From Alphaproteobacteria bacterium (lineage in GTDB: Bacteria > Pseudomonadota > Alphaproteobacteria > Micropepsales > Micropepsaceae), in NCBI GenBank assembly GCA_016125165.1, contig WGMH01000003.1, positions 744,001-808,000 of the forward strand: a DNA stretch of 64,000 nt, in the 5' to 3' direction. The notes under the pieces are model-generated. The model was given only the letters and a program-made list of their open reading frames with translations. It ran no database searches and was not told the origin of the DNA. The position numbers and the translations under genes are program-made. Every line of letters starts with the position of its first letter. Within the stretch, counting starts at the first letter, position 1. Below, in pieces: positions 1-64,000 of this stretch.

Positions 1-884
1 GCCTGTTCGGAATGAAGCCGACGCAATTCCGCAATCCCGGCGGACCGGATGATCGCGGCCGTGCGCATGGCATGATTGTCGATCACGTCGTGACGCGCAC
101 GGTGCGCGACAGCGCCGCCATGCTTGATTGGACCGGCTATCCCGAAGATGAGGCCCCGTATGCGCCCGCCCCCAAGGCGCGGCCCTATATGGATGAAATC
201 CAGAAGGCGCCGGGAAAATTGCGGATCGCGTTCTGCGCGGAGACCGTGCAGGGCGTCGATCTCAATCCGGATGTGAAGGCGACATACGATGCCACCGTGA
301 AGTTGATGGGCGAGCTTGGTCACACGATGATCGACCTGCCGTCGCTCGGCGTAAATCTGCGCCGGCTTTACAAGGCACAAGGCTATGTCTCGGGCGCCAT
401 GGCCATCGTCGGTTACGAGGAATGGGCCGAAAAGATGGGCCGCGAACTCAACGAAACGACGCTCGAATGGCTTGCGCTGATTGGATATCGCGCCGCGAAG
501 GAAGCAACGCCGAAAGATGTCGCGTGGGGCTTGCAGACCATACGCCAGACCAGCCGCGAGATCCTCGCGCTCTATCGCAATTTCGATGTTCTGCTGCAAC
601 CGATCCAGATTTCGCCCGCCCCGCCGCTTGGCTTCCTCGATCCGATGAACGTCCGCGCGCGCGAATTCAACCGCCGGCAGGGGCAGATATTCGGTCTTAC
701 CCCTATCGCCAATCTGACGGGCCAACCTGCCATGTCGGTGCCAATGGCACTTTCCTCGGACGGGCTGCCTATCGCCATGATGTTCAGTGGCCGCTATGGC
801 GACGAAGCCACGCTGTTCCGTCTGGCAGCGCAGATCGAGCAGGCCCAGCCTTGGATTGACCGCAAACCGCCAATTTGGGGGTGA
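1..884 (+). CDS. Amidase signature family protein, C-terminal part
   Basis: The reading frame is open from the first base: codons before the first ATG (position 12) read L-F-G-M-K-P-T, the conserved run after the amidase-signature serine, so the gene begins left of the window. About 290 C-terminal residues are present. They end with the family's conserved tail ([12 protein letters not shown], then a bulk-substrate region and an A-x-Q-I-E helix). The Lys / cis-Ser / Ser catalytic triad lies off-window, so neither activity nor substrate (amide, aryl-acylamide, or the Gln amide of a GatA-type partner) can be judged. It stops 31 bp before trmFO on the same strand. Confidence 0.9.
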
Positions 885-915
885 TGGCTGCGGGCCAAGT
901 TGCTATACGCACGCC

Positions 916-2259
916 ATGAAAACCATTCACATCATTGGCGGCGGGCTCGCGGGCAGCGAGGCGGCGTGGCAGGCGGCCAATATGGGTGCAAGCGTGGTGC
1001 TGCATGAGATGCGGCCCGTGCGCGGCACCGATGCACACCAGACCGAGGGCTTGGCCGAACTCGTCTGCTCCAATTCGTTCCGCTCGGATGACGCAGAGAA
1101 CAACGCTGTCGGTCTGCTGCATGAAGAGATGCGTCGCGCGGGTTCGCTGATCCTGAAATCCGGCGATGCGCACCGGCTGCCCGCCGGTGGTGCGCTGGCG
1201 GTAGATCGTCACGGCTTTTCGGATGCTGTGACACACACGCTCGAATCTCATCCCAATGTGGATATTGTGCGCGAGGAGATCGCGGGCCTTCCGCCGGAAG
1301 ACTGGCAATCGGTGATCATCGCCACCGGACCGCTAACTTCTGCACCGCTGGCCGAAGCCATCCGCGCGTTTACCGGTGAGGAATCGCTTTCCTTCTTCGA
1401 CGCCATCGCGCCGATCGTGCATCGCGAATCCATCAATATGGACGTGTGCTGGATGCAATCGCGTTACGATAAGGGCGACGGCGCGGACTACATCAACTGC
1501 CCGATGGATCAGGCGCAGTACAAAGACTTCATCGCGGAACTGCTCGCCGGCGAGAAGGCCGAGTTCAAGGAATGGGAAAAATCCACGCCCTATTTCGAAG
1601 GCTGCCTTCCCATCGAAGTGATGGCGTCTCGCGGCGAAGATACGCTGCGCTACGGGCCCATGAAGCCTGTGGGCCTTGCCGATCCGCGCCGCGACAATCA
1701 CAGGCCTTATGCCATCGTGCAGCTCCGGCAGGACAATGCACTCGGCACGCTTTGGAACATGGTCGGCTTCCAGACCAAGCTGAAGCATGGGGAGCAGACG
1801 CGCATCTTCCGGATGATCCCAGGTCTTGAAAATGCGAGCTTCGCGCGACTGGGTGGCCTTCATCGCAACACCTTCATCAATTCGCCGCGCCTGCTCGATG
1901 GATCGCTGCGGCTAAAGGCCCGGCCCGCCATTCGCTTCGCCGGACAGGTCACGGGCGTGGAAGGCTATGTCGAAAGCGCCGCCATCGGTCTGCTTGCGGG
2001 CCGTTTCGCCGCTGCCGAAGCGAGCGGCATCGCGCCATTGCCACCGCCGGAGACAACCGCGTTGGGCGCGCTTCTGCACCACATCACCGGTGGCGCGGAT
2101 GAAAAGACCTTCCAGCCGATGAATGTAAACTTTGGCCTCTTTCCAGAACTGCCGAAGGACGCGCGCATTCGCGGCAAGGACCGCAAGAAGGCGATGAGCG
2201 CGCGCGCCCTGAACGATCTCGGCATCTGGCTTGGCGCGCACCGGGAAGCGGCCGAGTAG
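916..2259 (+). CDS. trmFO: Methylenetetrahydrofolate-tRNA-(uracil-54-C5)-methyltransferase (FADH2-dependent)
   Basis: Forms ribothymidine at position 54 of the tRNA T-loop, using methylene-THF as carbon donor and FADH2 as reductant. The 447-aa product has the usual family length. It opens with the FAD-binding G-G-G-L-A-G-S-E motif (residues 8-15), and the L-V-C-S-N-S-F-R stretch carries the conserved N-terminal cysteine. The ATG at 916 is chosen because the dinucleotide-binding strand starts right there; the frame is open further upstream without homology. No Shine-Dalgarno is obvious. The TAG stop abuts the opposing stop of the next gene with no spacer (TAG|CTA). Confidence 0.95.
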
Positions 2260-3111
2260 CTAGACGCGGCCTCGCCACACTCCACGCAACAGGCCCCATT
2301 GCCGGCGAAACAGGGCTGGCGCCACCGCATCGTGGAACACGTCGAATCCCGGCTGTTCCATCTGTTTCAGATAGAGCGGTGCGATAGCGGCGGGCAGGAA
2401 AGCAGCGAGCGCGGGACCGGGCCGCTCCATCAAGCGCGAGGCATCGAGGTGCACCCGCGCGCGTGCCGCAATCCGCGCGATGACGGGCTTCAGCCTGCCG
2501 CCGCGATGATGCACCAGCACATCGTCCGGCGTGACGCCTTCGTCCGCCAACACATCGCGCGGCAGAAACAGCTTGCCATGGGCCGCGTGAAACGGGATGG
2601 CGCGCAATATCCCAGTGAGCGCATAAGCAATTCCGGCGGCGCGTGCATGGGCATCGTGGAGAGTCTCGCGCTCCTCACCCGCACCCAATACGCGCGTTGC
2701 CAGCCGCATCAGGTTGCCGCTCGTCGCATCGGCATAGGCCTCCAGCGATTCCATGTCGGCGAATGTCACATCTGCCGCGTCGCTTTCCCGCGCATCGATC
2801 ATGGCCTCGAACAGCTCGAGCGGCGGCCCCACCCGCGCGAACACATCGACCAGACCATGAACCACATCATGTCCGCGATGGTGCAGATCGCGCGCCGACG
2901 CCAGCGCCTCACGCCACCATTGCAGGCGGATGGCTGCCACCATCGGCTCCTTCACAGTTTCGCCGATACGGGCCAGCTCATGATTGAAGGCGTAAAGCAC
3001 AAACAGAAGCGGCCGCCGTTCCTCCGGCGCGAAGAGCGAAGCAAAGTAGCGGTCAGGATCGCTCTGGCGAACCGTCGCTTCGCAGGCATTCAGGGCGGCT
3101 TGCAGATCCAT
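2260..3111 (-). CDS. Squalene/phytoene-synthase-fold protein, NDUFAF6-like complex I assembly factor
   Basis: A 283-aa protein of the squalene/phytoene synthase fold. The two Asp-rich substrate motifs of true synthases are not seen. In their place are Y-A-F-N-H-E-L-A and L-Q-W-W-R-E, followed by A-Y-A-D-A-T-S-G-N-L, I-L-R-A-I-P-F-H, K-L-F-L-P-R-D-V and F-D-V-F-H-D. These match, from memory, the mitochondrial complex I factor NDUFAF6, so a chaperone-like role is more likely than isoprenoid synthesis. Start: ATG at 3111. An upstream in-frame TTG (3129) falls inside the terminator of the preceding gene and is rejected. Convergent with trmFO at zero distance. Confidence 0.8.
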   Translation of the reverse strand: MDLQAALNACEATVRQSDPDRYFASLFAPEERRPLLFVLYAFNHELARIGETVKEPMVAAIRLQWWREALASARDLHHRGHDVVHGLVDVFARVGPPLELFEAMIDARESDAADVTFADMESLEAYADATSGNLMRLATRVLGAGEERETLHDAHARAAGIAYALTGILRAIPFHAAHGKLFLPRDVLADEGVTPDDVLVHHRGGRLKPVIARIAARARVHLDASRLMERPGPALAAFLPAAIAPLYLKQMEQPGFDVFHDAVAPALFRRQWGLLRGVWRGRV

Positions 3112-3128
3112 GAGGCATCTATAACGCA

Positions 3129-3162
3129 AAAGGCCGCCCGGTCATCCCGGGCGGCCTTTGCA
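3129..3162 (-). terminator. Intrinsic terminator of the PuuD-like gene
   Basis: Perfect 13-bp inverted repeat (3129-3141 and 3147-3159) around a 5-nt loop. The stem is GC-rich and the minus strand ends in a short T run. It lies 17 bp beyond the stop of the minus-strand gene at 3179 and separates it from the next minus-strand gene. Confidence 0.8.
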
Positions 3163-3178
3163 ATGCGGAACTTTCGGA

Positions 3179-3793
3179 TCAGTAGATATTCTGCGCCGAC
3201 ACCATCGCGAACAGCATCGGGATGGAGAGCAGCGTGTTGATGCGGCTAAACTGGCCGGCCGTCTTGGCGGCGGCGGCCTTGGCTTCCGGCGTGATGCCTT
3301 CGCCCTGACCGTTCAGGTTCAGAACCTTCTGCTGGTTCGGCCAGATCACGAACCACACGTTGAACCACATGATCGTGCCGAGCCACATGCCGATGCCGAT
3401 CGCGATGGACTTCGGATTGGCGAAGTTCTCGATGGCGCCGAGCGTATAGGCCTCAAGCAGATAGCCGTTCAACTGCGCGAGAATGATGCCGAACACAATG
3501 GTTCCCATCGCACCCCAGCGGAACCAGAACAGTGCTTCCGGCGCGATATAACCGGAGACGCCTTTTTTCAGTTCGTCCGGGATTTTCGGCATGGTCGGTG
3601 TTTGCACGAAGTTGAAGTACCAGAGCAGGCCGATCCACATCACGCCACAGATAACGTGCAGCCAGCGGATCAGGAACGGCCAGAACTGCGGGCCGTAATA
3701 CCCTTGAAGCTCCGCATAGATCAGGAACAGAACGAAGGCGAGCACGAAACCCGCGATCACCGTATTGCGCAGATTGGACAACAACGCAGCCAT
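3179..3793 (-). CDS. PuuD-like (urate hydroxylase N-terminal domain) membrane protein without cytochrome domain
   Basis: A 204-aa polytopic membrane protein of the DUF989 / urate-oxidase-N family. Visible features include a first helix near residues 8-28, the R-W-L-H-V-I-C-G-V-M-W-I-G-L-L-W run, the Q-T-P-T-M-P loop, and three to four further helices. Full-length PuuD proteins continue into a C-terminal cytochrome c (CxxCH) domain. Here the protein stops after the membrane part and no CxxCH is present, so urate hydroxylation by this protein alone is doubtful. Start ATG 3793 is chosen for the GGGAGG six bases upstream; a longer frame upstream has no support. Downstream of secD by 93 bp. Confidence 0.75.
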   Translation of the reverse strand: MAALLSNLRNTVIAGFVLAFVLFLIYAELQGYYGPQFWPFLIRWLHVICGVMWIGLLWYFNFVQTPTMPKIPDELKKGVSGYIAPEALFWFRWGAMGTIVFGIILAQLNGYLLEAYTLGAIENFANPKSIAIGIGMWLGTIMWFNVWFVIWPNQQKVLNLNGQGEGITPEAKAAAAKTAGQFSRINTLLSIPMLFAMVSAQNIY

Positions 3794-3886
3794 GACATTT
3801 CCCTCCCGCAAGGCCATTGGGCGTGAATGAGTCTGAGGGGCAGTTTACCCCCTTTTTCTAGGAAAACAGCCCTTATCTGCGTGGGG

Positions 3887-5518
3887 TTACATCGCCAGCT
3901 TTTTGGGGCGCGCCGCCCGCAGCCACCACACAACCATCATGCGGGTGACCATCACCGCCGTGAAGAACGAGGTGATGATACCGAGCCCAAGCGTCACCGC
4001 GAAGCCGCGCACCGGGCCCGAGCCCAGCTGAAACAGAATCAGTGAAGCGATCAGATGGGTGGCGTTGGCGTCCACAATGGTCGCCATGGCTCTGCGGAAA
4101 CCGGCGTCGATGGCGGCAATCAGCGTTCGGCCGTTTCGCACCTCTTCGCGGATACGCTCATAAATGAGCACGTTCGCATCCACGGCCATGCCCATGGTGA
4201 GCACGATGCCGGCGATGCCGGGCAAAGTAAGCGTTGCGCCAAACAGCGTCAGCGCCGCCATCAGCAGCACCACGTTCATGGTGAGGGCGACGTCAGCGAA
4301 CAGACCAAACAGGCCATAACGCGCGATCATGAACAGTGCGACGAGGATCAGGCCCCCGATGGCGGAGTATTTGCCCGCTTCCACCGAATCCTTGCCGAGT
4401 TCGGCGCCGACGGTGCGCTGATCCAGAACCTTCAACGGTGCGGGCAATGCGCCGGCGCGCAGCAGGGCCGCAAGCTCGTTGGCGCTCTGCACGGTAAAGC
4501 TTCCGGAGATTTCACCGCTGCCGCCCAGAATTGCATCGCGGATCACCGGCGCGGTGATGACTTCATTGTCGAGCACCACGGCGAAACGCCGGCCCACATT
4601 GGCCTTGGTCACGTCGCCGAACTGGCGGGCGCCGACGGTGTCGAAACGAAAGGTCACAACCGGCTGGCCCGTCTGCTGGTTGAAGGTGCCCGCCGCGGCG
4701 TTGAGGTGGTCACCCGACACCATGACGCGCCGCTGAACGACGATAGGTTGTCCGCGCTTTTCGCCACGCGCCTTTTCATCGGCGGTGGGCGTCAGGTAGA
4801 GCAATTCCGAGCCGATGGGCACGATGCCCTTTTCGGCCTGCTGAATATCGGCGGCTTCATCCACCAGCTGGAATGTCATTTTCGCGGTCTTGCCGAGCAG
4901 CTTGAGCAACTCGGTCGGATCGGAGAGGCCCGGCACCTGAATCAGAATGCGGTCATCGCCCTGGCGTGTGATCGTGGGCTCGCGCGTGCCAAGTTCGTCG
5001 ATGCGGCGGCGGATCACTTCGATCGACTGGCTCACCACTTCGGACTTGTTCTGCACGCGGAACGCGTCGGTCGTGGTCATCACGATGCGGCCGTTGCCCG
5101 GCTCCGTCATTTCGTATTCACGCGCGCCGATGGCCAGCACCGAACCGCTCACAGTGGGGTTCAGTTCCGTCAGGATCTTCTTGGCTTCATCGAAACGCTC
5201 CTGATCGATGATGCGCACCGAGAACACGCCATTGGCGGCCTGAATATCCTCATAGCCGATGCGGGCCTTGCGCAGGCGCACGCGCGCTTCTGCCAATAGG
5301 CTTTCGCCCTTGTCCTTTTCGACGGCCGTGTAGTCGACTTCCATCAGCATGTAGGAGCCGCCCTGCAAGTCGAGGCCGAGCGTCACCGAGCCCGTGGGCC
5401 ACCAGGATGGCATGTTCTTCAGCGCGCTCTCGGGCAACGCGTTCGGCAGGGCGATCACAATGCCCAGCAACAGAACGAGGATCGTTACGACCCGCGACCA
5501 GGTGGAGATTTGCAGCAT
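3887..5518 (-). CDS. secD: Protein translocase subunit SecD
   Basis: A 543-aa SecD that, with SecF and YajC, uses proton motive force to pull proteins out of the SecYEG channel on the periplasmic side. Seen: one N-terminal TM helix (residues 9-27), the G-L-D-L-Q-G-G-S motif of the P1 head, a long periplasmic region, and a C-terminal block of TM helices with G-M-A-V-D-A-N-V-L-I-Y-E-R-I-R-E-E. It starts 5 bp after the yajC stop, so the two are one operon. In most relatives secF follows or is fused; here neither is true, and the next gene is PuuD-like. Confidence 0.96.
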   Translation of the reverse strand: MLQISTWSRVVTILVLLLGIVIALPNALPESALKNMPSWWPTGSVTLGLDLQGGSYMLMEVDYTAVEKDKGESLLAEARVRLRKARIGYEDIQAANGVFSVRIIDQERFDEAKKILTELNPTVSGSVLAIGAREYEMTEPGNGRIVMTTTDAFRVQNKSEVVSQSIEVIRRRIDELGTREPTITRQGDDRILIQVPGLSDPTELLKLLGKTAKMTFQLVDEAADIQQAEKGIVPIGSELLYLTPTADEKARGEKRGQPIVVQRRVMVSGDHLNAAAGTFNQQTGQPVVTFRFDTVGARQFGDVTKANVGRRFAVVLDNEVITAPVIRDAILGGSGEISGSFTVQSANELAALLRAGALPAPLKVLDQRTVGAELGKDSVEAGKYSAIGGLILVALFMIARYGLFGLFADVALTMNVVLLMAALTLFGATLTLPGIAGIVLTMGMAVDANVLIYERIREEVRNGRTLIAAIDAGFRRAMATIVDANATHLIASLILFQLGSGPVRGFAVTLGLGIITSFFTAVMVTRMMVVWWLRAARPKKLAM

Positions 5519-5523
5519 GAGCG

Positions 5524-5817
5524 CTAGTCAGCCTTGGTTTCGGCGGGCACGGTCTTGGCGCGCACCTCGCTGAGGGTGGACTTCATCACGCGCACCTGCA
5601 CGTTGTCGGCGATTTCCACCATCAGTTCGCCATCGTCGCGCACTTTGGTCACCTTGCCGACAATGCCGCCCGCGGTCACAACAGTGTCGCCGCGTTTCAC
5701 ATTGTCCACCATCTGGCGGTGCTGCTTCATGCGCTGCTGTTGCGGGCGGATGAGCAGGAAGTACATGATCGCAAAGACCAGTACGAGAGGAACGATGGAG
5801 CTGGCAAAATCTGTCAT
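5524..5817 (-). CDS. yajC: Preprotein translocase accessory subunit YajC
   Basis: A 97-aa single-pass membrane protein. The TM helix (residues 7-24) is followed by the family hallmark R-P-Q-Q-Q-R-M-K and the V-x-T-x-G-G-I-x-G-x-V beta domain. It associates with SecDF at the inner membrane. Start ATG 5817 (M-T-D-F-A-S-S) has GGAAAG upstream and fits the family; 14 extra upstream codons are not conserved-looking. First gene of the yajC-secD pair; the 118-bp gap to the divergent ATPase gene must hold both promoters. Confidence 0.95.
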   Translation of the reverse strand: MTDFASSIVPLVLVFAIMYFLLIRPQQQRMKQHRQMVDNVKRGDTVVTAGGIVGKVTKVRDDGELMVEIADNVQVRVMKSTLSEVRAKTVPAETKAD

Positions 5818-5935
5818 GGGGCTTTCCGGAACGAATTCTTGGGCAGCCGCCTGCCGCAAGGGCGGGGCCGCGAACCGCGCGGACTATAGCCGTGCCGCCC
5901 TTCAATGCAACCGTGACACATCAAAGGCTTAGCAG

Positions 5936-6814
5936 GTGCCTGACCGTCAGAATCCCTCCCTCGACAACGAATTGCTGGCCCGCATTGCCGCAGCGCTGGA
6001 AAGACTGGCGCCGCCGGCCCCCGCGCGGGGCGCCCCCGCTGCGGGCGACGCCTTCCTTTGGGAGCCCGCCGGTGGCGGGCTTATGTCCGTCGACACGGTG
6101 TCCGGCGTGCCGCTGAAACTGCTTCAGGGCGTGGACGCGGCCCGGGACACGCTTCTGATGAACACAAGGCGGTTTGCCGACGGCCTGCCGGCGAACAATG
6201 CGCTGCTATGGGGTGCGCGCGGCATGGGCAAAAGCTCGCTGGTAAAGGCGGCCCACCGCAGCGTGAACGAATCGCGGCAAGGCGCGGCGCGGCTGGTGCT
6301 GATCGAAATTCACCGCGAAGACATCGCCACGCTCCCCCAACTCCTGCGCATTCTGAAACCGAGCACGCGGCGCTTTCTGTTGTTCTGCGACGATCTTTCC
6401 TTCGACCGCGACGATGCAAGCTACAAGTCGCTCAAAGCCGCACTCGAAGGTGGCATCGAAGGGCGCCCCGCCAATGCGCTCTTCTATGCCACGTCCAATC
6501 GCCGTCATCTGATGCCGCGCGACATGATGGAGAATGAACGCTCCACCGCGATCAACCCGTCCGAAGCCGTAGAAGAGAAGGTTTCGCTGTCGGACCGCTT
6601 CGGCCTCTGGATAGGCTTTCACAATTGTGGGCAGGACGAATATCTCGCGATAATCGAAGGCTATGCGAAGCACTATGATCTTCAGATTGCGCGTGACGAA
6701 TTGCACCGCAAGGCGCTGACATGGGCCGCAGGCCGTGGCGGCCGCTCAGGCCGCGTGGCCTGGCAGTTCATTCAGGATCTCGCCGGAGAGTTGGGAAAGA
6801 GGTTGAGCGAGTAG
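5936..6814 (+). CDS. DUF815 family AAA-type ATP-binding protein
   Basis: A 292-aa P-loop ATPase. Walker A G-A-R-G-M-G-K-S lies at residues 93-100, and a Walker B-like F-L-L-F-C-D-D-L near residue 140. Then come the sensor-like Y-A-T-S-N-R-R-H-L and an arginine-rich lid. This matches the DUF815 family, common in alphaproteobacteria and of unknown cellular role. GTG start at 5936, behind a weak AGCAGG. It is divergent from yajC and convergent with the LytM lipoprotein gene. The stop lies inside a long hairpin. Confidence 0.85.
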   Translation: MPDRQNPSLDNELLARIAAALERLAPPAPARGAPAAGDAFLWEPAGGGLMSVDTVSGVPLKLLQGVDAARDTLLMNTRRFADGLPANNALLWGARGMGKSSLVKAAHRSVNESRQGAARLVLIEIHREDIATLPQLLRILKPSTRRFLLFCDDLSFDRDDASYKSLKAALEGGIEGRPANALFYATSNRRHLMPRDMMENERSTAINPSEAVEEKVSLSDRFGLWIGFHNCGQDEYLAIIEGYAKHYDLQIARDELHRKALTWAAGRGGRSGRVAWQFIQDLAGELGKRLSE

Positions 6815-6847
6815 CGAACGGAAAATACGCATCCGTTCGCCACTCGC
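6807..6847. terminator. Long hairpin between convergent genes
   Basis: Arms 6807-6822 and 6832-6847 pair over 16 positions with one mismatch around a 9-nt loop, and overlap the stop codon of the AAA gene. No U-tract follows on either strand, so it is a candidate bidirectional or 3'-end-protecting structure rather than a textbook terminator. A second small hairpin (about 6853-6867) overlaps the stop of the opposing gene. Confidence 0.5.
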
Positions 6848-6858
6848 AAACCCGTCCA

Positions 6859-7557
6859 TCAGGACGGATTGTACGCCACCAGCATGGGTCGCGGATCGAC
6901 GGGCTTCACGCCACGCCGGACTTCAAAATGCAGTTGCGGGCGGCTGACGTCGCCGGTCTGACCGGAATAGGCAATCACCTGCCCCTTCAGCACGCGGTCA
7001 CCCTTGTTCACATTCACGCTCTGGTTATGCGCATAGGTCGTGACATAGCCATCATCATGCTGCAGCAGGACAATCTTGCCATAACCGCGCAGTTCGCCCG
7101 CGTATGTCACCGTACCGGTTGCCGCTGCACGCACGGGCTCGCCCGCCGGAACGGAAATATTGATGCCATCGTTGCGCCCGCCGGTCGCGGTCACGCCGAA
7201 GCCGGAAATGACCTGCCCGTTCACCGGCCAGATGAATTTGGCGGCCGTCAGCGGCGGCACCGCCGTTTGTGCGGGTTCATTCCTGGCAACCTGCTTGACC
7301 GGTCTTGGCCGCGCGGTTGGAACCGGCGTCGGCTCGCTTTTGCGCGAACTATCGCGATCGGCCACGCGCTCTGGCGTGCGATCGCGCCATTTCGATTTGG
7401 ATTTGCCGACGGTGGTATCGTAACCCGGCCAGTCGAGCTGCGTCAGGCGGCCGTTGGGCTGGGATGCACAGGCCGACAGCGCAAACGTGGCGGCACAGAG
7501 CAGCGACAGCGAAGCGCCACGCACGAAACTAGCGGGAATGCTTTTCGCGTTTTTCAT
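6859..7557 (-). CDS. LytM/M23-domain lipoprotein (NlpD-like, degenerate active site)
   Basis: A 232-aa lipoprotein. The signal peptide ends in the lipobox L-S-A-C (Cys30). A proline-rich linker follows, then a C-terminal LytM domain from about residue 125. The first zinc-ligand motif is N-D-G-I-N instead of H-x3-D, while the later Y-A-H-N and L-H-F-E histidines remain. This resembles NlpD and EnvC, which bind and activate amidases and do not cut peptidoglycan themselves. No LysM domain is present in the linker, unlike E. coli NlpD. The start overlaps the pcm stop by 29 bp, so it is the last gene of the serS-surE-pcm run. Confidence 0.85.
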   Translation of the reverse strand: MKNAKSIPASFVRGASLSLLCAATFALSACASQPNGRLTQLDWPGYDTTVGKSKSKWRDRTPERVADRDSSRKSEPTPVPTARPRPVKQVARNEPAQTAVPPLTAAKFIWPVNGQVISGFGVTATGGRNDGINISVPAGEPVRAAATGTVTYAGELRGYGKIVLLQHDDGYVTTYAHNQSVNVNKGDRVLKGQVIAYSGQTGDVSRPQLHFEVRRGVKPVDPRPMLVAYNPS

Positions 7558-8211
7558 CGGGTTTGAGCGCCTCCTGCGCGATACCCGGCAACATCGGGAC
7601 GAACATGACCGGGATCAACGCTTCCTGCGTGGTCCCTTCCTCGGTCCTGATAATCTTCGTCAAATGTTGAGAAAAACTTTCCGAACTTAGATTTTTGCCT
7701 AACGGAGCGATAAGTATTCCCCCGACCTTTAACTGTTCGATAAGGGTTTGGGGCACTTCAGGCGCCGCCGCACTCAACAGAATGCGATCGAACGGAGCCT
7801 GCTCTGGCCATCCTTGAAATCCGTCGCCGAATTTCGTCACCACATTGTGCAGCTTGAGTTTTTTGAAGCGCGCCTCGGCCTGTTTCAGAAGCGGGCGATG
7901 CCGTTCCACCGTATAGATCATGCGACAGAGCGGCGAGAGGACGGCGGCCTGATAACCGGAGCCGGTGCCGATTTCCAGCACGCGATGCTTCGGCTGCACA
8001 TCGAGCGCCTGCGTAGCGTAAGCGACGATATAGGGCTGGCTGATGGTTTGCCCGCAGGCGATGGGCAGCGCGGAATTGTCATAGGCCGCGTGCTCGAACG
8101 GCTCCTCCACAAATTCCTCGCGCGGCGTTTTCTCGATCGCCTCCAAGACGCGCCGGTCTTCGATGCCCTGCTTGCGCAGCGCCATCAGCAGAGCAACGGC
8201 GCGCGGGTCCG

Positions 8212-8215
<4 letters not shown>
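7529..8215 (-). CDS. pcm: Protein-L-isoaspartate O-methyltransferase
   Basis: A 228-aa SAM-dependent methyltransferase that repairs isoaspartyl residues in damaged proteins. The SAM motif [11 protein letters not shown] lies at residues 79-89, and the Q-P-Y-I-V-A-Y substrate segment at 60-66. Its ATG overlaps the surE stop (ATGA), and pairing with surE is the classic stress-survival arrangement. The 3' third (about 7630-7740) is clearly lower in GC than its neighbours, with codons such as TTA and ATA that are rare around it. Confidence 0.95.
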
Positions 8216-10382
<2,167 letters not shown>

Positions 10383-10493
10383 TCACTCCAATTCGGCGCC
10401 GGTAATGGCATGCAGCAGCGCGGGGCGTAAAGCATGACAAATCCCCGCTCCGGTGGCCCTGGGGCTCCTGTGCAAATTTTCCTAAGAGGACAG

Positions 10494-11300
10494 TCAGGCT
10501 GCGGTGGCGCGCGCCGCCTCTTCCGCCGCGCGCTGACGCTCGAACAGCTTCACGCACAGGATCGAGATTTCGTAGAGCACCAAGAGCGGCACCGCCAGGC
10601 TCACCTGGCTCAGCACATCTGGCGGTGTCACCACGGCTGCCACCGCGAAGATCGCCACGATGGCGTAGCGCCGGAACGATTTGAGCTGACCGCTTGAAAC
10701 AATGCCCACCTTGCCCAGCAGCGACAACAGCACCGGCATCTGGAAGCAAAGCCCGAACGCGAAGATCAGCGTCATCACGAAATCCAGATACTCGCTCACC
10801 TTGGCCTGCAACTGGATGCCGAGCGAATCCGGACCCGACGCCGTCTGGTAGCCGAGGAAAAACGCAATCGCGAACGGCAGCATGATGTAGAAAACGAACG
10901 CGGCGCCGATCAGGAAAAGAATGGGCGTGGCGATCAGGAACGGCAGAAACGCACGCTGCTCGTTCTTGTAGAGACCCGGCGCCACAAACATCCAGATTTG
11001 CGCGGCGATGAACGGAAAGCCGAGACACAAGCCTCCGAACATGCCCACCTTCACATAGGTGAAGAAGGTCTCGTAAAGCGCGGTGTAGATCAGATGCTGG
11101 TTCGGCTTGCCTTGCAGCGCATGCGCCAAGGGCTCGGTCAAGAACGCATAAATGTATTTCGCAAAGAAGAAGCAGATCAGAAACGCGATGGTGAATGCCA
11201 CAAGCGACCAAACCAGCCGTTTGCGCAATTCGATCAGGTGATCGAGCAGCGGGGCTTTGGTGGCTTCCATCGCCGCTTCGTCTTCGTTTGAACGGGTCAT
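10494..11300 (-). CDS. tatC: Sec-independent translocase TatC
   Basis: A 268-aa, six-helix membrane protein and receptor for twin-arginine signal peptides. Typical N-terminal H-L-I-E-L-R-K-R-L (residues 21-29), then the F-x-x-P-G-L-Y-x-x-E loop seen here as F-V-A-P-G-L-Y-K-N-E. The start overlaps the tatB stop (ATGA). The DUF1501 protein at 18.2 kb carries a candidate Tat signal, so a substrate is present in the same window. Confidence 0.97.
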   Translation of the reverse strand: MTRSNEDEAAMEATKAPLLDHLIELRKRLVWSLVAFTIAFLICFFFAKYIYAFLTEPLAHALQGKPNQHLIYTALYETFFTYVKVGMFGGLCLGFPFIAAQIWMFVAPGLYKNEQRAFLPFLIATPILFLIGAAFVFYIMLPFAIAFFLGYQTASGPDSLGIQLQAKVSEYLDFVMTLIFAFGLCFQMPVLLSLLGKVGIVSSGQLKSFRRYAIVAIFAVAAVVTPPDVLSQVSLAVPLLVLYEISILCVKLFERQRAAEEAARATAA

Positions 11301-11698
11301 GGCGCCGGCGGCTTGTCGCCCGGCTCGAACACCGGTTCCGGCGTTTCGGCTTCGGCGGGAATATCTGTGGGTGGGTGAATTTCGGGATCGGGATCGGCAA
11401 TCACCGGCTTGGTGGGCTCAGGCGGCAGGATCGAACCCATCGAAGGCGCATCCAGCCTCCGCTCCAGTTCGGCCATGGGCTTTTGCGACCGCAGGGCCTG
11501 TATCTCGCTGCGCAATTCTTCCAACTCGGCCTGCCGGGCCATTTCGTCAAAGCTTTTGCGGAACTGATCGGCCATCGCGCGGGCACGCGCCATCCACTGT
11601 CCGGCCATTCGCGCCAGTCGCGGCAGGTCCTTTGGCCCGACCACAACGAGGGCCACGACCAGCACGACGAGCAGTTCGCTCCAGCCGATATCGAACAA
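11297..11698 (-). CDS. tatB: Sec-independent translocase TatB
   Basis: A 133-aa protein with one N-terminal TM helix (residues 3-21, M-F-D-I-G-W-S-E-L-L start). The G-P-K-D-L-P-R-L-A hinge and a charged amphipathic helix follow, then a Pro/Glu-rich tail. It binds TatC in the substrate-receptor complex. It lies 18 bp after tatA and overlaps tatC. Confidence 0.95.
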   Translation of the reverse strand: MFDIGWSELLVVLVVALVVVGPKDLPRLARMAGQWMARARAMADQFRKSFDEMARQAELEELRSEIQALRSQKPMAELERRLDAPSMGSILPPEPTKPVIADPDPEIHPPTDIPAEAETPEPVFEPGDKPPAP

Positions 11699-11716
11699 GG
11701 CCGTTCCGCCCTTTGC

Positions 11717-11923
11717 TTACGAGCCGACCTTGTCCTTGGACGTGCTCGCCTGTTCGCGCGAATCCGGGATCGAGCGCTGCGGTTCGTCGCCTTCGGCCAG
11801 CCCCTTCTTGAAGCTGTTGATGCCTTTGGCGACGTCGCCCATCAGGTCGGAAATCTTGCCGCGGCCGAAAAGCAGCACAACAACCACCGCCACGACGAGA
11901 ATGTGCCAGATGCTGATACCCAT
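11717..11923 (-). CDS. tatA: Sec-independent translocase TatA
   Basis: A 68-aa single-helix pore-forming subunit. M-G-I-S-I-W-H-I-L is followed by the helix, F-G-R-G-K-I-S-D-L and an amphipathic helix through the K-K-G segment. First gene of tatABC. The 115-bp space to the ppx stop upstream (11924-12038) is the likely promoter region. Confidence 0.95.
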
Positions 11924-12038
11924 GAATCTCTCCCTCGCCCCAGCCGGGCTCTCGAATCATAGCCTATTTGGGGACGCATAACGGCGTCTTAAACAGGGAC
12001 AGGTCTTTTGACGCAAGGATTCAGCAGGAATTCGCGGA

Positions 12039-13568
12039 TTACAGGGACTCAATCTTCGCTTCGAGGCCCAGGGCGGCGGCAAGCGCATTGAGTCTTTTGG
12101 GCACGGGATCGCCGGAAATCCGCGCCCTCTGAGGCGCAACCTTCAGCACCAGCTGGCCTGACGCGGTTCCCAGATCGTAGTTCCGCAACTCCCCTGTGGC
12201 CGAAGCCGACAGTGCGAATGCCAGACGGCAGCCCAGCCCCAGTACGCGCGCCAGCCGGTCGTCGTCCGGGTCCAGAAGATTCTGGGCCGCGGCAATTTCC
12301 GGCGGAAAATCCTCATCGCCCGAATAGCGATGGAAGATCGCTGTAGCGATGAGGGCCCGCATGCGATGGTTTGCGCCGGCGAAAGGCGCGGTCAATGTCT
12401 GGTTGAAGGCGCCGCGTGCGCGATCGTCCGGATGGCGGCGCCAGCCAATATCTGAAAACAGGCTGACAGCATGCAGCAGACGCGCGAGAAACGGATCCGC
12501 GCCGTCCACCAGCGGCGCCAGCCAGCGGCGCAATTCCTCGGCATGCCGTGGTGCGCGGCTCATGCGCTGATTGGCAGCGGCGGCAAATTGGATCAGCGGG
12601 TCTTTGGCTTTTTCAGCTGGCGGAAGCTGCGCGTGCAAAAGCCCTTCGCGCAGGCCATACGCCGAAACAACGACATCCTTGATGCCCGTGGCCAGAAGAA
12701 GTTCTTCCAGCACAATCGCGCCATAGGGCAGCGCCTCGGCCCTGCGCCGCGAGACGATCTTCATGCGCTCAAGCTGTTTCTTTCCCATGCGCGCCACCAC
12801 CCGCGCCAGCTTGATCGCGCGCGCACGTGGAATTTCATATTGCTGCAGCACATGAAGCGGATACTTGGTCTCTTCCATGTCGATGCGGGCAAAACTGCGC
12901 CACACCCCACCCACCGCATATAGGGATCGGCCGTTGAGTGCGCCCATGGCGCCCAGACCGCTCAATTCCTTCTGCACCATGGCACGCGCGCGTTCGGCGT
13001 CACCGCGCGCCTGATCCATCAGTCTGAGCGGGCCGAAGGGCAGCGTCATGGCGGTGCCTGTCTGCCCGGACTTCACGCCCACCATGTCGAGACTGCCGCC
13101 GCCCAGATCGGCGACAAGGCCATCGGCATCGGGAATCCCCGCGATCACACCTTCCGCGGCGAGCTGGGCTTCCTCCACGCCGGGCAGAATGCGGATGGGT
13201 CCACCCCATGCCTTCTCAGCCTGCCGAACGAAATCCGCACCGTTCGCGGCATCGCGCGCGGCAGCTGTCGCCACGGCCTCGCGGGCTTCGCAGCCATGCG
13301 CATCGGCCAGGAGGCGAAAACGGGACAGCGCATCCAGCGCCATCCGAATGCCGTCGGTGTTCAGTTGGCCGCTGGAGACCATATTGCGGCCAATGGCGCA
13401 GATGGATTTTTCGTTGTGGACGACGGCTGGCGTGCGCGAAAACGTCTCATAGATCACGAGACGCACGGAATTCGAGCCGATATCGACAATGGCGACAGGT
13501 TTGCGCGAAGCCGCGCCACTGAGGCGGCCACGCGCCGCGCTTTCAGCAAGGATGGCAGGTGCGTTCAT
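12039..13568 (-). CDS. ppx: Ppx/GppA family exopolyphosphatase
   Basis: A 509-aa phosphatase that trims inorganic polyphosphate (or pppGpp). The ASKHA-fold signature A-I-V-D-I-G-S-N-S-V-R-L-V lies near residues 25-37, the second phosphate loop D-L-G-G-G-S-L near 155, and an HD-like C-terminal helical region follows. Start ATG 13568 is 4 bp beyond the ppk stop. A longer upstream frame overlaps ppk and is not preferred. The ppk-ppx pairing supports polyphosphate over pppGpp as substrate. Confidence 0.92.
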   Translation of the reverse strand: MNAPAILAESAARGRLSGAASRKPVAIVDIGSNSVRLVIYETFSRTPAVVHNEKSICAIGRNMVSSGQLNTDGIRMALDALSRFRLLADAHGCEAREAVATAAARDAANGADFVRQAEKAWGGPIRILPGVEEAQLAAEGVIAGIPDADGLVADLGGGSLDMVGVKSGQTGTAMTLPFGPLRLMDQARGDAERARAMVQKELSGLGAMGALNGRSLYAVGGVWRSFARIDMEETKYPLHVLQQYEIPRARAIKLARVVARMGKKQLERMKIVSRRRAEALPYGAIVLEELLLATGIKDVVVSAYGLREGLLHAQLPPAEKAKDPLIQFAAAANQRMSRAPRHAEELRRWLAPLVDGADPFLARLLHAVSLFSDIGWRRHPDDRARGAFNQTLTAPFAGANHRMRALIATAIFHRYSGDEDFPPEIAAAQNLLDPDDDRLARVLGLGCRLAFALSASATGELRNYDLGTASGQLVLKVAPQRARISGDPVPKRLNALAAALGLEAKIESL

Positions 13569-13572
13569 AGGG

Positions 13573-15777
13573 TCAACCGCGCGTGCGCGATTTGTCCACT
13601 TTGAGTGCACGTCCCCGGCCGGAGAGCGAAGGATTGGTCATGAAGTAGGTATGGGCCGAGAAGGCTTCGTCGCGTGTGTACATGGAATCGCGCTGGTAGG
13701 TGGCGTCTGGCTTCATATACCAGCTTTGTGCCTGATCCTTCAGCAAGGCGACCATGATCTGGTCAAGGATTTGTTCATGGACCGTCGGATTTTCCACCGG
13801 AACAAGGGCCTCAACGCGCCGGTCAAGGTTGCGCGGCATCCAGTCCGCCGAGGAAATGAATACCTTGGCCTTGGGTGACGGCAGAGCGTTCCCGCTGCCG
13901 AAGCACACGATGCGGCCATGTTCCAGAAAGCGCCCCACGATGCTCTTTACACGGATATTCTCCGAAAGACCGGGCACGCCGGGCCGAAGGCAGCAGATGC
14001 CCCGCACCACCATGTCGATCTGCACGCCGGCCTGGCTGGCCTTGTAGAGTGCATCGATGATGTTGGGATCGACCAGCGAATTGATCTTCACCCAGATCGC
14101 GGCAGGACGGCCCGCGCGGGCATGGGCGATTTCTTCCTGAATACAATCGATCAGCCGCCCGCGGAGCGTCAGCGGCGAGATGGCAATTTTCTCCAGCGAC
14201 GCAGGTTCCGCATAGCCGGTGATGAAATTGAACAGTTGCGCCGCATCACGGCCCAGCGCGGGATCGGCAGAAAACAGCGAGAGGTCCGTGTAAACCTTTG
14301 CCGTCACCGGATGATAATTGCCGGTTCCGAAATGCACATAGGTGCGCAAATGGCCAACTTCACGCCGCACGACCAGGCTGACCTTGGCATGGGTTTTCAG
14401 CTCGATGAACCCGTAAACAACCTGCACGCCGGCCCGTTCCAGATCGCGCGCCCATTTGATGTTGGCTTCCTCGTCGAAGCGCGCCTTGAGTTCGACGAGC
14501 GCGGTGACGGATTTTCCCGCTTCCGCCGCCTCAATCAGCGCCTTCACGATCGGCGAATCTTTTGAGGTGCGGTAAAGCGTCTGCTTGATTGCCACCACGT
14601 CGGGATCGGCCGCGGCCTGCCGCAAGAACTGCACCACCACATCGAAACTTTCGAACGGGTGATGGACCACGATATCCTTGGCGCGGATCGCCGCGAAACA
14701 ATCGCCGCCATGATCGCGAATGCGCTCCGGGAACCGCGCATTGAAGGGGGTGAACAGCAGTTCCGGCCGCCCGTCGACGATCAGCTGTTTTGTGTCCGCG
14801 AGTCCGAGCAGGTGATCCACCAGCATCAGGTCGCTGTGCGTCAAATCGAGCTGCTCGGCGATGAAAGCGCGCAAATCTGCCGGCATGGAGGCGCTACAGC
14901 TTAAATGAATTACCGAGCCGCGGCGTCGGCGCTTCAGCAACGTCTCGAACAGACGCACCAGGTCTTCGGCCTCTTCTTCCACTTCCACATCGCTGTCGCG
15001 GATGATGCGAAAGAGCCCCGATCCCCTGACGCCATGCCCCGGAAAAAGCCGGTGCAGGTAAAGGCCGATGACGTTTTCCAGCGCCACAAAGCGGCAGCAT
15101 TCCTTGTCATCGGGCAATCGGATGAAACGTTGAAGCTGCGCCGGTACCGGGAGCAGTGCCGTGACCGCTTTGTTGTCGCGCGCGCGGGTCAGCTGCAGTG
15201 CCAGCGTGAAGGCAAGGTTGGGAATGAACGGGAAGGGATGCGCCGGATCAAGCGCGAGCGGAGTCAGAACTGGAAATATCTGCTCCAGAAATTCTCTCTC
15301 CAGAAAGGCGCGGTCGGCATCCGTCAGCTCTTCCGGCTCGGTGAGCACGATCCGCTGGCCGCGCAACTCCGCGCGAAGCTGTGACCACACCTGTTGCTGA
15401 TCGGCGATCAATTGCTGCGACGCGGCTTCAACTCGCGCGATCTGCTGGGAAGGCGTCAACCCGTCATCGCTCATGGACGAAATGCCCGCGGCCACCATGC
15501 CTTTGAGGCCCGCTACGCGCACCATGTAAAATTCATCGAGGTTCGATGCCGAGATCGAAAGAAAGCGAAGGCGCTCCAGCAGCGGATGGCGAACGTTTTG
15601 CGCTTCTTCGAGAACGCGCCGGTTGAACGCCAGCCACGAAAGCTCGCGGTTCACGAAGCGCTCCGGCGATTGCGGATCGATCATGGGTGCTGCGGGCTCG
15701 CTGACCGTTTTGGCTTCGAGCGGCAGTACGGCGGCGTCTTCTACGGAGTCTTTCACGGCTGGCTTGGGCGGTGTCAT
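13573..15777 (-). CDS. ppk1: Polyphosphate kinase 1
   Basis: A 734-aa enzyme that reversibly polymerises the gamma-phosphate of ATP into polyphosphate. The N-terminal domain opens with [15 protein letters not shown]. The head domain follows, then two PLD-like catalytic domains with the autophosphorylated histidine region (H-x-K in [10 protein letters not shown]) and F-G-T-G-N-Y-H. Operon with ppx; located next to hdaA, as often in alphaproteobacteria. Confidence 0.97.
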
Positions 15778-15859
15778 ATGGTCCGGACGGTCCTTGCCTG
15801 CGAAAAATAGGCGATATTCACGACTCTGTCATGACAGCGCCAAGGAACCGTTTACGGAC

Positions 15860-16537
15860 CTATTCCCCGTCCCGTTCCGCCAGAAGGGCCCGCACCAGCG
15901 CCAAATTGACCGGTTTGCCCTCCGCCAGCGAGCGCGTGTCGGCCTCGGCCACGAAGGCACGGATGGCGGCGGGCGTACGCTCCAGCGAATGGATCATGCG
16001 CGCAATCACGGTGTCGGGCACACGCAATTGCCGGTCGGCAAAGAGCTTGACGGCCAGCGCCGAGAGCAGCGCATCGTCGGGCGACCACAACGGAAATGCC
16101 AGAAGCGCGTCGAAACGGGAGCGCAGATCGGGCAGCACGGTCTTCCATTCCGAGGGCGGCTCAAGTCCGGTGAGCAGCACCGGAGCTTCGGGCCGGGCCT
16201 GTTCCATCAGCACGAACAGTGCGCGGTCCCGCGCGGGCGTTGCGACGGCGCTGTCGCAATTCTCGATCACCAGCGGACGCGCCGCATCTGTCGCGTCGAT
16301 ACTCTGACTGTTCAGCGCGGCGGCTTCCACCAGAAGCGCGCCGCTGGCCGCCATCCAAATCTGTGCGAGGTGAGACTTTCCCGATCCGGCGGGTCCGTGC
16401 AGCGCCGCGCAGGAGACTGTCCAGTGCGGCCACGAATCGATGAAGGCCAGCGCGGCGGCATTGCCTGTTCCGGCAATGAAATCGTCCCGGCCAAGCGCGG
16501 ACTTCGCATCGAGCGGCAGGGGAAGTTGGGATGGCAT
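15860..16537 (-). CDS. hdaA: DnaA-like regulatory ATPase HdaA
   Basis: A 225-aa protein equivalent to the AAA core of DnaA. Walker A G-P-A-G-S-G-K-S is at residues 48-55. It lacks the DnaA DNA-binding domain. With the beta-clamp, Hda proteins stimulate ATP hydrolysis by DnaA after initiation. The N-terminal Q-L-P-L-P-L at residues 4-9 fits the clamp-binding motif of Hda proteins. Encoded 12 bp after the CDP-alcohol phosphatidyltransferase gene. Confidence 0.9.
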   Translation of the reverse strand: MPSQLPLPLDAKSALGRDDFIAGTGNAAALAFIDSWPHWTVSCAALHGPAGSGKSHLAQIWMAASGALLVEAAALNSQSIDATDAARPLVIENCDSAVATPARDRALFVLMEQARPEAPVLLTGLEPPSEWKTVLPDLRSRFDALLAFPLWSPDDALLSALAVKLFADRQLRVPDTVIARMIHSLERTPAAIRAFVAEADTRSLAEGKPVNLALVRALLAERDGE

Positions 16538-16549
16538 GATGTTTACAAT

Positions 16550-17113
16550 TCAGGCGGCGGTGCTGCCGCTGCGTGCGAGGGCGCGAAACCACAATTGCGC
16601 ATAGGCAATACCGGAAACCGCCGTCGCGGCTCCAGCGATGGCAGCAGCGGCAAGCGCCGTGCGCGGCCAATCCAGCCCTGCCGCCAGGATCAGCAGCACC
16701 AGCGCAATATAGCTTACCTGGACCACCGTGCTGACCTTGCCGACGAAGAGCGGCACCACGCGCAGCGGCAACGCCATCATGCGCGCAAGCCCGACCCCGA
16801 GCACGATCGCCAGATCGCGCGCGATCACCAGCGCCGTCAGCCAGAACGGAACAATGGCCAGATGAGTCAATGTCACGAACGCTGCAAGCATCAGAAGCTT
16901 GTCCGCCGCCGGATCGAGATAACGCCCGAACCGCGTCGTCAGTTTGAAGCGCTTGGCCAGATAGCCGTCCGCCGCATCGCTCAGCCCGGCAAATACGAAC
17001 ACGGCGAGCGCCGCGTCGTAATCGGCGTTCAGGAGCAGCAGCACCAGAGCTGGCGCCGCTGCCAGCCGCAGCGCTGTGAGGATGTTGGGCGTGTTGCGCA
17101 GCAGCCAGATCAC
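16550..17113 (-). CDS. CDP-alcohol phosphatidyltransferase family protein
   Basis: A 187-aa inner-membrane enzyme that swaps CMP of a CDP-lipid for an alcohol. The signature D-A-A-D-G-Y-L-A-K-R...G-R-Y-L-D-P-A-A-D-K is intact (the last two Asp complete D-x2-D-G...G-x3-D-x3-D), with about five TM helices. Length and sequence suit a PgsA-like glycerol-phosphate or cardiolipin-type enzyme, but the acceptor cannot be read. GTG start at 17113 overlaps the upstream stop (GTGA). The frame is open much further upstream but that part antiparallels the DUF2066 gene. Confidence 0.85.
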   Translation of the reverse strand: MIWLLRNTPNILTALRLAAAPALVLLLLNADYDAALAVFVFAGLSDAADGYLAKRFKLTTRFGRYLDPAADKLLMLAAFVTLTHLAIVPFWLTALVIARDLAIVLGVGLARMMALPLRVVPLFVGKVSTVVQVSYIALVLLILAAGLDWPRTALAAAAIAGAATAVSGIAYAQLWFRALARSGSTAA

Positions 17114-18174
17114 GGCATCGCCAAAGGCACCTGCGCGGGTGTCAGCGTCCAGCCGCCACCTGGCTTTGCCGAAAGATCGAAGCTCGCCTGCGACAGGGCA
17201 TCGCGAAGCTGGTCGGCGCTGCCTGCGTAGACAAGCGAAACGCGCGCCATGCCCATATTCATCGCCACCACATTCACTTCGGTGATCGTTGGGATGGTTG
17301 AGAGCTTCTGTAGCATCTGACCCCATTGCGGCAGGGATTCGATCGCAACGTCAGCGGTCAGCCGCGAACGCTGACTGAAATCGATGGCCGAACGCATTTT
17401 CCAGGCGCTGGCGATCGCCGCCGCTGTCGCCTTCGCCGCATCGCCATAAGATTTCTGCGCGGGCGTTCCAGGAGCGACCGGTACAATCACGTCGGAAATG
17501 GGCGGCGATGCGCCCGGCCCCACACGGCGAATCTTTACGGTGATTTGCCCGCCGCCGGCGGTGGCCAGCACCAGATAGGCTTCCGTCGCCTGCTGCCGCG
17601 AGGCCAGCGGTTCAAGGTCCTGCCAGCTTACGGTGCTGAAATCGATGCCGGTCAGCGCCGAAGAATCCATTGCATCGCCCAGCGGCAATGCCAGCGTGAC
17701 CGCGCTGCTGGTTTTGTTGGCGGCGATCATGTCGGTCCAGGCGCCATGCACCGCATAGTTCGGGGCCATCGGGATCACGAGTACGGGTTTTGCCTGAACG
17801 TCGACAAAGGGAATGGCTTTGCTGCGGAACAGGCGGCGCACCGCGTCCGGATTGAAGATGTAGGTCACCTTGCCCGTGTAGCGCGTGGTGGATCGGCGCT
17901 CATTGGCGACGGTGTAGCTGCGCACCAGCCGTTGCAGGCTCAGATCATCCAGCTGGGGCTTTTTGGCCCAGTCCTGCTGGCGCACGATGCGCTTGAACAG
18001 GATGTCAAAGGCGCGCGCCCTGCCGCTGTTGATGGCAGCGGCCTGCGCCTCCGAAGACGCGGCGGCGGAAGCATCCACGGGGATGTCCTTGACCGAATAG
18101 AGGTCCTCGGCCTGCGCGGTGGCGGGGGCAAGACCCAGGACAGCAAGGAATAGGAACGCGAAAACGCGGCGCAT
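17110..18174 (-). CDS. DUF2066 domain-containing secreted protein
   Basis: A 354-aa protein with a clear Sec signal peptide (cleavage after A-T-A-Q-A, about residue 22). The DUF2066 domain follows, with R-A-x-A-F-D-I-L-F-K-R and Y-T-G-K-V-T-Y-I-F-N-P-D near residues 52-112. Function unknown. The family is found in proteobacteria next to purM, hda and CDP-alcohol transferase genes, as here. Heads the run DUF2066 - phosphatidyltransferase - hdaA. Confidence 0.85.
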   Translation of the reverse strand: MRRVFAFLFLAVLGLAPATAQAEDLYSVKDIPVDASAAASSEAQAAAINSGRARAFDILFKRIVRQQDWAKKPQLDDLSLQRLVRSYTVANERRSTTRYTGKVTYIFNPDAVRRLFRSKAIPFVDVQAKPVLVIPMAPNYAVHGAWTDMIAANKTSSAVTLALPLGDAMDSSALTGIDFSTVSWQDLEPLASRQQATEAYLVLATAGGGQITVKIRRVGPGASPPISDVIVPVAPGTPAQKSYGDAAKATAAAIASAWKMRSAIDFSQRSRLTADVAIESLPQWGQMLQKLSTIPTITEVNVVAMNMGMARVSLVYAGSADQLRDALSQASFDLSAKPGGGWTLTPAQVPLAMP

Positions 18175-18235
18175 TGGGGAAACCTTTTGGATGCCCGGAC
18201 TATACGGGCACGATGCGCCATACGAAAGAAGCCAA

Positions 18236-19456
18236 TCAGGCCCGGAACAGTCCTTTCAGCGGGAGTACCTCGGCGCTGTCAGGGAAGATCGTGGCCTCCA
18301 GTTCCCTGCTGGCAACCCGCATGTGATCGCCAAGGACCGCCTTGAACAGCGCGCGCATATCGGTGCGCACCGGCAGATCGCGGCCATCTTGCAGTGCAGC
18401 AGGTTTCAGCCCCACCCAGTCGGCCATTACCGCGCCTCCCGCCACCGCACCTCCGAGCAGAAAAGCCGCACCCGCCGTTCCATGATCGGTGCCCTGGCTG
18501 CCATTGGGCGCGACCGTGCGGCCGAACTCCGTAACCGCCAGCACCGCGGTCTTACCCCACATCGGGCCAAGCGATGCTTTCAGCGCGACAAGTCCCTGAT
18601 CGAGTGCGCGCAACCGGCGGGCAAGCTGTCCATCGCCCGCCCCTTCGTTCACATGGGTATCCCAGCCGCCGACATCGAGAACCGCAACGCGTGGTCCACC
18701 CGCATTGGCTAGCAATGTGCCCGCGCCGCTGAAAAGCGGCGTCACATCGCCGTAGCCCGCGCGCATCCGCATATCCATGCCAGACTTTGGCGTGTCATCC
18801 ATGGCGGCGGCGGCCTTGGCTTCGGTGGCGATCGCCCGGTCGAGTGCGGAAGCAAGCGTCGCATCGTGCTTGTAGAGAGCCCGAACGCGCGCAAGGAAGG
18901 CCGCATCGGGTTCGGGCAGCGCGGCAGGCATCCAGCTTGTCGCCTTTGCCTTGCCGTCCAGAATGAGCGGTGGCGTTGAAGCTACGGCAAGCGCGCCTTC
19001 ACCATCGGCAAGTCCCATGGGTTTCAGCGCACGGTTCAGCCAGCCATCGCTCAGAACATGAGGACCCTTGCCCCCAGACTCCAGAATGTTCTGCGCATCG
19101 AAGTGCGAACGGTCGTGATAGGCCGAGCCGATGTTGTGCAACACCGTCAGCTCTTTCGCGTCCCACATCGCTTTCATGCCGCTGAGCGAGGGATGAAGTC
19201 CAAATTGTCCGTTCAGATCGAGCAGCGGATGATTGCCGGTTTTCTGCAGCGCCAGATCACCGCGAACAGACGCGTAGTCCGGATCGCCATGCGCGGGAAC
19301 GGCGGCCAGGCCGTCGAGCGCACCGCGCAGGATCACAACGACAAAGCGCTGCTCGGTCGGCACATTGGCGAAAGCCATCTTAAGCGGCGCATCCCACATG
19401 TTCATCGCACCAGCGGCGGTAGCTGTTGCCAGCAATGATCGGCGTGTCAGCATCAT
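18236..19456 (-). CDS. DUF1501 domain-containing protein, Tat-exported
   Basis: A 406-aa protein with a twin-arginine-type signal (T-R-R-S-L-L-A near residue 4), then the DUF1501 fold, which resembles alkaline phosphatase/sulfatase proteins. Visible pieces: V-V-I-L-R-G-A-L-D-G-L near 41-51, H-D-R-S-H-F-D-A-Q near residues 114-122, G-W-D-T-H near 245, and a G-R-T-V-x-x-N-G-S-x-G-T-D-H-G segment typical of the family's C-terminal metal region. Biochemical role unproven. It starts 1 bp after the DUF1800 stop; the two families are habitual partners. Confidence 0.88.
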   Translation of the reverse strand: MMLTRRSLLATATAAGAMNMWDAPLKMAFANVPTEQRFVVVILRGALDGLAAVPAHGDPDYASVRGDLALQKTGNHPLLDLNGQFGLHPSLSGMKAMWDAKELTVLHNIGSAYHDRSHFDAQNILESGGKGPHVLSDGWLNRALKPMGLADGEGALAVASTPPLILDGKAKATSWMPAALPEPDAAFLARVRALYKHDATLASALDRAIATEAKAAAAMDDTPKSGMDMRMRAGYGDVTPLFSGAGTLLANAGGPRVAVLDVGGWDTHVNEGAGDGQLARRLRALDQGLVALKASLGPMWGKTAVLAVTEFGRTVAPNGSQGTDHGTAGAAFLLGGAVAGGAVMADWVGLKPAALQDGRDLPVRTDMRALFKAVLGDHMRVASRELEATIFPDSAEVLPLKGLFRA

Positions 19457-19457
19457 C

Positions 19458-20801
19458 CTATCTCCGCTGGAATTCTGGGCTGCACAGCAGCAGAGCGACG
19501 GCCTCGCCTGCGCTGGCAGCCTTGGTCATCGCCGTGTGTGTGTCGCTTTGCAGCAGCGGCCCCATGCTGGCTTCGGCAAGCGCGAGCGGATCGAAACTGT
19601 CCGGCAGCCGGTTGCCAACTTCGCGCGCCCATTGAATGCGGTTGAGGATGGCATCGGGACCGGACCAGCTTTCCGAACTGTCCGGCCAGCCCTTTGGAGA
19701 CGGCGCGGCCAGAGGGAATTGTCCCATCAGCCGCGCCGCAGCCATCGCGCCTTTCAATTGCTGATCGATATCTCCGCCATGCGGCCAGTTCATCAGCCGA
19801 TACGCCGCCGTGACATATTCCACGGGCGAACGCATCTTCTTGCCGGCTTTCCAGGCCAGTGGATCGTTTACGGCCGCTTCGGCAAGCGCCATCAAATTGC
19901 CGCCCGTGCTGTTGAACACCGCTTCAAGGCGCGCAACCGATTCTTTCGGAGGCTCGTCGGCGATAAAATGCACCGCAAATTTGCGCGCGATGTGGCGTGC
20001 CGTGGCGGGATCGTGCGCCAGATCCTTCAGCGCGGCGATGCCGCCATCTTCGCCCGAAGGATAAGTCTTGCCGCGCAGCACGATATCGCCCGGCTCATGG
20101 CGGATCGGGTAATAGCGAAACCCATTTCTGCCGCCGCCATCGGGATCAATGCTCCAGCCCGTGAGCAGCTTGGCAAGCGCGACAACGTCGTCCTGCGTGT
20201 AACCGCCATCGACGCCAAGCGTGTGAAGCTCCATCAGTTCGCGGCCAAGATTCTCGTTGAGCCCCCTGTTGACGATCCGCCCAGCGAGCGAGTGCGGCCC
20301 GATGGATTGCGCATTGTCGAGATAAAGCTGCATCGCCGGATGACGAACAGCAGCCAGCAACATGTCCTCGAATTTTCCAGAGATATTCGGGCGGATCGCC
20401 TCGCGCTCGAACGCGCCAGCCACCGCAATGGCGCGCGGGTTCTGCGCTGAAACTGCGAAGTGATTGCTCCAGAACCACACCAGCCGCTCCGCGAAGGGCT
20501 GTTTGGTCGAAAAGCCCACCGCAAACCGCGCGCCCATCTCCCGCACATATGACTGTGCATGCGTCTTGAACGCCGCAAGGAGTGCCGTTGGGTCCTTCTG
20601 CATCTTGCGCAATTTCAGGAAGCCGGCGGCCAGTTCCCCGCCGGACCGGAAGGCATCGCCACTAAAGGGCCTGGGCTGGGGAACCGGACGCGAAAGCTGG
20701 GACATCAGCCAGTCCCGGGGCGCAGAACCGGCTGCTTCCACCTCCCCTGGGCGGGCGCCAAGCCCGAAACTGTGCGCAGCTATGGCAGCTTCGAGGGACA
20801 T
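19458..20801 (-). CDS. DUF1800 domain-containing protein
   Basis: A 447-aa member of a family found almost always with DUF1501 proteins. Recognisable pieces: [30 protein letters not shown], and L-L-L-C-S-P-E-F-Q near the end. No signal peptide is visible, yet its partner carries a Tat signal, so the pair may be exported together (inference). Function unknown. Divergent from purM across 74 bp. Confidence 0.88.
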
Positions 20802-20875
20802 GCCGATTCCCTCCTTGCGGGTTGGGGTTCGCCTGCTTAAACGAGCCCTCTGGAAACTTCCGTCGCGGCGCGATC

Positions 20876-21955
20876 ATGGCTGATACCGGCAAGCCCGGAC
20901 ACAACTCGCTCACGTACAAGGACGCTGGCGTCGATATCGATGCCGGTGAAGAACTGGTTGCGCGCATTGCGCCGGCCGCACGCGCGACACGCCGCAGCGG
21001 ATCAGAAGGCGATCTGGGCGGCTTCGGAGGTCTGTTCGATCTCAAGGCCGCAGGCTTCAAGGATCCCTTGATCGTTGCATCCACCGATGGCGTCGGTACC
21101 AAGCTCAAGATCGCCATCGACACGGGCCGCTTCGAAGGTATCGGACAGGACCTTGTGGCGATGTGCGTGAACGACATCGTGGTACAGGGTGCGGAACCGC
21201 TCTTCTTCCTAGATTACTACGCAACCGGTAAACTCGACGTGGATGCAGCCGCAACAGTGATCGAAGGTATCGCGCGTGCCTGCAAGGAATCGGGCTGCGC
21301 GCTGATTGGCGGCGAGACTGCGGAAATGCCCGGTCTCTATGCCAAGGGCGATTTCGATCTCGCAGGCTTCACGGTCGGCGCGGTGGAACGCGGCGCCGTA
21401 TTGCCGCGGCTGCGCGAAATCGCGGTCGGCGATGTGCTCATCGGAGTTGCATCATCGGGTGTGCATTCCAACGGCTATTCGCTGGTGCGCCGGGTGGTGG
21501 AGCAATCTGGCGCGGCCTATGAAAAACCTGCGCCCTTCGCCCCGGAACTGACATTGGGTGAGGCGCTCCTCGCACCGACGCGCCTCTACGTGAAAAGCGC
21601 GCTCGCCGCGATTCATGCCGGTGGCGTGAAGGGCTTTGCACACATCACCGGCGGCGGCATTACGGAAAACCTGCCGCGCACCTTCCCCGATGGGCTCGAT
21701 GCGGAAGTCGATCTGTCCTCTTGGTCGCCGCTTCCTGTCTTTGGCTGGCTGGCGAAGTCGGCCGGCATTGAGCAAAGCGAAATGCTGCGCACATTCAATT
21801 GCGGCATCGGACTGATCGCTGTCGTCTCGCCCGATGCGGCGGGGCACGTAATCGACGCCTTCCAGTTTGCGGGCGAGAAAGCCATGCGCATTGGCGCGGT
21901 TGTTGCGGGCGATGGGGAATCGAAAGTCCGCTACAAGGGCGCGCTGAAGCTTTGA
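20876..21955 (+). CDS. purM: Phosphoribosylformylglycinamidine cyclo-ligase
   Basis: A 359-aa AIR synthetase, fifth step of purine synthesis (FGAM + ATP to AIR). Seen: [14 protein letters not shown] at residues 10-23, the D-G-V-G-T-K substrate/ATP loop near 72-77, and G-G-E-T-A-E-M-P-G. Start ATG 20876 (M-A-D-T-G-K) is chosen because the conserved part begins there. Translationally coupled to purN. Confidence 0.97.
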
Positions 21956-22563
21956 GCGTGCGAAAGAAAACGGCAATCCTGATTTCGGGCAATGGCTCGA
22001 ATATGGCCGCGCTGGTCGCAGCCGCGCAGGCGCCGGACTATCCGGCCGAAATCGCGCTTGTCATCTGCAATGTGCCCGGCGCTGGCGGCATTGCGCGGGC
22101 GCAATCGCTGGGCGTGCCGGTGAAGGTGATTTCGCACAAGGAATTCGATTCGCGCGAAAATTTCGACGCCGCGGTGGATGCGGCACTTCGCGATGCACAG
22201 ATCGAACTGATCTGCGAAGCGGGTTTCATGCGCATTCATTCCGCATGGTTCGCAGAGCGGTGGGAAGGACAGATATTGAACATCCATCCTTCGCTATTGC
22301 CGGCCTTTCCCGGCATTCGCGTTCACGAACAAGTTCTGGCGGCCGGAGAGAACGAATCCGGCTGCACTGTGCATTTTTTGACTCCGGAGCTCGATTCCGG
22401 ACCGATCGTTCTGCAGGCCAAGGTGCCGGTGCTGCCCGGCGACACCAAAGAAACGCTCGCCGCGCGCGTGCAGATTGAAGAACACAAAATCTATCCAGAG
22501 GCCTTGAAGTTGGTGGCTTCGGGAAATGTATCGCTGAAAGACGGCAAGGCGATTTTCGTTTAA
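21952..22563 (+). CDS. purN: Phosphoribosylglycinamide formyltransferase
   Basis: A protein of about 203 aa that transfers a formyl group from 10-formyl-THF to GAR in purine synthesis. Seen: [11 protein letters not shown] at the N-terminus, [12 protein letters not shown] with the catalytic His, and T-P-E-L-D-S-G-P-I with the catalytic Asp. The start is either TTG 21952, overlapping the purM stop (TTGA), or GTG 21958; no ATG exists near. The stop overlaps the opposing SDR stop in a TTAA palindrome. Confidence 0.94.
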
Positions 22564-23402
22564 GCGCAGAGTCCGGCAATCTCTGCGGAAACATCCCAGA
22601 GCCGCTTCGCATCAGCGTCGCTCTGCGCGGCCCTTGTCGGCGTCGCCGGTTTGCTCTTGGCGTAGTAGCCGCCGCTCTTGCCCTGAACGTCGGGCGAGGA
22701 CGCCAGATAGATGATCGTTTGCGCGCCCTGCTCCGGCGAGAGCGCGAAGTTCTTGGCGAAACCGAAGACCGAGCGCGTCAGGCCGCCATTGTTGTCGCCG
22801 AAGCGTGTCGCGACGAATCCCGGATGCAGGCAATTCGCTGTGACGGGCTTGCCGTTCAGGCGCCGCGCCAACTCGCGGGTGAACAGAATGTTCATCAGCT
22901 TGGAGCGGCCATAAACGCCAAGCGCGATGTAATTGCGCTCTGATTGCAGATCATCGAAGTCGAGCTTTGCGGCCCGGTGCGCATCAGATGCCGTCGAAAC
23001 GATGCGTCCGTTTCCGGAGGCTTCGACATTGGGAAGGAGAATGTTGCTGACAACGAAGTACGCCATGTGATTGACCGCGAAGGTCATCTCAAGGCCATCC
23101 GCCGTCACCTGCCGCGGCGAGAACATCGCCCCGGCATTGTTGATGAGCACATCGATCTTCGGTTCCGCCCCCGCGATTTCGCCCGCCACGCGCTTCATCT
23201 CCGCGAGCGTGGAAAGATCGCCATAGTGAACCGCGTGCTTCAGATCCGGCGCGACGGCGTTCAGGTGTTTGAGTGTTGCTTCGCCCCGCGAAGGATCGCG
23301 CGCAACGAAAACGATGCGAGCGCCCTTCTGCGCAAGGCGGCTGGCGGCCACTTCGCCAATCCCCGAAGTCGCTCCCGTGATGACAACCGTTTTGTCTTTC
23401 AT
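22560..23402 (-). CDS. Short-chain dehydrogenase/reductase (retinol dehydrogenase-like)
   Basis: A 280-aa classical SDR. NAD(P)-binding T-G-A-T-S-G-I-G lies at residues 9-16, N-N-A-G-A near 90, and the active site Y-G-R-S-K. The N-terminus and the S-K-L-M-N-I-L-F-T-R-E-L-A-R-R-L helix resemble the retinol dehydrogenase/WWOX-like branch; the substrate is unknown. ATG 23402 has GAGGGG upstream. Downstream of ndk by 28 bp on the same strand. Confidence 0.88.
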   Translation of the reverse strand: MKDKTVVITGATSGIGEVAASRLAQKGARIVFVARDPSRGEATLKHLNAVAPDLKHAVHYGDLSTLAEMKRVAGEIAGAEPKIDVLINNAGAMFSPRQVTADGLEMTFAVNHMAYFVVSNILLPNVEASGNGRIVSTASDAHRAAKLDFDDLQSERNYIALGVYGRSKLMNILFTRELARRLNGKPVTANCLHPGFVATRFGDNNGGLTRSVFGFAKNFALSPEQGAQTIIYLASSPDVQGKSGGYYAKSKPATPTRAAQSDADAKRLWDVSAEIAGLCA

Positions 23403-23430
23403 GGGAGCGCCCCTCTTTCGGGAATATGCC

Positions 23431-23853
23431 TTATCCGACGATATCGAGATCGGAAAAGAAGAACTTGATCTCGTTGGCGGCGGTTTCCGGCGCGTCCGAA
23501 CCGTGCACCGAATTGGCTTCGATGGATTCGGCGAAGTCCTTGCGGATCGTGCCCGCCGCGGCGTTGGCCGGATTGGTCGCACCCATCACTTCGCGGTTCT
23601 TCGCGATGGCGCCTTCGCCTTCGAGAACCTGCACCACCACGGGGCCCGAGGTCATGAATTCGACGAGGCTCTTGAAGAAGGGGCGCTCACGGTGGACGCC
23701 ATAAAACGCTTCAGCCTGGGCCGTCGAAAGCTGCATGCGGCGCTGGGCGACGACACGAAGGCCCGCTTTTTCGAAGCGGTCAACAATGGCACCCGTCAGA
23801 TTGCGGCGCGTGGCGTCGGGCTTGATGATGGAAAGCGTGCGTTCAACAGACAT
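23431..23853 (-). CDS. ndk: Nucleoside diphosphate kinase
   Basis: A 140-aa enzyme that equilibrates nucleoside di- and triphosphates. Starts [14 protein letters not shown]. The active-site histidine is in S-V-H-G-S-D-A, and the M-G-A-T-N-P-A nucleotide loop is intact. Standard length. Start 23853 matches the family exactly; the long frame upstream is not coding. Divergent from the ABC-F gene over 79 bp. Confidence 0.97.
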
Positions 23854-23932
23854 TTCATGGCTCCAATGCGATTTGGCGGCCTTATAGAGAGCGGCCTTGA
23901 GCGGGGCAAGCCGTCGGCTATAAGGGCGCCCC

Positions 23933-25828
23933 ATGCTGGTATTTGACAACATTGTGTACCGGATCGCCGGGCGCGAAATCCTGAAGGGCGCGAGCGCAAG
24001 CCTGCCTGCCGGGCGGCGCATTGGCCTTGTGGGACGCAATGGCGCAGGTAAAACCACGCTTCTGAAGCTGATCCTTGGCCAGACCCATCCGGACGATGGC
24101 GAGATCACAAAGCCTTCCGGGTGGCGCGTGGGAACCGTGGCGCAGGAAGCACCCGCCGGACCGATCGCGCTGATTGACGTGGTGCTGGCCGCCGATACCG
24201 AGCGGACCGCGCTTCTGGCGGCCGCGGAACACGAAGCCGATGCGCACAATCTGGGCGATATCCACGCCCGGCTCGATGCCATTGATGCATATGCCGCGCC
24301 CGCCCGTGCAGCCGAGATTCTTGCGGGCCTTGGCTTTTCGGCAGTGGAGCAGTTGCGGCCCTGCTCGGAATTTTCCGGCGGCTGGCGCATGCGCGTGGCT
24401 CTGGCGGCCATCCTGTTCTCCGCGCCCGATCTTCTGCTGCTGGACGAACCGACGAACTATCTCGATCTGGAAGGCGTGTTGTGGCTCGAAGAGTATGTGA
24501 AGAGCTATCGCGGCACGGTGCTGATCGTCAGTCATGACCGCGATCTGCTGAACAATGTCGCCGAGTTCATCCTCCATCTTGAGCAGGGCAAGCTCACTTT
24601 ATATTCGGGCGGCTACGATACGTTCGCCGAAGTGCGCGCGATGCGCCGCGCCAACGACATCGCCTTCAACAAGAAGCAAGAAGCAGCGAAGGCCCACATG
24701 CAGGCCTATGTGGACCGCTTTCGCTACAAGAAGGAAAAGGCGCGGCAGGCCCAAACCCGCCTGAAGATGATCGCCAAGCTGAAATTCGCCGATGTGCCGC
24801 TTGATGAACACATTGCGCCGATCAAGCTGCCCGAAGCTCCGTCCGCCAGTCCTCCGCTCTTCACATTCGACCGCGTATCGGTGGGTTATGAGGACGGCAA
24901 GCCAATCCTTTCCAACATTTCGATGCGCATTGATCCGGATGACCGCATCGCCCTGCTCGGCAAGAACGGCAACGGCAAATCCACCTTCGCCAAACTGCTC
25001 GCCGAGAAACTCCCGGCCATGTCTGGCGAGATTGTGCGGGCCAGGAAGCTGCAGGTCGGTTATTTTGCCCAGCATCAGATGGAAGAACTCGACGGCACGA
25101 TCACGCCTGTTCAGACACTGGCGCGCTATCGCCGCAATCTGAACGATACGCAGCTGCGCACACGCCTTGGCACGATGGGTCTTGCCGGTGACAAGGCGCT
25201 GACCAAGGTGAGCAATCTTTCGGGCGGCGAACGCGCGCGATTGATGCTGGCGATGGCGACGCTGGACAGTCCGAACCTCTTGATCCTTGACGAACCGACG
25301 AACCATCTTGATATCGATGCGCGCAACGAACTTCTCAACGCGCTCAACGATTTCGAAGGCGCGGTCATTCTGGTGACGCATGACCGGCGGCTTCTGGAAT
25401 CCACCGCCGACGCGCTCTGGCTGGTGGCCGATGGCCGGGTTGCGCCCTTCGATGGCGATCTGGATGACTACCGGCGCTTTCTGCTCACCGGCAGCAATGC
25501 GCCGGGTGCGCGCGCAGAAAAGGCAGAGGCCGCGCCAAAGCCCACGAAGGAGGAAGTCCGCCGCGACAGCGCCCAACGCCGTCAGCAGCTTCGCCCGCTC
25601 AAGGAAAAGGTCGAACTGGAGGAACGCCAGATCGCCACCCTGAACACCGAGATTTCAAAGCTCGACAAGTCGCTCGCCGATCCGCTGCTCTTTACTCAGG
25701 ATCCCGCACGCGGCACGGCGATTTCGAAGAAACGCGCCGATGCCGCGCGCAAACTTGCAGCTGCCGAAGAGCGCTGGCTCAAATACAATGAGGAATACGA
25801 AGCGGCGATGTCCGAAACCGCCTCATAA
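23933..25828 (+). CDS. ABC-F family ribosome-associated ATPase (YheS/Uup type)
   Basis: A 631-aa protein with two ABC domains and no TM segment. Walker A motifs are G-R-N-G-A-G-K-T (about residue 37) and G-K-N-G-N-G-K-S (about 343). The signatures F-S-G-G-W and L-S-G-G-E each precede D-E-P-T-N-x-L-D. A charged inter-domain linker (about 230-290) and a C-terminal coiled coil (about 535-625) match the YheS/Uup branch. ABC-F proteins act on the ribosomal E site to relieve stalling; whether this one confers antibiotic protection cannot be told. It overlaps the opposing TPR gene by 6 bp at the stops. Confidence 0.92.
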
Positions 25829-26566
25829 ATTCGACCGTGCGATGCTGGCCCATTCGCGCTGGCTGCGGCGGTAGAAGGCCGGTGCGCCCCTTACCGATTC
25901 CACGATCTCGCGGAACACTGCCTTGGCACGGTCGTTCTGCCCAAGCTTTTTCAACAGAAGTCCATAGCGGCAGCGCGCTTCCTCGCCCGGATAGGTCGGA
26001 ACCACTTTTTCGTATTGCGCGAGCGCTTCGGCATCCTTGCCCTGCAATTCCATCGAACGCGCGTAATCAAGTTCGGCATCGGCATAGAAGGCGGCAGGAT
26101 CGGCTTCTTTCAGTTTCTCGAACAACGCCTGCGCCGCCGCGCCCTCGCCTGCCAGCAGCTTGGCCCGCGCCAGTCCGTGCAGAAAGGCCGGATCATCCGC
26201 GAAGCCAGCCGCCATCGCGCTTTCATAAAGTTCGATGGCATCCTGAAAGCGTCCGCGCTTGATACATTCGTCGGCCAGTTCGCGCTTGGCCTGTGCGGAA
26301 CCGACCAAAGCCACCTGCCGCTTCTTTTCGCGATAGGCGCGCCCCGGATCGGCAACGCTCGTCACATTGTCGGCAAATCGGCGGGCCGACGCGCCGTTGA
26401 CATATTCCGGCAGAATTTCGAACAGCACATAGAAGCCGCAGCCGAGCAGCGGCACGAAGATGATCGGCAATATCCAGAGCATGGGGCGTCCGGTACGATA
26501 GACATGCCAGGCGCACGCAATCTGGATCAGCAGAACAATCAGGCCGGAACCGTAAAATATCGACAT
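25823..26566 (-). CDS. Membrane-anchored TPR protein
   Basis: A 247-aa protein with two N-terminal TM helices (about residues 5-17 and 29-47; C-A-W-H-V-Y-R-T-G-R in between). A soluble region of TPR-like repeats follows (A-x-L-x-x-x-G-R-F-x-x-A-I-x-x-Y patterns around 105-225). Likely a protein-protein scaffold on the inner membrane; specific role unknown. Start ATG 26566 has GGAAG seven bases upstream, better than a longer frame. Confidence 0.75.
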   Translation of the reverse strand: MSIFYGSGLIVLLIQIACAWHVYRTGRPMLWILPIIFVPLLGCGFYVLFEILPEYVNGASARRFADNVTSVADPGRAYREKKRQVALVGSAQAKRELADECIKRGRFQDAIELYESAMAAGFADDPAFLHGLARAKLLAGEGAAAQALFEKLKEADPAAFYADAELDYARSMELQGKDAEALAQYEKVVPTYPGEEARCRYGLLLKKLGQNDRAKAVFREIVESVRGAPAFYRRSQREWASIARSNL

Positions 26567-26659
26567 GTGGGCGCTTCCTTTACGCATTCGCCCCGATTTG
26601 CCCCGTAAGGGAAGGGGCGCAACTTGCGCTGGCTTGTCAACCCTCGGCCATATCTGTGT

Positions 26660-27124
26660 TCAGGCCTGTTTTTCCCATTTGCCACCTGCGCTTTGCCGCC
26701 AATAGGTCACAGCATGACCGGCGGCGCCTGCCTGCTTCCACGCATCGCGCGCCTGCGCGAGCGCTTCGCTGTCACGCCCGTCGAATATCAGTATCACGCG
26801 CGAAAGCCGGCTGATGGCTTCGCTGTCCCAGGCATGGGGAACAGCGCCTCCAACCAGAAACATCACGTTGGCATCGTTGCGATTGTCCTGCTCCACGCCG
26901 ATCAGGACAGGCTGGCGCGCCGGATCGCCCTCGCCTGCCTGCGCGTGGGGCAGGAAGGATTGATCGTCATGGGTCCACAACAGCGAATCGATCGCGCTCG
27001 CGCGCTCCGCCGTGTCGCAGATGATCAGCGCGCGCCAGCCGCGCTCCAGCGTTTTCTCGACAAGATCGGGAAGCACGGTGTCGAGACTGCTGCGTTCGAG
27101 GTGGTAGAACCACACCTCGCTCAT
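26660..27124 (-). CDS. holC: DNA polymerase III subunit chi
   Basis: A 154-aa clamp-loader accessory subunit that links the replisome to single-strand DNA-binding protein. Family opening (M-S-E-V-W-F-Y-H-L), R-A-L-I-I-C-D-T-A-E-R, the L-W-T-H-D-D-Q-S-F-L-P-H motif and a final D-G-R-D stretch are all visible. It starts 3 bp after the pepA stop, the usual pepA-holC order. Confidence 0.95.
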   Translation of the reverse strand: MSEVWFYHLERSSLDTVLPDLVEKTLERGWRALIICDTAERASAIDSLLWTHDDQSFLPHAQAGEGDPARQPVLIGVEQDNRNDANVMFLVGGAVPHAWDSEAISRLSRVILIFDGRDSEALAQARDAWKQAGAAGHAVTYWRQSAGGKWEKQA

Positions 27125-27127
27125 GGC

Positions 27128-28627
27128 TCAGCCTTCGTAGTGGTTTGCCACCAGGCGATCGAGAAGCCGCACGCCCCAGCCTGTGCCCCAGCCCGGATAA
27201 AGCGGTTTGGCCTCGCCGTCCTGCCACGCGGTTCCTGCGATATCGAGATGCGCCCAGGGCGTCTTGTCGATAAAGCGTTGCAGGAATTGGGCGGCGGTGA
27301 TGGAGCCCGCATTAGGCCCGCCGATATTCTTCATGTCGGCGATCTTGGATTTGATGAGCTTGTCATAGCCGCTCGCAAGCGGCAGACGCCACACCGGCTC
27401 GCCAGAATTTGCGCCGGCTTCGCAGATGCGCGCCGAGAGCTGATCGTTGTTGGAGAACAGACCCGCATGCTCGTTGCCGAGCGCCACCATGATGGCGCCG
27501 GTCAACGTCGCCAGATCGATCACGAATTTCGGCTTGAAGCGCGTCTGCGTGTACCACAGCGCATCGGCCAGAACGAGGCGGCCTTCTGCATCGGTGTTCA
27601 GTACTTCGATGGTCTGACCCGACATGGATGTCACCACATCATCGGGACGCTGCGCCTTGCCTGACGGCATGTTCTCGACAAGGCCGATCACGCCGACCGC
27701 GTGCACCTTCGCCTTGCGCATTGCCAGCGCGCGCATCACGCCGCTCACCGCGGCGGCGCCGCCCATGTCGCCTTTCATGCCCATCATGGAGGCGCCGGGC
27801 TTCAGCGAAAGCCCGCCGGAATCGAAGCACACGCCCTTGCCCACGAAGGCAATGGGCTGCGAGCCCTTTTTGCCCTTCGCGCCGTTCCATTCCATGACGA
27901 CAAGCTGGCTTTCGTGATCGCTGCCCTGCCCGACGCCCAGAAGCGCGCCCATGCCGAGCTTCTTCATCTCGGCAACACCGAGCACTTCGACCTTGAGCCC
28001 GAGCTTGGACATCGCCTTGGCGCGGCGCGCGAACTCGACCGGGTAAAGGACATTCGGCGGTTCGTTCACCAGATCACGGGCGAAGAAGACGCCCTCTGCG
28101 ACAGCGTCGAGCGCGCTCCACGCCTTTCGCGCACCGGCGGCGTCCGTGGTGCCAACCGTCACGGTCTTGAGGGTCGGTTCGAAGTCCTCGCGGTTCTTGG
28201 TGCGATAGGTATTGAACGTGTAGCTGCGCAGCTTCGCGCCCGAAGCCAGATGCGCGGCCAGCGCGGACGCCTTCAGCTTGCTGCCCTTCGGCAGATCGAT
28301 GGCAAAGGTCAGCGCCTTTTCACCACTGGTCAGAAGGCGGCCGGTCATGCTGGCGGCCAGATGTTCGGCGCCGTTCGCATCGAATTCTTCGGCCTTGCCC
28401 AGTCCCACCAAAAGGACGCGCGAGGCCGAAAGACCAGACGGCGCCATGAACTCCAGAACCTGCCCGGCCTTGCCGGTGAACTTTCCGCTTTTTAGGGCCC
28501 GTGTCATGGCCCCGCCCATCGCCTTGTCCGCCGCCGTGGCAGAAGCCTGAAGATTGCTGCCAGCGGTAGCGGCCACAACGAGCGCGCCCTCCGCGGCTGT
28601 GGACAGTGCGGCAAAGGAAAACTGCAT
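27128..28627 (-). CDS. pepA: Leucyl aminopeptidase (M17)
   Basis: A 499-aa cytosolic di-metal aminopeptidase that removes N-terminal residues; in some species it also acts in site-specific recombination. The signature N-T-D-A-E-G-R-L is intact, with upstream G-K-G-V-C-F-D-S-G-G-L-S-L-K and downstream metal ligands. Two close ATGs exist. The inner one (28627) is preferred because GGAG lies 6 nt upstream of it and directly abuts the outer one (28633). Confidence 0.97.
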   Translation of the reverse strand: MQFSFAALSTAAEGALVVAATAGSNLQASATAADKAMGGAMTRALKSGKFTGKAGQVLEFMAPSGLSASRVLLVGLGKAEEFDANGAEHLAASMTGRLLTSGEKALTFAIDLPKGSKLKASALAAHLASGAKLRSYTFNTYRTKNREDFEPTLKTVTVGTTDAAGARKAWSALDAVAEGVFFARDLVNEPPNVLYPVEFARRAKAMSKLGLKVEVLGVAEMKKLGMGALLGVGQGSDHESQLVVMEWNGAKGKKGSQPIAFVGKGVCFDSGGLSLKPGASMMGMKGDMGGAAAVSGVMRALAMRKAKVHAVGVIGLVENMPSGKAQRPDDVVTSMSGQTIEVLNTDAEGRLVLADALWYTQTRFKPKFVIDLATLTGAIMVALGNEHAGLFSNNDQLSARICEAGANSGEPVWRLPLASGYDKLIKSKIADMKNIGGPNAGSITAAQFLQRFIDKTPWAHLDIAGTAWQDGEAKPLYPGWGTGWGVRLLDRLVANHYEG

Positions 28628-28809
28628 ATTCATCTCCGGTGTGCTTTATGACGGCTGGCCTGCGGGCCACGCCCATGAAATCCTTGAAATTCAGGGGGAT
28701 GGCATGGGGAGGCGGGATTGCCGAGTGGCGGTCCTGAAATGTTAGTTTAGGCCGAATCCGCAACGGGGCGAAAGCCCGCTCGCTCCGGCTGCTGGCGACT
28801 GGAATCACG

Positions 28810-29946
28810 ATGCCGCGATTGTCGATCTATGTCCTGCGCCAGCTGGCTGAGCCCATCGGACTGTTTGCGTTCCTGCTCACATCCGTGGTGTGGCTGTCGC
28901 AGTCGCTGCGTCTGCTTGATCTTGTCATCAATCGCGGCCAGTCGGCACCCACTTTCGTCTGGCTCACGATCCTTCTGCTGCCTACGCTCCTGGTGATCAT
29001 CCTGCCGCTCGCCTATTTCGCAGGAACGCTCTACGGGCTGCACAAACTGAATTCCGAGAGTGAACTCGTCGTCATGTCTTCGGCTGGCTACAGCCGGGCG
29101 CAATTGGCGGTTCCCGTGCTGGTGGCCGCAGCCATCGTCATGCTGCTCACCTGGTTGTGCAGCCTTTATCTGATGCCGCTCGGCCAGCGCACGATGAAGG
29201 ACAAGGTCATGAGCATCCGCGCCGATATCGGTGCTGCCGTGCTGAGCGAAGGCATGTTCAACACGCCGGCCGACGGGCTGACCGTATTCGTGCGCGAGCT
29301 TTCATCCGATGGGCATATTCGCGGCATTCTGGTTCACGACAACCGGAAGCCCGAAAACCCCACCTCCTACCTGGCCAAGAGCGGCGTGCTGGCACAGACC
29401 CCGGCTGGCGCACGCCTCATCATGCAGGACGGTACGATCGAGCAAAGCGGCAAGAGTGGCGCGCAGCTTTCCGTGCTGAAATTCGAACGCTATGTCTTCG
29501 ACCTCGACCAGTTTGGCGACACCGGCCCGCGCAAGGTGCGCGAAGCCAGCGAGCGCTACCTGCCCGAACTGTTGTGGCCCGACCTGCCGAAGGATCCGCG
29601 CCAGGAAAAGGCGCGCAGAATGTTTATCGCCGAAGCGCATAACCGCCTGACCGCGCCGCTTTATTGCATTGCGTTTGCGCTGATCGCGCTCGTGGCCGTC
29701 ACACGGGGACGGCGCGCACGTGGCGCCAATGTGCTGCGTCTTACGGCGGCGGCGGCCGCTGCAGGGCTTCTGCGTCTGGTTGGCTACGGCGCGGTGAGCC
29801 TTGCGGGTCGCAATCCCTATCTGGGGATTCTGCTCTATCTCATTCCAACGCTTGGCGCGGGGATTGCCGCCGCTGCATTGGCCGATATCGATTTCGCACG
29901 CATTTTCGGACGCAGGGCGCCAGCCGCCATGGAGAATGCGCCGTGA
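28810..29946 (+). CDS. lptF: LPS export ABC transporter permease LptF
   Basis: A 378-aa inner-membrane protein with six TM helices and a periplasmic jellyroll domain between helices 3 and 4. Opening I-Y-V-L-R-Q-L and the S-E-L-V-V-M-S-S-A-G coupling helix are typical. With LptG and LptB it extracts LPS from the inner membrane. First gene of lptF-lptG-lptD-surA-pdxA-rsmA; the 176-bp gap to divergent pepA should contain the promoter. Confidence 0.96.
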   Translation: MPRLSIYVLRQLAEPIGLFAFLLTSVVWLSQSLRLLDLVINRGQSAPTFVWLTILLLPTLLVIILPLAYFAGTLYGLHKLNSESELVVMSSAGYSRAQLAVPVLVAAAIVMLLTWLCSLYLMPLGQRTMKDKVMSIRADIGAAVLSEGMFNTPADGLTVFVRELSSDGHIRGILVHDNRKPENPTSYLAKSGVLAQTPAGARLIMQDGTIEQSGKSGAQLSVLKFERYVFDLDQFGDTGPRKVREASERYLPELLWPDLPKDPRQEKARRMFIAEAHNRLTAPLYCIAFALIALVAVTRGRRARGANVLRLTAAAAAAGLLRLVGYGAVSLAGRNPYLGILLYLIPTLGAGIAAAALADIDFARIFGRRAPAAMENAP

Positions 29947-31034
29947 TCTGGTCGTGGACGCTTTACCGCTATCTCGCGCAGCAGTTTCTGGCCGGTGTCG
30001 GTACAGTTCTAAGCGGCTTCATCTTCCTCGCCTACTCCATCGATATCGTGGACCTGCTCACCAAAACGTCTGGCAAGCAGGTACCGACGCTTTCGATCAT
30101 TGGCATGGCGGCGCTGCAATTGCCCGACCTTGGCCTGAAACTTCTGCCCTTCGCGGTGCTTCTGGGCGGCGTGTTCGCATTTGTGCGGCTGTCCCGCAGC
30201 CAGGAATTGATCGCGGTGCGTGCGGCTGGCGTTTCGGCCTGGAATCTTCTGGCCCCGCCGCTGGCGGTCGCCGTGCTTCTTGGCGTCGTGACGGTCACAA
30301 TCTTTACGCCGATCTCGTCACGCCTTCTGGTTCAGTATGCGGGTCTTGAGGCCAAGTATATCCGCGGGCAGGCATCGCAGCTTGCCGTGTCGCGTAACGG
30401 GCTGTGGCTACGGCAGGGCGATTCCCAGCGTCAGTCGGTGATCCATGCGCTGCGTGTGGCCGATCAGGGCGTGCGCCTGGAAGAGGTCATCATCTTCCTC
30501 TACGGAGAGGCCGATCATTTTCTGGGGCGCATCGAGGCCAAGTCCGCCACCCTCAGCACCGGCGCATGGCTTCTGAAAAATGCATGGGTCAGCGGACCGG
30601 ACGGCGCGCCGCGTCATGAAGAGCTTTACGATTTGCCGACAACGCTGACCCCTTCGCAAATTCAGGAAAGCTTTGCATCGCCTGACACGATCTCCTTCTG
30701 GGATTTGCCGCGCTTCATCGCAACCGCCGAACAGGCAGGATTTTCCGCCACCCGTTACCGGCTCTATTTCGACTCGCTTTTGGTTCTGCCCGCGATGTTT
30801 GCCGCGATGGTATTCATGGCCGCGAGCTTCTCGTTACGGCTCGCGCGCCTCGGCGGCATGGGGCAGGTCGTGCTCTACAGCGCGCTGTGCGGTTTCGGCG
30901 TCTATTTCTTCGGCGATCTCACACAGGCGCTTGGCGAATCCGGAATTCTGCCGCCGCTGCTGGCAGCCGCCGCGCCCGCCGCCACGGCCATCCTTCTGGG
31001 CATGACGCTTGTCTTCCATCAGGAGGACGGTTGA
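29943..31034 (+). CDS. lptG: LPS export ABC transporter permease LptG
   Basis: A 363-aa partner of LptF with the same six-helix plus jellyroll layout. Coupling segment S-R-S-Q-E-L-I-A-V-R-A-A-G; N-terminal W-T-L-Y-R-Y-L-A-Q-Q-F. GTG start 29943 overlaps the lptF stop (GTGA). A longer frame upstream lies inside lptF and is not used. Confidence 0.96.
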   Translation: MIWSWTLYRYLAQQFLAGVGTVLSGFIFLAYSIDIVDLLTKTSGKQVPTLSIIGMAALQLPDLGLKLLPFAVLLGGVFAFVRLSRSQELIAVRAAGVSAWNLLAPPLAVAVLLGVVTVTIFTPISSRLLVQYAGLEAKYIRGQASQLAVSRNGLWLRQGDSQRQSVIHALRVADQGVRLEEVIIFLYGEADHFLGRIEAKSATLSTGAWLLKNAWVSGPDGAPRHEELYDLPTTLTPSQIQESFASPDTISFWDLPRFIATAEQAGFSATRYRLYFDSLLVLPAMFAAMVFMAASFSLRLARLGGMGQVVLYSALCGFGVYFFGDLTQALGESGILPPLLAAAAPAATAILLGMTLVFHQEDG

Positions 31035-33241
31035 TGGCGCTGCGCACGCGGGCCCTCCTTCTTGCCGCAACCGCCGCCGCACTCATTGCGGCGCCGTCTC
31101 ATGCTGCCAACAAGCTGGTGCCCAAGGGCGACGGCAACGTCCTGCTGCGCGCCGATGAAGTCGTCTACGACATCAACGCCTCCGAGGTGACCGCGCAGGG
31201 CAATGTCGAGGTCGATTACAACGGCCAGATTCTGATCGCACGGAAGGTCATCTACGATCAGAAGACCGACACGGTGAAAGCGGTGGGTGATGTCAGCGTC
31301 CTGACGCCCGATGGCAATGTCGCCTTTGCCAACGAAGTCACGCTCAAGGACCAGATGCGCGATGGCATTCTGGAGGGCTTCTCGGCCTATATCGGCGAGA
31401 ACGGACGGCTTGCTGCCGCCCATGCCACGCGCACCGGCGGCGTCAAGACGGTGGCCAGCCGTGCCGCCTACACGCCCTGCAAAATCTGCAATCAGCCCGG
31501 CCAGCGCACGCCGCTATGGCAGGTGAAGGCATACCGTGTCGTCTATGACCAGAACGAACACCGCATCCGCTTTCAGGATGCAATCCTCGAAGCCTTCGGC
31601 ATTCCCATCCTTTACACCCCTTACTTCAGCCTTGCCGATCCTTCGGTGAAACGGGAGACGGGCCTGCTGGCGCCATCACTTGGCTCGTCCAGTTCGCTCG
31701 GTCAGTTCATCCAGCTTCCTCTGTATGTGTCGCTCACGGACTCCCGCGACTTCACCATCGCGCCGACGATCACCACCGAAGGCGGCGAATTGCTGCGCGG
31801 CGAATACCGTGAGCGGTGGCAGAACGGCGGCATGTGGCTGCAACCGTCGATCGCCTACAATCCAAAGGGCGGTCTGGCGGGAACGCGCGATCAGACCTAT
31901 TCCTCCCTCTTCGGCTCCGGACGGGTCGGCATCACCGATACCTGGACGGCGGGCTACGACGTTCAGCTTTCTTCGAACGACACCTTCCTGAAGCGCTACG
32001 ACATCTCCACCGAAGACCGCCTGGTCAGCGATCTTTTCGTTGAAGGCATTCAGGATCGCAGTCGCTTCGCCATCAGTGGCTTCTATTTTCAGGGCCTGCG
32101 TTCCAGCGACAAGCCGAGCACGATCCCCTTCGTGCTGCCGATGATCGAGTACACTTACATCCCGCAGCGCAAACTGTTCGGTGGCCAGTTCCGTTTCGAC
32201 CTCAACACGCTTTCTCTGGAACGCAGTTTCGGGGCGGACAGCCAGCGCGTGAGTGCGGAGATCCACTATCGGCTTCCCTTCGTCACCGCCAACGGGCAAC
32301 TCATTTCCTTCATCGCCGACATGCGTGGTGATGCCTATCGCGTCTCCAACGACGATCCGGCGGCGCTCGACACGCTCGGCAAACTTTTGCCGATGAAGAC
32401 GCGCTACATCACGCGCGGGCTGCCTTATGCCACGCTGGAATGGCGATGGCCCTTCATCTCCGGAGCAAACGGCAATGCACTGGTGGTCGAGCCGATCATG
32501 CAATTGATCGCCGCACCCTATGGCGGCAATCCATCCGGAATTCCGAATGAGGATTCGGCGGATTTCGAACTCGATGAAACCGACATCTTCCGCAGTGATC
32601 GCCTGCCCGGCTACGACATCTGGGAGCCAGGACCGCGCGCCAATTTCGGTTTGCGCACCGAAGCCTATTTTTCAAAAGGCTCTGTGGAATTGCTGCTGGG
32701 CGAAAGCATCCGCCTGAAGCCGATCAAGCTGTTTCCGGTAAACTCCGGTCTCGACGGCAAGCGGTCCGATGTGGTGGGCCGCCTCACGATCAAATTCCCG
32801 CCGCATCTGAGCCTGACCCATCGCGTGGACATCGATCAGTCAAACGGCAGCATCCGCCGCAATGAAGTCTACCTCGACAGCACCTTCGGCCGATCTTCGC
32901 TGACCGTCAGTTACGTGCGCCTGAACCAGAAGACATTGACGCTGGGCCTTAATCCTCGTGAAGAGGTTAATGGCGAGGCAGTGGCCGGTATCACCGATCA
33001 CTGGTCCCTGTTCGCGGGCGCGCGCCGCGATCTGGAGAAGGACCAGATGCTCGATACCGAATATGGCATCGGCTATGACGATGAATGCCTGAGGTTTTCC
33101 GTGTCCTATCTGCGTAAATTCACGCGTGACCGCGACGTGCCGCCCTCCACCTCCATCCTCTTCCGGATCAAGCTGAAAACCGACGACAAGCCCGATACGC
33201 CCTCCGATCTGTTCCCCCGCCACATTTTCACCACGCCTTGA
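31034..33241 (+). CDS. lptD: LPS-assembly outer-membrane protein LptD
   Basis: A 735-aa protein with a Sec signal peptide (cleavage about residue 24, A-P-S-H-A). A periplasmic OstA/LptA-like domain (about 30-140) follows, then a large beta-barrel that inserts LPS into the outer leaflet. C-K-I-C residues near 160 may take part in the disulfides LptD needs, with another Cys near the end. The start shares one base with the lptG stop (TGATG). Confidence 0.95.
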   Translation: MALRTRALLLAATAAALIAAPSHAANKLVPKGDGNVLLRADEVVYDINASEVTAQGNVEVDYNGQILIARKVIYDQKTDTVKAVGDVSVLTPDGNVAFANEVTLKDQMRDGILEGFSAYIGENGRLAAAHATRTGGVKTVASRAAYTPCKICNQPGQRTPLWQVKAYRVVYDQNEHRIRFQDAILEAFGIPILYTPYFSLADPSVKRETGLLAPSLGSSSSLGQFIQLPLYVSLTDSRDFTIAPTITTEGGELLRGEYRERWQNGGMWLQPSIAYNPKGGLAGTRDQTYSSLFGSGRVGITDTWTAGYDVQLSSNDTFLKRYDISTEDRLVSDLFVEGIQDRSRFAISGFYFQGLRSSDKPSTIPFVLPMIEYTYIPQRKLFGGQFRFDLNTLSLERSFGADSQRVSAEIHYRLPFVTANGQLISFIADMRGDAYRVSNDDPAALDTLGKLLPMKTRYITRGLPYATLEWRWPFISGANGNALVVEPIMQLIAAPYGGNPSGIPNEDSADFELDETDIFRSDRLPGYDIWEPGPRANFGLRTEAYFSKGSVELLLGESIRLKPIKLFPVNSGLDGKRSDVVGRLTIKFPPHLSLTHRVDIDQSNGSIRRNEVYLDSTFGRSSLTVSYVRLNQKTLTLGLNPREEVNGEAVAGITDHWSLFAGARRDLEKDQMLDTEYGIGYDDECLRFSVSYLRKFTRDRDVPPSTSILFRIKLKTDDKPDTPSDLFPRHIFTTP

Positions 33242-33344
33242 ATCCACAAGGATTTTGCTTATTCTCGCGGCCAAGCGGAGCCCACGCTGGACGGGGACGC
33301 GGGCGGCCCAAAAACCGAAGTGCAAACAGGCAAAGACCAGTCCC

Positions 33345-34742
33345 TTGAACGCAAAACATCGCATGACAGCCACGGCTGGCGCCCTTGTTGCGGCTCTGGC
33401 ATTCGCGTTTGGAACCGCTGCTCCGGCGGCGACCGAGACGCCCGAACAGACCAAGACCGCCACAACCGAGACGGCGAAAACCAAGGGCAAAGTGGACGAG
33501 ACCGTAACGGTCGTGAATCACGCCGACGGCGTCGCGGCAATTGTGAACGATTCCGTCATCTCCGATTACGATCTGCGCCAGCGCATGGCGCTCTTCATGG
33601 CCACGTCAGGCATCAAGCCGACCGAGGACATGATGAAGAAGGTGCGCGATCAGGTTCTGGAGCAGCTTGAAGACGAACGCCTGCAGCTTCTGGAAGCGCA
33701 GAAGAAGAACGTCACGGTATCAAGCTCCGAAGTCGACAAGGCCATCGAGAACATCACTTCCGAAAACGGCCTCGACAAGAAGAAGCTCGAAGCGATCCTG
33801 GGTGATGCAGGCGTTCATATGGCCACGCTGCGCGCGCAAATCGCGGCCCAGATTGCGTGGAGCAAGCTCGTGCAAAGCGAGTATGGCGACCGCGTGGACA
33901 TCTCGCCCGAGGATGTGGATTCCGAAATGCGCCGCATCAACGAAGGCGCCGACAAGCCGCATTTCCGTGTCGCGGAAATCTTCCTGCAGGTGGACAACCC
34001 GGAAGACGACGACAAGATTCGCAAGAAGATGGACGACATCGAGGAGCAGCTTCGCCTAGGCGCCCCCTTCAATGCCGTTGCCCGGCAGTTGAGCCAGCAC
34101 CCGACCGCCGCACAGGGCGGCGATCTTGGCCTCGTGACCGAGGGCCAGCTTCTGCCGGAACTGAATACCCAACTGATGAAGATGCACACCGGCGAAGTCT
34201 CGCAGCCGATCCGTGCGGCCGGGGGATATTACATCCTCTTCGTGCGTCAGCGTTTTGAGCCACAGGGAACAGTGGCGAAAGTCGAGGCGCCCGCGCCCGC
34301 GACGCCACCGGGAACATTGCCGCTGGCACGCGTTCTTTTGCCCATCGGCGCCAAGCCGCCGGCGGCGCTGCGTGACAACGCGCTGCAGGCCGCAGGCATG
34401 CTTCGCCAGCATTTCAACGGTTGCGAAAAGCTCGGGGAAATCGTGGCCCAGATGAAGGGTGCGGTTTACATGAACCTCGGCGTGATGCGTCTCACGGACC
34501 TCAGCGGCGAAATGCAGACGGCGCTCAAGTCCACACAGTCCGGTGAATCGACGCAGCCCTTCCTGTCAGCCGCGGGCGTGGAAATCATCGTTCGCTGCGA
34601 CAAGGCCGCACCAAAGATCACAACCTGGACGCCGCCGACGCGCGACGAAATTCAGCGTCAGCTTTTCGAAGAGCAGATCGGCGTGCTGGCGCGGCGGTAT
34701 ATGCGCGATCTGCGGCGCAATGCCGATGTCCAAGTTCGCTGA
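33345..34742 (+). CDS. surA: SurA-like periplasmic peptidyl-prolyl isomerase/chaperone
   Basis: A protein of about 465 aa that escorts outer-membrane proteins. Parts: signal peptide, an N-terminal SurA region (A-A-I-V-N-D-S-V-I-S-D-Y-D-L), one good parvulin domain (about residues 210-305, with Q-G-G-D-L-G), and a weaker second region. Start is uncertain. TTG 33345 gives a signal peptide with a positive n-region (N-A-K-H-R-M), while ATG 33363 would leave it uncharged, so TTG is preferred. It follows lptD, which encodes a client of SurA, and overlaps pdxA by 17 bp. Confidence 0.9.
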   Translation: MNAKHRMTATAGALVAALAFAFGTAAPAATETPEQTKTATTETAKTKGKVDETVTVVNHADGVAAIVNDSVISDYDLRQRMALFMATSGIKPTEDMMKKVRDQVLEQLEDERLQLLEAQKKNVTVSSSEVDKAIENITSENGLDKKKLEAILGDAGVHMATLRAQIAAQIAWSKLVQSEYGDRVDISPEDVDSEMRRINEGADKPHFRVAEIFLQVDNPEDDDKIRKKMDDIEEQLRLGAPFNAVARQLSQHPTAAQGGDLGLVTEGQLLPELNTQLMKMHTGEVSQPIRAAGGYYILFVRQRFEPQGTVAKVEAPAPATPPGTLPLARVLLPIGAKPPAALRDNALQAAGMLRQHFNGCEKLGEIVAQMKGAVYMNLGVMRLTDLSGEMQTALKSTQSGESTQPFLSAAGVEIIVRCDKAAPKITTWTPPTRDEIQRQLFEEQIGVLARRYMRDLRRNADVQVR

Positions 34743-35691
34743 TCCGAAACCGGCGGAACACGCACCGATTCTCATCACGATGGGCGATCCTTCCGGCGTC
34801 GGTCCGGAAGTCGCCGTGGCTGCGTTCGATAAGCTCGGCGGCAAGTCGGGCGATCGTCCGCTGAAACTTGTGGGCAGTGCCGATGTGTTTCGCGCGTGCG
34901 GCTCCATTCCCGGCGACGCACTTGTCGATACCGGCCTTTCGGCAAAGCGCACACCCGGACGCACCGATCCGAAAAACGCGAAAGCCGTGAGCGGCGCCAT
35001 TGAATATGCCGTTGGTGAAGCGATGGCAGGACGTGCGGCAAGCATCGTCACCGCGCCGATCAACAAAGCGATGATGCTGGCTGGCGGCTTCCAATTCCCC
35101 GGCCACACGGAATATCTGGAACACCTAACCAACGCTCCGCGCGCGGTGATGATGCTGGCCGGCGCCGGGCTGCGCGTCGTGCCCTATACCATTCATATTC
35201 CGCTCAAGGACGTGCCCCCGCTCCTCACCGTTGATGGCATTGTTGAGACCGGAACCATCATCATCGAAGCCCTGCGCCGCGACTTCGGAATCGCTGCCCC
35301 ACGCCTTGCCGTCGCCGGTCTCAACCCTCATGCCGGTGAAGATGGCGAAATCGGTACCGAGGAACAGTCCATCATCCGGCCCGCTGTTGAAGCCCTCGAG
35401 GCGCGCGGCGCAAATGTCATCGGACCTCTTCCCGCCGACACGATGTTCCACGCCGAAGCGCGCGCGAAATACGACGCGGCACTGTGCATGTATCACGATC
35501 AGGCACTGATTCCGCTCAAGACACTCGCGTTCTGGGATGGTGTGAACGTTACGCTCGGCCTTCCCATCATCCGCACCTCGCCCGATCATGGCACTGCGCT
35601 CGACATTGCCGGACAGGGCAAGGCCGATGCGCGCAGCATGATCGCCGCCATCGAACTTGCCGCACAGATGGCCAATGCCCGATTCCGCTGA
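34726..35691 (+). CDS. pdxA: 4-hydroxythreonine-4-phosphate dehydrogenase
   Basis: A 321-aa NAD-dependent enzyme of the DXP-dependent pyridoxal phosphate route. It opens with [12 protein letters not shown]. Metal-binding histidines are in F-P-G-H-T-E-Y and A-L-C-M-Y-H-D-Q, and the T-S-P-D-H-G-T-A end segment is present. ATG 34726 overlaps surA by 17 bp, and the 3' end overlaps rsmA by 17 bp: the conserved surA-pdxA-rsmA arrangement. Confidence 0.97.
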
Positions 35692-36532
35692 TCCATTACC
35701 GCCGCTCCGCGATGTGATCGCGCGCTACGATCTGGCGGCGAAGAAATCGCTCGGCCAGAATTTCCTTCTCGATCTCAATCTCACCCGCAAGATCGCGCGG
35801 GCGGCGGGCGCAAACGATGGCGGCACATTCTACGAAGTGGGCCCCGGCCCCGGCGGGCTGACGCGCGCGCTGCTGGCGGAAGGCGCATCGCGTGTGATTG
35901 CGGTGGAGCGCGATGAACGCTGCCTGCCCGCGCTGGAGGACATTGCACGCGCCTATCCAGGCCGCCTCGACATTCTCAATGAAGATGCGCTGGCCATCGA
36001 TGAGAGCACTCTTTTCACGGGACCGGTGCGCATCGCGGCCAACCTTCCCTACAACATCGGCAGTTCATTGCTGGTGAACTGGCTCGCCGAAGATGGCTGG
36101 CCACCTTTCTGGCTCAGCATGACGCTGATGTTCCAGCGCGAGGTGGCGGAGCGGCTGGTGGCGCAACCGGGAACCAAGGCCTATGGGCGGCTCTCCGTGC
36201 TCACACAATGGCGCAGCAAGGCGAAGATACTTTTCGATGTCGGTCCCAAGGCGTTCACGCCACCGCCGAAAGTCACCTCTGCCGTGGTCCGCATCGACCC
36301 GCTGCCTGAGCCTGTCGCGCCCGCGCGCCTTTGCGATCTCGAAAAAGTGACAGCCGCCGCCTTTGGCCAGCGGCGCAAGATGCTGCGGCAATCGCTGAAA
36401 ACCCTCGACGCCGATGCGGAAGGCCTGATCGCCGCCGCCGGGCTCGACCCCACGCTCCGGGCTGAGCGGCTTTCCGTCGCGGCGTTTGCGGCGCTTGCGC
36501 GCGCCTTCCGTGAACGCTGCGAGAACCGTTGA
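35675..36532 (+). CDS. rsmA: 16S rRNA (adenine-1518/1519-N6) dimethyltransferase
   Basis: A 285-aa KsgA-type enzyme that dimethylates two adenosines in helix 45 of 16S rRNA. SAM motif [10 protein letters not shown]; preceded by [10 protein letters not shown]; catalytic N-L-P-Y-N-I. The [12 protein letters not shown] start region suits alphaproteobacterial orthologues. Last gene of the lptF operon. Its loss usually gives kasugamycin resistance (known of the family). Confidence 0.97.
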
Positions 36533-36589
36533 GCCGCCGCCGTTTCCCATGCCAGACTGACAAAAGATCATAACAACCGGGAGAGAAAC

Positions 36590-37660
36590 ATGCTGAGCCT
36601 GGCCGTCACCGAATTTGGCAAGCCGCTTCAGGCCATCGAAACGCCGACGCCGACGCCACAGGGCACGGAAGTGCTGCTGAAAGTGCATAATGCCGGCGTC
36701 TGCCATTCGGACGTGCATATCCATGACGGCTATTTCGATCTCGGCGGCGGCAACAAGCTTCCGATGGCGAACATCAAGCTGCCGCACACGCTCGGCCACG
36801 AGATCGAAGGCGAAGTGATCGCCGTCGGCCCCGAAGTGAAAGACATCAAGATCGGCGCGCGCTACGCCGCGTTTCCATGGATTGGCTGTGGCAAGTGCCC
36901 CTCGTGCCTGCGCGGCGAAGAGAACATCTGTGTCGGCGGCCCGCGCCAGCTCGGCTGCTCCAACGGCTGCCCCGGCGGCTATGCCACGCACTGCATGGTT
37001 CCGCATCCGCGCTACCTCATTGATTACGGCAAGACTGATCCCGCGCTGGGCGCGGCCTATATGTGCTCCGGCGTCACCGCCTATGCCGCCATGAAAAAGG
37101 TCGGCGAGCTTGGCCCGAACGATCAGGTGCTCGTGCTCGGCTGCGGCGGCGTCGGCATGATGGGCGTGCAATTCGCCAAGGCTATGTTCGCCCAAAATAG
37201 AAAAGATTGGGGCCCGCTCGCTGCGGATATCATTGATGGCCATCTGGAAGCGGCAAAGAAGGCTGGCGCCAGCAAGACCTACAACACCAAAGACCCCGAA
37301 GCGGCCAAGCAGCTGATGGCCGATACCGGCGGCGGCGCTTACGCTGTTGTCGATTTTGTCGGCTCCGAAAAAACCTTTGCGTTTGCGAGCCAGACGGTGC
37401 GCCGGGGTGGGAAGATCATCATTGTCGGCCTCTTCGGCGGCGCGATGCAGATGCCGCTGCCCATGTTCCCGTTCCGCACGATTTCGATCGGCGGCTCGAT
37501 GGTGGGCTCGCTCACCGACACGCAGGAGATGATGAAGCTTGTGCGCGAAGGCAAGGTGGACCCCATCCCCTACACCAAGCGCCCGCTGTCCGAAGCCAAT
37601 TCGGCGCTGGAAGATCTCGTTGCCGGCAAGGTCACGGGCCGCGTGATCCTGACGCCGTGA
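36590..37660 (+). CDS. Zinc-dependent alcohol dehydrogenase (MDR family)
   Basis: A 356-aa medium-chain dehydrogenase. Catalytic zinc ligands are in V-C-H-S-D-V-H (Cys38) and G-H-E. The structural zinc loop has four cysteines (C-G-K-C-P-S-C-L-R-G-E-E-N-I-C), and the Rossmann motif is G-C-G-G-V-G-M-M-G. GGGAGAG precedes ATG 36590. The substrate is not readable; the neighbouring amidohydrolase may be co-expressed (73-bp gap). Confidence 0.9.
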   Translation: MLSLAVTEFGKPLQAIETPTPTPQGTEVLLKVHNAGVCHSDVHIHDGYFDLGGGNKLPMANIKLPHTLGHEIEGEVIAVGPEVKDIKIGARYAAFPWIGCGKCPSCLRGEENICVGGPRQLGCSNGCPGGYATHCMVPHPRYLIDYGKTDPALGAAYMCSGVTAYAAMKKVGELGPNDQVLVLGCGGVGMMGVQFAKAMFAQNRKDWGPLAADIIDGHLEAAKKAGASKTYNTKDPEAAKQLMADTGGGAYAVVDFVGSEKTFAFASQTVRRGGKIIIVGLFGGAMQMPLPMFPFRTISIGGSMVGSLTDTQEMMKLVREGKVDPIPYTKRPLSEANSALEDLVAGKVTGRVILTP

Positions 37661-37669
37661 ATTTGCGCC

Positions 37670-37720
37670 TGTCATCCCCGGCCGAGTGCCGCAAGACGGC
37701 GCGAGGAGAAGGGGATGACA
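37670..37720. repeat. Inverted repeat between ADH and amidohydrolase genes
   Basis: Ten-base arms TGTCATCCCC (37670-37679) and GGGGATGACA (37711-37720) enclose 31 nt. The arms have the look of dispersed GTCATCCCC-type palindromes seen in many alphaproteobacterial intergenic spaces. It sits 14 bp before an ATG, so it could also affect expression of the amidohydrolase. Confidence 0.55.
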
Positions 37721-37733
37721 ACGAGGTGATGCA

Positions 37734-38780
37734 ATGCCCGAACACATCCTCGAACCCGATCTTCCGATCGTCGATCCGCATCATCATTTGTGGGACCGGC
37801 CGACCGATATCCTGAAAAACCTGCCGCACTCCGATCACGGCTTCATGGATATCATCCGCAACATCCCGCGCTATCTGCTGGATGAGTTGCTGGCCGATCT
37901 TCGAAGCGGCCACAACATTCGCGCCACCGTCTATATGGAATGCGGCGCCATGTACCGCGCCGACGGGCCGGAGCCCTTGCGCAGTGTCGGCGAGACCGAA
38001 TTTGTGAACGGCGTCGCCGCGATGACGGCGAGCGGACTTTATGGCGGTGTGCGCGCGTGCCTTGGCATTGTGGGGCACACCGATCTTCGCCAATCGCCGG
38101 ATGTTGTCGAAGATGTGCTGCGTTCGCATATCGCGGCGGGTCACGGACGCTTCCGCGGCATTCGCCAAAGCTGTTCCTGGGATGCGGACCCGAATGTGCT
38201 TGGGCCGCTGCATGGGCGCGTGCCCGAAGGGCTTTATCGCGATCCGAAATTCCGCGAAGGTTTCAAGGTCCTGCACAAACTCGGCCTTTCCTTCGATGCG
38301 TGGCAGCTTGAACCGCAACTGCCCGATGTGATCGATCTGGCGCGCGCATTCCCCGAAACCACAATCGTTCTCGACCATGTGGGCACGCCGCTTGGCGTCG
38401 GCGCGTACAAAGGCAAGCGCGATGATCGCTATGGCGCGTGGAAGGAAAGCATCCTCTCGCTGTCCAAATGTCAGAACGTGGTGGTGAAGCTGGGCGGATT
38501 GCCCATGCCGTTCCTCGGATTCCGCGAGCGCATGGCGGGACCGGACGAAACCTCCCAATCCCTTGCCGCGATGTGGAAGCCCTATATCGAGCCCTGCATC
38601 GAAGCCTTCGGCGCCAAGCGCTGCATGTTCGAAAGCAATTTCCCGGTGGACCGCTTCGGCGCGACCTACGATGCGCTCTGGAATGCGTTCAAGCGTATTG
38701 CATCGGGCGCATCGGCGGACGACAAGACGGCGCTCTTCTCCGGAACGGCGGCGCGGGTTTACCGGCTGCATATCGCGTAA
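37734..38780 (+). CDS. Amidohydrolase_2 family metal-dependent hydrolase (TIM barrel)
   Basis: A 348-aa COG3618-type enzyme. The metal-binding motif I-V-D-P-H-H-H-L-W-D lies at residues 13-22. Also seen: V-Y-M-E-C-G-A-M-Y, F-R-G-I-R-Q-S, I-V-L-D-H-V-G-T-P and M-F-E-S-N-F-P-V-D near the end, all family markers (lactonase/decarboxylase group). Substrate unknown. GAGG lies eight bases before ATG. Convergent with the SemiSWEET gene, 17 bp apart. Confidence 0.87.
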   Translation: MPEHILEPDLPIVDPHHHLWDRPTDILKNLPHSDHGFMDIIRNIPRYLLDELLADLRSGHNIRATVYMECGAMYRADGPEPLRSVGETEFVNGVAAMTASGLYGGVRACLGIVGHTDLRQSPDVVEDVLRSHIAAGHGRFRGIRQSCSWDADPNVLGPLHGRVPEGLYRDPKFREGFKVLHKLGLSFDAWQLEPQLPDVIDLARAFPETTIVLDHVGTPLGVGAYKGKRDDRYGAWKESILSLSKCQNVVVKLGGLPMPFLGFRERMAGPDETSQSLAAMWKPYIEPCIEAFGAKRCMFESNFPVDRFGATYDALWNAFKRIASGASADDKTALFSGTAARVYRLHIA

Positions 38781-38797
38781 CGTCGACTGTTTCGACG

Positions 38798-39106
38798 CTA
38801 CGGTTCTATCGCCTTTTCGATCGTTTCGCTCACCGCGTCCTTCTTGCGCTGGGGCAGCAGCTTCATCGTGAGGATGAAACCCGAAAGAAGCAGGCAGATA
38901 CTGTTTGCGGCAATCAGCGGCCATTTGCCGAGCGCAATGCCATAGGCGGTCCAGAGCGCGAATCCCGTGACGGTGAGGACATACATGCGGGCCGAGATAT
39001 CGGCGGTGTGACGGGACACGACCACCTTCCACGCCTGCGGCGCGAAGCTCAATGTCGAGCATAGTGCGGCCAGCGTTCCGACAACGGTGATCCAGTCGAG
39101 GTTCAT
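38798..39106 (-). CDS. SemiSWEET-type sugar transporter (PQ-loop)
   Basis: A 102-aa protein with three TM helices, the size of a bacterial SemiSWEET half-transporter, which dimerises to move sugars. Helix 1 carries the P-Q motif in S-F-A-P-Q-A-W-K-V; helix 2 has G-F-A-L-W-T-A-Y-G and helix 3 A-N-S-I-C-L-L-L-S-G, with the conserved Trp and Asn. Last gene of the long minus-strand fab-mltG-gmk run, 8 bp after gmk. Confidence 0.85.
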   Translation of the reverse strand: MNLDWITVVGTLAALCSTLSFAPQAWKVVVSRHTADISARMYVLTVTGFALWTAYGIALGKWPLIAANSICLLLSGFILTMKLLPQRKKDAVSETIEKAIEP

Positions 39107-39114
39107 GCCCGCCG

Positions 39115-39753
39115 TCAGCCCTCGGTCAGCTGCGCCACGAACTCACTGATGCCAATGAGGCGCGTGCGGCGCGCACGCTCCGCACCCAGGATCTGTTCGA
39201 TCTGGCTGAGCGCGTGCACCACATTGCTGTTCAGCACGACGTAATCATATTCCGGCCAGTGACTGATTTCGCCGTTCGCCTTGGCCATGCGCTGCTGGAT
39301 CGTGTCTTCGGAATCCTGTGCCCGGCTGCGCAGGCGGCGCTCCAGTTCCTCGCGCGACGGCGGCAGCACGAAAATGGAAACCACATCTTCGCGCGCCTGT
39401 TCCTTCAATTGCTGCGTCCCCTGCCAGTCGATGTCGAAGAGCACATCCCTGCCTGCTGCGAGCGCATCCATCACCGGCTTCTTCGGCGTGCCATACCGGT
39501 TGCCGAACACGGTGGCGTGTTCCAGAAACGCGCCATCCTTCGCCATGGTTTCAAATTTCGGCGCATCCACGAAGAAATAGTCCTGACCGTCCACCTCATT
39601 GGGGCGCATGGCGCGGGTGGTGGCGGAAACCGACATGGTGATGTTGGAATCGGTTTCGAGCAGCCGCCGCGACAGCGTGGTCTTGCCAGCGCCCGAGGGC
39701 GAGGAGAGCACCAGCATCAGGCCGCGCCGCTTGATCCCCTCTGTCATCGTCAT
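39115..39753 (-). CDS. gmk: Guanylate kinase
   Basis: A 212-aa kinase converting GMP to GDP. P-loop S-S-P-S-G-A-G-K-T-T; GMP-binding S-x-T-T-R-A-M-R-P-N-E-V-D-G-Q-D-Y. ATG 39753 overlaps the yicC stop (ATGA); an ATG two codons later is also possible. The yicC-gmk pair is widespread. Confidence 0.97.
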   Translation of the reverse strand: MTMTEGIKRRGLMLVLSSPSGAGKTTLSRRLLETDSNITMSVSATTRAMRPNEVDGQDYFFVDAPKFETMAKDGAFLEHATVFGNRYGTPKKPVMDALAAGRDVLFDIDWQGTQQLKEQAREDVVSIFVLPPSREELERRLRSRAQDSEDTIQQRMAKANGEISHWPEYDYVVLNSNVVHALSQIEQILGAERARRTRLIGISEFVAQLTEG

Positions 39754-40637
39754 TCCACGTTCTGCGCCTGCTCGCGGAACTGGTCGATCGCGGCCTTCAG
39801 CGCCAGTCCCGTGCGTGTCAGCGCGATGTCGGAGGATTTGGAGCAAAGCGTGTTGGCTTCGCGGTTGAATTCCTGTGCGAGGAAATCGAGCTTGCGCCCG
39901 ATGGCATCGCCGGAATCGATCATGCGGCGCGCCTCCTCCACATGGGCGGCGAGGCGATCCAGTTCTTCGCGCACATCGGCCTTGGCGGCGAGCAGCGCGA
40001 TTTCCTGCGCCAGCCGCTCTTCGGAGACGCTGGTGCCCTTGATGACGTCAGCGATCTGCTGGGTCAGCCGTTCGCGCAAGGCGGCGGGCTGGGTTGCGGC
40101 CAGTCTGCCGGCTTCCTGTGTGAGCTTTTCGATTTCGGAAATCTGATCTTTCAGCACCACAGTCAGCTTGGTGCCTTCGATCTTGCGTGCCTTTCTCAGC
40201 GCATCAAAGGCCGAGGCCAGGCTGTCGAGTATAGCCGCGTCACGCGCGGCGCGTTCCTCGGAATCGGCGACGGCGGCTTCTTCCTGAACGATCACGCCCT
40301 TCAGCGCGAGGATGCCGTCCGCTGTTGCCGGTTTCAGGTTCGCGTCGCGCTCGATCTCCTTGGCAATGCGGATGGCGGCGGCAAGCGCGGCGGGATCGAC
40401 GCGCAATCCGCGGGCATTTTCCTGCGGCTCCAATGTCAATGTCGCCTGCAGGCTGCCGCGCTTGAAGCGTTCGGCGGCCAGCGTGCGCGCGGGCAATTCG
40501 ATGCCATCGAAACCGGGCGGCGTGCGCAGGCGCAGATCCAGCCCTTTGCCGTTCACGCTCTTCACTTCCCAGCGCCAGCGCAACGTGCTTTGCGCGCCGT
40601 GGTTTTCGGCGAAGCCGGTCATGCTTGTGAGACTCAT
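39750..40637 (-). CDS. YicC/YloC family endoribonuclease
   Basis: A 295-aa protein opening S-L-T-S-M-T-G-F-A and ending in the conserved C-terminal domain (D-F-L-x-Q-E-F-N-R-E-A-N-T-L-x-S-K-S). Family members are stress-related endoribonucleases. Starts 9 bp after the mltG stop; translationally coupled to gmk. Confidence 0.93.
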   Translation of the reverse strand: MSLTSMTGFAENHGAQSTLRWRWEVKSVNGKGLDLRLRTPPGFDGIELPARTLAAERFKRGSLQATLTLEPQENARGLRVDPAALAAAIRIAKEIERDANLKPATADGILALKGVIVQEEAAVADSEERAARDAAILDSLASAFDALRKARKIEGTKLTVVLKDQISEIEKLTQEAGRLAATQPAALRERLTQQIADVIKGTSVSEERLAQEIALLAAKADVREELDRLAAHVEEARRMIDSGDAIGRKLDFLAQEFNREANTLCSKSSDIALTRTGLALKAAIDQFREQAQNVE

Positions 40638-40646
40638 GACGGAAGT

Positions 40647-41645
40647 TTACTTCCGGGGCTTGGCCGGGGAAAGGTTTTGCGTCTTCTCACCCTGCTCGAT
40701 CTTGCGCCAGTTCGAGACGTTTTTCTCGTGTTCGGACATGGTGGACGAGAAGGCGTGCCCGCCGGTTCCATTGGCGACAAAGAAAATATCCTTGGTGTCG
40801 GCCGGATTGATGACGGCGGCGATGGCGTCCCTGCCCGGATTGCAGATCGGTGTGGGCGGCAGGCCGGTGATGGCATAGGTGTTGTAGGGCGTGATCTTCG
40901 CGAGCTCGCTGGCGCGGATGCCACGTCCAAGCGGATAGCCCTTGGTGATCGTATAGATGATCGTGGGATCGGACTGCAGCTTGATGCCCTGGCGCAGGCG
41001 GTTCACGAATACCCCGGCAATGTGCCCGCGCTCGCGCGGCACGCCGGTTTCCTTTTCCACGATGGACGCCAGTGTGATTACCTGCATGCGCGTGGAATAG
41101 GGAAGATTGGCGGCGCGGCGCGGCCACAGCTTTTCCCACAAATCGTCCTGCGCCTTTTTCATGCGCGAGAGCATTTCGGCGCGCGTGACCCCGCGTGTGA
41201 ACAGATAGGTTTCCGGCAGAAGCGTGCCCTCTTCCGGCACCGGTCCTGCTTCGCCCACCAGCACCGGATCGCTCTTCACGATGTCGTAGATCATCTGGCT
41301 GGTGAGGCCTTCGGCGACGGTGATCTTATGCTGGATGGATTTTCCTTCGGCGATGATACGCGCCACCTCTTCCATGCTGGCATGGGCAGGAAGCGCGAAC
41401 TCCCCGGCCTTGAGCTGGCTTTGCAGCCCGCGCAACCGCACGCCGGCGCGGAACAGCGTGGCGCTGGAAATCGCACCGGCTTTTTCGAGCTTGCGCGCAA
41501 TGATGGCTGTTCCTTCGCCCGGCGCGATCAGTACGACCGTCTGGCCTTGCGAAGGCCCGGGCGCGGTAAAATTCGCGCCCTCCCAGAACCACAGCCCGCC
41601 CGCAAGCGCAGCCACAAGCAGCAGGACGACTAGAAGCCGGCGCAT
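40647..41645 (-). CDS. mltG: Endolytic murein transglycosylase MltG
   Basis: A 332-aa inner-membrane protein. The TM helix (residues 3-20) is followed by a LysM-like region and the YceG catalytic domain, with the catalytic Glu in A-S-I-V-E-K-E-T and the downstream L-Q-S-D-P-T-I-I-Y, N-T-Y and G-L-P-P-x-P-I-C-N-P-G motifs. It cuts nascent glycan strands. ATG 41645 has AGAGG eight bases upstream. Adjacent to fabF, as in many proteobacteria. Confidence 0.95.
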   Translation of the reverse strand: MRRLLVVLLLVAALAGGLWFWEGANFTAPGPSQGQTVVLIAPGEGTAIIARKLEKAGAISSATLFRAGVRLRGLQSQLKAGEFALPAHASMEEVARIIAEGKSIQHKITVAEGLTSQMIYDIVKSDPVLVGEAGPVPEEGTLLPETYLFTRGVTRAEMLSRMKKAQDDLWEKLWPRRAANLPYSTRMQVITLASIVEKETGVPRERGHIAGVFVNRLRQGIKLQSDPTIIYTITKGYPLGRGIRASELAKITPYNTYAITGLPPTPICNPGRDAIAAVINPADTKDIFFVANGTGGHAFSSTMSEHEKNVSNWRKIEQGEKTQNLSPAKPRK

Positions 41646-41676
41646 CGTCACACCTCTACGCAGGAGCACATGAAAT

Positions 41677-42936
41677 TCAGCTTGCCGCTGTGAAGATCAG
41701 CGCGGCATTGGTGCCGCCGAAGCCGAAGGAGTTGGACATGGCCGCGCGCACGTCGCGCTTGCGCGCGGTGTGGGGCACAAGATCCATCTTCGTCTCGACA
41801 TCGGGGTTATCGAGATTGATCGTCGGCGGAACGATCTGGTCGCGGATGGCCAGGATCGAGAAAATCGCTTCCACCGCGCCCGCCGCGCCAAGCAGATGGC
41901 CAATGGCGGATTTGGTGGACGACATCGAAACGTTCGACGCGGCATTGCCAAGCAGGCGTTCAACCGCGCCAAGCTCGATCCCATCGGCCATTGTGGATGT
42001 GCCGTGGGCGTTCACATAGTCGATGTCGGAAACCGAAAGATCGGCGCGCTTCAACGCCATCTTCATGGCGCGGAAACCGCCGTCGCCATCTTCGGATGGC
42101 GCGGTGATGTGATAGGCATCGCCCGAAAGACCATAGCCCTTGATCTCGGCATAGATCTTCGCGCCGCGCGCCTTGGCGTGTTCGTATTCTTCGAGGATCA
42201 CCATGCCGGCGCCCTCACCCATCACGAAACCATCGCGATCCCTGTCGTAAGGACGCGAGGCCTTTTCCGGCGTGTCGTTATAGGCGGTGGAAAGTGCGCG
42301 GCAGGCATTGAAGCCGGCCATGCCCAATTTGCAGATCGCCGCTTCGGTGCCGCCAGCCAGCATCACATCGGCATCGTCGAGCGCGATCATGCGTGCGGCA
42401 TCGCCGAGCGCATGCGCGCCGGTGGCGCAGGCGGTGACCACGGCGTGGTTCGGGCCCTTGTAGCCGAAGCGGATGGAGGCATAGCCGGAAACAAGATTGA
42501 TCAGGCGGCCCGGAATGAAGAACGGGCTCAGCTTTCGCGGCCCTTTCTCCTGAACGAGCAGCGCCGCTTCGGAAATGCCTTCCAGCCCGCCAATGCCCGA
42601 GCCGATCAGAACGCCGGTGCGGCAGCGGTCATCTTCGGTCTGCGGCACCCAGCCGGAATCGGTGACGGCCTGTTGGGCAGCGGCGAGGCCATAGACGATG
42701 AAATCGTCCACGCGCCGCTGTTCCTTGGGGTCCAGCCACTGGTCGGGATTGTAGGTGCCGTTCGTGCCATCGCCGCGCGGCAGTTCGCAGGCGATACGCG
42801 TCGCCAGATCGCTGGCGTCGAACCGGGTGATCGGGCCTGCGCCGGATTTTCCGGCGAGCAGGCGCGACCACGTCTCTTCCACACCGCATGCCAGCGGGGT
42901 GAGGAGCCCTAAACCGGTTACGACGACACGGCGCAT
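41677..42936 (-). CDS. fabF: 3-oxoacyl-ACP synthase II
   Basis: A 419-aa condensing enzyme. Catalytic Cys in T-A-C-A-T-G-A-H, His in N-A-H-G-T-S-T and the second His in K-S-A-I-G-H-L-L-G-A-A-G. It elongates fatty acyl chains on ACP. Downstream of the two acpP genes by 15 bp. Confidence 0.97.
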   Translation of the reverse strand: MRRVVVTGLGLLTPLACGVEETWSRLLAGKSGAGPITRFDASDLATRIACELPRGDGTNGTYNPDQWLDPKEQRRVDDFIVYGLAAAQQAVTDSGWVPQTEDDRCRTGVLIGSGIGGLEGISEAALLVQEKGPRKLSPFFIPGRLINLVSGYASIRFGYKGPNHAVVTACATGAHALGDAARMIALDDADVMLAGGTEAAICKLGMAGFNACRALSTAYNDTPEKASRPYDRDRDGFVMGEGAGMVILEEYEHAKARGAKIYAEIKGYGLSGDAYHITAPSEDGDGGFRAMKMALKRADLSVSDIDYVNAHGTSTMADGIELGAVERLLGNAASNVSMSSTKSAIGHLLGAAGAVEAIFSILAIRDQIVPPTINLDNPDVETKMDLVPHTARKRDVRAAMSNSFGFGGTNAALIFTAAS

Positions 42937-42951
42937 GGCAAGGCCGTCAGA

Positions 42952-43185
42952 TCAGCTGTTGGCCTGAATGAAGTCGATCGCGTCCTTCACCGTGGCGATC
43001 TTCTCGGCGGCGTCGTCCGGGATTTCGATACCGAATTCCTCTTCGAACGCCATCACCAGTTCCACGGTATCCAGGCTGTCCGCGCCCAGATCGTCGATGA
43101 ACGCAGCGTTTTCCGTCACTTTGGCTTCTTCGACACCCAGATGCTCGACAACAATCTTCTTCACGCGGTCTGCAACGTCGCTCAT
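42952..43185 (-). CDS. acpP: Acyl carrier protein, second copy (fabF-proximal)
   Basis: A 77-aa ACP with the phosphopantetheine serine in [20 protein letters not shown] lies 12-17 nt upstream of the ATG. It is 60/77 identical to the neighbouring ACP by direct count. Differences are confined to both ends; the central helix 2 region that contacts enzymes is identical. Both copies look functional. Confidence 0.95.
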
Positions 43186-43261
43186 TTTTTTAGAAACCCT
43201 CTCCTTGGATTTGTTCTCGCGCCGCGCCGGAATGGCGGGACGTCTCAGTCGATGACCTGTG

Positions 43262-43498
43262 TCAGGCCTGCGCGTTCTCGATGAACTTCACTGCATCGCC
43301 CACGGTGACAATGGATTCCGCCGCGTCATCCGGGATTTCGATGCCGAATTCTTCCTCGAACGCCATCACCAGTTCAACCGTATCCAGGCTGTCCGCGCCC
43401 AGATCGTCAATGAAAGCGGCCTTCTCGACCACCTTCTCCGGCTCGACGTTCAGATGCTCGACCACGATCTTTTTCACGCGTTCGGCAATTTCGCTCAT
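43262..43498 (-). CDS. acpP: Acyl carrier protein, first copy (fabG-proximal)
   Basis: A 78-aa ACP with intact D-S-L phosphopantetheinylation motif. Start M-S-E-I-A-E-R at 43498 mirrors the paralogue; an upstream frame adds 12 unsupported residues. The 150-bp gap from fabG gives it room for its own promoter, expected for the most abundant fatty-acid-synthesis protein. Confidence 0.95.
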
Positions 43499-43573
43499 TG
43501 GTACTTCAATACCTCTTGTTGTTTCCTGCGCCATTCAAAAGGGCCATGGCGCCGGGCCCGCCTTCATCGAAGC

Positions 43574-43619
43574 GCGGGGCAAACCGGGGGGCTTGGTAAC
43601 ATAAAGCCCCCGGCCCCGC
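43574..43619 (-). promoter_or_regulatory. GC-rich hairpin in the fabG-acpP gap
   Basis: An outer 7-bp stem (43574-43580 / 43613-43619) encloses an inner 10-bp stem (43584-43594 / 43604-43613, one bulge), about 76 nt before the acpP start. No U-tract follows, so attenuation or mRNA-end protection is more likely than simple termination. Function inferred only. Confidence 0.4.
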
Positions 43620-43648
43620 TACATTCGGGATAAGTCATTGATTTCGCG

Positions 43649-44389
43649 TCAGATCATCGCCATTCCGCCATTGGCGTGCAGGGTCTGGCCGGTGACATAA
43701 CCGGCCTCGTCGCTGGCCAGAAAGACGACCGCCGCCGCCATCTCCTCCGGCGTGCCCATGCGGCCCGCGGGGATTTTGGTGTTGATGGCCTCTTTTTGCG
43801 CATCGTTCAGAACATCGGTCATCGGCGTAGCGATGAAGCCGGGGGCCAGACAATTGACCGTGATATTGCGGCTGGCGACTTCGGCGGCGAGCGACTTGGA
43901 CATACCGACCAACCCCGCCTTGGCGGCGGCATAGTTGCCTTGCCCCGGATTGCCCGTGGCGCCAACAACCGAAGTGATGTTGATGATGCGGCCCCAGCGT
44001 TTCTTCATCATGCCGCGCAGCACCGCGCGGGACAGGCGGAAAGACGCGGTGAGATTCACGGCGATCACCTGATCCCACTCTTCATCCTTCATGCGCATGA
44101 AAAGGTTGTCGCGCGTGATGCCGGCATTGTTCACAAGGATGTCGATGGGAGCGCCGGCTACCGCTTCGGCGGCTTTTGGCAATGCCTCGACCGAGGCCAC
44201 ATCCGACAGATTGCAGGTGGCAACAAAGGCGCGCTCACCGAGTTCGGCCTTGAGCCCCTCCAGGGCTTCAGCACGCGTTCCGGATAGAACCACTGTCGCG
44301 CCTCGGGCGTGCAGCGCCTTGGCTATGGCGCCGCCGATGCCGCCGGATGCGCCCGTGACAAGCGCCACTTTTCCCGTGAGGTCGAACAT
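43649..44389 (-). CDS. fabG: 3-oxoacyl-ACP reductase FabG
   Basis: A 246-aa SDR of fatty acid synthesis. T-G-A-S-G-G-I-G-G at residues 13-21, N-N-A-G-I-T-R-D-N, catalytic Ser near T-S-V-V-G-A-T-G-N-P and Y-A-A-A-K. The tail G-Q-T-L-H-A-N-G-G-M-A-M is typical of FabG. It follows fabD by 9 bp. Confidence 0.97.
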   Translation of the reverse strand: MFDLTGKVALVTGASGGIGGAIAKALHARGATVVLSGTRAEALEGLKAELGERAFVATCNLSDVASVEALPKAAEAVAGAPIDILVNNAGITRDNLFMRMKDEEWDQVIAVNLTASFRLSRAVLRGMMKKRWGRIINITSVVGATGNPGQGNYAAAKAGLVGMSKSLAAEVASRNITVNCLAPGFIATPMTDVLNDAQKEAINTKIPAGRMGTPEEMAAAVVFLASDEAGYVTGQTLHANGGMAMI

Positions 44390-44398
44390 GGCTGCTCC

Positions 44399-45358
44399 TT
44401 ATAGGCTTTTTGCAAAGGCTTCGATGTCGGCGGGCGTATCGAGGCTCACCGGCTGAATGTCCTTGTCGATGCGCTTGACCATGCCGGTCAGCACTTTGCC
44501 GCCGCCTGCTTCCACGGCAGTGTCCACGCCCAGCGCGCGGAACGCCAGCACGCTTTCGCGCCAGCGCACGCGGCCCGTCACCTGCTCCACCAGAAGGCGG
44601 CGGATGGTTTCCGGCTCGCTCACTTCCGCCGCCGTGACATTGGCGACGATGGGGCATGCGGGCGGGCGGATCGTAACCGCCGCGAGCGCCTCGGCCATCT
44701 TGTCGGCAGCGGGCTTCATCATCGGCGAATGGAACGGCGCGCTCACCGAAAGCGGCATGGCACGCTTGATGCCCATGGTCTTGGCAATTTCCGGCGCCTT
44801 GTCGATGGCGGCCTTGGTGCCGGAGATCACGACCTGGCCCGGCGCGTTGTCGTTCGCGACGACGCACACACCACCGGCCTGCTCAACGCACGCCTTGGCG
44901 AGCGCTTCGGCCTGTTCGATTTCCGCACCGAGGAGCGCGCTCATCGCGCCCTCTCCCACCGGCACGGCGGCCTGCATCGCCTGACCACGCGTTTTCAGCA
45001 GCTTCGCCGTTTCGGCGAGCGTGAACGCACCGGCGGCGGCGAGAGCCGTGTATTCACCGAGCGAGTGCCCGGCGGCGAGGCGCGCATGGCGGGCCATGTC
45101 GAAGCCACCTTCGCGCTGCAGCACCCGGATCACCGCAAGGCTGGCCGCCATGATGGCGGGTTGGGCGTTTTCGGTGAGCGTGAGCTGGTCTTCGGGGCCT
45201 TCCCACATCAGGCGCGAGAGGCGCTGGCCGAGAGCTTCGTCCACCTCCTCGAACACTTCGCGGGCGGCGGCAAAAGCGTTGGCAAGGGCCTTGCCCATGC
45301 CGATGGCCTGGCTTCCCTGACCGGGAAAGATGAAGGCGCGGGTGGAGGCGGATGTCAT
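44399..45358 (-). CDS. fabD: Malonyl-CoA:ACP transacylase
   Basis: A 319-aa enzyme that loads malonate onto ACP. F-P-G-Q-G-S-Q at residues 11-17 and the nucleophile G-H-S-L-G-E-Y are intact, as is the late S-A-P-F-H-S-P-M segment. First gene of the minus-strand fab block; the 111-bp gap to the divergent membrane-protein gene holds the promoter. Confidence 0.97.
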   Translation of the reverse strand: MTSASTRAFIFPGQGSQAIGMGKALANAFAAAREVFEEVDEALGQRLSRLMWEGPEDQLTLTENAQPAIMAASLAVIRVLQREGGFDMARHARLAAGHSLGEYTALAAAGAFTLAETAKLLKTRGQAMQAAVPVGEGAMSALLGAEIEQAEALAKACVEQAGGVCVVANDNAPGQVVISGTKAAIDKAPEIAKTMGIKRAMPLSVSAPFHSPMMKPAADKMAEALAAVTIRPPACPIVANVTAAEVSEPETIRRLLVEQVTGRVRWRESVLAFRALGVDTAVEAGGGKVLTGMVKRIDKDIQPVSLDTPADIEAFAKSL

Positions 45359-45469
45359 GGGGCTGGCGCTTTAATGGCGCAGGGCCCGCAAAGCAAGGGG
45401 TGCCGTTACCGTCTGCTTTGGCAAAACGCCGGGAAAGGCTTAATCCTCGCGGTTTGAGGGACAGCGGGC

Positions 45470-46411
45470 ATGGGCAAAATCGGACGGCTGGACGCGGCGC
45501 ATCTCGCCCTCATGCTGGGCGCGCTGACACTGTCCTATGTGCTGCCGTTTGAGCTTCTGCTGCTGTCCTACGCCGTGCTGGGACCGGCGCACTACCTGAC
45601 CGAGATCTCGTGGCTGCACGACCGCAGCTATTTTCTGCCGCATCGCAACCTTGCGCTGATCCTTGTCGGGATCGCCATTGTTGCGCTGTTCACCAGCCAT
45701 CCGGGCACCTATGGCGCGCTTGTGTGGCTGGCGCTGATCGGTTCCGTGCTGGCTTCGGCGCCAGCCTCACGGCTGCAACGCTTTGTGGCGGCGGTTCTGG
45801 CGCTATGCGCCACGGCGCTGCTGATCGCCTCGCCGGAGGCCTTTGCCATCACCGGAACACTGCTGCCCACGATCATCCATGTAAGCCTCTTCACCTTCAT
45901 CTTCATGTTGTCGGGTGCGATGAAATCGCGATCGCCCGTGCAATTCGCGTTGGTGGCGATGTACTTGGTGTCGTTCGCAGCGATCCTGATCGCGCCGCCA
46001 TCGGAGAAGACAACCATCCCGATGCTCGCCAGTCTCAGCACTTACTATTTCGGCGGCGTTGCGCCCGCCCTCGGCTCCGTAATCGGCGTTCCGCATCTGC
46101 AATTCGACGCGCGCATCGCGGGCCTGCTGTCCTTCGTTTACACCTACCACTATCTCAACTGGTTCGTGAAAGCCGAAGTGATCCGCTGGAACCGGATTCC
46201 CAAGCAGCGCGCGATTGCGATCGCAGTGCTGAGCGCGGCTGCCACGGGATGCTATCTCTACGACTACACGCTCGGCTTCACCGTGCTGCTGTCCTTGAGC
46301 CTGATGCATGTGCTGCTGGAATTCCCGCTGAACGCCATCAGCATCAGGCAGCTTGGCGAATCCTTCGTGGGCAGCAAGCCTGTGCGGTCGGGCAGGCGCA
46401 AGGCCGCCTGA
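45470..46411 (+). CDS. Uncharacterised polytopic membrane protein with intramembrane histidines
   Basis: A 313-aa protein with about nine predicted TM helices and no family I recognise. Histidines sit in or beside helices at residues 41 (G-P-A-H-Y-L), 137 (I-I-H-V-S-L), 227 (Y-T-Y-H-Y-L-N-W-F) and 280 (L-M-H-V-L-L-E-F-P). Several are near Glu/Asp/Asn. Four membrane-facing histidines recall iron-dependent membrane enzymes such as Brp/Blh-type carotenoid oxygenases, but I cannot establish homology. A Crp/Fnr regulator gene follows by 46 bp on the same strand and may be co-transcribed. Confidence 0.7.
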   Translation: MGKIGRLDAAHLALMLGALTLSYVLPFELLLLSYAVLGPAHYLTEISWLHDRSYFLPHRNLALILVGIAIVALFTSHPGTYGALVWLALIGSVLASAPASRLQRFVAAVLALCATALLIASPEAFAITGTLLPTIIHVSLFTFIFMLSGAMKSRSPVQFALVAMYLVSFAAILIAPPSEKTTIPMLASLSTYYFGGVAPALGSVIGVPHLQFDARIAGLLSFVYTYHYLNWFVKAEVIRWNRIPKQRAIAIAVLSAAATGCYLYDYTLGFTVLLSLSLMHVLLEFPLNAISIRQLGESFVGSKPVRSGRRKAA

Positions 46412-46457
46412 TCTGACGCCATTTGCGCAAAGCCGCCGTCCGTTCCAATCATGGCGT

Positions 46458-47135
46458 ATGCAGAACGATATGCGCATCCTCGCCCGCAGTGGCTGGTTCG
46501 CGCGCCAGCCCGCGCGGCTGCGCGACGCACTCCTCGCCAAGGCGCGCATTTCCGACGTAGCCGCCGGGCAATGGGTCTATGGCACGGGCGACGCGCTGAA
46601 CGGGCTCTATGGCGTGCTCGAAGGTTCCGTGCATCTTCTGATGACCATGCCCGATGGGGAAGCGCGGCTGATCGACATCGTGCAGGCTGGGCAGTTGTTC
46701 GGCCAGGCCGCGCATTTCGGAGGCGGACCGCGCCTTGTGACGGCGATTGCGGGCGAACCGTCGCGCCTGTTGCATGTGCCGGATCGGGCGCTGGCCGAAA
46801 TTGCACGCAGCGAACCGGATGTGTGGCGCAGCTTTACTGCGCTTCTCTACTCACAGCTTTCCGGCGCGCTGCAACTCGCCGCCGCCAGCATTCATCTGTC
46901 GCCGCCCGAACGTATCGCCGCACGGCTTGCCATTCTTGCTGCCGGCGCCGACACCGTGACGGTCACACAGGCTCAGCTTGCCGAGTTGACGGGGCTCTCC
47001 CGCAAGACCGTGAATATCCATCTGCGCCTTCTGGAGCACCAAAAGATTATTGCGACCCGGTACCGCGCGATTGCCGTGCTGGATCGTGCGCGCCTGCAAC
47101 AACACAGCGGCGCTTTCGCTGACAGAAAATCGTGA
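46458..47135 (+). CDS. Crp/Fnr family transcriptional regulator
   Basis: A 225-aa regulator. The N-terminal cyclic-nucleotide-binding fold (about 15-130: G-x-W-V-Y-G-T-G-D-x-L-N-G-L-Y-G) is followed by a helix-turn-helix near 175-200 (T-Q-A-Q-L-A-E-L-T-G-L-S-R-K-T-V-N). It lacks FNR-type cysteines and the full cAMP-site arginine/serine set, so the effector is unknown. Start ATG 46458 is preferred over a frame overlapping the upstream gene. Confidence 0.88.
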   Translation: MQNDMRILARSGWFARQPARLRDALLAKARISDVAAGQWVYGTGDALNGLYGVLEGSVHLLMTMPDGEARLIDIVQAGQLFGQAAHFGGGPRLVTAIAGEPSRLLHVPDRALAEIARSEPDVWRSFTALLYSQLSGALQLAAASIHLSPPERIAARLAILAAGADTVTVTQAQLAELTGLSRKTVNIHLRLLEHQKIIATRYRAIAVLDRARLQQHSGAFADRKS

Positions 47136-47197
47136 TCGCGCGCACGGTGAATTTGATTTGACGAATGCATCGCGCGGGCGGAGCATTCTATCGCTCA

Positions 47198-47224
47198 GCA
47201 TCAACACGCGAGACCTGTTGATGC
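47198..47224. repeat. Perfect inverted repeat in the convergent gap
   Basis: GCATCAACA (47198-47206) and TGTTGATGC (47216-47224) flank a 9-nt loop, 62 bp after the Crp gene. There is no T-run, so it may be a rho-dependent 3' end or a binding site. Otherwise the 223-bp convergent gap 47136-47358 holds only the terminator at 47301-47339. Confidence 0.5.
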
Positions 47225-47300
47225 CCTGGGGCGACAGGACGGGCCCGCCCGCCGGGCCGGTCGGCCAAAACGCAGCTACCGCGTGCAGCGACTCGCGTGG

Positions 47301-47339
47301 CCAAAAAGCAAGGGCGCTGCCGCATGCGGCAGCGCCCTT
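47301..47339 (-). terminator. Intrinsic terminator of the alkyl sulfatase gene
   Basis: A perfect 30-nt palindrome (47310-47339) is followed on the minus strand by GCTTTTTGG. It lies 20 bp past the stop of the minus-strand gene at 47359. Confidence 0.85.
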
Positions 47340-47358
47340 CGATTGAATTCAAAGATGC

Positions 47359-49278
47359 TTACGGCGTGACGATGTTGAAGTTCGGATTCACCGGCTCGAT
47401 CAATCCGCACAACGTCTCATAGAGCGATGCGTCGCCGTCGATCTTGATGTCACCGGATTGAACCATCGGCGCCGACGGCATCCGCGCCAGAAGCGTCATC
47501 AGCAAAGCCGGCCGCGCCATGCGCACAGTCGCGCCCGCTTCCGCGTCCTGTATGCCATGTTCATGCACCATCACCCCGTTGCCGACAGTGATGAGAATCT
47601 TCTCGCCCCGGTCGGTAAGCTCGATGTTGATCTTGAAGCTGGTCTCGGCCGCCTTACGCGCATCGATGCGCACCGAAGCGAAATCGAGCAGCATCGGCGT
47701 GGTGGTTGCCGCCAGAATGCTGATGTTTGCGGCAGTTGGCGGCAATTGCATCACGCCATGGCGAAGCTCCTGCGCGCCGGTGAGGTAGATGTTGCGCCAG
47801 GTGCCCGCCTCGCTCTGGAAGCCGAGCCGCGTGTAGATGGCCGCCAATTTTTCGCGGGCATCGGTGTTCGCAGCGTCCGCAAACACGACGTGATTGAGAA
47901 GCGTCGCCGCCCAGCGCAATTCGCCCGCGGTCTCGGCCTTCTGCGCCAGTTCCATCACTTTCGCCGTGCCGCCCATCGCATCGACATAGCGTCGGGATGC
48001 CGGTTCGGGCGGCAGCGGATTGAGATTGGCGGGGTTCGCATCATACCAGCCCATATAGCGCTGATAGATCGCCTTCGAATTGTGGCTCATCGTGCCGTAA
48101 TAGCCGCGATTGAACCATTGCTTCGCCAGCACATCGGGTAGCTTCAGAACTTCGGCGATTTCAGCGGCGGTAAAGCCCGCATTCATCAGCCGCACGCTCT
48201 GGTCGTGCAGATATTTGTAAGCATCGCGATGGCTCGTCAGGAAGCGCACGATCTCGGCGGTGCCAAACCGCGGAATGCCGTGCGCGGCGAACATGGTGTC
48301 GCTCTTGTGCGCGAAGAGACGGATGGATTCGGTGAGATAGTCCGCCCATGCCTTGCAATCGCGCACCAGCGCGCCGCGCGCGGGCAGAAGATTGTGCATC
48401 GTCAGGTTCGCGTTTTCCGCCATGAATACGGAGCGGAATTGCGGCAGATAGAAATTCATCTCGGCAGGCGCTTCGGTGCCGGGCGTAAGCTGGAAGATCA
48501 TCGTCACATCGCCCACCGTCATGCGCTGGCCCGTCTCGGTGATGAGATCGGTGGGCGCGATCAGCGACATGGTTCCGCGCGACAGACCGGGGCCAAGACC
48601 TGAGGTCATTTCACCTTCCGGTCCGCTCGGCAGCGTCAGACCGAACTGATAGCGCGCGCGCCGCATCATGGCGGGCCCCGCGATGATGTTTTCCGACACC
48701 GCTTCTTCGAGAAATCCCTGCGGCGCGATGATCTTCACCTTGCCGGCCGCGACGTCCTCCGCCGTGGTGACGCCCGCGACGCCGCCATAGTGATCGCCAT
48801 GGCTGTGCGAATAGATGACGGCCAGCACCGGCTTTGCATGAACATGCTCATGCAGAAGATCGAGCGCGGCCCTTGCCGGTTCGGCGGTTGTCAGTGGATC
48901 GACGACGATCCAGCCGGAACCGGCATCAATGAACGAGATTGTCGAAACGCAGAAGCCGCGCACCTGGTAGATGCGATCCGTGACCTTGAAGAGCCCGTGC
49001 TTGGTCAGGATCTTTGCTTGCCGCCACAGGCTCGGGTTTGCCGTCTCGGGCGCGCTGCCTTCGAGAAAATCGTATTTCTCAAGATCGAAGGCCACCACGC
49101 CATCGGCGCGCTTGATCTTGGGATCCTTGCGGGTGCCCATGAAGCCGCGATTGGCGAAATCGAAGTCCTGCCGGTCGTCGGCGGCCACCATCGCCTGCAC
49201 TTCGGCCATGTCGCCTCTGGAGGTATAGGTCTCGGGCAGCGGTGGGGTGAAAGGCCCGGTCGGCTGGTCGGCGGCCAT
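47359..49278 (-). CDS. Alkyl/aryl sulfatase, metallo-beta-lactamase type (SdsA/YjcS family)
   Basis: A 639-aa enzyme expected to hydrolyse primary alkyl sulfates such as dodecyl sulfate. The MBL zinc motif S-H-S-H-G-D-H-Y-G-G lies near residues 157-166, with further ligands in M-A-E-N-A-N-L-T and A-A-H-G-I-P. Then come the family's dimerisation region (W-F-N-R-G-Y-Y-G-T-M-S-H-N) and a C-terminal SCP2-like domain (about 520-635). No signal peptide is visible, unlike secreted SdsA1, so it is probably cytoplasmic. It stands alone, with an operator-like palindrome 70 bp upstream. Confidence 0.92.
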   Translation of the reverse strand: MAADQPTGPFTPPLPETYTSRGDMAEVQAMVAADDRQDFDFANRGFMGTRKDPKIKRADGVVAFDLEKYDFLEGSAPETANPSLWRQAKILTKHGLFKVTDRIYQVRGFCVSTISFIDAGSGWIVVDPLTTAEPARAALDLLHEHVHAKPVLAVIYSHSHGDHYGGVAGVTTAEDVAAGKVKIIAPQGFLEEAVSENIIAGPAMMRRARYQFGLTLPSGPEGEMTSGLGPGLSRGTMSLIAPTDLITETGQRMTVGDVTMIFQLTPGTEAPAEMNFYLPQFRSVFMAENANLTMHNLLPARGALVRDCKAWADYLTESIRLFAHKSDTMFAAHGIPRFGTAEIVRFLTSHRDAYKYLHDQSVRLMNAGFTAAEIAEVLKLPDVLAKQWFNRGYYGTMSHNSKAIYQRYMGWYDANPANLNPLPPEPASRRYVDAMGGTAKVMELAQKAETAGELRWAATLLNHVVFADAANTDAREKLAAIYTRLGFQSEAGTWRNIYLTGAQELRHGVMQLPPTAANISILAATTTPMLLDFASVRIDARKAAETSFKINIELTDRGEKILITVGNGVMVHEHGIQDAEAGATVRMARPALLMTLLARMPSAPMVQSGDIKIDGDASLYETLCGLIEPVNPNFNIVTP

Positions 49279-49347
49279 GAATGGACTCCCTGATTCTTCG
49301 TGTGTGCGGCGGCTGCCGGGAAACTAGCGCCGGCGGGCGGCCAAGAT

Positions 49348-49363
49348 TGTTACGGACGTAACA
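49348..49363. promoter_or_regulatory. Operator-like palindrome TGTTAC-N4-GTAACA
   Basis: A perfect 6-bp inverted repeat with a 4-bp spacer (seven of eight positions pair when extended), 70 bp upstream of the sulfatase start and 187 bp upstream of rpsF. The form and spacing resemble TetR-family operators. The position suits control of the sulfatase; no regulator gene is adjacent. Confidence 0.5.
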
Positions 49364-49439
49364 TTCTGCCTCCAGCCCTTCCAGCTTGCCCCCGAACCGG
49401 GCTTCGGCTATACGCCCGCGCTCAATCGACTGCGGTCGC

Positions 49440-49549
49440 GGGAGGCCCCTTGGGGGTCCAGCCGGATGGTCCGGTTTCCCGTCGATCCATAGCCCGGCCC
49501 GGCTTCCCGCCGCGCCCGGTTCCGCAGCCAAAACAGGGAGTTGAACGGG
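49440..49549 (+). promoter_or_regulatory. rpsF leader region with small hairpin
   Basis: The 271-bp gap 49279-49549 must contain the rpsF promoter. Its last 110 bases are very GC-rich, with a CCGGA/TCCGG hairpin (49462-49474). rpsF leaders in many bacteria carry an S6:S18-binding RNA with CCG elements; the resemblance here is only general. Confidence 0.3.
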
Positions 49550-49930
49550 ATGGCTCTTTACGAGCATCTCCTGATCGCGCGCCAGGATATCAGCGCGCAG
49601 CAGGTGGACGCACTGGCGACCCACCTCAAAACCATCGTCGAAGGCGAAGGCGGCAAGGTCGAGAAGCAGGAATATTGGGGCCTGCGCGGACTTGCCTATC
49701 GCATCAAGAAGAACCGCAAGGGGCACTATGTGCTCCTCAACATCAACGCGCCGTCGAATGCCGTTGTCGAGCTGGAACGTCAGCTCAAGATCAACGAAGA
49801 CGTGCTGCGCTACATGACCGTAAAGGTCGACCAGTTCGAGCAATCCTCGAACAAAGCCAAGCGCGAGCGTGAAGATCGCGGCGACAAGCCCGAAGAGGCG
49901 AACGCCGAGGCGAAGGAGACCGAACAATGA
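49550..49930 (+). CDS. rpsF: 30S ribosomal protein S6
   Basis: A 126-aa protein that binds the central domain of 16S rRNA as a dimer with S18. [24 protein letters not shown] and Y-V-L-L-N-I are conserved, and a charged C-terminal tail rich in Glu/Lys follows. ATG 49550 with GGGAG upstream; overlaps rpsR (ATGA). Confidence 0.97.
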
Positions 49931-50226
49931 GCTTTGGTGGAGATCGCGCGGAGCGCGGAGATCGTGGAGATCGCGGCGAACGCAGCGGCGGTGGCGGCGG
50001 ACAGCGCCGTCCCTTCTTCCGTCGCAAGAAGACCTGCCCCTTCTCGGGCGCCAACGCGCCCAAGATCGACTACAAGGACGTGAAGCTGCTGCAGCGCTAT
50101 ATTTCCGAGCGCGGCAAGATCGTGCCTTCGCGCATCACGGCCGTATCGACCAAGAAGCAGCGCCTGCTCGCCAATGCGATCAAGCGCGCGCGCTTCATGG
50201 CGCTGCTGCCCTATGTTGTGAAGTGA
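49927..50226 (+). CDS. rpsR: 30S ribosomal protein S18
   Basis: A 99-aa protein. A Gly/Arg/Asp-rich N-terminal extension (about 25 residues, imperfect G-D-R repeats) precedes the conserved core [26 protein letters not shown] and [14 protein letters not shown]. The extension is longer than in E. coli S18. Confidence 0.97.
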
Positions 50227-50236
50227 GGACACAGCC

Positions 50237-50821
50237 ATGCAAGTGATCCTGCTTGAACGAGTCGAAAAGCTCGGCCAGATGGGCGACGAAGTGAAGGTGA
50301 AGGACGGCTTCGCCCGCAACTTCCTCCTGCCCAAGAAGAAGGCCCTGCGCGCCACCAAGGCGAACCGCGAATATTTCCAGACCCAGAAGGCCCAGCTCGA
50401 AGCGCGCAATCTTGAGCGCAAGAGCGAAGCCCAGAAGGTCGCCGAGAAGCTGGAAGGCAAAACCTTCATGCTGCTGCGTCAGGCAGGCGATCGCGGTCAG
50501 CTTTACGGCTCGGTGAGCCCGAAGGACATCGCGGATATCATCACTGCCGCCGGGTTCTCGATCAGCCGCGGTCAGGTTCCGCTCGACAAGGCGATCAAGA
50601 ACATCGGCCTCGTTCCGGTTGTGGTGGTGCTGCACCCTGAGGTGCGCGTCACCGTCACCGTGAACGTTGCCCGTACCGAGGATGAAGCCGAGCGCCAGGC
50701 GCGCGGCGAAGACGTGCTCGCCGAACAGACAGACGCCGAGGAAGCCAAAGCGGCAGCCGAGGAACTGTTCGAAGAGGGCGCGGGTCCGAAGGAAGAGGGC
50801 GAAGAGGACGTTTCAGAGTAG
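50237..50821 (+). CDS. rplI: 50S ribosomal protein L9
   Basis: A 194-aa protein. N-terminal domain [16 protein letters not shown], the [11 protein letters not shown] hallmark, a long connecting helix, a C-terminal rRNA-binding domain, and an acidic tail of about 45 residues (Glu/Ala-rich) beyond the E. coli length. Followed by a strong terminator. Confidence 0.97.
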
Positions 50822-50858
50822 GCCGAAACGCCACATACCCTTATTGCGCATAAGAAAG

Positions 50859-50890
50859 CGGCCGGCGGAATCGCCGGCCGTTTTCGTTTC
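50859..50890 (+). terminator. rplI terminator (duplicated hairpin, copy 1)
   Basis: Perfect 9-bp GC stem (50859-50867 / 50872-50880), GAAT loop, tail TTTTCGTTTC. It lies 37 bp after rplI and 81 bp before the Shine-Dalgarno of the first short peptide gene. Downstream at 50911-50934, TTGACA-N12-TGTCAA forms an inverted repeat that may be a promoter or operator element. Confidence 0.85.
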
Positions 50891-50970
50891 CGGGTTGCAC
50901 GACTATACAATTGACATTGCTCGATTTTTGTCAAAAAAAGTTCAGTCACCATATGGAGTGGAGCAAGTCT

Positions 50971-51141
50971 GTGACCTCCCGCACACCCTTCTTGGATCAA
51001 CCTTCGGTTGACGCTCAATCTGCCCGCAACTCAGCCTCGATCCGTAAGGCTTGGGAACAACCGGTGGTCCAGCGTATTGACCTCGTCCGCGCTGAAGTCT
51101 TCAGCCTCTCACATGCCGATGGCCCTTACACCCTGAGCTAG
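50971..51141 (+). CDS. Small peptide A, RiPP-precursor-like (W-x2-P-x4-I leader motif)
   Basis: A 56-aa peptide, not matching any family I know. GTG start 50971 is chosen because GGAG lies 7 nt upstream; an in-frame ATG at 50953 lacks a ribosome site. The N-terminal half is hydrophilic (Ser/Gln/Asn-rich). Residues 28-36 are W-E-Q-P-V-V-Q-R-I, and the last 16 residues are A-E-V-F-S-L-S-H-A-D-G-P-Y-T-L-S. There is no Cys, signal peptide or TM segment. W-x2-P-x4-I has the spacing of leader motifs in PqqA and resembles lasso-type (Y/W-x2-P) precursors bound by PqqD-like RRE domains. It lacks the Glu/Tyr spacing of PqqA, so it is not PqqA. Base composition is below the local GC average. Confidence 0.6.
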   Translation: MTSRTPFLDQPSVDAQSARNSASIRKAWEQPVVQRIDLVRAEVFSLSHADGPYTLS

Positions 51142-51204
51142 CTTCCGCGCCCGGCAGTTTCCGAAGAAGCCTGATCGCCTCTTACCCGATTTGAGTATGG
51201 CAGA

Positions 51205-51238
51205 GCGGTCGGTGGAAACGCCGGCCGCTTTCGTTTCC
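51205..51238 (+). terminator. Hairpin copy 2, between the two short peptide genes
   Basis: A 10-bp stem (51205-51214 / 51219-51228) closed by a GAAA tetraloop and followed by TTTCGTTTCC. Relative to copy 1, two left-arm C-to-T changes become G-U pairs, so base pairing is kept. Likely terminates the peptide A transcript or isolates peptide B. Confidence 0.65.
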
Positions 51239-51320
51239 ATCCGTGGTCGCTATTCATCAGCCATTAATCTGGGGCATTATCTTCTGAGAACTGGAATTTC
51301 GATTCTCAATGGAGACGTAC

Positions 51321-51488
51321 GTGACGTTGCATGTGGCCGGCGCAGCTTTGCTCATCCACGAGCCCGAGCAGGGTTTTCCGAACGCCGCGCGCATGGACTG
51401 GATCAAGCCTGAGCTGCGGAGAATACCGCACGCGGCCGCCGAGACCGGCAACTTTTCCAGTGCCGATTTCACCAACGGGTTTAGCTGA
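51321..51488 (+). CDS. Small peptide B, paralogue of peptide A
   Basis: A 55-aa peptide. GTG start 51321 has GGAG 6 nt upstream, the same layout as peptide A; the in-frame ATG 51309 overlaps the Shine-Dalgarno. Residues 27-35 are W-I-K-P-E-L-R-R-I, and the last 16 residues are A-E-T-G-N-F-S-S-A-D-F-T-N-G-F-S. From Trp to the end both peptides have exactly 29 residues; ten are identical (W, P, R, I, A, E, S, A, D, S), although the codons differ widely. This pattern suggests selection on the protein. The stop is 4 bp from the convergent TPR-hydrolase gene. Confidence 0.6.
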   Translation: MTLHVAGAALLIHEPEQGFPNAARMDWIKPELRRIPHAAAETGNFSSADFTNGFS

Positions 51489-51492
51489 CGCT

Positions 51493-52755
51493 TCATACCT
51501 CTTCGAAAATATCCAACAGGTTACGGCGTCCGCGCCTCACCATTTCGGACAGGCAGTCGTGACGGTCGAATCCTTCGACCGCGTGAAGCCTCACGTTTGC
51601 AAGACCCGCAACGTTGGCGGCATGCATTCTGTCCAGGCGCACACCGGGGCTGAAAAAGATTTCAATGCGCGGACGATGCTTCGCATCGCGGATTAAATGA
51701 TAGAGGTTCCTCATCATTGGACGCACATGCGCCCGCAGGCGCTGGATCGTAAATGCGCTGCGCGCGGTGGCGAAGTTGGCATTCTCCGGCATGTGGGTCT
51801 GCGTGCCGAACACGATCGCGCCGAAGGCTTCCAGATCGAGCGCGGCGCGGATTGCGGTATAGCCGGTGGCCGAACCACCCACGGTGACGACCCGTTTGAC
51901 CCCCAGCTCTTTCGCCAGCGCCTTGATACCGTCCAGCATCGTCTGCCAGCCGGGGCCGAACCGGTCCGTGCCCGCCAGATGGAAGACCTGCTTGCTGTCA
52001 TAGAGATAAAGCGCATTCACCCCCGTCGAAGACAGAAGCGCATGGAACCCGTTCAGAGGAACGCCAAGCGCGCTTGAGGGCAGCGCGAAGCCTACGACGA
52101 GCGTGTCTGATGAAGGCTCGCGCACGAGTATGGAATTTCGCGCAGGCGAAACCCATCCCGGGATATCCGCACCGCCCTTCGCGCGGCGCTCTTCGACAAC
52201 ATCCAGCACGGCCAGACTGCATTTCGCGTTCCAGCCGAACGCAGGATGATCTTCGATCCGGCGCATACCAGCGCGTGCGGCTTCGAAACGGTTTTCGCCC
52301 AGAAGATAGGCGGCGGCCTGATAGACTTTGTTCGGCGATGCGCCGGGATCGGCCACGATGGCTTCGGCATCGGCCACCGGCGCATTCGTGCGGCCAAGAC
52401 GCGCGAAGCGCAGCAGCGCCAATTCCAGCTCTTCATCCACAATCCCACGATCAAAAGCATCTTGAACGGTCTTGATGCCTTCTTCCACATCGCCGCGTTC
52501 ACGCAAGGCCTGCGCGATCTTGTTTGGCCAGGCGGGATTGGAGGGTTCCGCCTGCTCGACCTCTCGCCAATACCTGATGGCCTCGTCCGCCGCGCCATGC
52601 CACCAGGCATAGGACGCTTGCAGTTTCGTTTTATCGAGGCCGGTGGCGCGCGTGATCGCGCGCCGGCGCGAGGCCTCCTGCAGGGGAACGACGGTGTGGT
52701 TGCGAACGCGCAGCATTCCAAAGATGAACGCAAAGGTCAGGCGGGTCAGCGCCAT
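51493..52755 (-). CDS. TPR-alpha/beta-hydrolase fusion protein of unknown function
   Basis: A 420-aa protein. The N-terminal half (about 30-190) has TPR-like helices (W-W-H-G-A-A-D-E-A-I-R-Y-W, then R-G-D-V-E-E-G-I). The C-terminal half has an alpha/beta-hydrolase core: L-V-V-G-F-A-L-P, the nucleophile elbow V-G-G-S-A-T-G-Y near residue 290, and a likely catalytic His in G-F-D-R-H-D-C-L near the end. No signal peptide is evident. TPR-hydrolase fusions of this sort occur in glycan/capsule loci, but the local context (two small peptides, corA) does not tell. It converges on the small-peptide array with a 4-bp gap. Confidence 0.7.
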   Translation of the reverse strand: MALTRLTFAFIFGMLRVRNHTVVPLQEASRRRAITRATGLDKTKLQASYAWWHGAADEAIRYWREVEQAEPSNPAWPNKIAQALRERGDVEEGIKTVQDAFDRGIVDEELELALLRFARLGRTNAPVADAEAIVADPGASPNKVYQAAAYLLGENRFEAARAGMRRIEDHPAFGWNAKCSLAVLDVVEERRAKGGADIPGWVSPARNSILVREPSSDTLVVGFALPSSALGVPLNGFHALLSSTGVNALYLYDSKQVFHLAGTDRFGPGWQTMLDGIKALAKELGVKRVVTVGGSATGYTAIRAALDLEAFGAIVFGTQTHMPENANFATARSAFTIQRLRAHVRPMMRNLYHLIRDAKHRPRIEIFFSPGVRLDRMHAANVAGLANVRLHAVEGFDRHDCLSEMVRRGRRNLLDIFEEV

Positions 52756-52984
52756 GGGGCGGGCTCATGCGAAGAGATTCTCGACCGCTACATTCGCCGC
52801 AAATCGAACGCCCGCGATAGAGGCACCGCGCACCAAATCCACAGCCCGGACAGCTTGATCAGACCCGTTTGACTTCACCAAAGACAGGCGTATGGTCCCC
52901 GGGCGGCAGGGCGGCATTATGCCCCTTTCCGTACAGCCTCGTTCCAACCCGTTCCAAACCTTCAAACGCAAGGGCGCCACGCGC

Positions 52985-53956
52985 ATGCTGAAAGTCTATC
53001 AGCTGCAAAACGGCGGGCTTAAGGGCAGCGTCGTTTCCGAAGGCGGGCCGATCCCCGCCGACAGCCTGTGGCTCGATCTGCTCAATCCCACGCTGGATGA
53101 GCGGCGCGCCGTGGACAGCCTGCTCGGCATGGAACTGCCGACGCGCGCCGACATGGAGGAGATCGAGGCTTCGAGCCGTCTCTATCAGGAGGATGGCGGC
53201 GTGTTCATGACCGCGCTCATCATGTCGGCCACCGATACCGAGCGGCCCGTGACGGACGTGGTCACCTTCGTGCTCGCGCGCGACAAGCTCATCACACTGC
53301 GTTACATCGATCCGCAGCCCTTCCGCACCTTTGCGGCGCGCTGCGACCGCTCGGTCGTGCATCTGATGAAATCCGAAGCGGTGTTGATGGGCCTGCTCGA
53401 TACCATCATCGACCGCATGGCCGACGTTCTGGAGCGCGTGGGGCAGGAAGTGGAATCGACCTCGCGCGAGATCTTCGATCCGCAGGTAAGCGGCCCGCGC
53501 ACGCGGGACTTTACCGACATTCTGCGCCGTCTTGGCCGCAAGCACGATCTGACCGGCAAGATGCGCGAAAGCCTGCTGACCATCGCGCGCGTCATCACCT
53601 TCCTGACACAGGCGATCGAAGGCAAGACCAACAAGGATGTAAAGGCGCATCTGAAAACGCTGACGCGTGACGTGCAGTCGCTGCAGGATCATACCTCGTA
53701 TCTCACGAGCAAGATCAGCTATCTGCAGGATGGCACGCTCGGACTCATCAACAACGAGCAGAACAACATCATCAAGATCATGTCGGTGGCGGCAATGGTG
53801 TTCCTGCCGCCCACCCTGTTTGCTTCCATCTGGGGCATGAACTTCCATTTCATGCCGGAACTGGACGAGGCATGGGGCTATCCGCTGTCGCTGGCGATCA
53901 TGGTCGTTTCTGCCGTGCTGCCCTACCTGTTCTTCAAGCGGCGGGGCTGGCTGTAG
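52985..53956 (+). CDS. corA: Magnesium/cobalt transporter CorA
   Basis: A 323-aa pentameric channel. A large cytoplasmic funnel domain with long helices precedes two C-terminal TM helices and the G-M-N selectivity motif (I-W-G-M-N-F). Start M-L-K-V-Y at 52985 matches the family; in-frame ATGs upstream (52919, 52892 region) would add an unconserved tail. The following transporter gene starts 4 bp later. Confidence 0.94.
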   Translation: MLKVYQLQNGGLKGSVVSEGGPIPADSLWLDLLNPTLDERRAVDSLLGMELPTRADMEEIEASSRLYQEDGGVFMTALIMSATDTERPVTDVVTFVLARDKLITLRYIDPQPFRTFAARCDRSVVHLMKSEAVLMGLLDTIIDRMADVLERVGQEVESTSREIFDPQVSGPRTRDFTDILRRLGRKHDLTGKMRESLLTIARVITFLTQAIEGKTNKDVKAHLKTLTRDVQSLQDHTSYLTSKISYLQDGTLGLINNEQNNIIKIMSVAAMVFLPPTLFASIWGMNFHFMPELDEAWGYPLSLAIMVVSAVLPYLFFKRRGWL

Positions 53957-53960
53957 GGAC

Positions 53961-54869
53961 GTGACACACCCAACGCGCGGCATCGCGCTGAAGCTCGGTG
54001 CCACCCTCGCCTTCTCCCTCATGTATGCCGCCATCAAGCTCGCCGGAAATGTGCCTGTCGGCGAAACCATCTTCTTTCGCGCGCTATTCGCGATGGTACC
54101 GCTGTTCGCGCTTTCGGCATGGACCGTTGGACCGATGAATGTGGTGCGAACCACGCGGCCGCTGTTCCATCTCATCCGCTCATCGGCAGGTGTGTGTTCG
54201 ATGTTCCTGAATTTCGGCGCGCTGGCGGTTCTGCCACTGGCCGACATCACCGCATTTTCGTTCGCCGCGCCAATTTTTGCCGTCGTTCTGGCGGCGATCA
54301 TTCTGCATGAAACCGCCGGGCCCTGGCGCTGGGGCGCGGTTGCCATCGGCTTCGTTGGAGTGCTGGTGATGATCGAGCCGCATGGTGGCGTGCGCGCCAT
54401 ATTCGGGCATGGATTTTCCGCCGGCGTTGCCATGGCACTGGGTGGCGCCCTGCTTGCCGCCTTCGTCGTGGTGTTCATCCGGCAGATGAGCACGACAGAG
54501 CGCAGCGAAACCATCGTGTTCTATTTCATGCTCACCTGCACGGTGGCAGGTGCGCTGTCGATGCTGTGGGCGGCGGTGCCGCTTTCGCCGGCACAGCTCT
54601 TCTGGCTGGTGCTGTGCGGGCTGCTCGGCGGCATCGGGCAGATCTGTATGACCTTCAGCTACCGCTATGCTGAACCTTCGCTTCTGGCGCCGTTCGATTA
54701 TGTGGCGATGGTCTGGGCCGTGCTGCTCGGCTATTTTCTCTTCAGCGAAATTCCGGAAACGCTGGTGATGACGGGCGCCGGCATCGTGATTGCGTCGGGC
54801 CTGATGATCGTCTGGCGGGAGCGCGTGCGTCACAAGGCGATTGCGTCGCGCAACGTGCAATCGGTCTAG
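53961..54869 (+). CDS. EamA/DMT-family transporter
   Basis: A 302-aa, ten-helix drug/metabolite transporter with two EamA repeats (about 10-140 and 155-285). The A-D-I-T-A-F-S-F-A-A-P-I-F segment ends repeat 1 and A-E-P-S-L-L-A-P-F-D-Y-V-A-M-V-W marks repeat 2. Substrate unknown. GTG start 4 bp after corA; the stop overlaps the opposing GNAT gene by 4 bp. Confidence 0.9.
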   Translation: MTHPTRGIALKLGATLAFSLMYAAIKLAGNVPVGETIFFRALFAMVPLFALSAWTVGPMNVVRTTRPLFHLIRSSAGVCSMFLNFGALAVLPLADITAFSFAAPIFAVVLAAIILHETAGPWRWGAVAIGFVGVLVMIEPHGGVRAIFGHGFSAGVAMALGGALLAAFVVVFIRQMSTTERSETIVFYFMLTCTVAGALSMLWAAVPLSPAQLFWLVLCGLLGGIGQICMTFSYRYAEPSLLAPFDYVAMVWAVLLGYFLFSEIPETLVMTGAGIVIASGLMIVWRERVRHKAIASRNVQSV

Positions 54870-55393
54870 GCGAGCTTCTTGCCATAGATCGCCATGCCGT
54901 CACCATCGGCGTGATAGTCCGGAACGGTGGCGTGGCGCGTGTATCCGCATGCTTCATAGAGCCCGTGCGCCGGGACATAATCCGCGGTCGTGGACGTTTC
55001 GATGAAAAGATGCGTGCCGCCTTCGGCGATGATCGCCCGCTCGCAAGCCTGAAGGAGCGCCCGCCCAAGTCCCCGGCGCGACGCCGCCGGGTCGACCGCG
55101 ATCCAGTAAAGGTCGAAGCGCGTGTAGGTGCCGGGAATGGGGCCGAAGCAGACATAGGCATCGAGCCCGCTGTCGCCATCCAGCATCAGGAAGCGGTATC
55201 CGGATGCACGCTCGCCGCGCTGCAGCGTTTCTTCCACCAGGCTGCGCGCAACCTCGATTTCGTGGCCGTTAAAAACGCCGGTGCGCGCGACAAGCGCGGC
55301 GACCGCATCGATGTCGCTGGCGCGCAAAGTATTGCGCAGCGTGAGCACGGGTTCAGCAGGCGTTGCGGAGAATTCGCTCAAGCACATCGCCAT
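54866..55393 (-). CDS. GNAT family N-acetyltransferase
   Basis: A protein of about 175 aa. The acetyl-CoA-binding segment R-R-G-L-G-R-A-L-L is preceded by I-A-V-D-P-A-A-S, and the core ends with G-L-Y-E-A-C-G-Y. It is the last gene of the aminomutase/ATP-grasp operon, overlapping the ligase gene by 41 bp if ATG 55393 is used (GGGGA upstream); GTG 55348 would avoid the overlap. Inferred substrate: an amino group on the product of the upstream enzymes. It is shorter than classical AblB beta-lysine acetyltransferase. Confidence 0.85.
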   Translation of the reverse strand: MAMCLSEFSATPAEPVLTLRNTLRASDIDAVAALVARTGVFNGHEIEVARSLVEETLQRGERASGYRFLMLDGDSGLDAYVCFGPIPGTYTRFDLYWIAVDPAASRRGLGRALLQACERAIIAEGGTHLFIETSTTADYVPAHGLYEACGYTRHATVPDYHADGDGMAIYGKKLA

Positions 55394-56321
55394 AGCTGAT
55401 CCCCGCTTCGGCGGCGGCGGTGGCAAAACCGGCCGCCGGATCGAGGCAGGGATTGGGATTGAGTTCGAGGATCAGAGGCACGCCGGTTGCATCGACGCGG
55501 AAATCGACGCGCGCATACCCACGCACCGCGAACAGCACGCAGGCCTGCTTTGAAAGCTCGGCCAGAATCGCCGCCAGTTCCGGCTCTTCGCGTTCAACGC
55601 CGAATTGGCGGACGGAATGGGTGCTTTCAAGGCTGTCGTCGTTCCACTTTGCCTCATAGCCAACGATGCGGACCTTGCCCTCCGGCCAGCCGACAAAGCG
55701 GATTTCCGGCATGGGCAGAACCGTGAAGACGCCGCCTTCTTCCAGAACGGAAATATTGAACTCGCGGCCTTCGATGAAGGCTTCGGCGAACCACCGCCCG
55801 CCATGCCGCGCGGCGGATGCTTTCGCACGCGCTTTCACCGCATCGGCACCCGTCACCACCGCGCCATCGTCAAGGCCGAGCGAGGCGTCTTCGGTTGCGG
55901 ATTTCACGATGTAGCGCGCACCATCCTTCAGCCTGCGCCAATGCGGCGGCTCGCACCAATCGGGCGTCGCAAGCCCCGCGCCGCGCAACACCTGCTTGGA
56001 GAAGGGCTTGTCGCCCGTGGCGAGAATCGCGGCCGCTCCGTTGCCGGTGCAGGGCACGCCAAGCTGCTCCAGGAACGCAGGTGCAATGGCGGCAAGCTGA
56101 TCCTGCCCGAGCGCGCGCTCCACCATGTTGAAGACGACATCGGGTTCTGTCCCGGCCAGCGTGGCGCGCAAGGCATCGAGCGACGGCGCAAAGGGCGCAA
56201 GAACTGCCTTATGGCCGCGCGCGGTGAGCGCATCGGCGATAGCGCGCGCGGTGAGAAGCGTATCCATCTCTTCCGGCGGCGCATCGGGTGCAACGTCGGA
56301 ATGCAGCACCAAAACGCGCAT
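55353..56321 (-). CDS. ATP-grasp ligase B (D-Ala-D-Ala ligase-like)
   Basis: A 322-aa ATP-grasp enzyme. N-terminal Rossmann-like part (V-L-V-L-H-S-D-V), ATP-binding lysine in R-Y-I-V-K-S-A-T-E-D-A-S-L-G, E-A-F-I-E-G-R-E-F-N-I, and Mg ligands in R-V-D-F-R...L-E-L-N-P-N-P. The C-terminal L-N-P-N-P-C-L-D-P replaces the P-G-x-T-x-x-S loop of true Ddl, so the acceptor is probably not D-Ala. ATG 56321 overlaps the preceding stop (TGATG). Confidence 0.85.
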   Translation of the reverse strand: MRVLVLHSDVAPDAPPEEMDTLLTARAIADALTARGHKAVLAPFAPSLDALRATLAGTEPDVVFNMVERALGQDQLAAIAPAFLEQLGVPCTGNGAAAILATGDKPFSKQVLRGAGLATPDWCEPPHWRRLKDGARYIVKSATEDASLGLDDGAVVTGADAVKARAKASAARHGGRWFAEAFIEGREFNISVLEEGGVFTVLPMPEIRFVGWPEGKVRIVGYEAKWNDDSLESTHSVRQFGVEREEPELAAILAELSKQACVLFAVRGYARVDFRVDATGVPLILELNPNPCLDPAAGFATAAAEAGISYGDVLERILRNAC

Positions 56322-57325
56322 CACGCAGCCTGGCGGCGGGAAACCAGATGGGGATTGCGCCGGTCGAACGAGGCCATGATCTTGCCGATGAGCTGGCGGT
56401 AGCTCACGCCTTCATAATTGGCGATGAAACACAGATCGGAATGATCCGGGCGCAGTCCCGCGAGCGGATTGACCTCGATGAAATGCGGCACGCCTTCGCC
56501 ATCATAGCGGATGTCGATGCGCCCGCCATCGCGGCAGCGCAGCGCCCGCCACGCCGCCAGCGCCACGGCGCCGGCCTTCGCCGCATCCTCTGCTGGTGCG
56601 CGCACGATATCGACCTTGTCTTCCCAGCCTGCGTCCTTGTTCTCGAAGCCGTATCCCGCGCCGACATAATTGTGCAGCGGACGAATTTCCGTCACGCCCA
56701 GCACTTCGGCATCGGCGCCTGTTCCGGTGATTCCGACAGTGAATTCGCGGCCGGAAAGGAATGTCTCCACCAGCACCGGCTGCTCAAAGCGTTCCAGCAA
56801 TTCGTTGGCGACAGCTGCAAGCTCCGCGCGATCGTTCACTTTCGATTTCGCGTTTACGCCCTTGCCGGACCCTTCAGCGGCGGGCTTGAGGAACAGCGGA
56901 AACGGCAGCGCGATCTTTTCAATGTCGCCGGGCGTTTCGATCACCGCGAAATCGGCGGTGGCGATGCCGCATCCGCGCACCACATGCTTCGCCATGCTCT
57001 TGTCGAGCGTCATGGCCATGGTCAGCGCATCGGAGAAGACGAACGGAATGTCATAGGCTTCGAGCAGCGCTGGCACCTGCGCCTCGCGTGCCAGGCCCTT
57101 CAACCCTTCACAGAAATTGAACACGGCATCCCAGCGTTCGCCGCGCGCCAGCGCTTCGGTGAGCTTGCGCACGCCGCCGATGCGCACGGGCTGCCAGCCC
57201 AGATGTTCCAGCGCGTCGCAGATGGCATCGATGGTGACTTCGCTGTCGAACTCCGCCGTCTCTTCTTCGCTATAACCGAGTGCGCGATATTCGGACCTGA
57301 GATCGAAGGTAACGCCGATACGCAT
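56321..57325 (-). CDS. ATP-grasp ligase A (D-Ala-D-Ala ligase-like)
   Basis: A 334-aa ATP-grasp enzyme, only distantly like its neighbour. F-L-K-P-A-A-E-G-S-G-K-G-V binds ATP; V-E-T-F-L-S-G-R-E-F-T-V follows; Mg ligands lie in R-I-D-I-R-Y-D...I-E-V-N-P-L-A-G-L. It keeps a Ddl-like L-x-P-x-H-S-D end. It forms an amide bond between a carboxylate and an amine; substrates unknown. ATG 57325 is 4 bp after the aminomutase stop. Confidence 0.85.
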   Translation of the reverse strand: MRIGVTFDLRSEYRALGYSEEETAEFDSEVTIDAICDALEHLGWQPVRIGGVRKLTEALARGERWDAVFNFCEGLKGLAREAQVPALLEAYDIPFVFSDALTMAMTLDKSMAKHVVRGCGIATADFAVIETPGDIEKIALPFPLFLKPAAEGSGKGVNAKSKVNDRAELAAVANELLERFEQPVLVETFLSGREFTVGITGTGADAEVLGVTEIRPLHNYVGAGYGFENKDAGWEDKVDIVRAPAEDAAKAGAVALAAWRALRCRDGGRIDIRYDGEGVPHFIEVNPLAGLRPDHSDLCFIANYEGVSYRQLIGKIMASFDRRNPHLVSRRQAA

Positions 57326-57329
57326 GGTG

Positions 57330-58640
57330 CTACCGCGCCGCCTTGTCCGCGCCCAGTACGCCGCCCGGATCGGGATAGCGATAGACGCCACCCTCGAAGT
57401 TCTTCACCAGAAGGTCGTCGCCATCGCGGCCCACCACGAAATCCGGCGCAAGCTGGATTTTGCCGCCGCCGCCCGGCGCATCCACCGCGAAGATCGGCGT
57501 GGCGTAACCGGTGGTGTGGCCGCGCAGGCCTTCGATGATCTGAAGTCCCTTCTCAACCGTGGTGCGGAAATGGCTGGAGCCGCGGATCGGATCGGCCTGA
57601 TAGAGATAGTAAGGCTTCACGCGGCGCTTCAGCAGGCCCTGCATCAGCGGCTTCATCACCGCGATGTCATCGTTGATGTCTTTCAGCAGCACGGTCTGGC
57701 TGCCCAGCGGAATGCCCGCATCGGCGAGGCGTGCGAAAGACTCGCTCACCTCCGGTGTCAACTCCTTGGGATGCGTGACATGGATGCTCATGAAAAGCGG
57801 ATGATGCTTCTTCAGCATCTTCACCAGATCCTTGGTGATGCGCTGCGGCAGCACCACGGGCATCTTGGTGCCGATGCGCAGGAATTCCACATGCGGAATG
57901 GCGCGCAGGCGCGTGAGCAGCCAGTCGAGCTTTTCATCGGCAATGGAAAGCGGATCGCCGCCCGAAAGCAGCACGTCGCGGATTTCCGGATGCGCTTCGA
58001 TATAGGCCAGCGCCTGTTCCCATTGTTTCGGCGAAAACTGGTATTCGCCGCCCGGATTGCCCACCGCGCGGGCGCGCGTGCAATAGCGGCAATAGGTCGA
58101 GCAGGTTCCCGTGGTGAGGAACAGCACGCGGTCCGGATAGCGGTGCACAAGGCCCGGCACCGTGGTGTCGTGATCCTCGCCGAGGGGATCGTCGGATTCG
58201 CCGGGCACGCGGATGAACTCCGCGCCGGTCATGATGTGCGTGCGGCGGAGCGGTTCCGAAGGATCGTTCAGCCCCATCAGGCTCGCATAATAGGGCGTGA
58301 TGCCCACAGGCAGCGGTCCCTCATGGCGCGACACTGCGGCATGCTCATCCTCCGAAAGCTGGAAGATGCGCGACAGCTCCTTCAGGTCGCGGATGCGGGT
58401 GCGGAACTGCCAGCGCCAGTCGTTCCATTCGGCGGTGGTCGTGCCGGGATAGAAGCGCTTGTAGAAGGCTCGAGTTTCGTCGCCCACCGGAAAGCGCGGC
58501 AGCGCGCGGGCCGGCGGCTTGCCGATCCGGGGAACCTGATTTTCCGTTTGCGCCTTCGACCCGGCGTGGGTGTCCGGCTTCGGGCGGACGGACCGTAGCG
58601 AGCGCCCCGTCACGGGTTCCCGCAGAGCTTGGAGGCTCAT
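57330..58640 (-). CDS. kamA: Lysine 2,3-aminomutase-like radical SAM enzyme (KamA family)
   Basis: A 436-aa enzyme expected to convert L-lysine to beta-lysine with SAM, a 4Fe-4S cluster and PLP. Cluster cysteines 180, 184 and 187 (C-S-T-Y-C-R-Y-C). PLP lysine 394 lies in the D-A-P-G-G-G-G-K motif. Asp350 and Asp387 align, from memory, with the two Asp that hold the lysine epsilon-amino group; glutamate 2,3-aminomutases have Lys and Asn there. EpmB-type enzymes lack the P-G-G-G-G-K loop. So free lysine is the best-supported substrate. Head of a four-gene operon. Confidence 0.9.
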   Translation of the reverse strand: MSLQALREPVTGRSLRSVRPKPDTHAGSKAQTENQVPRIGKPPARALPRFPVGDETRAFYKRFYPGTTTAEWNDWRWQFRTRIRDLKELSRIFQLSEDEHAAVSRHEGPLPVGITPYYASLMGLNDPSEPLRRTHIMTGAEFIRVPGESDDPLGEDHDTTVPGLVHRYPDRVLFLTTGTCSTYCRYCTRARAVGNPGGEYQFSPKQWEQALAYIEAHPEIRDVLLSGGDPLSIADEKLDWLLTRLRAIPHVEFLRIGTKMPVVLPQRITKDLVKMLKKHHPLFMSIHVTHPKELTPEVSESFARLADAGIPLGSQTVLLKDINDDIAVMKPLMQGLLKRRVKPYYLYQADPIRGSSHFRTTVEKGLQIIEGLRGHTTGYATPIFAVDAPGGGGKIQLAPDFVVGRDGDDLLVKNFEGGVYRYPDPGGVLGADKAAR

Positions 58641-59017
58641 CGACTTCTATGTCGCTCCAGCGGCTGGACCTCGAAGCCCCATGGCTTCTCTCTGGTGGCG
58701 GCCCTGCACTTATCGCGGATATTTATATTGCGGGCCGGTTTGTCAAGTGAAACGGCGTGAATACTTGAGTAACCGACAAAATAGGCAAGTAGAACCTGTC
58801 AGTAATACAGGCTATTTCTTGAAGACTATGCAAGTATTCGAGGGGGTATTCGCGCGTTTGTCACCACCCCATGCGTGTTGCATCAAGAGATGATCGCGAG
58901 ACGAAAGGCGCGCGCGGTGCCGTGATAACTCTTGGTAGCCGTTCGCGGCTGGCATCAAGACGCACGCAAACCGCCTTGAGCATTTCACAACCTTCTCATT
59001 CGATTGCCGCGAAGGCG
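58641..59017. other. AT-richer intergenic region upstream of kamA, no gene found
   Basis: 377 bp between the kamA start and the end of the next minus-strand gene. The part 58715-58860 is much AT-richer than the window. It carries CAAGT/ACTTG words at 58744, 58763, 58786 and 58831, including a 9-bp inverted repeat GAATACTTG (58759-58767) / CAAGTATTC (58831-58839), and a CCTGT/ACAGG hairpin near 58796-58812. Short open frames exist but have no ribosome site or recognisable product. Confidence 0.5.
58721..58746 (-). promoter_or_regulatory. Candidate promoter of the kamA operon
   Basis: On the minus strand TTGACA (58746-58741) is followed by TATAAATAT (from 58727), a short spacing of 13-15 bp. 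It lies about 80 bp upstream of the kamA ATG; the leader between holds a GAAGCC/GGCTTC hairpin (58673-58688). Confidence 0.4.
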
Positions 59018-60496
59018 TCAGGGCGTCTTCTGTGGACCGCGATAAAAATGCGCGTCGTAGAATTCGCTCACACGTTCGCGGTGACCACCGATGCCGATGA
59101 CAAGTGTCTTCAGGCGGACGGCAGAATCGAAACTCTGCAGGATCGGCCGGGCGTCACGCGGATCGAGCACGAGCAGCACGCGCCCGGTTCCGGCGGGAAG
59201 ACGCATGGTCATCTGGAAGTGGTCGTCGTCGTGCAGATCGTTGTCCCAGACCTTCAGCGGCACTGTCCGTGCCCGCGCGTAATAGGTCAGCTCGGCCACC
59301 ACGCTGCGGTTGGCGACGGCGATGGCGTCATAGGGCGCCTCTTTCGCGGCGGCGACGACGGCATCGCCAAGCTGCGACCAGCCCTGCTGCCGCTTGAAGG
59401 CATTGCCGACGCCGACCTTCGTGGCGAAGGGCGGCGAGACGTAGATGATGGAAAGACCAGCCATCATCACCGCGCCGAGCGCGAGCGACACCCACAGCAA
59501 CCGGCCCTTCCAGACCGACAGCAGCCACGCCACCGCCAGCGGCACCGCCGCAACATAGGCGGTGGCCGCCCAGTTGGCGTTGGCGTCGGAGATAAATGAC
59601 TGACAGAGGATGGTGACGAGCGGCGGCAGGCTGATGGCCGCCAGAATTACCGCGCCATCCTCGCGCGGCTTTGTGCGCACAAAGCGCCACAGCGCCATGC
59701 CGTAGCCGATCATGGTGAGCGGGCCGAACACGCCGAACTGTCCACCGAACCAGTTAAGCGCGCCCATGGCGGAGAACCGCGCATGACCCCAGTTCGCGTT
59801 GGCCTCGGTGTGCGCCACCGTCGGGAAATGATGCTGCCAGTTCCAGAAGAGATTGGGCGAGAAGATCAGAAAGCCGATGGCGAGAATGGCAAGGCCGCGC
59901 AACCCGAACACGATGGGGCGGAGCTTCGGCACGAAAACGGCCGCAAGGATGGCGCCGCCCACGAAATAGAGCATGGCGTATTTGGCGAGCATCCCGACGC
60001 CGATGGCGGCGGCACAGACGAGCGTCCAGCGCCAACCCTCGTCTTTCATCGCCCGCAGCAGCGCATAGAGCGCCAATGCCCAGCAGAACAGTAGCGGCAC
60101 ATCGGTGGATACCAATCCGCTCGAATAGATCGTGCCGGGCAGAAGCGCGTAGGTGATCGCACTCCAGAACCCCACGCGGGAATCGAAGGTCAGCCGGCCC
60201 ACGCCGAACAGCAGCAGCGCCGTTCCGGCATGCAGAAGCGGCGATGACAGCCGCACCGCCCATTCGCCGTCGCCGAAGATGGCGGTGGTGAGCCAGATGA
60301 TCCAGCCGATCAGCGGCGGTTTGGAGAAATAACCCAGCGCGGGTGTCTGTGCCCAATACCAGTATTGCGCTTCATCGGGATAAAGCTCGATGGGCGAAAG
60401 AATGAGAACGAGAATACGCGCGAGCGTCAGCGCGCCGATGACGGCCAGCGCCAGCCGCCACCTCTCCTCGCCGGTGTTGGGCCTGAAGAAACTCAT
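59018..60496 (-). CDS. GT-C family (GT39/ArnT-like) glycosyltransferase 2
   Basis: A 492-aa polytopic membrane protein. The first periplasmic loop carries the acidic motif L-Y-P-D-E-A-Q-Y-W-Y-W and Y-F-S-K-P-P-L-I, typical of PMT_2/ArnT-like enzymes that move a sugar from a polyprenyl phosphate onto lipid A, a glycan or protein. About 10-11 TM helices and a C-terminal periplasmic domain follow. The start overlaps the preceding glycosyltransferase stop (ATGA), so the two are co-translated. Confidence 0.85.
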   Translation of the reverse strand: MSFFRPNTGEERWRLALAVIGALTLARILVLILSPIELYPDEAQYWYWAQTPALGYFSKPPLIGWIIWLTTAIFGDGEWAVRLSSPLLHAGTALLLFGVGRLTFDSRVGFWSAITYALLPGTIYSSGLVSTDVPLLFCWALALYALLRAMKDEGWRWTLVCAAAIGVGMLAKYAMLYFVGGAILAAVFVPKLRPIVFGLRGLAILAIGFLIFSPNLFWNWQHHFPTVAHTEANANWGHARFSAMGALNWFGGQFGVFGPLTMIGYGMALWRFVRTKPREDGAVILAAISLPPLVTILCQSFISDANANWAATAYVAAVPLAVAWLLSVWKGRLLWVSLALGAVMMAGLSIIYVSPPFATKVGVGNAFKRQQGWSQLGDAVVAAAKEAPYDAIAVANRSVVAELTYYARARTVPLKVWDNDLHDDDHFQMTMRLPAGTGRVLLVLDPRDARPILQSFDSAVRLKTLVIGIGGHRERVSEFYDAHFYRGPQKTP

Positions 60497-62202
60497 TCCG
60501 AAGGCGGTGCCATTTCACTGAAGGCGGGCGTGACGCGATAGTAGTTGATGTGTTCGCGACGCCCGCGCGAGTAGTTGAAGCCGGAAACTTCATCGACCTT
60601 TTTCACCGTTGCGCCGGCGGCGGCAAGGCCGTTGAGAAATGCCTTCTGCTGGTTGTCTTCCACGAGCACCAGACCACCCGCCACCGATGCAATGCGCGCG
60701 GCGGTAATGCCGTTTTCGATCAGCGTGTCGGTGCCGAGCAGAAACACGAGGCTTGGCTCGACATAGCCCGCCAGCACCACTGGTGGATCGCCTTCCTGTT
60801 TCAACTTTTCGGCATGCGCCTGTGCCAGCGGGCTCATCCAGATCTGTTGCACATGCTGGGCGACACCCCAGGCCAGCAGCGGATAGAAGATCACGGCGGC
60901 GGCGACAGCCGACATCGCGGCAGCCACCGTCTTGCGCTGAAGCAGGAACACGATAGCGCCGAATCCGGCCACTGCGCCCACGATCCCGCCCGCGACCAGC
61001 CACCATGTGGTGCCATCGCCGAAAAATTGCGGTGCGACTACCGGAACGATGGCAAACGCCGCAACGCCAAGGCCGAACTGCACACACGCCGCGTAGCGCA
61101 GCCAGCGCACCCATTTTGTATCGTCGTGTGCCGCATCTTTCATCGCCCACAGCGCGCCGAGGAAGGCCAGCGCCGGATAGGCGGGCAACACGTAATGCGG
61201 CAGCTTGGTGGGCACGATTTCGAACAGGAGAAATGTCGCGCCAGCCCACGCCAGCAGGTAGCGGATCACCGGATCGGTGCGATGAAAGATACCCGAACCG
61301 ATTCCCGGCAGCACGAAGAGCGTGGCGGGCCACAGCGTGATCGTGGCGAGCGCCAGATAATAGCCGGGTGGCGCGCCGTGCGTTTCCTGCCCTCCCATGA
61401 TCTTCGCTGCAAAATCGTGACCGAGCGCCTGCTCATAGAATTCGCCGTGCGTCTGCAGGGCGATGGCGATGCCCCAGGGCAGCACGATGGCGCAGGCCAG
61501 AAGGAATCCCGGAATCGGATGGATGGCGGCAACCCATTTCCATTCGCGATCCCACAACGACACCGCGATGATGGTGACCGCAAGCACCGCAACGATGATC
61601 GGCCCCTTGAGGAGCACGCCCACGCCAAACGCCGCCCAACCGGCCAGCGCAACCCAAAGGTTGGGGGGCACTTGGCCGAGGCGCCTGGCCAGATAGGCGC
61701 GCATCAGCACGGCCTGCGAGCCCAGCACCGTTGCCAGAAGCACGGCGTCGGTCTTGGAGATTTTCGTTTCCGCCGTCAGCGAGACCGTGAATCCGATCAG
61801 CGCGGCGGCGACAAGCGCGATGGGCGGCGAAGCAAAGGCGCGCGCGCACCAGAAGGCAAGAAACACCGCGACGATGCCGCCGATCAGCGATGGCAGGCGA
61901 TAGGCCCAGATTTTGTTGTAGGGCGGCTCGCTGAAGGCGAGGTTGGATGCCGCCTGCATCCAGTAGATTGCCACCGGCTTCTTGTATCGCGGGCCGACGC
62001 TATAGCGGATGTCCACGTAATTGCCCGTCTCGATCATCTGCTTGGAGGCCTGCGCGAAGCGGCTCTCGTCACGATCGAGCGGCGGCAGCGTGAAGAAGCC
62101 GGGTACCCAGGCGACCACGCAAAGGAAGAACAGCGTCGCCAGCGGACGGCGGGCGAGCTTTTCGAGCAGGGAGGAGGCGGCAGGCAGGGCTGCGACCGTC
62201 AT
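60493..62202 (-). CDS. GT-C family (ArnT-like) glycosyltransferase 1
   Basis: A protein of about 569 aa. Acidic loop motif L-P-P-L-D-R-D-E-S-R-F-A-Q-A-S is followed by R-Y-K-K-P-V-A-I-Y-W, then about 11 TM helices and a soluble C-terminal region. This is closer to ArnT proper than its partner. It likely uses an undecaprenyl-phosphate sugar at the periplasmic face. Start ATG 62202 (M-T-V-A-A-L-P) is the more natural of two close ATGs. Divergent from the GT2 gene across 234 bp, which contains a TATAAG-type element near 62334. Confidence 0.88.
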   Translation of the reverse strand: MTVAALPAASSLLEKLARRPLATLFFLCVVAWVPGFFTLPPLDRDESRFAQASKQMIETGNYVDIRYSVGPRYKKPVAIYWMQAASNLAFSEPPYNKIWAYRLPSLIGGIVAVFLAFWCARAFASPPIALVAAALIGFTVSLTAETKISKTDAVLLATVLGSQAVLMRAYLARRLGQVPPNLWVALAGWAAFGVGVLLKGPIIVAVLAVTIIAVSLWDREWKWVAAIHPIPGFLLACAIVLPWGIAIALQTHGEFYEQALGHDFAAKIMGGQETHGAPPGYYLALATITLWPATLFVLPGIGSGIFHRTDPVIRYLLAWAGATFLLFEIVPTKLPHYVLPAYPALAFLGALWAMKDAAHDDTKWVRWLRYAACVQFGLGVAAFAIVPVVAPQFFGDGTTWWLVAGGIVGAVAGFGAIVFLLQRKTVAAAMSAVAAAVIFYPLLAWGVAQHVQQIWMSPLAQAHAEKLKQEGDPPVVLAGYVEPSLVFLLGTDTLIENGITAARIASVAGGLVLVEDNQQKAFLNGLAAAGATVKKVDEVSGFNYSRGRREHINYYRVTPAFSEMAPPSE

Positions 62203-62436
62203 GAAAGATGCCAACGCATGTGGAACGCCTCTTGAAGGGCCAGCCCCGCGAAACCGAGCGATGACCGGAGAACGGGAAAAGTGCGCCGTCTTGGCACAGG
62301 TCTATTTCATTCCGCCACGGACCTGTATAAGGCCCACGGCGCCGCCTCGCATAGGCCCCCCGCGGTCTCGCGAAGCCGGCAGGGCGCCCGCGGCGCTTCA
62401 ATTTTATTTCACGAAGGGATCGAACGGAACATCGGC

Positions 62437-63159
62437 ATGGCGGTGAGTGTGTGCGTGGTCGTGCCCGTGAAGGACGAGGCTGAAAACATCGCGCCGCTGG
62501 TGCGGGAGATTGCGCGCGCCCTGTCCGGCGAGGAATTCGAAATCGTCACGGTTGATGACGGCTCCACCGATGGCACCGCCGAAACCCTGCTGGCCCTGAA
62601 AAACGAGGTGCCGCAGCTGCGTGTGGTCCAGCATGGCCGCAACATCGGGCAGAGCCGCGGCGTGCGCACGGGTGTGCGCGCAGCCCGCGCGCCCATCATC
62701 GCCACCATCGATGGCGATGGCCAGAACGATCCGGCCGACATTCCAAAGCTGCTGAAGGAATTGCGCGCGCACGATCCCGCGACGGTCGGCATGGTGTCCG
62801 GCGTGCGCAAGCAGCGCATGGATGACGCCAACAAGCGTTGGGCCAGCGGCTTCGCCAACGCCTTCCGCCGCTGGATGCTGAACGATCAGGCGGTTGATAG
62901 CGGCTGCGGCCTCAAGGTGTTTTATCGAGACCTCTTCCTCTCGCTGCCTTTCTTCGACAACATGCACCGCTTTCTGATCGCGCTGGCGTTCCGCGAAGGC
63001 TACCAGGTACGATTTGTGGAAGTCGGTCACCGGCCGCGCCAGCATGGCGTTTCCAAGTACAACAATATCCAGCGCGCCATTGTGGGCCTCGTCGATACGT
63101 TCGGCGTGCGCTGGTTGCAGACGCGCTTCAAGGGCGCGGTGACACCGAAGGAATTGTGA
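62437..63159 (+). CDS. GT2 polyprenyl-phosphate glycosyltransferase (DPM1/ArnC-like)
   Basis: A 240-aa enzyme. V-V-V-P-V-K-D-E-A-E-N opens the GT-A fold; V-D-D-G-S-T-D-G-T and I-D-G-D-G-Q-N-D-P hold the nucleotide-sugar and metal. It has no C-terminal TM pair, so it resembles soluble dolichol-phosphate-mannose synthases. It likely loads the lipid carrier used by the divergent GT-C enzymes. ATG 62437 with GGA upstream. The next gene begins 1 bp after its stop. Confidence 0.9.
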   Translation: MAVSVCVVVPVKDEAENIAPLVREIARALSGEEFEIVTVDDGSTDGTAETLLALKNEVPQLRVVQHGRNIGQSRGVRTGVRAARAPIIATIDGDGQNDPADIPKLLKELRAHDPATVGMVSGVRKQRMDDANKRWASGFANAFRRWMLNDQAVDSGCGLKVFYRDLFLSLPFFDNMHRFLIALAFREGYQVRFVEVGHRPRQHGVSKYNNIQRAIVGLVDTFGVRWLQTRFKGAVTPKEL

Positions 63160-63160
63160 C

Positions 63161-63487
63161 ATGGGTCATTGGTTCGACTGGTTCACCTACGATCATCTGT
63201 GGCTTGTGGTTGGACTGTTGGGGCAGGCGCTGTTCGCCTCGCGCTTCATCATCCAGTGGTTCAAGAGCGAGATGGAAGGCCGCAGCGTGATTCCCGTCGC
63301 CTTCTGGTATTGCAGCGTCGGCGGCGGCGTCGTGCTGTTTGCCTATGCGGTGTACAAGCTCGATCCGGTGTTCATCATCGGGCAGGCCTCCGGCCTCATC
63401 GTCTATGCCCGCAACCTGTTCCTGATCTTCAAGGAACGCCGCCTTCTGGAAGAAGCCGCGCAGGGCGAAGCAGCCCCCAGCGCCTGA
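63161..63487 (+). CDS. LAB_N (lipid-A-disaccharide-synthase N-terminal domain) membrane protein
   Basis: A 108-aa protein with three TM helices made of only the LAB_N domain: G-Q-A-L-F-A-S-R-F-I-I-Q-W, then S-V-I-P-V-A-F-W-Y-C-S-V-G-G-G, then I-V-Y-A-R-N-L-F-L-I. In other species this domain sits near lipid A genes or with GT2/ArnT sets, and an ArnE/F-like or flippase-accessory role has been suggested. Here it is coupled to the GT2 gene. Confidence 0.88.
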   Translation: MGHWFDWFTYDHLWLVVGLLGQALFASRFIIQWFKSEMEGRSVIPVAFWYCSVGGGVVLFAYAVYKLDPVFIIGQASGLIVYARNLFLIFKERRLLEEAAQGEAAPSA

Positions 63488-63603
63488 AGTTCCGCCAGAC
63501 GGGGAATTTACCATACCGTCACGGTTCGGACCCCGGGGGGACACAGTTCCGCCCCAATATGATACAAACGTAATTCAGGGCTTTTCCTAAAGGAGAGATA
63601 TCC

Positions 63604-64000
63604 GTGCTGCGCTCATTTCCGCTGATGTTTCTGGCACTCGCGCTCTACAACCTGCTTGCGTTTGTTCACGGCTTCGACGGGCCGGGTACGCAGGCACTTC
63701 TCGCCACCGGCACGAACATTCCGCTGTTCTCCGGCGCCAAATGGCTGTTCACGATGGGTGACTTCGTCATCCTCGTTTCCGTCGCGCTGCTGTTCGTGGA
63801 AGTGATCAAGGCAACGCGCACCAGCGCGGTTGAAGTGATCAACCACGCGCTGTCGATGCTGGTTTTCGTGGTGGCGCTCATTGAGTTCATTACGCTTCCG
63901 GCTTTCGCAACGTCGCCGTTCTTCTTCATCACCGTATTCGCCCTGTTCGACATCGTGGCGGGCTTCACGATCTCCATCGTGGCGGCCAAGCGCGACCTCG
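63604..64000 (+). CDS. Small polytopic membrane protein, partial (runs off the window)
   Basis: GTG start 63604 has an excellent AGGAGAG eight bases upstream. 132 codons are visible, with four TM helices: L-M-F-L-A-L-A-L-Y near the start, then F-T-M-G-D-F-V-I-L-V-S-V, M-L-V-F-V-V-A-L-I-E-F, and F-F-F-I-T-V-F-A-L-F-D-I. No recognised family and no catalytic residues apparent. The 116-bp gap upstream suggests its own promoter. Confidence 0.75.
   Translation, partial: MLRSFPLMFLALALYNLLAFVHGFDGPGTQALLATGTNIPLFSGAKWLFTMGDFVILVSVALLFVEVIKATRTSAVEVINHALSMLVFVVALIEFITLPAFATSPFFFITVFALFDIVAGFTISIVAAKRDL

Follow-up and report, generated by a model that had tools for sequence, protein, structure and literature searches.

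The two small genes that lie in tandem behind rplI in the window (the whole stretch of 64,000 nucleotides that was analysed) probably encode RRE-dependent RiPP precursors of a lasso type resembling paeninodin, which would be orphans matured in trans and which have a partner enzyme encoded beside them. This reading starts from a leader motif, a peptide family, a set of genes and their linkage, all of which are present in the genomes examined, and the lasso topology and the reactions proposed below are predicted from them. The first-pass annotation had already suggested that the leader of these peptides is of the kind bound by a PqqD-type RRE and that they are orphan precursors served in trans, and this suggestion is now supported by synteny and by the RRE, B2, HprK-like kinase and lasso-cyclase-like genes found in the same genome.

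The tandem pair behind rplI

The region contains the following features:
50237 to 50821, plus strand: rplI (50S ribosomal protein L9), an open reading frame and conserved upstream neighbour of the peptide pair
50858 to 50880, plus strand: hairpin 1, G+C-rich and terminator-like by its sequence, located 3' of rplI and repeated at +347
50953 to 51141, plus strand: peptide 1 (P0001), with a GTG start at 50971 (56 aa) or an ATG start at 50953 (62 aa)
51097 to 51138, plus strand: predicted core of peptide 1, 14 residues, placed from a W at -15, with Asp at core position 8 and a C-terminal Ser
51205 to 51227, plus strand: hairpin 2, known from its sequence, which separates the peptide genes
51309 to 51488, plus strand: peptide 2 (P0002), with a GTG start at 51321 (55 aa) or an ATG start at 51309 (59 aa)
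51444 to 51485, plus strand: predicted core of peptide 2, 14 residues, placed likewise, with Asp at core position 8 and a C-terminal Ser
51493 to 52755, minus strand: partner gene (P0003, 420 aa), convergent, coding for N-terminal TPR-like helices and a C-terminal alpha/beta-hydrolase domain, separated by 4 bp from the peptide 2 stop codon

The two units had been described as diverged repeats with a constant spacing, and the offset of 347 bp is indeed exact for the Trp codons (51052 and 51399), the stop codons (51139 and 51486) and the hairpins (50858 and 51205). Both GTG starts are preceded by GGAG, as had been noted, and open genes of 56 and 55 codons. The peptides carry RRE-type leaders (W-E-Q-P in peptide 1 and W-I-K-P in peptide 2) and have in common R-x2-W-x2-P, R-I, an Ala-Glu pair at positions 14-15 counted from the Trp, an Ala-Asp pair at positions 22-23, and a length of 29 residues counted from the Trp to the C-terminus; the two are identical at 10 of 30 positions when the Trp and the residue before it are included. 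The divergence of their DNA was likewise confirmed in blocks of 30 bp compared at the 347-bp offset, where identity is 10-27% between 50911 and 51030 and 33-60% from 51031 on, and where the two blocks around the hairpin reach 63% and 77% and the next one 53%. The hairpins, which had been termed terminator-like, do repeat at 347 bp, but neither is called on the plus strand by a consensus terminator scan, whose single site is on the minus strand at 50880-50859. A consensus promoter scan around the pair found no site, and an Rfam search of 50200-51700 gave only sub-threshold matches, the best being sX6, whose 20.9 bits fall short of the gathering score of 40. The two peptides also have no match at E <= 1 among the NCBIfam and Pfam models.

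The pattern W-x2-P followed by Asp/Glu and a C-terminal Ser at the spacing seen in the family described below occurs twice in the 64-kb window, and both occurrences are the peptide pair. As this strict pattern was found on average 0.18 times in each of 60 simulated 64-kb sequences, which scales to about 9 per 3-Mb genome, the pattern by itself is insufficient, and the claim is based upon profile, synteny and partner-gene evidence. A looser pattern (W-x2-P and a C-terminal Ser) occurs 3 times in the window versus 1.2 expected.

The order rplI, peptide, convergent gene is present in four genomes, viz. the one containing the window (G000) and G021 (contig C2), G028 and G070 (4423 kb), and in the loci L092, L097 and L120 the rplI homologue near the peptide is 79-83% identical over 161 aa. 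The peptide-2 counterparts behind rplI retain the sequence ETGxxS[ST][AT]DxxxxFS in all four genomes; no counterpart of peptide 1 was seen at the rplI loci of the three others. The first-pass annotation had expected the frame and the W, P and I residues to be conserved downstream of rplI, and in these three genomes the frame, W and P are retained but the Ile is not (position 9 is L, L and R). Among 10 pairs of rplI-linked peptides, the differences at the three codon positions number 133, 126 and 169, which is a weak third-position excess.

A dispersed peptide family

The tandem arrangement noted earlier stands, but by profile search and reading the pair proves to be part of a dispersed family with at least 12 members in its own genome. 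In total, 44 members from 10 of the 69 genomes of the genus were accepted by reading, the counts being lower bounds for three genomes: at least 12 are from G000, at least 10 from G070 and at least 9 from G021, four are from G028, two each from G009, G076 and G085, and one each from G027, G032 and G077.

When peptide 1 was used as query, a further copy in the own genome was retrieved at C8:666 kb (E 0.10). The search with peptide 2 covered 61 genomes, 31 of which had a match at E <= 1; the rows kept from it were those of the own genome and G009 and, later, those of G032 and G028 C2, and the remainder were discarded as chance. Besides the locus of the window, 13 loci from the single-sequence searches were read, and a pattern scan of every fetched locus added own members at C8:659 kb and C11:81 kb as well as peptides in G009 and G032. 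A profile of 7 sequences (A1) was searched against 60 genomes from the genus and yielded more own-genome members (E 4.5e-4 to 0.078) and members in G021, G027, G028, G070, G009 and G076. It recovered sequences from outside the profile in G021 (E 3.0e-7), G027 (1.4e-5) and G070 (1.7e-5), and the own members on C2, on C13 and at C7:98995 scored 0.004-0.078 before their inclusion. A larger profile of 36 sequences (A3) was run on 69 genomes; with up to the best 100 candidates per genome considered, 14 of them passed E <= 0.01 and 55 had no such match. Profile searches are circular for the sequences inside a profile, which applies to the A3 scores of peptide 1 (E 2.1e-13) and peptide 2 (E 2.1e-14); eight of the 44 accepted members are outside A3, and these score from 5.6e-7 to 0.004.

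Several A3 matches were not accepted or not counted. Those in G003, G082, G089 and G072 are in other reading frames or lack the pattern; the sequences in G072 and at 4085900 in G027 were read and found to be without it, and a fragment on G009 C67 was dropped after reading since the leader is absent from its frame. The counts also leave aside rows in frames of 223-475 aa (in G021, G070, G003, G082, G089 and G027) and rows whose sequences were left unread, namely C11:50515 and C13:278778 in the own genome, 470783 and 4273447 in G070, and C7, C9:167566, C5, C6:65327, C8 and C33 in G021. Searches of NCBIfam and Pfam with the 36 A3 members revealed no covering model, only isolated weak matches with a best E of 0.023; this value belongs to the NCBIfam paeninodin model NF033524, which matched one of the 36 members, below its curated cut-off, and none of the others at E <= 0.1. 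Spread by a mobile element was also considered, and the 500-base flanks of the 12 own copies share DNA only between tandem neighbours and for the P1/P2 duplicate; hence, no transposable unit is visible.

In a class-wide sample of 385 genomes, with up to the best 17 candidates per genome considered, matches at E <= 1e-5 were obtained in at least six genomes, including four that do not belong to the genus. One of these peptides (G110) is flanked by frames that by eye are asparagine-synthase-like and sulfotransferase-like. In two other genomes (G100 and G228) six and three similar peptides, respectively, are arrayed in tandem; by eye, 9 of 9 have Thr at position 14, Asp at position 23 and a terminal Ser, W/Y-x2-P and a last residue S, T or A having been required in their selection. 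In G162 the pattern is present and no lasso-type gene was noticed in the 3 kb around it.

The residues of the 44 members are counted here from the Trp as position 1. Position 1 is W in 41 and Y in 3 and position 4 is Pro in all 44, W and P having been partly selected for by the profiles and regular expressions, one of which also required S, T or A as the last residue; no such requirement was placed on positions 14 and 23 or, mostly, on the terminal Ser, except through profile weights. One of the residues L, F, V and I occupies position 6 in 40 members (W, C or M in the others), and one of I, L and V occupies position 9 in 35. At position 14 there is Ala in 34 members, Ser in 6 and Thr in 4, followed by Glu at position 15 in 29 members, and position 23 is Asp in 28 and Glu in 10, so that an acidic residue is present there in 38 of the 44 and absent in 6. 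The last residue is Ser in 42 members, and 36 members span 28 or 29 residues from the Trp to the end.

Discrete lasso RREs bind the leader motif [Y/W]xxPx[L/V/I/A/F/Y] (PMC13381572), and the family carries this motif of RRE-dependent RiPP precursors. In PbaA, which has a paeninodin-like leader, the W is at -15 (PMC13381572), and by this register position 14 corresponds to -2 and position 23 to core position 8. The core of 16 residues that had been proposed for the window peptides is hence replaced by a predicted core of 14. Lasso peptides have their acceptor Asp/Glu at core positions 7-9, and at -2 they carry Thr or, in rare cases, Ile or Val, Ala there being a prediction only (PMC10368454). 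An acidic acceptor in this range is present in the 38 members noted above, given a core start deduced from W at -15, and the -2 residue is mostly Ala, with Thr in four. Core position 1 (position 16), where a Gly or other small residue is looked for in lasso peptides, is variable, its commonest residues being T (11), L (11), V (5), A (5), S (3), N (3) and F (2); as position 17 is Gly in 20 of the 44 members, the core start could be shifted. The C-terminal Ser is extremely conserved in precursors whose clusters carry a homologous kinase gene, and a Sphingobium kinase polyphosphorylates this residue (PMC9266682).

The convergent partner gene

The neighbouring gene at 51493-52755, which the first-pass annotation had overlooked, is a conserved partner of these peptides. 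Eight close homologues of P0003 (>200 bits) were found among 60 genomes from the genus (two in G000, three in G021, one in G028 and two in G070), and all eight lie beside family peptides. In seven of them a family peptide is located tail-to-tail at the 3' end of the partner, with a gap of about 10 bp or less or a slight overlap in six cases and of about 180 bp in G021 C2, and two peptides lie 5' of the eighth, which is in G070. Near the weak homologues (42-45 bits) of G003, G012 and G078 no family peptide was recognised. Outside the genus, a short-pattern scan of contigs retrieved three records of the G021 assembly and two distant Azospirillum loci, and a plasmid collection contained one Novosphingobium and two Azospirillum records that align to between half and two thirds of the protein at 24-30% identity; two non-genus partner-like loci that were examined have polysaccharide or glycosyltransferase genes and type I secretion genes as neighbours.

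The structural model of P0003 (pLDDT 87.5) has a predicted fold of TPR-like helices and an alpha/beta-hydrolase domain, as judged by Foldseek comparison, and TPR models match the protein below their cut-offs. Among the matches listed by VIA-align, Z is about 15-16 over about 200 residues, including esterases, with rmsd mostly 3.2-4.2. The Gap123 glycosylation complex is the best structural match, and the matches listed also include a capsule O-acetyltransferase; in view of these two, acyl transfer is as possible as hydrolysis. All eight homologues have Ser295, Asp375, His378 and His399 without variation, and from its fold and the invariant Ser, at the nucleophile position, together with His, P0003 is a putative serine-type alpha/beta hydrolase. 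The lasso isopeptidases AtxE1/AtxE2 and SpI-IsoP are prolyl-oligopeptidase-like with a beta-propeller, instead of which P0003 has TPR-like helices preceding the hydrolase domain. They resemble it in being encoded by a hydrolase gene that accompanies, and is specific for, one lasso peptide (PMC9266682).

Candidate maturation genes, alternatives and significance

The first-pass annotation had found no maturation genes close to the pair, and the nearest and sole RRE match on their contig is indeed 650 kb away, with no B2 match on that contig; B2 and lasso-cyclase genes thus do not cluster with peptides 1 and 2. A genome-wide search for maturases, which it had recommended, identified three PqqD-family RREs over the Pfam cut-off (PF05402) and three B2 peptidases in the own genome, and at the loci examined also at least three HprK-like kinases and at least two lasso-cyclase-like proteins. 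Four loci in this genome are as follows:
C2:779 kb, locus A: cyclase-like protein, RRE, B2, HprK-like kinase and sulfotransferase, with local YxxP small ORFs
C8:144 kb, locus B: HprK-like kinase, RRE and methyltransferase, with no B2 or cyclase gene seen
C11:19 kb, locus C: B2, ABC exporter and NTP_transf_5
C11:81 kb, locus D: RRE, B2 and HprK-like kinase, with a WxxP family member

Another cyclase-like gene is located behind two members at C7:99 kb, and its product is 49-51% identical to those encoded near RRE and B2 genes in G009, G027 and G070. All of the cyclase-like proteins score under the cut-off of NF033535, including that of locus A (E 1.9e-94). The His/GxGK/DD motif of HprK-like kinases, as published for lasso kinases (PMC10368454, PMC9266682), is present in all three kinases (loci A, B and D), and the best matches to kinase family models are under the cut-offs, with the exception of PF07475 for locus D. 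The methyltransferase of locus B matched the PADLOC model mad2 (5e-15), which was read as a common methyltransferase fold. At the position of LppB Asn33, the RREs of loci A and B have Asn and that of locus D has Asp (by alignment to 9x90 and 9x8z for B and D, and by eye for A), whereas paeninodin-like RREs of Bacillota carry Gly.

For 11 of the 44 members an RRE or B2 gene is no more than 10 kb away, and for 33 neither was matched within that distance on their contig, at least four of the latter sitting <10 kb from a contig end. In G009 (C76) and G027 a member directly precedes the genes for an RRE and a cyclase-like protein, and B2 is about 0.6 kb away; the members at C1:933 kb of G028 and 24 kb of G070 have an RRE within 0.3 kb, and those of G032, of G009 C31 and at 4516 kb of G070 have both RRE and B2 within 4 kb. 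B2 is present in 9 of the 10 genomes with peptides versus 3 of the 59 others (Fisher 4e-8), and an RRE in 10 of 10 versus 13 of 59 (Fisher 3e-6), both values being uncorrected for relatedness. The two members of G085 are accompanied by one RRE and no B2 match, and in G062, G006 and G025 B2 is present and an accepted member absent.

Based upon these observations, the following pathway may be proposed. A PqqD-type RRE encoded elsewhere would bind the leader motif W-x2-P-x-[L/V]-x2-[I/L] that is present in the peptides, and an HprK-like kinase, genes for which were found, would phosphorylate their C-terminal Ser. A B2 peptidase would then cut after position 15, with the small residue at position 14 (Ala/Ser/Thr) serving as -2, and an asparagine-synthase-like cyclase (e.g. 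that at C7:99 kb) would close a ring of 8 residues, possibly threaded, onto the Asp/Glu at core position 8. Lastly, the convergent TPR-alpha/beta-hydrolase, which would be dedicated to the peptide, may remove or add an acyl-type group, linearise the peptide or protect the producer. The variable core position 1, the Ala at -2, the Asn/Asp in the RREs and the lack of a B2 match in G085 are misfits to a lasso reading.

Among known systems, the PqqA/PqqD system has a similar leader spacing, as the first-pass annotation had pointed out, and an RRE of the same superfamily (PF05402). The PqqA leader reads W-x2-P-x4-L, and its core contains a Glu/Tyr pair that is cross-linked by a radical-SAM maturase. 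The paeninodin-like lasso peptides (PadeA, PbaA and SyanA of Sphingobium) share with the present family the WxxP leader, an HprK-like kinase, a discrete RRE and the C-terminal Ser (PMC9266682, PMC10368454, PMC13381572), and differ in that here most precursors are distant from RRE and B2 genes, -2 is mostly Ala and core position 1 is variable. The combination of a C-terminal Ser and an HprK-like kinase gene that marks these peptides is present here at the gene level, phosphorylation being predicted. Precursor genes of heterocycloanthracin are also distal to their maturase genes (PMC4603692), and the prochlorosin precursors are served by one promiscuous enzyme (PMC10783134), the chemistry of these two systems being different (azoles and lanthionines). 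The actinobacterial lasso RRE FusB1 binds non-cognate leaders as well (PMC13381572), and a promiscuity of this kind would suit one RRE set serving many leaders.

An alternative is that an RRE/kinase/nucleotidyltransferase toolkit makes linear phosphorylated peptides similar to LPPs, in which case the orphans would never be macrocyclised and their Ser would be (poly)phosphorylated and perhaps glycosylated. LPPs with a core of RRE, HprK-like kinase, NTP transferase and exporter have been described from Bacillota (PMC13381572), and the composition of locus B and a core position 1 that is seldom Gly would suit such products. However, the published consensus YxxPxVLxHQxIxFETxxS does not fit the family peptides, the acidic residue at position 23 is unneeded in a linear peptide, the residue at position 14 is small in all 44 members, and in the present genomes B2 and cyclase-like genes exist and adjoin some of the members. 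We regard this explanation as rather unlikely. That the orphan copies are relics, i.e. decaying duplicates whose maturation has been lost, appears improbable: the terminal Ser and the length from Trp to end are maintained at the frequencies given above (open frames having been partly selected for), the rplI-linked counterparts keep their common sequence in four genomes and the partner gene is retained alongside peptides, even though the 12 own copies lack mutual DNA similarity except between tandem neighbours and for the P1/P2 duplicate, and one fragment in G009 has no leader motif in its frame. A role other than as RiPPs, in which small proteins would act directly with the TPR-hydrolase as a two-gene regulator or a toxin-antitoxin-like pair, might be suggested by the tail-to-tail linkage but is very improbable, as, in the genomes searched for the partner, 32 of 42 members lack a close homologue of it alongside (peptide 1 and both peptides at 297 kb of G070 being scored as partnered and the two members of G085 left out), several members adjoin lasso-type enzymes, and neither the window peptides nor the partner has a match in PADLOC.

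RRE-read precursors with a phosphorylated C-terminal Ser are already known. In the accessible portion of the open-access literature, no report was found of lasso-type precursors scattered over a genome or of a TPR-hydrolase partner. RiPP mining usually seeks precursors beside enzymes, and 33 of the 44 members described here would be missed by it; no NCBIfam or Pfam model names them. The preferred reading, i.e. paeninodin-like precursors matured in trans, points to an unstudied type of peptide-linked hydrolase, and the system would make it testable how one RRE/kinase set serves many dispersed substrates. More tentatively, the genome could possess a genome-wide, trans-served repertoire of lasso or phospho-peptides, in which about a dozen unlinked and locally controlled precursors share split maturases and some have a cognate TPR-hydrolase that edits or destroys that particular peptide. 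If this were the case, one machinery would give rise to several signals, each with a separate off-switch.

Tandem peptides within and outside the genus

Tandem arrays of WxxP peptides, recognized by reading the loci by eye, are present in two genomes of 6.2–6.3 Mb (G100 and G228) that belong to a different family from the source genome, GCA_016125165.1, and additional tandem pairs were found within the genus (positions are those of each locus):

L158 (G100, contig C2), 854-2889: array of six peptides
L157 (G228, contig C2), 200-1626: array of three peptides
L077 (source genome, C8), 3403-3692: pair
L081 (source genome, C7), 3196-3638: pair
L099 (G070): pair

All of the array peptides (9/9; six in G100, three in G228), as counted by eye from the leader Trp, have Thr at position 14, Asp at position 23 and a terminal Ser, the scan pattern itself having required W/Y-x2-P and a terminal S, T or A. 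The two peptides of the C8 pair have in common a GIF-x-EHT core segment.

Single peptides and the end of rplI

L079 (source genome, C13), 3657-3863: orphan peptide flanked by rpoA-like and DegP-like genes
L151 (G009), C67:62162-62221: fragment with the conserved ETGILFGPEILILLS end, about 0.2 kb from an RRE gene

Based upon genes named by eye, the orphan resembles the rplI pair in being placed after a ribosomal-type operon. In the G009 fragment, the reading frame lacks the leader motif. At window positions 50718-50904, spanning the end of rplI and hairpin 1, the Rfam sRNA sX6 gave a sub-threshold match (20.9 bits; gathering threshold 40).

Enzyme loci of the source genome

L044 4980-11615 (C2:775-782 kb): lasso-type cluster with a sulfotransferase
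L047 9462-11270 (C11:81-83 kb): NTP transferase fused to a CobD-like PLP enzyme, adjoining RRE, B2 and kinase genes
L045 8509-11055 (C8:143.5-146 kb): HprK-like kinase, RRE and methyltransferase genes

The lasso-type cluster contains several small YxxP ORFs, some of which end in GPS or GPT. No B2 or cyclase gene was seen adjoining the kinase, RRE and methyltransferase set on C8, which is possibly a locus for a linear phospho-/methyl-peptide.
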